Source: a virus
DNA: 27,685 bases
Strand: one strand, 5' to 3'
Virus record (IMG/VR): IMGVR_UViG_3300025736_000150
Span: 1 to 27,685 of that record
Shown here in pieces: positions 1-27,685 of the stretch (its first letter is position 1; each line of letters opens with the position of its first letter). The translations under genes were made by a program, and so were the position numbers. A model generated the notes under the pieces. That model worked only from the letters and a program-made list of their open reading frames with translations. It was not told the DNA's origin and searched no databases.

Positions 1-187
1 GTCAGACTACCGGACACACCGTCCAGGCTACCAGACACACCGTCCAGGCTACCAGACACTCCGGTCAGACTACCATGCACACCGGTCAGACTACCAGACA
101 CTCCGGTCAGACTACCATGCACACCGGTCAGACTACCAGACACTCCGGTCAGACTACCAGACACTCCGGTCAGACTACCATGCACGT
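1..187. repeat. 21-bp tandem repeat encoding heptapeptides
   Basis: About nine head-to-tail units of 21 bp, such as GGTCAGACTACCAGACACTCC, with two main variants (CAGACACTCC and CATGCACACC). The unit length is seven codons, so the frame stays open across the array. There are no spacers, so this is not a CRISPR. Units near the edge differ at a few bases, and the array continues beyond the window. Confidence 0.9.
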
Positions 188-290
188 TACTGCTAATACT
201 CCCAGTAATATCGGGCCGTAAATTTCGATTTTTCCGCAACTCGCTAACTGTAATAGTTTTTCTGTCGATTCGTTTTAATAGTTTCTTCAT
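1..290 (-). CDS. Heptapeptide-repeat protein, partial (runs off the left edge)
   Basis: An open frame starts at the ATG complementary to 288-290 and continues to the window edge with no stop. A GGAGG ribosome site lies 6 bases upstream. The first ~35 residues form a cap containing RIDRKT and LRPDITG. After it come at least nine 7-residue repeats of the form GSLTGVS or GSLTGVH, changing to GSLDGVS near the edge. The cap closely matches the N-terminus of the gene at 615-1160, so the two are paralogues with different repeat sequences. Function is not recognised. A regular glycine-containing repeat with a hydrophobic residue at positions 3 and 6 suggests an elongated repeat fold, but that is inference. 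It is the most distal visible gene of the leftward operon. The true length and C-terminus are outside the window. Confidence 0.8.
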   Translation of the reverse strand, partial: MKKLLKRIDRKTITVSELRKNRNLRPDITGSISSNVHGSLTGVSGSLTGVSGSLTGVHGSLTGVSGSLTGVHGSLTGVSGSLDGVSGSLDGVSGSL

Positions 291-314
291 TTTATTCCTC
301 CGGTTATAGGGTTG

Positions 315-557
315 TTATTTTGATATATCTCGCATAAACTTCAGGCCGTCATCTGTTATACAAAAAATATAGTCACCATCATTAAAGGGGCCTTTAGTTT
401 TTGTAGCAAATCCGACCTCAACTAAATAGTCCATATCACTATAATCCGACCATCCCGGGCCTGTGATAAAATTATTACGGTATGATTCCCCGGAATAATT
501 ACCGGCAACGGCATGCCTCATGCAGTGTATTTGGTTTTTTGATAATCTTATGTCCAT
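315..557 (-). CDS. Small hypothetical protein, 80 aa
   Basis: An 80-residue protein in the leftward accessory operon, with a GGAG ribosome site about 7 bases before the ATG. It has no signal peptide or membrane segment. The C-terminal half (VEVGFATKTKGPFNDGDY followed by FCITDDGLKFMRDI) has the look of a winged-helix tail, with a short beta hairpin between helices. Small phage proteins with a similar pattern are common, but I cannot assign a function. It lies between the two heptapeptide-repeat genes, 57 bases below the upstream one and 24 bases above the downstream one, so it is probably cotranscribed with both. Confidence 0.75.
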   Translation of the reverse strand: MDIRLSKNQIHCMRHAVAGNYSGESYRNNFITGPGWSDYSDMDYLVEVGFATKTKGPFNDGDYIFCITDDGLKFMRDISK

Positions 558-614
558 TTTTAAATCTCCGCGTTATGGGGTTATCGGGGGCCACCGTAGC
601 AGCCCCAGGGGTGG

Positions 615-1160
615 TTATTTGGCAATTAGATCATCAATATTAATTCCGTTTTCCCGCTCAGTGTCGGTTATTTCGCAATTATCTATATTCCCGGACAGGT
701 TGCTGATACGTCCATACAGGCCGTCGATATTCCCGGACAGGTTGCCGATATTCCCGGACAGGTTGCCGATATTCCCGGACAGGCCGTCGATATTCCCGGA
801 CAGGTTGCTGATACGTCCATACAGGTCGTCGCTGATATTCCCGGACAGGCCGTCGATATTCCCGAGGTCGCTGATATTCCCGTACAGGTTGCTGATATCC
901 CCGGACAGGTTGCCGTCGATATTCCCGTACAGGTCGCTGATATCCCCGTACAGGTTGCTGATATCCCCGGACAGGCCGATGATATGTCCGTACAGGTTGC
1001 TGATATTCCCGTACAGGTTGCCGATATTCCCGGACAGGTTGCTGATATGTCCGTACAGGTTGCTGCTGATATGTCCGGTAATATCTGGCCGTAAATCTCG
1101 GTTTTCCCGCAACTCGTTGACCGTGGTGGTTTTTCTGTCAATTCTCAGTGCTCGTTTCAT
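615..1160 (-). CDS. Heptapeptide-repeat protein, 181 aa, complete
   Basis: The start at 1160 has an AGGAGA ribosome site. Residues 1-34 form a cap with RIDRKT, ELRENRDLRPDITG and ISSN, shared with the paralogue at 1-290. Residues ~35-160 consist of about 18 imperfect 7-residue units such as GNISNLY and GNIDGLS. Small phase slips of one or two residues occur at three places. The last ~21 residues are a distinct acidic tail (CEITDTERENG and INIDDLIAK). Isoleucine and leucine recur with 3-4 spacing and glycine occurs once per unit. This could be a solenoid or a thin trimeric stalk, but the fold and role are unknown. I recall similar repeat proteins among phage hypotheticals. The repeats keep all frames open, which creates spurious overlapping frames on both strands. 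Confidence 0.82.
   Translation of the reverse strand: MKRALRIDRKTTTVNELRENRDLRPDITGHISSNLYGHISNLSGNIGNLYGNISNLYGHIIGLSGDISNLYGDISDLYGNIDGNLSGDISNLYGNISDLGNIDGLSGNISDDLYGRISNLSGNIDGLSGNIGNLSGNIGNLSGNIDGLYGRISNLSGNIDNCEITDTERENGINIDDLIAK
680..1075. repeat. Degenerate 21-bp tandem repeat array
   Basis: About 18 units related to ATTCCCGGACAGGTTGCCGAT, with variants reading CCGTACAGG in place of CCGGACAGG and with 3-base insertions or deletions. It is the coding repeat of the minus-strand gene at 615-1160. Variation concentrates at the codons for S/Y and N/D/G, consistent with expansion plus drift. Confidence 0.9.
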
Positions 1161-1173
1161 TTTTATCTCCTGA

Positions 1174-1353
1174 TTAGTTAGTCATAAATTCGTTGATATC
1201 AGCATCAGAGGAATTGTCATAAACGGAGTTACAGTACTCGTTAAAATCGTCATCCTCAAACGATTTCCGTGATTTTTCCCAGTCATTTTTTGTCGGGCCA
1301 TCATTTATCAGTCTGGTTACAACCTCATTTCTGGTGTATTTTGATGTTTCCAT
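1174..1353 (-). CDS. Small acidic protein, 59 aa
   Basis: ATG at 1353 with AGGAG 8 bases upstream; TAA at 1174-1176. The protein starts METSKYTRNEVVTRLIND and is strongly acidic in its second half, with clusters such as EDDDFNEY and NSSDADINEF. There are no membrane segments and no recognised domain. Its stop falls 13 bases before the next start (1160), and the last bases overlap the upstream part of that gene's ribosome-site region. Both genes share the leader motif AATCAGGAGA. It is probably a real small operon gene of unknown role; acidic small phage proteins are often DNA mimics or partner binders, but nothing here shows that. Confidence 0.7.
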   Translation of the reverse strand: METSKYTRNEVVTRLINDGPTKNDWEKSRKSFEDDDFNEYCNSVYDNSSDADINEFMTN

Positions 1354-1377
1354 TGTTCAATCTCCTGATTAATAATA

Positions 1378-1614
1378 TTATATTGTTGCTGCCGTTACGT
1401 GGGCCTGCGCATCCATTAAATCTACTGGATTCAGTTTATTGCGGAATTTTATTTTGATGTCCGTTATTCCGTCCTGAGCGGCCATTTCGTTTATCTGCTG
1501 GGTTAATTCGTTTTCCGTATTGTAATAAATACGGGTTCCGCAGAGCCATGTTACCGTTGTGTTTCTGAATGATATGCCTGCTACCATGCTGTATCCGTTG
1601 TCTCTATTGCTCAT
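1378..1614 (-). CDS. Small hypothetical protein, 78 aa, first gene of left operon
   Basis: The frame is open up to 1728, but the best start is the ATG at 1614, giving MSNRDNGYSMVAGISFRN. A GGGAGCGGG ribosome site lies just upstream of it. A near-consensus promoter sits at 1663-1691, so longer starts at 1656 or 1728 would be leaderless or untranscribed. The protein has a mixed alpha/beta look (a strand-rich first half, then a helix near NELTQQINEMAAQDG, then a strand, DIKIKF) and no recognised domain. It is the promoter-proximal gene of the leftward set. Function unknown. Confidence 0.7.
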   Translation of the reverse strand: MSNRDNGYSMVAGISFRNTTVTWLCGTRIYYNTENELTQQINEMAAQDGITDIKIKFRNKLNPVDLMDAQAHVTAATI

Positions 1615-1662
1615 TGTCCCGCTCCCGTTTAAATGATTGGTTGTCGTTGTTTTCATATTACC

Positions 1663-1691
1663 AGTATAATCAATCGGAACTCGTTTGTCAA
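1663..1691 (-). promoter_or_regulatory. Sigma70-type promoter for the leftward operon
   Basis: On the minus strand the sequence reads TTGACA (1686-1691), a 17-base spacer, then TATACT (1663-1668). The -35 is perfect and the -10 has one mismatch at ideal spacing. Transcription would begin near 1656, about 40 bases before the ATG at 1614, leaving room for that gene's ribosome site. This strongly suggests recognition by a host housekeeping sigma factor. Confidence 0.82.
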
Positions 1692-1724
1692 GTGTTTTCT
1701 CATGTTTTTTTAAAAAAGTTTCAA

Positions 1725-1841
1725 TCAAGTAAAAAAGGTATTGTTTATAATAGGGTTAGGTGCGGAAAATCAAGTACCCGTCAAGTAAAAGGATTGAGGG
1801 TAGCATGGGGTAGTACTGCCCTATTGTTTTAAAACCCTATT
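1725..1841. repeat. Short repeats in the divergent control region
   Basis: TCAAGTA occurs three times in the same direction (1725-1731, 1770-1776, 1781-1787), twice extended by A-runs and GG. CCCTATT occurs at 1819-1825 and 1835-1841, and its complement AATAGGG at 1749-1755; AATAGGGTT (1749-1757) and AACCCTATT (1833-1841) form a perfect 9-bp inverted repeat. The stretch 1615-2018 holds no convincing gene. These are candidate protein-binding sites, but no regulator is identified in the window. Confidence 0.55.
1746..1751 (+). promoter_or_regulatory. Possible -10 element for the rightward operon
   Basis: A perfect TATAAT on the plus strand follows A/T-rich sequence, about 270 bases before the first rightward gene. 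No good -35 is present at 16-18 bases (AATCAA at 17), so it would need an activator or be a chance match. It overlaps the left arm of the AATAGGGTT inverted repeat, which could be an operator. Confidence 0.3.
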
Positions 1842-1935
1842 AAACGCATGTGCGCGGGTAGTATGACGGTTCCGGCAGCATCCCATAGGATTACGTCGTA
1901 TACACACGTACTATATATATGTAGTTAGGTCTAGT

Positions 1936-1975
1936 TATACAGTATAGTACAGTAGTATACAGTATAATACAGTAG
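1936..1975. repeat. Two 20-bp tandem repeats before the ParB-like gene
   Basis: TATACAGTATAGTACAGTAG (1936-1955) is followed directly by a copy (1956-1975) with a single change, G1947 to A1967. Each unit is itself two 10-bp half-repeats around TACAGTA, giving four sites one helical turn apart. This is a typical geometry for an operator or iteron. The second unit contains TATAAT at 1963-1968, but with no -35. Confidence 0.7.
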
Positions 1976-2018
1976 AGTGATGTTTGACAATTGGAGGGAA
2001 ATAACAGTTATTAGTGAT

Positions 2019-2552
2019 ATGAGTAAAGATATTAAATTATCGGAACTGTCAGTCAATCCTCGTAATCCCCGTTTTGTCAATGATGATAAATTTAAAAAAT
2101 TATGTGAATCTATCAAGAATTTTCCTAAAATAATGGAAAAGCGACCCATTGTATATGATAAAGATATGGTTATTTTAGGTGGTACAATGCGGTACCGAGC
2201 GTGCCTGGCCAACGGAATGCAGTCGATCCCGATCTCGTGGGTGTCATCTGCAAAAGATTTTACGCCGGCGGAATGTCGGGAATTTGTTGTAAAGGACAAC
2301 CTTCCATACGGGGAAACCGATTGGGATATATTGGCGGCAGATTACGAGATAGGAGAGCTCCTGGACTGGGGTATGGATACGCCCGATATAAATATTGATA
2401 AAAACGAAATTGAAGTTGGTGGCGATGATTTGCCGGAATATATGACTTTTATTGTAAATGCAGAGCAGAAAATAATAATAGAAAAAGCTCTTTCTGAGTT
2501 GTCTGGCGAAAATCAAACGGAGAAATTAATATGTCTTTGCAGAAAGAAATAA
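2019..2552 (+). CDS. ParB-like N-terminal domain protein
   Basis: A ParB/sulfiredoxin-type domain occupies most of the protein: LSELSVNPRNPRFV at the start, KRPIVYDKDMVILGGTMRYR in the middle (the GGTMRYRA signature), then EFVVKDNLPYGETDWDILA. Phage proteins of this class often sit beside terminase or DNA methyltransferase genes; their role is usually DNA binding or nuclease-related, and the exact task is unclear. The start is uncertain. The frame is open from GTG 1977 and ATG 1980, but the family core begins at the ATG at 2019, which I prefer. A GGAGGG at 1993-1998 is too far (about 20 bases) from it. The gene follows two 20-bp tandem repeats that could be its binding site, and overlaps the next gene by 22 bases. 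Confidence 0.72.
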   Translation: MSKDIKLSELSVNPRNPRFVNDDKFKKLCESIKNFPKIMEKRPIVYDKDMVILGGTMRYRACLANGMQSIPISWVSSAKDFTPAECREFVVKDNLPYGETDWDILAADYEIGELLDWGMDTPDINIDKNEIEVGGDDLPEYMTFIVNAEQKIIIEKALSELSGENQTEKLICLCRKK

Positions 2553-2917
2553 ACAGCCACTTGGTTATGTCAACAAAAAAACCACAAAAGAAAACCGGAC
2601 GTAAGCTCATCAAAATAGACGAGACCGAAGTGCTCAAGCTGGCGCGTCTCGGGTGTAAAAACACCGAGATTGCCGATTTCTTCGATTGTTCGGCGGATAC
2701 TATTGAGCGGCGTTTTGCGGGTATTTTGAAGAAAGGGAGAGCTGGACGGAAAGCAAAGCTCCGGGAATTGCAGTGGAGATCCGCAGAAGCCGGTATTTAC
2801 GCTATGCAAATATGGCTTGGTAAACAGGAGTTAGGCCAGACCGACAAACAGGATGTCAACCATACCGGAAACATTGCCGTAACAAACGGCATAGGCGTTG
2901 ATACGGAAAAACTATGA
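2531..2917 (+). CDS. terS: Terminase small subunit (helix-turn-helix)
   Basis: A 128-residue protein with a basic N-terminus (KKPQKKTGRK) and then a helix-turn-helix around residues 32-60: VLKLARLGCKNTEIADFF followed by CSADTIERRF. This matches the small-terminase DNA-binding layout. The C-terminal part (AEAGIYAMQIWLGKQELGQTD) resembles the region many small terminases carry before their oligomerisation tail. It should recognise the packaging site and recruit TerL. The start at 2531 has GGAG 9 bases upstream, inside the end of the ParB-like gene. Its stop overlaps the next start as ATGA. The assignment rests on the HTH plus position directly before terL. Confidence 0.75.
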   Translation: MSLQKEINSHLVMSTKKPQKKTGRKLIKIDETEVLKLARLGCKNTEIADFFDCSADTIERRFAGILKKGRAGRKAKLRELQWRSAEAGIYAMQIWLGKQELGQTDKQDVNHTGNIAVTNGIGVDTEKL

Positions 2918-4200
2918 GACATGTACTATTTATCCTGCTGATCATGGCTGCCAACTACACGCTCGCAACGGATTATATTAACCCCGTCTATGCCCCTCAT
3001 GGTGCAGCTGAGAAACTGTTTTATACCCAGAGTCCGGAGGTCATTATTTCCGGTCCGGCTGAGACCGGCAAAACGTTGGCGTGCTGCTGGAAAGCCCATC
3101 TCCTCGCCTGTAAATACCCCGGCTGTAATGGTGCTATTGTGGGCAAAGAATATAGCGCTATGCACGGTACTGTATTGAGGACGTTCCGGGATGTAATTAA
3201 GGGCGCCCCGGTAGTACCGTTTGGCGGTGAACGCCCGGAGAAATTCATCTACCAGAATGGCTCTGTCATCTGGGTAGGCGGTATGGATAACCCGGATAAG
3301 ATACTATCATCTGAGCGGGATTTTATTTGTGCTAATCAGATGGAGCGGTTCACCCTGGACGACCACGAGAAAATGACCACCCGTACTACCGGCCGTAATT
3401 CAGTTATCAAATATCCTCAGTTGTTCGGTGATTGCAATCCGGGCGGCTCCAAGCACTGGATTCTTGACCGGGCCCAGTCCGGATCACTTGAGCTGCTGAA
3501 CTCTGAGCACAAGGACAACCCGACCCTATATACAGCGGATGGCGTCCTGACTGCACAGGGAGTACGTACAATGAACTCCCTTAACAACCTCACCGGCGTA
3601 CGTCACAAACGCCTATGCCTGGGATTATGGGCCACGGCAGAGGGCGCCGTATACGATGAGTTCGACGGTACGCCTGATGGGCCGCATGTTAAAACACGTG
3701 ACGCTGCGGATGTAGTGCGCTGGTATCTGGCAATTGATGAGGGTTTTACAAATCCCGCCGTTATACTGTTGGTAGGAGAGGACAGCGATGGTAGATGGCA
3801 CATATTCAAAGAGTTCTACGAGACAGGAAAATTGCAATCCGAGATCACAGCACAGGCCAAGGATTGGACGACCGGATACAATTGTCACCTGGTGGCGGTG
3901 GATAATTCAGCGGCCGGGCTTATTGCTGACATGGTTGTGGATCATATCCCGGCGGTAGGGGCTAAGGGCCGCGTACTGGATGGTATCAATCATATCCAGA
4001 ACCGGTTAAAGGTGGCCGGTGACGGGTTACCGAGACTGACCGTTGACCCCTCCTGCACGAACACTATTAACGAATTTGAATCATATATCTGGAAGCCGGG
4101 GAAAGACGAACCGGTTAAAAAGCTGGATCATTCCATGGATGCAATCCGGTATCTGGATAATGCATTGGCTAACGATTTCGGAGTACAAATATTCGTATAG
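2914..4200 (+). CDS. terL: Terminase large subunit
   Basis: The DNA-packaging motor with ATPase and nuclease domains. Walker A is GPAETGKT (residues 47-54). ERDFICANQMERF (134-146) fits the family's ATPase acidic motif, and FGDCNPGG (171-178) the coupling motif. Likely nuclease aspartates are D275 (AIDEGFTNP), D330 (VAVDNSAAG) and D409 (DHSMDAIRYL). At 428 residues it has normal length. The ATG overlaps the terS stop (ATGA), so translation is coupled. The first 18 residues (MRHVLFILLIMAANYTLA) are oddly hydrophobic and look like a signal peptide. An internal ATG at residue 11 would remove most of this but has no ribosome site. Stop codon TAG. Confidence 0.93.
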   Translation: MRHVLFILLIMAANYTLATDYINPVYAPHGAAEKLFYTQSPEVIISGPAETGKTLACCWKAHLLACKYPGCNGAIVGKEYSAMHGTVLRTFRDVIKGAPVVPFGGERPEKFIYQNGSVIWVGGMDNPDKILSSERDFICANQMERFTLDDHEKMTTRTTGRNSVIKYPQLFGDCNPGGSKHWILDRAQSGSLELLNSEHKDNPTLYTADGVLTAQGVRTMNSLNNLTGVRHKRLCLGLWATAEGAVYDEFDGTPDGPHVKTRDAADVVRWYLAIDEGFTNPAVILLVGEDSDGRWHIFKEFYETGKLQSEITAQAKDWTTGYNCHLVAVDNSAAGLIADMVVDHIPAVGAKGRVLDGINHIQNRLKVAGDGLPRLTVDPSCTNTINEFESYIWKPGKDEPVKKLDHSMDAIRYLDNALANDFGVQIFV

Positions 4201-4208
4201 GAGGTGTG

Positions 4209-4238
4209 ATGGCAAAATATACCAGGGAGATCAGGTAA
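4209..4238 (+). CDS. Possible 9-residue leader peptide before the portal gene
   Basis: A very strong GGAGGTG ribosome site at the end of terL leads not to the portal start but to an ATG at 4209, which opens a tiny frame, MAKYTREIR, ending at TAA 4236-4238. The portal ATG follows five bases later (4243). Reinitiation from this mini-frame could set portal level. It may instead be a remnant of an older start. Confidence 0.35.
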   Translation: MAKYTREIR

Positions 4239-4242
4239 ATAA

Positions 4243-6435
4243 ATGACATTCGATCTACTACAATCAGAACTGGACGAGATCCGGACCGGTGCCGCTGCAC
4301 GTACATCAGAAAAAGGTACCGTGTTTCAGTCTACCCCGCAGGGGCCGGTAGCGTCTAATTATACCACCTCCCTTGACGAGTCAAATCAGTTTCTACATTT
4401 CATATCGATAGCGAATAATGAGGACAGAAAATTTGTCCGCATAGTTTCGCCATATTTACAGAACTCATGGGTATATGCCTGTACCCGGGTAGCTGCGGTC
4501 AATATTGCACAGACACCCTACCAGATTAAACGCGGGGGGAGAGACATAACAGACTCATCTTATCCGGGCAGGCTGTTTACTTGGGTATCGCCGATATTAA
4601 ACCGGTACACGCTAATGGAGGGTATCAGCACGTGGCTGGATACCCGGGGAGAGTGTTTTATTGAAAAAGTGCGGGCCGATATGGCTGATGCCCCGGTAGT
4701 GCGGCAGAGATTTCTTGTACCTGATTATATGCGGGAAAAGATCGACCCGGCTACCGAGGATATCAGCATGTGGGTCGAAAACAAAAACGGGAAGAAACGA
4801 TTTATCGACCCGGACGATATCATCCATTTTAAAATGTTCAATCCGCTTAATCCTTACCGTGGATTAGCACCCCTTACCGCTTCAATGCTTGGCCTTAATT
4901 CCGATTTGTCCGCAGCGAAGTACAACTGGTCGTTTTTAAATAACGGCTCTACCATGTCCGGTATGATAACAACAGAACAGAACCTGGACCAGACCGAAGC
5001 GGATAACATCAGCAAGCGGTGGGACCGGAAACGGAAGGGGCTGGACAAAGCCTGGTCCGTCCCGGTGTTTGGCAAGGGGTCAGAGTACAAGCCCATCGGT
5101 ACGACTCAAAAAGACATGATGTTTATGGACATGCGAAAATGGACACGGCAGGAGGTTGAGGCCGTACTGGAAACGCCGCCGGCTATGATCGGCCATAATG
5201 AAGAAGCGTCCATCAAATCCAATATCAAAGAGCAGCTCGCAATGTTCTTTACGGGCAAATTAATACCGCGCATGCGGATGATTGAAGAGCAGTATTATAC
5301 CGATTTATTCGATAAGGAAAAAAATATATCCGATTGTGTCCTTGATTTCCAAATATCGGAATTAGCCGCCCTCAAAGATGCGATCGACACCAGGGCCACG
5401 ACGGCGGAGACGCTGGTCCGGACCGGGTACGATATAAACGACGTTAACGAAAAATTGGAATTGGGATTGGCTGAGGTTGCGGAAAAAGAACTGGTTATCC
5501 CAGCAGTACCGAAGCCAAAGCCAGCCGATAAGCCAACCAAGAGCATTGACACCATGACTAAAATCATGGTGTCCGGTAAATCGGTACCAATGGATAAAAA
5601 AGCACTAGACCTATTCGGGCAGAAGAAACGTCGGGAGCTGGACAAGAAAACAACGCCTATCAAAAACGAATGGGCCAAGGATCTGCGGGAAAAGCATATC
5701 TCTAAAATACGGCATGACGTTCTTGATCTGATATACAACAAGGATGCAACGGCGAGCATGTACACCAAGGGTGTCGAGGGCTATAATGATACCGGTATGG
5801 CGGCGGCGAAAAAGATAATAATCAAAACGCTGACCGAGGACATGATCGTTGATTTTCAACCGGACTGGGAAGCTCTGGACGCATCGCTCGTAGATATGTC
5901 CAGGCCGTTTTATACCGCAACTTTTAAGGTTGCCGGGACTGACATTGCTGATAGTATGGGCGTTAATTTTGATGTCACCAATGCCAGGGCAACGGCGGCA
6001 ATCGAAACAAAGTCGATCGATATCGTAGAGGCTAACCGCACTATAAAGGACCAGCTGACAGCCAAAATGCGGCCGGTAATTAAAGACGGCATTGAACGGG
6101 GCTTGAACTATGAGAACATACAGGCCGGACTAAAAGAGGCTTGTAAGGGCGTTACGACGAGCGCATCCCACCGCATGGCTACCGTTGCGAAAACTGAGGT
6201 CAACGGTACACTGAGCCAAGCACGTGACAATACAATGGAGGATCTTGGTATTGAAAAAACGATGTGGGTGTCAAGCAAAAACCCAAGCGACCCGAGGCCC
6301 GACCATGCCGCTGCAGACGGGGAGATTGCTAAACGTGGAGAGACATTCAGCACCGGCCTTTTATATCCACTCGAACCAGGCGCACCGGCGGAGGATGTAA
6401 TCAACTGCGGGTGTATACATATCATGGTAGCGTAA
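4243..6435 (+). CDS. Portal protein fused to a MuF-like head morphogenesis domain
   Basis: A 730-residue fusion. Residues ~70-400 match the HK97-type portal: NSWVYACTRVAAVNIAQTP near the N-terminus, DPDDIIHFKMFNPLNPYRGL, then the channel region with MIGHNEEASIKSNIKEQLA. A lysine/proline-rich linker around residues 420-470 follows. The C-terminal ~190 residues carry MuF signatures: ASHRMATVAKTEVNG, then RPDHAAADGE and the terminal INCGCIHIMV. The portal ring is the DNA gate; MuF domains assist head assembly or are ejected. In many phages these are two adjacent genes, so the fusion is notable but known. The start at 4243 follows a weak AGG. The next gene starts 14 bases after the stop. Confidence 0.9.
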   Translation: MTFDLLQSELDEIRTGAAARTSEKGTVFQSTPQGPVASNYTTSLDESNQFLHFISIANNEDRKFVRIVSPYLQNSWVYACTRVAAVNIAQTPYQIKRGGRDITDSSYPGRLFTWVSPILNRYTLMEGISTWLDTRGECFIEKVRADMADAPVVRQRFLVPDYMREKIDPATEDISMWVENKNGKKRFIDPDDIIHFKMFNPLNPYRGLAPLTASMLGLNSDLSAAKYNWSFLNNGSTMSGMITTEQNLDQTEADNISKRWDRKRKGLDKAWSVPVFGKGSEYKPIGTTQKDMMFMDMRKWTRQEVEAVLETPPAMIGHNEEASIKSNIKEQLAMFFTGKLIPRMRMIEEQYYTDLFDKEKNISDCVLDFQISELAALKDAIDTRATTAETLVRTGYDINDVNEKLELGLAEVAEKELVIPAVPKPKPADKPTKSIDTMTKIMVSGKSVPMDKKALDLFGQKKRRELDKKTTPIKNEWAKDLREKHISKIRHDVLDLIYNKDATASMYTKGVEGYNDTGMAAAKKIIIKTLTEDMIVDFQPDWEALDASLVDMSRPFYTATFKVAGTDIADSMGVNFDVTNARATAAIETKSIDIVEANRTIKDQLTAKMRPVIKDGIERGLNYENIQAGLKEACKGVTTSASHRMATVAKTEVNGTLSQARDNTMEDLGIEKTMWVSSKNPSDPRPDHAAADGEIAKRGETFSTGLLYPLEPGAPAEDVINCGCIHIMVA

Positions 6436-6449
6436 ACAGGAGAAATAAT

Positions 6450-6605
6450 ATGACCACCAAAATTAGACGAATTTTAGTAGGCATTATCATAATCGCATCA
6501 ATCGCCACAATCGCAGCGGTTACGAAACTGGCCTACAATCAGAACATTATTATGAATGAGCTTGAACGCTCCGGCATGGTTGACCCGGGACAGTTCAGGG
6601 ACTAA
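6450..6605 (+). CDS. Small single-span membrane protein, 51 aa
   Basis: ATG at 6450 with AGGAG 8 bases upstream. A longer frame from 6411 lies inside the portal gene and is disregarded. After a basic MTTKIRRI there is one hydrophobic span (residues ~8-25, LVGIIIIASIATIAAV), then a polar tail with NQNIIMNELERSGMVD. The positive N-terminus suggests an N-in topology. It sits between portal and protease, an unusual place for a membrane protein. It could be a holin- or spanin-like small protein or a superinfection factor. No family is recognised. Confidence 0.72.
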   Translation: MTTKIRRILVGIIIIASIATIAAVTKLAYNQNIIMNELERSGMVDPGQFRD

Positions 6606-6649
6606 AGCGGGTCCCGCTCGCTAGCCCGTATGGGCCGGTTAGGGTGGTA

Positions 6650-6673
6650 GGTGGGAGGTTGATCCCTCCCACC
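6650..6673 (+). other. Strong hairpin upstream of the protease gene
   Basis: A perfect 9-bp inverted repeat, GGTGGGAGG (6650-6658) and CCTCCCACC (6665-6673), with the 6-base loop TTGATC. It ends 23 bases before the protease ATG. No T-run follows, so it is not a standard terminator. The surrounding 6606-6696 stretch has no gene and further small palindromes (GCGGGTCCCGC, GCCCGTATGGGC). An mRNA processing or stabilising structure is plausible. Confidence 0.6.
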
Positions 6674-6696
6674 GCTTCCGCATCAATGGAGAGATT

Positions 6697-7566
6697 ATGA
6701 AATTAAAAAAGGGATTGCTGAACGGGATCATCACAAAAGCCCCCGATTCGGAAACGTATGATTTCCTTGTATCGGATGGCAAGATAGACCGAGATCAAGA
6801 GGTGGTCGATATCGCCGGAATGGATATCAGGCATTTTAATAAAAAACCCGTTATCATGTGGGCACACCGGCACGATATCCCGGCCATTGCCAGAGCTAAA
6901 GGGGCTGTTAAAAAAGACGGGCAGCTTATTATCAAGGGTATACGTTTTGCTAAAAAAGACATCTCCCCTCTTGCCGATGAAATACACGGACTTGTTGACG
7001 ATGATATCATAGACAGTATGTCAATAGGGTTCAGTTCGCTTGAGAGCAAAGTCCCGGAGGGCCGGACGGGCAAGAATGACCCGTGGAGGACTATAACTAA
7101 ATCTGAGCTGTACGAAGCTTCCTTTGTTAATGTCGGATCCAACCGGGGAACGGAACAACTTAAATCAGTTGATACCTACGAGGCCGACTTCAAAGCCTCC
7201 GGTAAATCCATTGCCGACGCTGAAAAAGAAATGTTTCCCGACGCTGAAGAAAAGGACATGGACACCGAAGATTCAATTAAGTACCTGGTTCGTGAGTTCA
7301 AGCGGTTCGGTCGGGATATAGAAGACATCAAATCAGTTATTGATATGATGTATAGCGATAAAGGAAATGAAGACAACACCGAGGGTACTAAAAGCAATAT
7401 AGCCAAAATCCTTGACGGGGATTCCGAGGAGGGATCACATCAACCCGCCACATCAGAGGAAAAAACTGGCCGTGTGGCTTTTCGTAAATCCTCGATTAAT
7501 AAAGAGGGCGGAGAGGCTAAAAAAATGCCGTTCTTACGAAACGATAATAATAATGGAGGTAAGTAA
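6697..7566 (+). CDS. Prohead (HK97-type, S78) maturation protease
   Basis: A serine protease that cleaves capsid N-termini during head maturation. Catalytic candidates are H57 in MWAHRHDIPAIAR and S109 in DSMSIGFSS, spaced as expected for the HK97 family, with the downstream strand ELYEASFVNVGSN also matching. Residues ~1-160 are the protease. The remaining ~130 residues (acidic and lysine-rich, with KYLVREFKRFGRDIEDIK) may be a scaffold-like tail, since the family often carries or precedes a scaffolding segment. GGAG lies 7 bases before the ATG at 6697. The stop is one base before the capsid ATG, and the capsid ribosome site lies in the final codons of this gene. Confidence 0.9.
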   Translation: MKLKKGLLNGIITKAPDSETYDFLVSDGKIDRDQEVVDIAGMDIRHFNKKPVIMWAHRHDIPAIARAKGAVKKDGQLIIKGIRFAKKDISPLADEIHGLVDDDIIDSMSIGFSSLESKVPEGRTGKNDPWRTITKSELYEASFVNVGSNRGTEQLKSVDTYEADFKASGKSIADAEKEMFPDAEEKDMDTEDSIKYLVREFKRFGRDIEDIKSVIDMMYSDKGNEDNTEGTKSNIAKILDGDSEEGSHQPATSEEKTGRVAFRKSSINKEGGEAKKMPFLRNDNNNGGK

Positions 7567-7567
7567 T

Positions 7568-8962
7568 ATGTTGACTGCCGAAAGAAAAGCCGCCTTGATT
7601 GCGAAGCACGGCGAGGAAAAGGGCAAGATCATAATCCAGCGTATCGAAGCTGAATATGCGAAGGGTTCTGAAATGTCCGCAGTATCTATTCATAACCGAG
7701 TGAAGGGATTGAACGATGATTCCACCGTCGGCGAGTTTCAAGATATCGTCTCAGGTATGCTGTTTAATCAGGAGATTGAAAAAGCCGAAATGAGCGAGAC
7801 CATCAAAGAGCTTGAATCTAAATGTCAGAAAATCATGGAAAGCCAGATCCGGCCGAATGCCGTACATACCCTTACACCCGAAGAAAAAACTTCTGAAGCA
7901 TACAAGAACTTTTTCATGGGCGCCCGTAATTTTGACCCCATCCAGGTAATGGCTGGTGGTGGTGGTATTTGCAAATCAACCGGGATGGACAACTGGGAAC
8001 GTGACAATAAATGGAACGTGAGCGATCCTCAGCACGCTGAAGCAATCCAGAAGATCCTGACTCACGAGAAAGCGCAGATCGGAACTGCAATGCGTGGTGA
8101 CGCTGTGACCGGTTCGTATACCGTTCCTACCGCATACGAAACCGAGGTAAAAGGATACTCCCTTCAGGCGTCTCAGATGATGGGGCTTATTGACAGCCGG
8201 CCGCTGGGTACAAGGGAATCCAAGTTGATAGTTGACGGTACCGGGGTAACGCTTACCTGGCTCACGAACGAGACGACTACGATCACCGAAACGAATCCTA
8301 CGTTCGGCTCAAAGTCTTTGGACGCTGAAACCCTGGCCGCATGGATCGCCTGGACTGATTCCTTGGAAGAGGATTCCATGGTATCCCTGGCCTCCTATTT
8401 CGCCCGGAAATTGGGTGAAGCATACGGGCAGGAGTTTGACAAGCAGGTCCTTACTGCCAATACTGACCCGTTTACCGGCTGGTTGTATGATACCAACGTT
8501 GTGCAGGAAACCCTCGGAGCTGGACAGGTTGGATTTGAGGACGTCGAGTTTGACGACCTGAAAGACATGCGGGTTGCGATTCCTTCCGGTGCCAGAGCTG
8601 GCGCTCGGTACATCATGAGCTCCGAAGTATTCAACATCGTTTCCAAGGTCAAAAACGCCAACGGCGATTATATTTACGAAGAGGCCCAGGGTGGAGCACC
8701 GCCGACGTTATGCGGACGGCCCTATATCCTGGCTGATTCCATGCCCGGCGATAGTGACAGCGCAAAATCGACTAACTTCATTGCGTATGGAAACCCGGTT
8801 TATTGCAGCCACGGCCAGAGAGTGGGGCAGGAGTTCCGTATTTTCGACCAGACAGTACATGCCATGCGGGACAATGAGATTTTCCTGCGGTTCCGTACCC
8901 GTCAGGCGCACGTCGTTGCCGTCCCGGCCGCACTCTGTAAACTGCGGACTGCCGCTGCATAA
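7568..8962 (+). CDS. Major capsid protein, HK97 fold
   Basis: A 464-residue HK97-fold capsid protein. The start at 7568 is chosen because GGAGG stands 9 bases upstream; an open extension to 7412 overlaps the protease in another frame and is disregarded. Residues 1-~110 are charged and helical (EKAEMSETIKELESKCQKIM) and resemble the delta/scaffold region removed by the protease. The core shows VPTAYETEVKGYSLQ, then AWIAWTDSLEEDSMVSLASY, which matches the family's E-loop to spine-helix region, and later RPYILADSMPGDSD and RVGQEFRIFDQTVHAMRDNE. The order portal, protease, capsid is the classic HK97 arrangement. A 32-base gap follows. Confidence 0.93.
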   Translation: MLTAERKAALIAKHGEEKGKIIIQRIEAEYAKGSEMSAVSIHNRVKGLNDDSTVGEFQDIVSGMLFNQEIEKAEMSETIKELESKCQKIMESQIRPNAVHTLTPEEKTSEAYKNFFMGARNFDPIQVMAGGGGICKSTGMDNWERDNKWNVSDPQHAEAIQKILTHEKAQIGTAMRGDAVTGSYTVPTAYETEVKGYSLQASQMMGLIDSRPLGTRESKLIVDGTGVTLTWLTNETTTITETNPTFGSKSLDAETLAAWIAWTDSLEEDSMVSLASYFARKLGEAYGQEFDKQVLTANTDPFTGWLYDTNVVQETLGAGQVGFEDVEFDDLKDMRVAIPSGARAGARYIMSSEVFNIVSKVKNANGDYIYEEAQGGAPPTLCGRPYILADSMPGDSDSAKSTNFIAYGNPVYCSHGQRVGQEFRIFDQTVHAMRDNEIFLRFRTRQAHVVAVPAALCKLRTAAA

Positions 8963-8994
8963 TAATTAAAAACTTATCAAAGGAGATAAGAGAA

Positions 8995-9687
8995 ATGAAA
9001 CGTTACATGAAATGGATTATGGCAAGCGCCGTACTGGTGGCGTTGTCGGGGTATGCGGTTGCAGATTTGAACCTCAACGTGTATCTGGAAAATATCACCG
9101 CATTCGGTTCCAAGACCGAAACCGCCGGAACGGATATCTTGATTAATATCCCCGCCCGGTCCGGTGAGAAGATTTGTATTGTTACCGCATCGTTTGAGGG
9201 TGATATCACTGAGCATGATGTATATTTTCAGTGGCCGCAGAGCACCACCACGCTTGACACTGTTATTGCTATTGGTGATACCGTATTCTATGCCACCGAT
9301 AGCCTTAATGATTATAATAGTGCCGTGATTGCTGCGAACGACCTGCTTAATTATCAGTATGATGACGGTACGTGGAATAGTATCACGTGTTCAGTGGTTA
9401 CATTTAATGCCGGCGTACCTCGGATAATTTCCAAGTGTGATGAAATTGCAACTAAGGCGGCAGCGGCCGGCAACTCTGTTGAATACTATGGTATCGAGGG
9501 CGATGGCAACGGATACAAAGTTGTTGTGCCTGATACATCCGCCACCTATACTACTCAGCACCTGGTGACCGTTCCGAGCACCGCTATCGTTGGTAGATCA
9601 AAGGGCCATGGCATGAAGGTTATTAACCAGAACGCTACGAACGCCGGGACTATTAACGGTGTGACTGCTGGCTACATTAATAAATAA
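8995..9687 (+). CDS. Putative virion protein with signal peptide, 230 aa
   Basis: A strong ribosome site (AAGGAGATAAG) precedes the ATG at 8995. Residues 1-23 form a clear Sec-type signal peptide: basic MKRYMK, hydrophobic core, and an AVA-DL cleavage site. The rest is beta-rich and small-residue-rich, with two cysteines (SGEKICIVTASFEG, NSITCSVVTFNAG) and a third in ISKCDE. The gene lies directly after the capsid gene, where decoration or head-fibre proteins are usually encoded, so I infer a virion role. A signal peptide on such a protein is unusual, because virions assemble in the cytoplasm. It could instead be exported to the envelope. Family not recognised. Confidence 0.75.
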   Translation: MKRYMKWIMASAVLVALSGYAVADLNLNVYLENITAFGSKTETAGTDILINIPARSGEKICIVTASFEGDITEHDVYFQWPQSTTTLDTVIAIGDTVFYATDSLNDYNSAVIAANDLLNYQYDDGTWNSITCSVVTFNAGVPRIISKCDEIATKAAAAGNSVEYYGIEGDGNGYKVVVPDTSATYTTQHLVTVPSTAIVGRSKGHGMKVINQNATNAGTINGVTAGYINK

Positions 9688-9708
9688 TGTCACGCAGACG
9701 TAAACCAA

Positions 9709-9732
9709 AGGGGTCGGGTAATACCGGCCCCT
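9709..9732 (+). other. Strong hairpin upstream of the 9762 gene
   Basis: A 9-bp stem (AGGGGTCGG with CCGGCCCCT, one G-T pair) around the 6-base loop GTAATA. No T-run follows. Its architecture (9-bp stem, 6-base loop, GC-rich, about 30 bases before a start codon) resembles the hairpin at 6650-6673. Both may be processing or stability elements within one long transcript. Confidence 0.55.
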
Positions 9733-9761
9733 ACCACCCTAATAATAATGGAGTGAATGTC

Positions 9762-10097
9762 ATGAATGAAAAAGAACAGATCGAGCAACTCAGAAAGCAG
9801 GTGAACGGGTTGTCCGAAGAAAACAAGATGCTGAAGGCTTCCAGTAACAAAGGCGTCGTTAAGAAAGTAAGCAAGTTCGGTACTGCCAATGAAAAAACAG
9901 TATCCGTGCAGGCTACCTGTGCGATCCACGAAAAGGGTGGGCCCTATTTTCGTGGACAGATGCTTGATGTCACTGAGAGCCGCCTCCCTGCTATTGCGGA
10001 TTTGGTGAATCTCAAGGAAGACCCGAAGCTCACCAACGAGTACAAGGCTGCGATGGTGCGGTCTAAAAAACAGCGGGAAAAATTTGTAAAAGTGTGA
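9762..10097 (+). CDS. Coiled-coil hypothetical protein, 111 aa
   Basis: The frame is open from an ATG at 9687 that overlaps the previous stop, but that start has no ribosome site and its region contains the hairpin at 9709-9732. The ATG at 9762 has GGAG 9 bases upstream and is preferred. Residues 1-30 form a short coiled coil (EKEQIEQLRKQVNGLSEENK). The rest (VQATCAIHEKGGPYFRGQ) reads as a small beta-containing domain with a basic tail. It lies among head-completion genes, so a virion or assembly role is likely but not shown. Confidence 0.65.
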   Translation: MNEKEQIEQLRKQVNGLSEENKMLKASSNKGVVKKVSKFGTANEKTVSVQATCAIHEKGGPYFRGQMLDVTESRLPAIADLVNLKEDPKLTNEYKAAMVRSKKQREKFVKV

Positions 10098-10106
10098 GGC
10101 TAAACA

Positions 10107-10736
10107 ATGGCAATGTCAATCACCATAGACGCAGCGAATACCCTGGTTGGGGCGGACGTCGATACCCTTGTTAAGCCATATTTGTATATTGATGACTCCG
10201 ATACCGACCTTGACGAACAGTTAAAATTGTGGATCAATGCGGCGTCATGGTGGATATCCACAGAGACCGGCAAGGGTTCCAGTTCACGGAGGCAATTGCT
10301 GGCTGCTGACCTGGTGGAAACATATAGTGGTTGCGGGGATAACATGCTTATCCCCCGTAACTACCCTATTAATTCAACCGCCGCAGCTATTGATATCCGT
10401 GATGATCTGGCCGGGGAATTTGCCAGTACTACAAAACTTTCATCCGATTTAATCCGGATAGCCAACAATAAAACCCGGATTGAATTGTACGGGTCGACGT
10501 TTACTGAAGGTGTAGAGAACGTGCAGCTAACCTATAACGCAGGGTATACAACGATTCCCTGGGACTTACAGGAGGCATGCCTGGAGCTTATATCAATGAT
10601 CAAGGATGAGGTGAACGAAAAAAGACGCGGATTGACTCAACGGCAGACGCCCGACGGTAGCACTGTATTCGTTCCTACCCGAGTACCGAAATATACGCAG
10701 GGCATTATCGACCAGTACCAGAGGAAAACGCTTTGA
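10107..10736 (+). CDS. Head-tail connector (gp6-like adaptor)
   Basis: A 209-residue protein with the adaptor layout: TLVKPYLYIDDSDTDLDEQLKLWI early on, then helical segments ending with LVETYSG, a beta region around NVQLTYNAGYTTIPWDLQEA, and a helical tail (CLELISMIKDEVNEKRRGL). The tract YNAGYTTIPWDLQ is typical of the gp6/gp15-type connector family, which forms a ring under the portal. GAGG lies 8 bases before the ATG at 10107. The next start, a TTG, overlaps its stop. Position among the head-completion genes supports the call. Confidence 0.78.
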   Translation: MAMSITIDAANTLVGADVDTLVKPYLYIDDSDTDLDEQLKLWINAASWWISTETGKGSSSRRQLLAADLVETYSGCGDNMLIPRNYPINSTAAAIDIRDDLAGEFASTTKLSSDLIRIANNKTRIELYGSTFTEGVENVQLTYNAGYTTIPWDLQEACLELISMIKDEVNEKRRGLTQRQTPDGSTVFVPTRVPKYTQGIIDQYQRKTL

Positions 10737-11152
10737 ACGTTCGTGTTGAAATAAAGACGAATGACACCGTGCGGGATATGCGGCGGCTAAAGGCTGCTAT
10801 GCCTAAATTCCACGCAAGGGGCTTAACTGCGGCCGGTCAATATCTTGTGGGTCAGGTTCAAAAGAATAAATTGCAGGGCCAGGCATTGAACAGGGACAGC
10901 TCAAGATTAATTGGCTCTATCGATTTTGATATAGTAAAAAGGGGATTGGATCAGATATTGTATATCGGTTCTAACGCCAAATCAAAGAAAGGTTTTAATT
11001 ATCCCAAGTACTGGGAAATGGAAGCTACCAGGGTTCCGCCACGGCCATATTTGGAGCCGACTATTAGGGAGCGAAACTTCCGGGCAAGGACGCTATTCAA
11101 AAAACAAATCATCCGTGACGTTAATAACATGTTTCCAAGAGGGGCGGCATGA
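10733..11152 (+). CDS. HK97 gp10-like head-tail joining protein, TTG start
   Basis: A 139-residue protein starting at TTG 10733, which overlaps the previous TGA. GAGG stands 8 bases before it, and no ATG exists until residue 15. The sequence has AAMPKFHARGLTAAGQYLVG near the N-terminus, SSRLIGSIDFDIV, then KYWEMEATRVPPRPYLEPT. This is the gp10/minor tail family pattern, with a conserved aromatic-proline-rich segment (PPRPYLEP) before the C-terminal helix. It likely completes the neck between connector and tail. The next start overlaps its stop (ATGA). Confidence 0.78.
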   Translation: MNVRVEIKTNDTVRDMRRLKAAMPKFHARGLTAAGQYLVGQVQKNKLQGQALNRDSSRLIGSIDFDIVKRGLDQILYIGSNAKSKKGFNYPKYWEMEATRVPPRPYLEPTIRERNFRARTLFKKQIIRDVNNMFPRGAA

Positions 11153-11364
11153 CCGGTTATGTTGACTGGCTCATAGCCCATTGGATGGAAGTGGCTATTT
11201 GCATGTATCTATCTGATAGGTCATTGCAAATATTAACTAAGATCGCCAGCCGAACAAAGTACACCTGGGACGATAAAGCTGTTGAAGTGCTGCATATGGT
11301 CGTTGACTCGATCAAGGGAACACTGGCCGGGTTAATCCGTGGCGATTACAAAAAGAAGAAATGA
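11149..11364 (+). CDS. Small protein with hydrophobic N-terminus, 71 aa
   Basis: Starts by an ATGA overlap with the preceding stop. Residues ~4-22 (YVDWLIAHWMEVAICMYLS) are hydrophobic, possibly one membrane segment or a buried helix. Then comes RSLQILTKIASRTKYTWDDK and an amphipathic helix ending in a lysine run. The layout resembles some small phage holin-like proteins with a TKxxxDDK region, but I cannot assign a family. Its position inside the neck and tail genes makes a lysis role uncertain. Its stop overlaps the next ATG. Confidence 0.6.
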   Translation: MTGYVDWLIAHWMEVAICMYLSDRSLQILTKIASRTKYTWDDKAVEVLHMVVDSIKGTLAGLIRGDYKKKK

Positions 11365-11807
11365 TGAAAAAATTAAAACTAACAACTACTAATAGTGCCG
11401 GGAAGCCGTGCTATCCGTCCATATCGCCGATACCCGGGACGGGAAAAATGAGACTGGATCACAATATAATATATCGGATTGAATACGATTGCCGCAAATA
11501 CCGGTACTTAATCAAGGGCGGATTTGAATTTGACGGTGGGAGTATACCGGCTATTGCCCGGCCGATAGTGACGCCGTTTGCCCCATACGGAATAAGGGGC
11601 TTTTTACTACATGATTTTTTATTCAGATTTAACCCTGGAAATATCGGTAGGAAAATAGCTGATATATGGCTGAGGTTGATACTGTTGATTGATAAAGCGG
11701 GGAGCGTTAGGGCGTCCACCGTTGCCATGGGCCTTTGTTTTGGATCATGGTACTCATGGAATGAATGGAGAAAAAAGGACAAACCAAGAGCAATTGGAAA
11801 TATATAA
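11361..11807 (+). CDS. DUF1353-family phage protein
   Basis: Residues ~45-110 match DUF1353: LIKGGFEFDGGSIPAIARPI, then PYGIRGFLLHDFLFRF with the conserved HD pair, then RKIADIWLRLILLI. The GGFxFDGGSIP and LLHDFL motifs are diagnostic. The family is common in tailed phages and its function is unknown; it often lies near structural or lysis genes. The ATG at 11361 overlaps the previous stop. A second ATG follows directly at 11364, so the exact start may differ by one residue. Length (148 aa) is normal. Confidence 0.82.
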   Translation: MMKKLKLTTTNSAGKPCYPSISPIPGTGKMRLDHNIIYRIEYDCRKYRYLIKGGFEFDGGSIPAIARPIVTPFAPYGIRGFLLHDFLFRFNPGNIGRKIADIWLRLILLIDKAGSVRASTVAMGLCFGSWYSWNEWRKKDKPRAIGNI

Positions 11808-11820
11808 AAGGAAAAATATT

Positions 11821-12123
11821 ATGTCAACAGTAGCAATCAAAGAAGATGACAAAGTGCGGATTGTATACAGCGTCCACACTCCGGACTACAAAGGGGCTGT
11901 TGTCAATCCCGTTATTCCGGACTGTGAATTAAAATATATGGACATCATTGACGGGAAGCTTGTTAAAATTAGCAAGGTTGCCATATCCGCAATTGACCTA
12001 AAAGCAACTGAGGCGGCAGAGAAAACAACCAGCGACCGGCAGGCGATAATTGACGAATTAAAAGAAAAGAAATTTTCTGACAATGCTATTGATTATATTA
12101 TGGGAGGCGGTTCCAATGTCTGA
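11821..12123 (+). CDS. Hypothetical protein, 100 aa
   Basis: The ATG at 11821 has AGGA about 10 bases upstream; an open extension to 11689 overlaps the DUF1353 gene in another frame and is disregarded. The N-terminal half is beta-rich (KVRIVYSVHTPDYKG), followed by a helix (AIDLKATEAAEKTTSDRQAI) and a short helical end that reads like a UBA-type or three-helix tail (IIDELKEKKFSDNAIDYIMG). No family recognised. It overlaps the next gene by 8 bases. Probably a small virion or assembly protein, judged only by position. Confidence 0.6.
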   Translation: MSTVAIKEDDKVRIVYSVHTPDYKGAVVNPVIPDCELKYMDIIDGKLVKISKVAISAIDLKATEAAEKTTSDRQAIIDELKEKKFSDNAIDYIMGGGSNV

Positions 12124-12616
12124 TTTTTACGTACAGTTCCCGGCCGGGTCGTTTAAGATGCCTGCGGCAAATCCCGCCCCGCTCGATAATGATACAGGGA
12201 CAAACGGGAATATATTCCGACATCTGCTTGACGATACCACGGAAGAGTTTGTTGAATGCCTACTCCCCGAAGTCCCGGCGGATATTGATACAAGCGGCAC
12301 GGTTACTTTCTTTGCCAAGGGTTACGCAAGTACCGCCGTAGCCTCAAAAAATATTGAATTAAAAGTGTATCACTCGGCAAAGGCCGACGGCGAAAGCTGG
12401 GACGCTGCATATGCTAATAAAGAAAGCGGTGACCTAGCTACCGACGGTACACAGGATGAGCTTGATTTTTTCACGTGGACTGAAACGGTTACAGCTTTAG
12501 GCTGGGCCGCATCGGATCAGATCAGATTGAAGTTGTCACGTATCGCCCCGTCAACGGCAAATCTCGCAGGCGATTGGGGCTTGACTGCATTTGGTATTAT
12601 AATTCCGATTACATAA
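12116..12616 (+). CDS. Putative beta-sandwich virion protein, 166 aa
   Basis: The ATG at 12116 has GGGAGG 8 bases upstream; an extension to 12083 is disregarded. The protein is beta-rich with no charge clusters. FFAKGYASTAVASKNIELKV suggests paired strands, and IRLKLSRIAPSTANLAGDWG closes with a hydrophobic end, FGIIIPIT. This resembles jelly-roll proteins found in phage virions, where a strand carrying an arginine and a small-residue turn precede the final strands. It may be a small tail or head decoration protein. Name and exact role are inference. Confidence 0.6.
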   Translation: MSDFYVQFPAGSFKMPAANPAPLDNDTGTNGNIFRHLLDDTTEEFVECLLPEVPADIDTSGTVTFFAKGYASTAVASKNIELKVYHSAKADGESWDAAYANKESGDLATDGTQDELDFFTWTETVTALGWAASDQIRLKLSRIAPSTANLAGDWGLTAFGIIIPIT

Positions 12617-12627
12617 TAAAGGATATT

Positions 12628-14106
12628 ATGTCATTAGATCTTACAACTATATCAAGTCAATATATCAATATTGATAAGCTCGTTTCTGATGTATCCGCAA
12701 ATACAGAAGGGACGATAATTTTAACAGCAACCGTAACCACTGACGGAACCTACAGGGCGTTGTTCTCTGTCTCGGATACCGACGCAGCAACCCGATTGCA
12801 TTTCTTCATAGATAACAATGAAAAGCTCACTATTTTGGCAATAGTGGCCGGTGAAATTAAATGGGTATTAAAAGCTGATGCCGCTATTGCTCCCGGCACG
12901 TATAAGTTTTCTGTTGCGCATAACGGGACAGAGGCAACGATATATGTAAACAATGTGGCCGTGGCCCAAACGTTTATCGCAAACACGGATCGCACATACT
13001 GGATATCACAATTAACGAATGTTGATAACGCTAGAATCGGTAGTGTGGATGTAAATAGTGGCGGTAATTCTAGTTTTTATAACGGTGCTATTCGATATGT
13101 CAGATATTACAACAGGGCCTTATCCATTGAGGAATTACAAACAATCTACACTGCCAACGGTGCTGATAATATAGTAAATGGGTTGCAAGGCCGGTGGTTA
13201 ATGAACGAGAATACCGCAGGGCAAGCGGCGACCGGGGCCAGTTCTATTATCGATATATCACCAAACGCAAACCACGGAACGCCGGTAAATTCCCCGCTAT
13301 ATGTTGCCGCTCCTGTACAGTTGATACATGCACCGATTGTCTGGATGCCGTCCGCCGCGGTAAGTGTTGTTTCCACCCCCGTTATTTCCCCGGCCGCTGG
13401 TAGTCATATCAATTATGTATCTATTACAATGACATGTGCCACGGCCGACGCTAAAATATACTACACCACCGACGGCAGTACACCGGATGCTACGGACACG
13501 GAATATACAGCTGCGTTTACTGTCACGGCCTCCGCTACGGTCAAGGCCATAGGGATCAAGGCCGCACTGACTGACTCGGCGGTAGCAAGTTCAGCGTTCG
13601 TCATCACCGACCCGGAAGAGCACGTTATAAATGAAATAGCTGACGACATCGTTACGGCCCTTGGTAATATTGCCAACGGCTCCGCAACTACCCCCGGCCG
13701 GTATTGGTTTAACATCGGATTGGCAACCAGGGACTGGAATGATTTTAATTCAATCAAGCCCAATGAGTTCCCCGGCGCAATCGTTTATTTTAAGGGGAGT
13801 AACCCGACTGAATTAAACGATCAGATGACATACCAGACATCACTAAATGATAGTGTGTTCTCTATCCGGGGCGTTGTTAAAGTATTGCCGAATGCGACAG
13901 CCGAACTCGAAAAGCAACTATTGAGATTTAAAAAGGATGTGGAAGCGGCGGTATTGGCAAGCCCAACCCGGTCCGGTCTGGCCGTATTTACATTATTTGT
14001 AAGCGACCAGGTATATAATAATGAGGCTGATTATACGATGTTTTTTGACATGGATTTTTTAATAAGATTTCAATACAAATATGGCGATCCACAACCATTA
14101 ATTTAA
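12628..14106 (+). CDS. LamG + chitobiase-like + tail terminator fusion, 492 aa
   Basis: Three parts are visible. Residues ~20-230 are a LamG/concanavalin-like domain: RALFSVSDTDAATRLHFF, GTYKFSVAHNGTEATIYVNN, then YNGAIRYVRYYNRALSIEEL. Residues ~248-327 match a chitobiase/hexosaminidase C-terminal Ig-like repeat: TPVISPAAGSHINYVSITMT and AKIYYTTDGSTPDATDTEYT. Residues ~331-492 look like a siphovirus tail terminator: NEIADDIVTALGNIANG, FPGAIVYFKGSNP, LEKQLLRFKKDVEAAVL and a last strand leading to YGDP. Position just before the tube gene supports that. The first two domains may be displayed on the tail collar and bind surface glycans. The start at 12628 has AGGA 5 bases upstream; a frame open to 12574 is disregarded. 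Confidence 0.75.
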   Translation: MSLDLTTISSQYINIDKLVSDVSANTEGTIILTATVTTDGTYRALFSVSDTDAATRLHFFIDNNEKLTILAIVAGEIKWVLKADAAIAPGTYKFSVAHNGTEATIYVNNVAVAQTFIANTDRTYWISQLTNVDNARIGSVDVNSGGNSSFYNGAIRYVRYYNRALSIEELQTIYTANGADNIVNGLQGRWLMNENTAGQAATGASSIIDISPNANHGTPVNSPLYVAAPVQLIHAPIVWMPSAAVSVVSTPVISPAAGSHINYVSITMTCATADAKIYYTTDGSTPDATDTEYTAAFTVTASATVKAIGIKAALTDSAVASSAFVITDPEEHVINEIADDIVTALGNIANGSATTPGRYWFNIGLATRDWNDFNSIKPNEFPGAIVYFKGSNPTELNDQMTYQTSLNDSVFSIRGVVKVLPNATAELEKQLLRFKKDVEAAVLASPTRSGLAVFTLFVSDQVYNNEADYTMFFDMDFLIRFQYKYGDPQPLI

Positions 14107-14118
14107 GGAGAAAATCAG

Positions 14119-15477
14119 ATGGGACGCAGAGCAACGAGCGGGGGCGCATGGATAGGTATTGGCCTCGAGACTACATTCGGAACGGGCGTGGCCCCGACGG
14201 TTGCCCTTGAGGCAGGAAGCGAGGACATCAAAGGGAAAATACGGAAAATGCCCAGCGATGCTATTATAAATAGCCGGTTCAAAAAGGACACGTACATTGA
14301 TGGCCGTGATCCGATGGGAAGCATAAAGGACCTGGAAGCAAACCCTGATAACTGCGATCTGTTATTGGCTGGGGTGCTTGGCAACGAGCAGACGGTCACC
14401 GGGGGAAGTTCTCCGTATACCCACGAATTACGCCCGGCAAGCGGAGCGGAAACACTGCCATCATTTTCAATTCAGAAACAGATTGACATAAGAACCCATC
14501 GTTACACCGGGATGAAAATTGATACCTGGAATATGAAAGCTGTACTACATTCCATTTTAAAAATGGATTTTGGGTTCCTTGGAAAGAGCTGGACGAACTC
14601 AGGGCTTGAAACTACCGCAGAGATAACCACCATCGCCACGGTTGCGGATGTAGCTGGAAGCCTCAATGATACGTACATGTACATCAGTTCTCCCGACGAG
14701 GATTATTATATCTGGCTTAATATCAATTCGGGCGGTACAGATCCCGCCATAGCTGGACGTACCGCAATAGCGGTAACCGGGGCAACTGGTATCTCTGCTG
14801 CTGATATAGGAGCCGCCATAGCAACGGCCGTAAATGCTCTTTCTGATTTCGGAGCCACCGGAACCGAGACCGTCACCGTGACCAATGCAAACAAAGGCGA
14901 CTGTGAAAAACCAGAAGACCCGGGAAGTACCGGTTTTACAATCGCCGTTACTACTGCCGGTGTTGATGCTACACCGCCCACGTACAGCACTAAGGTCCCG
15001 TGGACGTTTAGTCATGGGGCCATGAGTATTGACCCCACGAACGGCGACACCCCCGTTGCGGTTTATTACATCCAGGGATTTGAGAGTTCATACTCAAACG
15101 GTATTGACCCAGAAGGGTGGGTAATGGACGGAACGCAATTGCGAAATAGGATTGACAAAGGGCCCGCTACTCTGGGATTAAAGCTTGATGGAATCCTCGA
15201 TGACAACGCTTATGACGCTATGTACACCGGCGATATTGCTAACACTGATATGAGCCTGAGCCTGTTATTCACCAGTTCGGACGCAATCACCGCCGGTAAT
15301 TATTATACGCTTGAGCTTGAAGTGTTGCATTTCAAACTTGACGGCGAAAGTGATCCGGTTATTTCTGGAAAAGGAAATATCCCGTTTCCGCTGAATGGTG
15401 AGGCCATAAAAGTTGGCAGTGATCCGATTTGCAAAATCACACTTGTAAACGGTGATTCCGATAAGTACCTGGACTAA
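14119..15477 (+). CDS. Major tail tube protein with an inserted domain
   Basis: AAGGAG precedes the ATG at 14119. The N-terminus SGGAWIGIGLETTFGTGVAP and the closing region (LELEVLHFKLDGESDPVISG) are typical of long tail-tube proteins that stack into the tail. Residues ~168-284 differ: DTYMYISSPDEDYYIWLNIN, TAIAVTGATGISAADIGAAI, then SDFGATGTETVTVTNANKGD and TGFTIAVTTAG. I recall this as a recurring phage add-on domain in tail and head proteins, probably projecting from the tube. At 452 residues the protein is longer than a minimal tube protein. It is followed by the chaperone genes and tape measure, the standard order. Confidence 0.82.
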   Translation: MGRRATSGGAWIGIGLETTFGTGVAPTVALEAGSEDIKGKIRKMPSDAIINSRFKKDTYIDGRDPMGSIKDLEANPDNCDLLLAGVLGNEQTVTGGSSPYTHELRPASGAETLPSFSIQKQIDIRTHRYTGMKIDTWNMKAVLHSILKMDFGFLGKSWTNSGLETTAEITTIATVADVAGSLNDTYMYISSPDEDYYIWLNINSGGTDPAIAGRTAIAVTGATGISAADIGAAIATAVNALSDFGATGTETVTVTNANKGDCEKPEDPGSTGFTIAVTTAGVDATPPTYSTKVPWTFSHGAMSIDPTNGDTPVAVYYIQGFESSYSNGIDPEGWVMDGTQLRNRIDKGPATLGLKLDGILDDNAYDAMYTGDIANTDMSLSLLFTSSDAITAGNYYTLELEVLHFKLDGESDPVISGKGNIPFPLNGEAIKVGSDPICKITLVNGDSDKYLD

Positions 15478-15515
15478 TATATAAACCACCCTAACCGAAT
15501 GAAGGAGAAGTGATC

Positions 15516-15977
15516 ATGAAGCTTGACAAAGTTATCTGCAAAACCGCCGAAGTGGACGTATCAGCGTACATCGACGGCGAAGAGAAAGCGGTGTTTACCG
15601 TTAAGCAGTACAGCCAGAAAGTACAAAATAAACTTTCTGAACTGAGCCTCAAGGGCAAGGATGTCACCTATAATCCGGTAACACAAAAGCCCGATTTCAC
15701 CAAGATCAAGATTGACAACGATGCCGACACGGCTAACGAAACTTTATATACAAAGTTTCTTGGCGGCGTTGAATCTACCCCGTTTGAAGAGAAGTGGAAC
15801 AAAGAAACTATCGATATACTCTGTGATCGTAACCCTGAAATGATGGAGAACGTTCTCGAGAGTATAGAGGAATTTAACCGCCCTTTTCAGGATCGGAAGT
15901 TGAAGAAATTAGAAAAGCAGCAAGAGACACCCTCGGCGGCTTCCGATTCCAGCCCGACCAAGAAGAACATTGGATAG
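15516..15977 (+). CDS. Tail assembly chaperone (gpG-like)
   Basis: The ATG at 15516 has AGGAG 8 bases upstream. A GTG at 15510 in the same frame is too close to the ribosome site. It encodes 153 residues, starting MKLDKVICKTAEVDVSAY, helical in its middle and charged at the end (LKKLEKQQ). It lies between the tube gene and the tape measure, the invariable place of the lambda G-type chaperone, which binds the tape measure and directs tube length. The unshifted product ends at TAG 15975-15977. The longer shifted product is described separately. Confidence 0.78.
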   Translation: MKLDKVICKTAEVDVSAYIDGEEKAVFTVKQYSQKVQNKLSELSLKGKDVTYNPVTQKPDFTKIKIDNDADTANETLYTKFLGGVESTPFEEKWNKETIDILCDRNPEMMENVLESIEEFNRPFQDRKLKKLEKQQETPSAASDSSPTKKNIG

Positions 15978-16168
15978 CCGGGAGGTGGCGGCCGTTCATC
16001 CAGGCGTACAGTGCCGTCCGTGGAGAGTATGGAGAGTTTGAGGGGCGGTTCCCGGATGGCCGCTCATACATGCAGCAGGACTGGAGAGAGCTTGAGATTT
16101 ACCACATTATACAAACCGAAGTTAAGGCCGATATTAAAAAGAAAATGGAAGAGGTAAAAAGTGGCTGA
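15516..16168 (+). CDS. Tail assembly chaperone gpG-T, -1 frameshift product
   Basis: A second frame, -1 relative to gpG, is open from just after TAA 15875-15877 to TGA 16166-16168 and has no good start of its own. Slippage at CCCTTTT (15881-15887) would join 124 gpG residues to 93 further residues, 217 in all. The extension is protein-like: EEIRKAARDTLGGFRFQ, EEHWIAGRWRPFIQAY, then QQDWRELEIYHIIQTE. Tryptophans and helices of this kind are typical of T domains, which recruit the tail tube subunit. The frame closes 8 bases into the tape-measure gene. Frameshifted G-T products are known in lambda-like phages. Confidence 0.78.
15881..15887 (+). other. Slippery heptamer CCCTTTT
   Basis: In the gpG frame this reads C CCT TTT. 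Slipping back one base gives CCC and TTT, so the A-site tRNA re-pairs perfectly and the P-site differs only at the wobble position. It lies four bases after the last stop of the -1 frame (TAA 15875-15877), the first point at which a shift could yield the long product. No other XXXYYYZ heptamer was found before the gpG stop. Confidence 0.72.
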
Positions 16169-17885
16169 CGTTTCAGGAGTAAAAATCGGCGTATTTTCTG
16201 AGGACAAAACTAAAAAGGGTTTTGATTCTGCGAAGAAGGGTGTAGGAAAGCTGACCAGTGCTGTTAAAAATTACGGTGCTGAAATGCTTGTTGGTGCGCT
16301 TGCCGTAAAGAAAGCGGTTCAATCTATATATAGCCTGATAGATGGTACCGCCACCGCCGGTGATATGTTCGATAAAATGAGCAAACGGACATCAATATCA
16401 ACTACATTTCTTTCTGAATTTGACCATGTAGCAAAATTAGCAGGAACGAACATTTCGGTATTGGAAGCGTCTTTTAAACGGGCCGCTAAAGCCCTGGGTG
16501 ATGCTGACGAGGGGTTAGCTGAAAGTGTCCGGACATTTAATAACCTTGGTATTGAGATACATAAAACTGACGGGACATTAAAAGATATTGATACGGTTAT
16601 CCTTGAAACCGCTGATAGGTTTTCAAAGATGACTGATAATACTAAAAAGATGTCTATCGCTCAAGAGCTGTTTGGCCGTGGCGGTCTTGCCATGATCCCG
16701 ATACTCAACCAGGGAACAGAAGCGATCAGGGCCCAAATGGAGGAGGCGGCATCACTCGGGCTTACATGGACAACTGATGCTGCTGGCGGTGCTGCTGCTT
16801 ATGTTGATGCTATGCAGCGATTAAAATCTGCATGGATTGGGATAAGAAACAATAGTATTGTTCCGCTGCTTGCAAAAATAACCCCAATGCTTGAGCGTAT
16901 GGCTATTGCTATGGGCATGGAAACACAGGGCATGAAGTTACAAAAAACCCTTGACGGAGTTAAGTTATCGATACAGGAGCTATATAACGAGATAGGCGTA
17001 AAGGGTGCAGATGCCCCTATACTTCTTGATGACGGAAACATAGCGACAATGCGCGAATACATGGGCCAATTAAAAGAACAGGCCGCCGGACTTAAGCAGC
17101 AGATAGCCGATTTGAATAAAACGGTTGACGCTGGAATATTAGGCGGTGCTGCTGGCGGTACAGGCGATGGCGGAGGCGATACCGGCGCTCTATTACCTCT
17201 CGCTGGATTTGAAGAATTTACGGTAGTAACTGATAGCATGGATTTCGCTTTGGGTAATGCCTCAAATACGCTTGAAGATTTAAAGGATGGAGCGCAGGAC
17301 GTGACAGTTGATTTAATGCCTAGATTTACACAGGCCTTTATAGATTCAAAAAAGGCCATCGTTGACCTTGCCTCCAGTGGCGCCAATGCCATGTCCTCCC
17401 TATTTAGCGCCATCGCCGTGAACGCAACCAAGGGAAAGCGGGCCTGGCTCAGTGCAATGTCAGGTATATCGCAGCAGATACCGGGATTAATTACTCAGTT
17501 TATCGCCCTAAAGAATGCCAAGATTGCCGCATCATTGGCCGGGGCCGGTGCAGCTCTCGGTATATTCGGCGCCGTGGTAGGAATAGGCGCATCCCTCATG
17601 TCTGCATACAGCTCTAATGATGACGATTATTCTACAGCCGGTATGGATGACGGACTGACAAACGCCGCCAGTTCAAGCCGCTATTCTTCCGTCACACGCC
17701 GCAACCCGCAGACTTTCAGCATATCCCCTCAGGTGATTATATCGTCATCCAACGGGGTGCAGGTGTTCGGTGAAGAGGGCGTAACCGGCGGGGCATTGGC
17801 TAATATAATGCGTGAAATATTAACCAGAGATATTAGTAATGGGGCCTTTGCCCTTGACGATTTAGTACCGGAGGGCGCAGGATAA
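16161..17885 (+). CDS. Tail tape measure protein
   Basis: Starts at GTG 16161 with AGAGG 6 bases upstream, overlapping the frameshift frame of the chaperone by 8 bases. Of its 574 residues the first ~60 are helical and basic. The tape-measure signature follows: SIAQELFGRGGLAMIPILNQ, then EAASLGLTW and AYVDAMQRLKSAWIGIRNN. A glycine-rich linker (GGAAGGTGDGGGD) lies around residue 330, and a hydrophobic region near residues 455-490 contains SLAGAGAALGIFGAVVGIG, the usual transmembrane-like part. The length suggests a rather short tail, near 85-90 nm by the rule of about 1.5 angstrom per residue. Confidence 0.87.
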   Translation: MADVSGVKIGVFSEDKTKKGFDSAKKGVGKLTSAVKNYGAEMLVGALAVKKAVQSIYSLIDGTATAGDMFDKMSKRTSISTTFLSEFDHVAKLAGTNISVLEASFKRAAKALGDADEGLAESVRTFNNLGIEIHKTDGTLKDIDTVILETADRFSKMTDNTKKMSIAQELFGRGGLAMIPILNQGTEAIRAQMEEAASLGLTWTTDAAGGAAAYVDAMQRLKSAWIGIRNNSIVPLLAKITPMLERMAIAMGMETQGMKLQKTLDGVKLSIQELYNEIGVKGADAPILLDDGNIATMREYMGQLKEQAAGLKQQIADLNKTVDAGILGGAAGGTGDGGGDTGALLPLAGFEEFTVVTDSMDFALGNASNTLEDLKDGAQDVTVDLMPRFTQAFIDSKKAIVDLASSGANAMSSLFSAIAVNATKGKRAWLSAMSGISQQIPGLITQFIALKNAKIAASLAGAGAALGIFGAVVGIGASLMSAYSSNDDDYSTAGMDDGLTNAASSSRYSSVTRRNPQTFSISPQVIISSSNGVQVFGEEGVTGGALANIMREILTRDISNGAFALDDLVPEGAG

Positions 17886-19105
17886 TGGCATTCCCAACAC
17901 AGGGCGGGGCGTTTCAGCTCGGGGTAAATATCCCGGTTGCAAATAATGATTTTAAAGAGGTTAACCGGATCCTATTTTTCAAAGCAACGGTAACCAGCGG
18001 AGCGGCCCTGGTCCTGGCATCCGACACCAGCGCAACGGATATCGACGCAACGGTTAACCCGTATGTATTAAATCCAAGTATGACAATAATACTAGGCCCG
18101 TCTACTCACGTTAATAACCCGGGGGCTACTGAAGAGATTACTATACTAACGGCGGCGGTAGTAACCGGAGTTACCACCGTAACGGCTACCGCAGCCCTTA
18201 AATATGATTACATGGCCGCCGACCCTATGACGATTAGATCACTCCCAAAGAGCTGGACGATGGTCACTGAGACACAGACCACCGGCAGACAGGTCAGTGT
18301 TGAGGAGGGCTATAAATTCGGTGCTGATAATAAAATTAATTTTGGTGTAGGTAATGGGTCAAAAATAATCAGAACAAACGGAGGTGGTGCCGGTGCCGAT
18401 ACTCACAAAATAGTATCACCATTAACCGGTATTAACAGCGTCCGGACCGGGGCGTATTCCCATATACGGAACGGATTTTACTACAAAGAAACCGGGGTCA
18501 ATGGATTTTCAAAGATAAGCCTTAAGGAATACAGCTCGGCCGGATCGCTGCTTGCCACTAAAAGCCCTGCTGTACTTGCTTCGGCGTCCTCCTGGACCGC
18601 CTTTAGTGCGACATGGACTACGGCAGGAATGGCCGCAAACACTTCACAGCTCGCCGTGTACGTGGATATACAGCAGCCATCATCCGCAAGTACAAACCTA
18701 TGGACTACATTACACACTATTGAGCACGCACAGGACACGGACGACGAGAGCAGCGGGTATTATACCTTTGATGATATCGCAGACAAGGGCTCTTTTGATT
18801 ACGGGTACATCCTGGCCGGAGCAAAAATATCCCTAGTGAATGGCACTACTACATACGGCCAGCCGCAATCAAATACTGTACGCTGGTTTATAACATGTTT
18901 TTTTGGTCAAGCCTCAGATGCTTTATATCAAAATTTAATGGTGATGAATGAGCACCAGCGGCACGGTAACGACCTGGTACTGCGCACCGGTATTGAGGAT
19001 ATTCCCCCGGTGCTGATCGGCCGGCAGACCGTGACGGCATTAAAAAAACACCGGGCCGATTTAACGTATCGCAATGTACAATACGCATTTGAGACAACGG
19101 AATAA
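17885..19105 (+). CDS. Distal tail-like protein with carbohydrate-binding-type region
   Basis: The ATG at 17885 shares a base with the previous stop and has GGAGG 8 bases upstream. It is the first gene after the tape measure, where siphoviruses encode the distal tail protein. The N- and C-terminal parts are beta-rich, and the end (VMNEHQRHGNDLVLRTGIED) resembles distal-tail proteins. The middle, residues ~185-290, has a jelly-roll look like a carbohydrate-binding module: YSHIRNGFYYKETGVNGFSK, then SSWTAFSATWTTAGMAANTS and LAVYVDIQQ. An accessory domain in Dit that helps adsorption is known in other phages. Family membership is inferred from order and pattern. Confidence 0.65.
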   Translation: MAFPTQGGAFQLGVNIPVANNDFKEVNRILFFKATVTSGAALVLASDTSATDIDATVNPYVLNPSMTIILGPSTHVNNPGATEEITILTAAVVTGVTTVTATAALKYDYMAADPMTIRSLPKSWTMVTETQTTGRQVSVEEGYKFGADNKINFGVGNGSKIIRTNGGGAGADTHKIVSPLTGINSVRTGAYSHIRNGFYYKETGVNGFSKISLKEYSSAGSLLATKSPAVLASASSWTAFSATWTTAGMAANTSQLAVYVDIQQPSSASTNLWTTLHTIEHAQDTDDESSGYYTFDDIADKGSFDYGYILAGAKISLVNGTTTYGQPQSNTVRWFITCFFGQASDALYQNLMVMNEHQRHGNDLVLRTGIEDIPPVLIGRQTVTALKKHRADLTYRNVQYAFETTE

Positions 19106-19107
19106 TA

Positions 19108-22100
19108 ATGTCATATGATCTATTATTTGAAACGTTGGCTAAACATCCTGACCATCCGTTTAATATAAAATTATATATCAACACTGCTTCGGACCGATCC
19201 GGGCAGTGGGTTAATTTTACCAGCCGGTCCCATATCCCGCATTACGACCAACTGACAGGGCGTAAATATAAACGGAATGGCCTGCTCGATATTGGGAATA
19301 TATCCATAGACGGCGAACGGGCGCACGGTAAATTCGGGGTCAAAGATATTATCGTAGTAATGGATAATACTGACGGATATTTTAATGACTCTCCCGGCCT
19401 TACCCCGCTGTATGGGATCAAAGATATAGACGGTGATGACGTGGTATTCACTGCATGGGAGAACCGCCTGGCCCGGATATTCAAGGAATATCGGTTCATG
19501 GATTCCGGCGGAAAGGAATTTCTCATGGAAGTGAACATGGGATATTTCAAGGTTGATGATATTATCCTGGGCCGTACCGGTACATACAAGGCTCAGTTAA
19601 GGCTCGTGGGGCTGGCTAAAACGCTCATGAGTATAAGTGCCACTACCGTTAAGAACGGACAGGAGCCGTACAGGCAGCGGCCCATATCGTACATTATGCG
19701 GCAATATTTACTTAAGGGTCACACTAAAGAATTTGTTGATAGCTGCAATTTGCCGGTAAATCCCGATATTGAAAATCAGTTGTCAGTATACCCGTTGTTT
19801 CCTGATGATCGCGGAACAATTTCTTGGGCCGCACGACTACCACATAGGGATGCAGATGGAAACTGGCTCAATGCAGAGGGCAAAGGCTTTATAAACAGAG
19901 CATTGCTTTACGATGGTACATTTGACACCGACAATATATTATGTGGAATAAATGAGGGTCTTTATAATTATAATATAGCCGGTGATTATTGCACCGAATT
20001 AATACCTGCCGGGAGCGCATCACCACTTGGAGAAGGGTTTTATATCAGAAAATTATGGATAAACACGGCTCAAACAGAAATCAAAGGCATGGCTGTAAAG
20101 ATTGCTGGCCGTCCGGGTTCATTCGAGGTTGAAGATTGTAAAATATTTTCATATGACGGAACTACTTTTACTGTAAATACTACTGTTAGAAACAATCCGG
20201 CAACAGGGTATTTTACCAGCGGCATAAGGTGCAGCAGAACAACATCAACCAGATTACTTACTACGCTTATCGGATTGGGTCATTCTGATGTGTACGTTAC
20301 CAAGTATGGTGAAAATATACTAATTCCATTTAGCCATGATGCGTATACAAAAATAAGAGCCGTTTCGAGTAGTGGTGGATTTTTTGCCGGAGGAACATCA
20401 TTAACAGGTGATTGTGATGAACGGACCGAAATGGACCCAGGCACTTATACTTATGAATTTTTAACAAGAAATACAGGGTATCATTCTATTGCTGCACTAG
20501 GTTATATTCAGGCCCTATATAGTATGGGGCAGTCTGGGTTCATGGTTTACAATCAACAAAACAACTTGTTTTTTTATTCTAAAAGCATTCCTGGTACCGG
20601 CGCAATATCTACCGGACATGCCGGGGTAAGGTACTACGGAAACACGATATGGGAATACGACCTTGCGGCAGACACCCACACAAAAATAATTGATCTCGCA
20701 CAAAGCGATACGGGGCATGAGCAGGTATTATGCGGAGTTAGTTCTGGAGATGATATTTATTTTTCTACGATCTCATGGAAAAACGGATGGGGAGCCGGGG
20801 CGTCAGAAACATATATATATAAATGGGATATTTCAGGATCATCACAGTCAACCATATATAATTCAACGGCAGATACAGACGGGGAATACTACTATACCCC
20901 GCTCGAAATGATTATCCATAATGGTGTTTTGAATTTATGTTTATTACAACGTGATACGTTTCTTAATAATAATGCTTATATGTTGGTAACGCATCCGCTT
21001 TCTTCGCAGGATTCGTTTGATACAAAAACAACGGGGAATAAATACCAGTACATTAGCCTGGTATCTGGACCGGGCGATCTGATTAATTGTGTTGAGGTTA
21101 GTACTGGGGAACTAAAAGCATGGGACCCGTCGGGGGTGATTGCTTCATCAAGTTCTGTTTTTGATCGTGATAACTCTACTAATATCGGAGATACAGAGTC
21201 TAATGTTGCATCAAATATTGTAAGGATAACAGCAACAGAAGATAGATTTTATATGTCATCTGCTCCAAATTATGACAATATAAATTTCGAGACATCTGTC
21301 GCCGGGGCCTACCGCTTTGTTAAATATGATAAATTCATTTTCCCATACAATGAATTAAACGATAACGAAAACCCCCGGGCCATATCGTGCTGGCGTGCGC
21401 TGGAACTGAATACCCAGAAATTAGATTATATGATGAACTACGATAATGACGGGTATTTCTTTTCCATCCCCCGGCCTACATCCGGTACGTCTGCACGTAC
21501 TTTTACCAATGACGGGAGCACCGGTCATGGCCACAAGATGATCGTATTCGTGACCCCTGGGCGCGGCATGAATGAGGTGTATAATTATTGCACCATTATT
21601 CCGTACCGTACATATGTTGAGGGTGTTAAAGTTCGTGTTACTATCGGGGCAAATTCAGATTGGAATGATGATGATAACGATGTCATTGTTACCGCTCAAA
21701 CCCAGTCCCCTAAATCCATATTGCTAAGGGCCATTGATGGGAGTAATAACTTCCAGTTCAAAGCGTACATGGCGCAGATGGAAACGCTGCTCAGAACCGA
21801 TCATCTGGCTGGGGCTACCATAATTCAAACTAATTTTGAAGAGGCGACGGTTGACGATTATATAAGCGTCGGTGATGTGATCCGAGTTCCGGACGCTGAC
21901 GGCAATGATTCGTATCTTGATATAGCCGAAGCCCTGCCGGACAACAGGGCGTTCCGGGTGTCGTCCGGGCTGATTGTTGACATGCAGCAAGGGGCAGAAA
22001 TAAGCATAATCAAATCAAATAATAACCAGTGGCTCGATTTAACCAATACTTCCGGGGCGGCTCAGTCAATCGGCACATCCTTTGTTAAAATACAATCATA

Positions 22101-22680
22101 TGATACCACCCCGACGCTGTTACTTGATACGAACATGAGTATCAAGGTGGACAATGTTACCGCCAATTTTTCGATAGGCGACACGATAAACATCGATTAC
22201 CAGGGGCTGCAATTGAAGAAAGCTCCGGAGTCGCCACAGCTTGCCATTGATACAACGTCCCGTGATGACTACGGGATTAAACATTTTGCGAATGTGGACA
22301 ATCGCCTTTTTGATTATCGTACCGGGAAAAACTACGCTAATTATATCGTAATCAATTATAAAGATCCGCACTGGACAGGGATAATGCGGGGGCTTGCGGC
22401 CTATGAATTGAAGGTGGGCGACGTTATCACCATCATCGACCCGGAGGCGTTCAAGAGCGAAGTAAACGGGGAAATACAGGTATACATCCGGGCGATAACT
22501 TTTGAAGCTAAAACGAATTATGCTATTTATAATTTCCGTGGTCTGGCTGCTCGTACAGAGAGGGCCGTTGCGATTACCGCCGCTGATGGTGATGTAATAC
22601 AGGACGTTGTAAGCCACACCGACGAATGGCAAGACCACGCAACCGCTACCGATGAAATACAAGATACCGTTTTAACATAG
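19108..22680 (+). CDS. Large tail tip/baseplate hub protein, 1190 aa
   Basis: The largest gene, next to the Dit-like gene, in the tip attachment position. Residues ~1-200 begin with FNIKLYINTASDRSGQWVNF and continue with LLDIGNISIDGERAHGK and VKDIIVVMDNTDGYF, resembling hub domains. Residues ~235-735 are repetitive in aromatic and strand content (DDIYFSTISWKNGWG, TYIYKWDISGSS, PLEMIIHNGVLNLCLLQR), suggestive of a beta-propeller. Residues ~740-1150 return to hub-like sequence (VGDVIRVPDADGNDS and ELKVGDVITIIDPEAF). It probably initiates tail assembly and helps bind the cell. The ribosome site is weak. Stop codon TAG. The middle part is more AT-rich than the ends. Confidence 0.75.
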   Translation: MSYDLLFETLAKHPDHPFNIKLYINTASDRSGQWVNFTSRSHIPHYDQLTGRKYKRNGLLDIGNISIDGERAHGKFGVKDIIVVMDNTDGYFNDSPGLTPLYGIKDIDGDDVVFTAWENRLARIFKEYRFMDSGGKEFLMEVNMGYFKVDDIILGRTGTYKAQLRLVGLAKTLMSISATTVKNGQEPYRQRPISYIMRQYLLKGHTKEFVDSCNLPVNPDIENQLSVYPLFPDDRGTISWAARLPHRDADGNWLNAEGKGFINRALLYDGTFDTDNILCGINEGLYNYNIAGDYCTELIPAGSASPLGEGFYIRKLWINTAQTEIKGMAVKIAGRPGSFEVEDCKIFSYDGTTFTVNTTVRNNPATGYFTSGIRCSRTTSTRLLTTLIGLGHSDVYVTKYGENILIPFSHDAYTKIRAVSSSGGFFAGGTSLTGDCDERTEMDPGTYTYEFLTRNTGYHSIAALGYIQALYSMGQSGFMVYNQQNNLFFYSKSIPGTGAISTGHAGVRYYGNTIWEYDLAADTHTKIIDLAQSDTGHEQVLCGVSSGDDIYFSTISWKNGWGAGASETYIYKWDISGSSQSTIYNSTADTDGEYYYTPLEMIIHNGVLNLCLLQRDTFLNNNAYMLVTHPLSSQDSFDTKTTGNKYQYISLVSGPGDLINCVEVSTGELKAWDPSGVIASSSSVFDRDNSTNIGDTESNVASNIVRITATEDRFYMSSAPNYDNINFETSVAGAYRFVKYDKFIFPYNELNDNENPRAISCWRALELNTQKLDYMMNYDNDGYFFSIPRPTSGTSARTFTNDGSTGHGHKMIVFVTPGRGMNEVYNYCTIIPYRTYVEGVKVRVTIGANSDWNDDDNDVIVTAQTQSPKSILLRAIDGSNNFQFKAYMAQMETLLRTDHLAGATIIQTNFEEATVDDYISVGDVIRVPDADGNDSYLDIAEALPDNRAFRVSSGLIVDMQQGAEISIIKSNNNQWLDLTNTSGAAQSIGTSFVKIQSYDTTPTLLLDTNMSIKVDNVTANFSIGDTINIDYQGLQLKKAPESPQLAIDTTSRDDYGIKHFANVDNRLFDYRTGKNYANYIVINYKDPHWTGIMRGLAAYELKVGDVITIIDPEAFKSEVNGEIQVYIRAITFEAKTNYAIYNFRGLAARTERAVAITAADGDVIQDVVSHTDEWQDHATATDEIQDTVLT

Positions 22681-22688
22681 GGGCTTAC

Positions 22689-23042
22689 ATGGCTACCACA
22701 AACAAAAAAATAATACGAATTAACGACACGGACGCCACGCTACAGGGTGCAGGGCTAGCGGCCCACCAGATCGCAATAGCGACCGACAGCGTGACCATTG
22801 GTGATGTTTCGCTTGGGTATAGGCCAATGGTTTACAAAGATGGCGGGGCGGTTTATCGTAGGGTGGTATGCCATGAGTTACCGGCTAAATTATCAGAGGT
22901 CACAATTACCGGTAACTATTTCTATTTTGGAGGTGATAAATCGACCAATGGGACTTACCGGTTTAACATGGTGGGTAATGATATGATAACCGAAAAACGT
23001 GTGTCTGATTCATGGGTAGAAATCACAAGAGTGGGAGAATAA
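22689..23042 (+). CDS. Small tail protein, 117 aa
   Basis: Starts at ATG 22689, 8 bases after the tip stop, with AGGGG upstream. It is beta-rich, with DSVTIGDVSLGYRPMVYK, a possible small barrel (LSEVTITGNYFYFGGD), and the ending ITEKRVSDSWVEITRVGE. This looks like a minor tip or fibre-attachment protein. No family is recognised. Its position between the tip and the fibre gene supports a structural role. Confidence 0.65.
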   Translation: MATTNKKIIRINDTDATLQGAGLAAHQIAIATDSVTIGDVSLGYRPMVYKDGGAVYRRVVCHELPAKLSEVTITGNYFYFGGDKSTNGTYRFNMVGNDMITEKRVSDSWVEITRVGE

Positions 23043-23046
23043 AAAG

Positions 23047-24864
23047 ATGAATAAATTAATACTGATTTTGTTAATGGCAGGAAGTTCGTTTGCGGGTATT
23101 CAGAAAATATCAAAAATCAGTGTACGGGATACGATATTTACGAATACAATCCAGTGCAGTACCGATATAATAATCGGTGATCGCGTTTCAGCCGGGGCGC
23201 ATCTTTTGACACTCTATAAAGCGGCAGCACCAAAATTATACATGATAAATAATAACACAAACGACACGGCAGCGGCAGAAATATTAATGGGCTACCAAGG
23301 CGAATCCCCGGCGGGACGTATATCGATTGTAAACAATGAAAACCTAAACAGATTTAAAATAAGGACAAGAAGCATTGCCGCGAATAGCTGGATTGATGCA
23401 ATTAGTATTGAGAGGTCAACGGGTCATATTGGAATCGGTACCGATTCACCTGGGGCGTATAAATTATATTCTGCTCATCGTAGTTACATCGATAGTTTAT
23501 ATTTTGGAATATTAATGTCTGTCCCTGACACGTCTGAAAATGCGGCTCACTCCGACTCGGCAGACAAAGCAGCGTCGGCAGTACTTGCCCCGTCATACTT
23601 ACCGCTTGCGGGCGGTACAATGTTCGGGGCTATCGCAATGAATGCGCAGGAGATAAACAATATCGGAAACACTGATTTTAATAATGGGTCAGCAATGAAT
23701 TTTGGAGGTGCTTCGGTTATATCAAATTTGCTTTCGCTTTCGATGACCGGTGACATCGCAATGAATGCGCAGGAGATAAACAATATCGGAAACACTGATT
23801 TTAATAATGGGTCAGCAATGAATTTTGGAGGTGCTTCGGTTATATCAAATTTGCTTTCGCTTTCGATGACCGGTGACATCGCAATGAATGCAAATGCATT
23901 AACCGGTGGGGTTTCCGTATTAAAAAATACCCCAATAGTTGGCAGTGTTGGTGATACGGCGCTGGTTGTTCATTCTGCACCAGATACGATCAAAGTTGGT
24001 TTTGGTTTGGGTGGTCATATTGGTATTATATATGATGATCCCGATAGTGCTGCAACACCTGGCGGAATTATTGGGCTTGATGTTTTGGCAAATGACGCTG
24101 GCGATTCCGTGAATGTTATCGGGGCAAATATCAACGTATCAGGTGGTAAAAATATAATCAAGGGCATAGTTGTCAACGGCTTGTCAATGGGTGCGAATGC
24201 AGTACAAACCGGCATAAACATTAATAATTTTAAAACCTCTATAGATGCAGACGGTGACACCGGCCTTGTCACCCCGGGGATAGTTAAATCAATGAAGAAT
24301 ATTTCAGATACCATCGGAGTATCTCACGATGCCGGGGTTTGGGCGGAGCTGCAAATTAAAGAGGGCGGAAACCGTGATACCCTGCATTGGCGGAGATCGG
24401 ATAGTCTGGTATCAAAACTACCGGGGATAAATCCTCATTCAACGTTATTTTCCGTCACGGACAGTACCTATGCAAACGCCACTAATAACCAGTGGTACAG
24501 GGTTAATACTGACACGTGCGAAACTTACGGTGGTATTATTGCCGACTGCAATTCAAGTTTTGTTACCCACAGTGGCAAGAGGCATATGCATGTAATTCTT
24601 CACGCTGTTTTATCACTGACGGGAATAGGAAACGATGAAGTATTTGAGTGCTCATTTTTCAGAAATCAAACCGAGCAAATCTGGAGTACATACGGTAAAT
24701 CTGTTGGATCAACACAGCTAGATACGGATAAAATAATATTGCTTGGTTCCTGTATTTTGAATCCCGGTGACAATCTAGAAGTAAGGGAGCGGACAACGTC
24801 GGGGGATAACCACGCCATGACAATTACCCACGTAACGTGGATGGTCGTAAAGGTGGGGGAATAA
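23047..24864 (+). CDS. Tail fibre-like protein with signal peptide and exact internal duplication
   Basis: A 605-residue protein. Residues 1-16 form a signal peptide, MNKLILILLMAGSSFA before G. A stem with a typical fibre tract, PLAGGTMFGAIAMNAQEINN, follows near residue 183. Residues 196-236 and 237-277 are an exact 41-residue duplication (NNIGNTDFNNGSAMNFGG is inside each copy). The C-terminal ~135 residues resemble a trimeric jelly-roll head: SGKRHMHVILHAVLSLTGIG, then GSCILNPGDNLEVRERTTSG. It likely binds the host surface at the tail tip. A signal peptide on a fibre is unexpected. Its stop overlaps the next ATG by one base. Homology is by pattern only. Confidence 0.75.
   Translation: MNKLILILLMAGSSFAGIQKISKISVRDTIFTNTIQCSTDIIIGDRVSAGAHLLTLYKAAAPKLYMINNNTNDTAAAEILMGYQGESPAGRISIVNNENLNRFKIRTRSIAANSWIDAISIERSTGHIGIGTDSPGAYKLYSAHRSYIDSLYFGILMSVPDTSENAAHSDSADKAASAVLAPSYLPLAGGTMFGAIAMNAQEINNIGNTDFNNGSAMNFGGASVISNLLSLSMTGDIAMNAQEINNIGNTDFNNGSAMNFGGASVISNLLSLSMTGDIAMNANALTGGVSVLKNTPIVGSVGDTALVVHSAPDTIKVGFGLGGHIGIIYDDPDSAATPGGIIGLDVLANDAGDSVNVIGANINVSGGKNIIKGIVVNGLSMGANAVQTGININNFKTSIDADGDTGLVTPGIVKSMKNISDTIGVSHDAGVWAELQIKEGGNRDTLHWRRSDSLVSKLPGINPHSTLFSVTDSTYANATNNQWYRVNTDTCETYGGIIADCNSSFVTHSGKRHMHVILHAVLSLTGIGNDEVFECSFFRNQTEQIWSTYGKSVGSTQLDTDKIILLGSCILNPGDNLEVRERTTSGDNHAMTITHVTWMVVKVGE
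23632..23877 (+). repeat. Exact 123-bp tandem duplication in the fibre gene
   Basis: Copy 1 is 23632-23754 and copy 2 is 23755-23877, with no differences seen on base-by-base reading. A partial third copy (14 bases) starts at 23878. The unit equals 41 codons. Perfect identity implies a recent event or an assembly artefact. Confidence 0.92.
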
Positions 24865-25127
24865 TGATTAAATTATCTCTATCAGAACCACAGCGTAAGG
24901 CGCTAGGCCTCTGCCTGAAGTTCGGGTCCGGCACTTCCGAGGATGTGCTGATGGTAGAGAAAATATGCACCAGGCTATTACGGTTTGACAACATGGCCTT
25001 TTACCAGGATGAGTTTGACTATATGCTCAGAACGTTCTCAGAGTTCGACGGATGGAGCATGGACGACGAAACCAGGGCGTCGGTCATATCTATACATGAT
25101 ATATTAACGACGGCTCAGAATGGCTGA
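24864..25127 (+). CDS. Hypothetical protein, 87 aa
   Basis: The ATG at 24864 overlaps the fibre stop by one base, with GGTGGGGGA upstream. A frame extension to 24837 is disregarded. The sequence MIKLSLSEPQRKALGLCLKF is followed by a helical region with LRFDNMAFYQDEFDYMLRTF. It is alpha-helical and acidic toward the end. No family recognised. It overlaps the next gene by 8 bases, so the last plus-strand genes are translationally linked. Confidence 0.62.
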   Translation: MIKLSLSEPQRKALGLCLKFGSGTSEDVLMVEKICTRLLRFDNMAFYQDEFDYMLRTFSEFDGWSMDDETRASVISIHDILTTAQNG

Positions 25128-25422
25128 GGGGCTGCGCTTTATGTCGCTGGGTGCCGGAGTAGGATTGGGTGCGCTCTGGATAGGTATAATAACCCTTGTG
25201 GTAACGGTGCTATTGAAGCTGTGGCCGTCTAAGCCGCATGAGGGGCCGTGTAAATATGCCGGGGATATCAAGCTGATTAAAAAGGCGATATTGGGTAATG
25301 GTCAAAAAGGGCTTGTCCGTATTACCGAACAAGCCCTTGAAAAAACGTTCAATAATGAGAAACAAATAGCCGCCGCTTTTCGGTTGATTAATAAATTGTT
25401 AGGGTATCTTAAAATTGATTAA
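25120..25422 (+). CDS. Small membrane protein, holin-like candidate, 100 aa
   Basis: Last gene of the rightward operon. Residues ~9-33 form one hydrophobic span (SLGAGVGLGALWIGIITLVV), followed by a basic region and amphipathic helices (RITEQALEKTFNNEKQIAAA). This resembles small phage-associated membrane proteins such as holin accessories, but the family is not recognised. The ATG at 25120 lies inside the previous gene with a weak ribosome site; an ATG at 25141 with GAGGGG upstream is an alternative. Its stop directly abuts the stop of the opposite-strand gene. Its 3' part also contains the terminator of that opposite-strand operon. Confidence 0.62.
   Translation: MAEGLRFMSLGAGVGLGALWIGIITLVVTVLLKLWPSKPHEGPCKYAGDIKLIKKAILGNGQKGLVRITEQALEKTFNNEKQIAAAFRLINKLLGYLKID
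25304..25338 (-). terminator. Intrinsic terminator of the right-hand leftward operon
   Basis: On the minus strand AAGGGCTTGT (complement of 25329-25338) and ACAAGCCCTT (complement of 25307-25316) form a perfect 10-bp stem with a 12-base loop, ending in a run of five T. It lies downstream of the leftward gene at 25423-25641, inside the coding sequence of the rightward gene 25120-25422. No matching T-run exists for the plus strand. Confidence 0.8.
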
Positions 25423-25641
25423 TTATTTTTTCTTTATACAATCGTGATTTAGTACCTCTATTTTTGACCCGGAGAACATACACCGAGCACAACAGTACTG
25501 CTCTGGCTTTTCGGTTATTTGTTTTATTTCGCACTCGTCAAGAAGCGAAAAATAAACAGGGTATTTATTTTTTATCCTGAATGTTACATGACTATAGCTG
25601 GAGCCGCTATCAATAATTACTTTTGTTACCGTTCCTTTCAT
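25423..25641 (-). CDS. Cysteine-rich small protein, 72 aa
   Basis: The start at 25641 (MKGTVTKVIIDSGSSYSHVT) has GGAAGG 5 bases upstream and overlaps the endolysin stop in an ATGA arrangement. A longer frame to 25695 is disregarded. The N-terminal half is beta-rich (SHVTFRIKNKYPVYFS). The C-terminal half holds QYCCARCMFSG and HDCIKKK, a possible metal-binding knuckle. It is the last gene of the leftward cassette and stops directly against the opposite gene. Function unknown. Confidence 0.68.
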   Translation of the reverse strand: MKGTVTKVIIDSGSSYSHVTFRIKNKYPVYFSLLDECEIKQITEKPEQYCCARCMFSGSKIEVLNHDCIKKK

Positions 25642-26045
25642 AGCACCTTCCCCCTTATTTCCAAGTGTGGCGGATCTTTCTTTTTCCCCTTCCAAAATAC
25701 TCCAGCAGTACCGCCGATTCCCTCCCAGAATTTCCCAATTTGCTCATAGTATGGGGAGTCCCACAGTATCTTTTTCCCGGTCGCCGGGTCGTATATCCAG
25801 TAATCAATTGCCAGGGAGTACTTGTGCTTCGTGTTTATTATTCCCGTTTTCTTTTCCGGCAAAGCTTCTTTTCCAAGCATGATATTTACTGCCGCCTGCA
25901 GCGCTACTGTGGCGTAAATCAGCGCAACCCACCACGGCCGGTGCGCCTCGCCGAACCGAATAGGTATATCCCGATTCTCACAGTATAAAAGCAGATGCGA
26001 AACATTGCTATTAAATTCCCGGTACTGATCGGCTCTGGTTTTCAT
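25638..26045 (-). CDS. Endolysin, M15-type peptidase (L-alanyl-D-glutamate peptidase-like)
   Basis: A 135-residue protein that should cleave peptidoglycan stem peptides. From the ATG at 26045, the zinc-site residues are likely H74 and D81 in NTKHKYSLAIDYWIYDP and H127 in DPPHLEI. The tract KFWEGIGGTAGVFWKG before the last histidine matches the family's pattern of glycine-tryptophan followed by a D-x-HxE-type end. RFGEAHRPWWVALIYA is the early active-site segment. I prefer 26045 over the longer start at 26066: GGGAGG precedes it, while the upstream start has none. No signal peptide is seen, so a holin is probably needed. Confidence 0.85.
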   Translation of the reverse strand: MKTRADQYREFNSNVSHLLLYCENRDIPIRFGEAHRPWWVALIYATVALQAAVNIMLGKEALPEKKTGIINTKHKYSLAIDYWIYDPATGKKILWDSPYYEQIGKFWEGIGGTAGVFWKGKKKDPPHLEIRGKVL

Positions 26046-26182
26046 TTTAAAAAGTTCCTCCCGCATTTAGTGCAAATCAAAAGATTAATATAAAAATATA
26101 TTACTTTTGTTTTCTTGTGAAAAACAGGGGCTTTCGTTAATACCGAAGTCCCGTTTTTGCAATGCTTACATACTTTTTTCAT
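26042..26182 (-). CDS. Small zinc-ribbon protein, 46 aa
   Basis: ATG at 26182 with a GGGGGGAAGG ribosome site; TGA at 26042-26044. Both ends overlap neighbours by ATGA, so it is well integrated. The protein contains CKHC near residue 5 and CTKC near residue 37, the two knuckles of a zinc ribbon, with a basic and hydrophobic stretch between. The endolysin's GGGAGG ribosome site lies in its final codons. Function is unknown. Small zinc ribbons often bind nucleic acids or proteins. Confidence 0.75.
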   Translation of the reverse strand: MKKVCKHCKNGTSVLTKAPVFHKKTKVIYFYINLLICTKCGRNFLK

Positions 26183-26565
26183 CCTTCCCCCCTGGATATC
26201 CGCTCGATAACATCCCGGTTAATACCGCCCAGGCCAAGCGCCTCGTAGCATTTATTTTCCGAAATGACGTACTTTATAAATAGCTTCATTATTTCGCTGG
26301 CAGAAAACCCAGCCGTACTCCCGAGTTCGTTGACTATGTTAGCGGTGTCAGCGTCGGCATAAACAGTCAACTTCTTTGTCTGCTGCTCCTCGCTGAAAGA
26401 CATCATATTATTGCAAGCGTCACACAATTGTGTATATTCTTTCCCCTTATATACTACTGCGATCGATTTTGAAAACCACATGGTTGCCATGTTCGAGCAG
26501 TTCTGGCATTTGCCGCTGTATTTCTTTTCGTGCTCGTGCTGTTTCCCGGTATTTGTTTCATTCAT
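26179..26565 (-). CDS. Zinc-finger plus helical domain protein, 128 aa
   Basis: The ATG at 26565 has GGAGG 7 bases upstream; the gene overlaps its neighbours by ATGA at both ends. Residues ~20-52 hold CQNCSNMATMWF and later LCDACNNMM, a four-cysteine site. The second half (KKLTVYADADTANIVNELGS, then FSASEIMKLFIKYVI) has the strand-helix-helix pattern of ribbon-helix-helix DNA-binding proteins. It could regulate this cassette, but DNA binding is inferred from pattern only. The short histidine-glutamate-rich start (GKQHEHEKKY) may be flexible. Confidence 0.7.
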   Translation of the reverse strand: MNETNTGKQHEHEKKYSGKCQNCSNMATMWFSKSIAVVYKGKEYTQLCDACNNMMSFSEEQQTKKLTVYADADTANIVNELGSTAGFSASEIMKLFIKYVISENKCYEALGLGGINRDVIERISRGEG

Positions 26566-26744
26566 TTTAGATCCTCCGTATTTTTTAAATACTGTTTCTT
26601 TATATTACCGATTATTCGCTCGTGTTTTTTTATTGATATTTCCAGGTTGCGGCCTATTTTGATATCAATTTTTAGCTCCTGCTTAAACCGGACGCCCTCT
26701 TTTCTGATGCGCTCGGCCGTATAGAGCGTAGATCTATTTACCAT
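26562..26744 (-). CDS. Small basic protein, 60 aa
   Basis: The ATG at 26744 is preceded by GGAGGAG about 10 bases upstream; the stop overlaps the next gene by ATGA. The sequence, from MVNRSTLYTAERIRKEGVRF to EISIKKHERIIGNIKKQYLK, is strongly basic and helical. No domain recognised. The distal leftward cassette has four ATGA overlaps in a row, showing a coordinated transcript. Confidence 0.65.
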   Translation of the reverse strand: MVNRSTLYTAERIRKEGVRFKQELKIDIKIGRNLEISIKKHERIIGNIKKQYLKNTEDLK

Positions 26745-26850
26745 TCTTTTTCTTCTCCTCCTTCCACAGCTCTTTTATAGCGTGATAGACAACGGCAATA
26801 TCGTCCTTGGATATATTCCAGGACTTTATTTTATTTTCGACGTGAGCGGA
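26734..26850 (-). pseudogene. Open 38-codon stretch after an in-frame TAG, no normal start
   Basis: The frame of the membrane gene 26851-27030 continues past its TAG for 38 codons and ends at another TAG (26734-26736). It reads as protein (SWNISKDDIAVVYHAI and KELWKEEKKK) but contains no ATG, GTG or TTG. It could be the end of a longer gene broken by a nonsense mutation, a readthrough product, or a gene with a non-standard start (an ATT follows AAGGA). It overlaps the next gene by 11 bases. Other TAG codons in the window act as ordinary stops. Confidence 0.45.
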
Positions 26851-27030
26851 CTACATAAAATGAGTTATTATTCTGATCATATGATGTATCAGAATGGGCA
26901 AGCATATTACTGTAAAAGTAATACTCCACCCTATTCCGCCCATTGCGGATACAGATTTATTTCCAGTGATTGCCCATGATGTTAAAATGCCGCCTATTAT
27001 AAGCGTGATGATCAATAGTAATAGTTTCAT
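26851..27030 (-). CDS. Two-span membrane protein, holin candidate, 59 aa
   Basis: ATG at 27030 with GGGAG 6 bases upstream; TAG at 26851-26853. Two hydrophobic segments are seen: residues 2-20 (KLLLLIITLIIGGILTSWA) and ~33-58 (IGWSITFTVICLPILIHHMI), with a short polar turn between. A small two-span membrane protein near an endolysin is the common profile of a class II-like holin. The endolysin lacks an export signal, which fits. This is inference from topology and location. The frame continues beyond the TAG as a further open stretch. Confidence 0.68.
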   Translation of the reverse strand: MKLLLLIITLIIGGILTSWAITGNKSVSAMGGIGWSITFTVICLPILIHHMIRIITHFM

Positions 27031-27073
27031 AATTACTCCCTGCTCTTAGCGAGCGGTTTTAGGTATTTCATAC

Positions 27074-27176
27074 AACGTTTGATAAACGGTAGAAGTGTGC
27101 TGTTTGCATTTTGCTATCTGTGTGTTAGCTGTCTGTTTGCGCTTCCCCGCAGGAGGCGGGTGTTGTTAGCCGTATG
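27074..27176 (-). repeat. Structured attC-like repeat element
   Basis: Bounded by inverted CATAC (27069-27073) and GTATG (27172-27176). On the minus strand it begins GGCTAACAAC, contains the hairpin CCCGC/GCGGG (27146-27160), and ends AAACGTTGTATG. The 8-mer AACGTTTG at 27074-27081 recurs at 27304-27311, the right end of a similar partial element. The format resembles an integron attC site, but strict core consensus is not met, so another repeat family is possible. No integrase is visible. Confidence 0.4.
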
Positions 27177-27246
27177 TCGTTTTCAACTTCCCACCCTTAG
27201 ATTGCCGCCACGGTGGATCAGCATAAATTATTTCATAGTTTTCCAT
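27166..27246 (-). pseudogene. Truncated MT-A70 family adenine methyltransferase start
   Basis: A 26-residue frame starts at ATG 27246 and stops at TAA 27166-27168: MENYEIIYADPPWRQSKGG then KLKTTYG. The DPPW motif preceded by IIYA is the catalytic signature of MT-A70 N6-adenine methyltransferases, which are ordinarily about 180-250 residues. The frame stops right where the repeat element begins, so the rest was probably lost by insertion or recombination. The ribosome site is poor. It might be a short cassette gene instead, but it cannot be active. Confidence 0.6.
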
Positions 27247-27334
27247 ATTTCTTTAGCCTTTAGCAGCACGATGCCGCTTTAAATTGTTACGCAAATTGCA
27301 ACTAACGTTTGCCATACGCCGGCAGTGATGCTTT

Positions 27335-27649
27335 TCATTGACTGCTTTGTTTGTTGGTTGCTGTAGACTTTTTGCCCGTCTTTGTTAATTGACAGCGCAA
27401 ATATTCATTCTCTTTCATTAACTCGTCAATGCGGTCAATCGGCGTTTTCCCGACACCAGGATATGCCCACATTGAAACTAGGCGATTATCACCACAACAT
27501 ATATCTGTTGCAAAGGGCCGATTGTCCTCATTGACTTTAAAAATAAATTGAAAAAGTTTTACTAGTAAACCAACATTTGATGAGCCAAATATAACAGGAT
27601 TTTTCATTCCCCACCACCACAATGTACAGGCATTTAGAAATCGCTTCAT
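27335..27649 (-). CDS. Hypothetical protein, 104 aa
   Basis: The start at 27649 (MKRFLNACTLWWWGMKNPVI) has GGGGAT about 5 bases upstream and is preferred over a start at 27682. A hydrophobic or aromatic N-terminus is followed by RPFATDICCGDN, then LVSMWAYPGVGKTPIDRIDE, and a helical end (IDELMKENEYLR) with a lysine/glutamine-rich tail. Similar small phage proteins with a conserved W-A-x-P-G segment before a coiled coil are familiar, but no function is known. The apparent P-loop is too isolated to mean ATP binding. It precedes the methyltransferase remnant. Confidence 0.6.
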   Translation of the reverse strand: MKRFLNACTLWWWGMKNPVIFGSSNVGLLVKLFQFIFKVNEDNRPFATDICCGDNRLVSMWAYPGVGKTPIDRIDELMKENEYLRCQLTKTGKKSTATNKQSSQ

Positions 27650-27685
27650 TTTATCCCCAAGGGCAAAAAGTAAATATTGCAACCA

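Follow-up and report, generated by a model that had tools for sequence, protein, structure and literature searches.

The window analysed here is the whole of IMG/VR virus record IMGVR_UViG_3300025736_000150 (27,685 bases), which may be an incomplete genome. It comes from an uncultured long-tailed phage and encodes a siphophage structural module: genes for the small and large terminase, a portal-MuF protein, a protease, the capsid, an adaptor, Neck1, a DUF1353 protein and two small proteins, followed by the fusion gene under study, a tail protein, a probable chaperone, the tape measure and tip or fibre proteins. The features relevant to this work are as follows.

4243..6435, + strand: portal-MuF fusion protein (PF04860, 1.8e-52; PF04233, 1e-10)
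10107..10736, + strand: head-tail adaptor (phrog_442, 3.8e-13)
10733..11152, + strand: Neck1 / tail completion protein, HK97 gp10-like (phrog_5, 6.2e-7)
11361..11807, + strand: DUF1353 protein, encoded in the Neck1-fusion interval (PF07087, 3.5e-6; phrog_1158, 1.3e-12)
12116..12616, + strand: stand-alone 166-aa beta-rich protein (phrog_34856, function unknown, 3.1e-14; ribosome site GGAGG)
12628..14106, + strand: LamG / CHB_HEX Ig-like / predicted tail-terminator fusion gene, 492 aa (open frame, ribosome site, domain matches, terminator profile, model)
12658..13137, + strand: LamG_3 / ConA-like lectin domain, residues 11-170 (Pfam PF13385, E 8.5e-8)
13390..13587, + strand: CHB_HEX_C_1 / Fn3_assoc Ig-like domain, residues 255-320 (Pfam PF13290, E 5.1e-16; PF13287, E 1.9e-13)
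13618..14103, + strand: predicted tail-terminator domain, residues 331-492 (profile built without the window sequence; AF2 plus Foldseek)
14119..15477, + strand: tail protein just 3′ of the fusion gene; probable major tail (tube) protein (phrog_290, 2.4e-28)
15516..15977, + strand: probable tail assembly chaperone (weak PF08748, E 0.04; encoded after the tail protein and before the tape measure)
16161..17885, + strand: tape measure protein (phrog_8125, 1.5e-31)

The tail protein next to the fusion gene carries the phrog_290 label ‘minor tail protein’; it is probably the major tail (tube) protein, its position matching that of the major tail protein in loci L003, L004, L008 and L010, and its gene is preceded by a strong ribosome site of its own. 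No stopper gene was recognised in the window. The PHROGs label of the DUF1353 gene is tail assembly chaperone, for which the Neck1-terminator interval is an odd place. Elsewhere in the record, the left end of the contig carries two arrays of 21-bp tandem repeats (positions 1-180 and 685-1065, with 8.6 and 18 copies), and a perfect 123-bp tandem duplication lies at 23632-23891 within a fibre-like gene. Apparent signal peptides (MKRYMKWIMASAVLVALSGYAVA, MNKLILILLMAGSSFAG) open two proteins of the virion block (8995-9687 and 23047-24864), one of which adjoins the capsid gene while the other is fibre-like.

The fusion gene is a single unbroken ORF running from the ATG at 12628 to the stop codon at 14106, with AAGGA just 5′ of the ATG. 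A preliminary description had proposed that it encodes a LamG domain, a chitobiase-like Ig repeat and a C-terminal tail terminator. Pfam bore out the first two, since LamG_3 scored 32.9 bits against a cut-off of 27.6 and CHB_HEX_C_1 58.8 bits against a cut-off of 22. The LamG part was also matched by the Sialidase N-terminal family (PF02973, E 1.1e-6), and residues ~171-230 look like an additional LamG-type strand region. Its closest solved structures are the sialidase N-terminal lectin domains 1sli and 6er2 (E ~3e-5), which makes sugar binding by the LamG domain plausible. CHB_HEX_C_1 is an Ig/Fn3-like module, frequently a spacer, and sugar binding of its own need not follow.

The C-terminal ~160 residues gave no Pfam or PHROGs match even at E ≤ 1, a search of viral contigs, genomes, phages and plasmids returned no close relative of the domain, and pairwise BLAST against the terminators of the nearest tail-protein relatives gave no match. 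The search probe was a generic terminator-like consensus, composed after the window sequence was known; tblastn with this probe led to proteins annotated as tail terminators, from T5-like phages among others, and all tests after this step used real sequences only. BLASTP of the domain against gp37 of Pelagibacter phage HTVC202P gave 25% identity over 130 aa (E 2e-4 in a single comparison). When a profile of nine real terminators, window sequence excluded, was scored against 302 window ORFs, the fusion protein ranked first of the 302 with 14.2 bits (E 5.4e-4) versus 4.5 bits (E 0.5) for the next ORF. Across the custom profiles lacking the window sequence, its E-value over the 302 ORFs lay between 2e-4 and 5.4e-4 (3.8e-4 in one reading). 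The domain alone scored 17.5 bits with the nine-terminator profile, and none of 2000 shuffles came near (best, 6.4 bits). Upon leaving out each of the nine sequences in turn, the fusion came first in eight of nine cases, with some scores weak: without the Proteus Stubb sequence it fell to third with 1.7 bits, and without HTVC202P it was still first, but at just 4.6 bits. A profile of the S-CBS1 family by itself did not detect the fusion protein. The profile scores are modest and in part fragile. With a larger profile the domain reached 18.0 bits and all other ORFs 8.6 or less, and the terminators of GBK1 and THSA-485A, neither of them in the training set and both located solely by synteny beside relatives of the window tail protein, scored 21.1 and 15.2 bits, respectively. 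We regard this comparison with untrained terminators as the most convincing control.

The location of the gene points in the same direction. It lies after Neck1 and directly upstream of the probable tail-tube gene, and the order adaptor, Neck1, fusion, tail protein and tape measure, with other genes between Neck1 and the fusion, is the same as in L003, L004, L008 and L010. An AF2 model of the C-terminal domain, whose input alignment included 33 terminators from IMG/VR, had a pLDDT of 76 and a pTM of 0.75. Nearly all top ranks in a Foldseek search with this model were tail terminators, among them T5 p142 (1.6e-8), lambda gpU (7e-8), P74-26 and R4C, the last three being matched although their own families had been left out of the alignment. 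Because the alignment held terminators, the model is not independent evidence, and the failure of a single-sequence model (pLDDT 41, no terminator match in Foldseek) indicates that it is biased by that alignment. Taken together, custom terminator profiles, Foldseek and synteny agree on a C-terminal tail terminator, as the preliminary description had it, with Pfam and PHROGs silent; the last 160 residues do match a purpose-built terminator profile.

We then considered whether the fusion is genuine and whether it is the only terminator. Between the Ig and terminator domains no in-frame start codon is preceded by a Shine-Dalgarno site; for this reason, production of a free terminator by internal re-initiation was rejected, and the extra domains should be present on every terminator subunit unless removed by cleavage. 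Read from the sequence, the gene thus combines three domains in one open frame with no internal ribosome site and a place before the tail-tube gene. Terminator profiles detected no second terminator in the 27.7-kb record, possibly incomplete, so that a rival terminator gene within the window, which the preliminary description had named as a finding that would count against it, was rejected. Viral contigs, genomes, phages and plasmids contained no relatives of the fusion, and the LamG-CHB part, the tail protein and the portal as queries against the same sets returned nothing useful or the identical contig L002 alone. The fusion is known from one contig; L002 ends at about window position 11683, short of the gene. 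No such fusion was seen in any of the 196 terminator ORFs of the retrieved loci either; the sole long open frame running upstream of one (L015) lies 5′ of an annotated 164-aa start. The Foldseek matches, taking the best 50 per library, were all of 260 residues or fewer, and we found no neck tag built onto the tail terminator itself in the open-access literature.

A survey of the interval upstream of terminators covered 80 loci whose terminators are of the S-CBS1 type (phrog_4204, E 7e-41); 72 of the loci were readable. The gene immediately 5′ of the terminator varied: it encoded an Mtd_N-type fibre of 202-213 aa in 51 of the 72, fibres of other types in one locus each (205 aa and 390 aa), the stopper in seven, a 106-109-aa protein in another seven (one of two members tested had a weak discoidin, F5/8 C, match), a 132-aa ORF in two, a 114-aa ORF in two and a Kelch-type protein of 944 aa in one. 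Examples among loci L126-L205 are L130:2366-3004, L146:2675-3004 and L198:6-2867; L198 has three consecutive fibre-like genes in this slot. The stopper-terminator interval of S-CBS1-type environmental phages is therefore a variable slot in which adhesin-like genes are frequent: it may contain Mtd_N fibres or discoidin-like proteins, or no gene at all. A survey of prokaryote genomes for terminators, covering one archaeal phylum (Euryarchaeota, 194 genomes), gave an S-CBS1-type terminator in one genome (L206, NZVG01000010.1; 56% identical) on a MAG-binned contig that is probably a misbinned phage contig. The LamG-CHB cargo of the window, fused to the terminator, fits the variable-slot pattern, and the gene of the 166-aa protein, the immediate upstream neighbour of the fusion gene, possibly does so too; this protein may be a second cargo or neck decoration in the Neck1-fusion interval. 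A broader reading, which we put forward tentatively, is that environmental siphophages might in general use the stopper/Neck1-terminator interval as a cargo slot for adhesins shown at the neck, with unrelated genes (Mtd_N fibres, discoidin-like and LamG proteins) replacing one another in it; the cargo fused to the terminator here would then mark where such cargo is placed in the virion, and the neck would be a second site of host recognition.

From the profile match, the AlphaFold match, the gene position, the absence of an internal ribosome site and the lack of a second detectable terminator, we infer a hexameric terminator with six lectin-like arms; the hexamer, the virion location, the outward orientation of the arms and glycan binding are all predictions. 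On balance we favour gene 12628-14106 being the sole tail terminator, whose six neck arms would serve weak glycan attachment. The C-terminal domain would assemble into a hexameric ring closing the tail tube and joining it to the head, and the N-terminal Ig-like spacer (CHB_HEX) and LamG lectin would extend from the neck, so that up to six lectin-like tags probably surround it; this placement is drawn from known terminator biology. Most likely, the arms would let the phage bind weakly, multivalently and reversibly to glycans of the host surface or matrix; they would assist the receptor-binding proteins of the tail tip and act in the manner of the carbohydrate-binding modules (CBMs) on lactococcal neck passage structures.

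An assembly or sequencing artefact joining an adhesin gene to a terminator gene could account for a junction seen in one contig, where the identical contig L002 stops at ~11683. We consider this highly improbable, given that the junction is in frame and falls between domains, composition is unbroken across it, and a strong ribosome site precedes the following gene. It is also improbable, though less so, that the C-terminal domain is another small neck or tail protein (a completion protein, stopper or chaperone) and that the terminator lies in missing sequence. The silence of the curated Pfam and PHROGs libraries, the possible incompleteness of the record and the equally unrecognised stopper gene would agree with this. 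However, profile, Foldseek and synteny all favour a terminator, Neck1 and the adaptor have separate genes, and the structural genes from terminase through tape measure are otherwise present.

The main rival to adhesion is a structural role, in which the terminator is real and its N-terminal domains form a collar that rests on the capsid or steadies the head-tail joint and binds no glycan. LamG and CHB domains may each have a structural role, CHB_HEX belongs to the Ig/Fn3-type modules, and an Ig-like domain of the R4C adaptor, lying beside the head, is credited by its authors with local stability and not with adsorption (PMC10276861). We judge such a collar possible yet unlikely: the outer domain is a LamG with lectin domains as its nearest solved relatives, and fibre- or lectin-type genes fill the same interval in other phages. 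The tail tip is where host recognition is usually looked for. If the reading as a lectin-bearing terminator is true, the ring would hold an adhesin at the neck in a fixed number of copies, and it would become testable what the fibre-like genes close to terminators do. The fusion would also be a natural example of a terminator tolerating a large N-terminal extension.

The preliminary description had called adhesion domains at the neck unusual. This does not hold for lactococcal phages (TP901-1 and the 936 phages), whose neck passage structure bears CBMs that bind host cells weakly and in high multiplicity (PMC6669499); what stands is that their fusion to a terminator is unusual. The likeness to our phage is carbohydrate-binding-type modules at the neck, where the fusion is predicted to sit. 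The neck passage structure is a distinct and dispensable fibre protein that has a BppU-like N-terminus, a proposed attachment to the portal or connector and 18 copies (PMC6669499), whereas the domains described here lie within the terminator and six copies are expected. A neck passage structure is marked by a BppU-like N-terminal beta-sandwich and a trimeric coiled coil; in the fusion, Pfam found LamG and CHB_HEX with no BppU-type domain or coiled coil, and by this comparison the fusion is not a member of that class, though it may work like one. The C-terminal domain may share the fold of T5 p142, lambda gpU and SPP1 gp17, as the alignment-dependent model predicts, and its gene, like theirs, comes before the tail-tube gene; those proteins are ~130-165 aa long with no lectin or Ig domain, in contrast to the 330-aa N-terminal extension of the fusion. 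Since larger terminators with additional domains are already known (PMC11784142), the novelty is the kind of domain and not the extension as such. The roseophage R4C adaptor resembles the fusion in having an accessory, peripheral Ig-type domain on a neck ring protein, and serves as an example of a neck Ig domain that may be purely structural (PMC10276861); unlike in the fusion, that domain is on an adaptor dodecamer, comes with no lectin and is proposed to be structural. Auxiliary adhesins of a comparable kind are the CBMs fused to other tail ring proteins, evolved Dit and extended major tail proteins (PMC6669499); these lie at the tail tip or tail tube and not on the terminator. Finally, S-CBS1-type phages (L008, L126-L205) carry adhesin-like cargo, Mtd_N fibres or discoidin-like proteins, directly 5′ of the terminator; there the cargo is in separate genes, whereas in the window phage it is fused.
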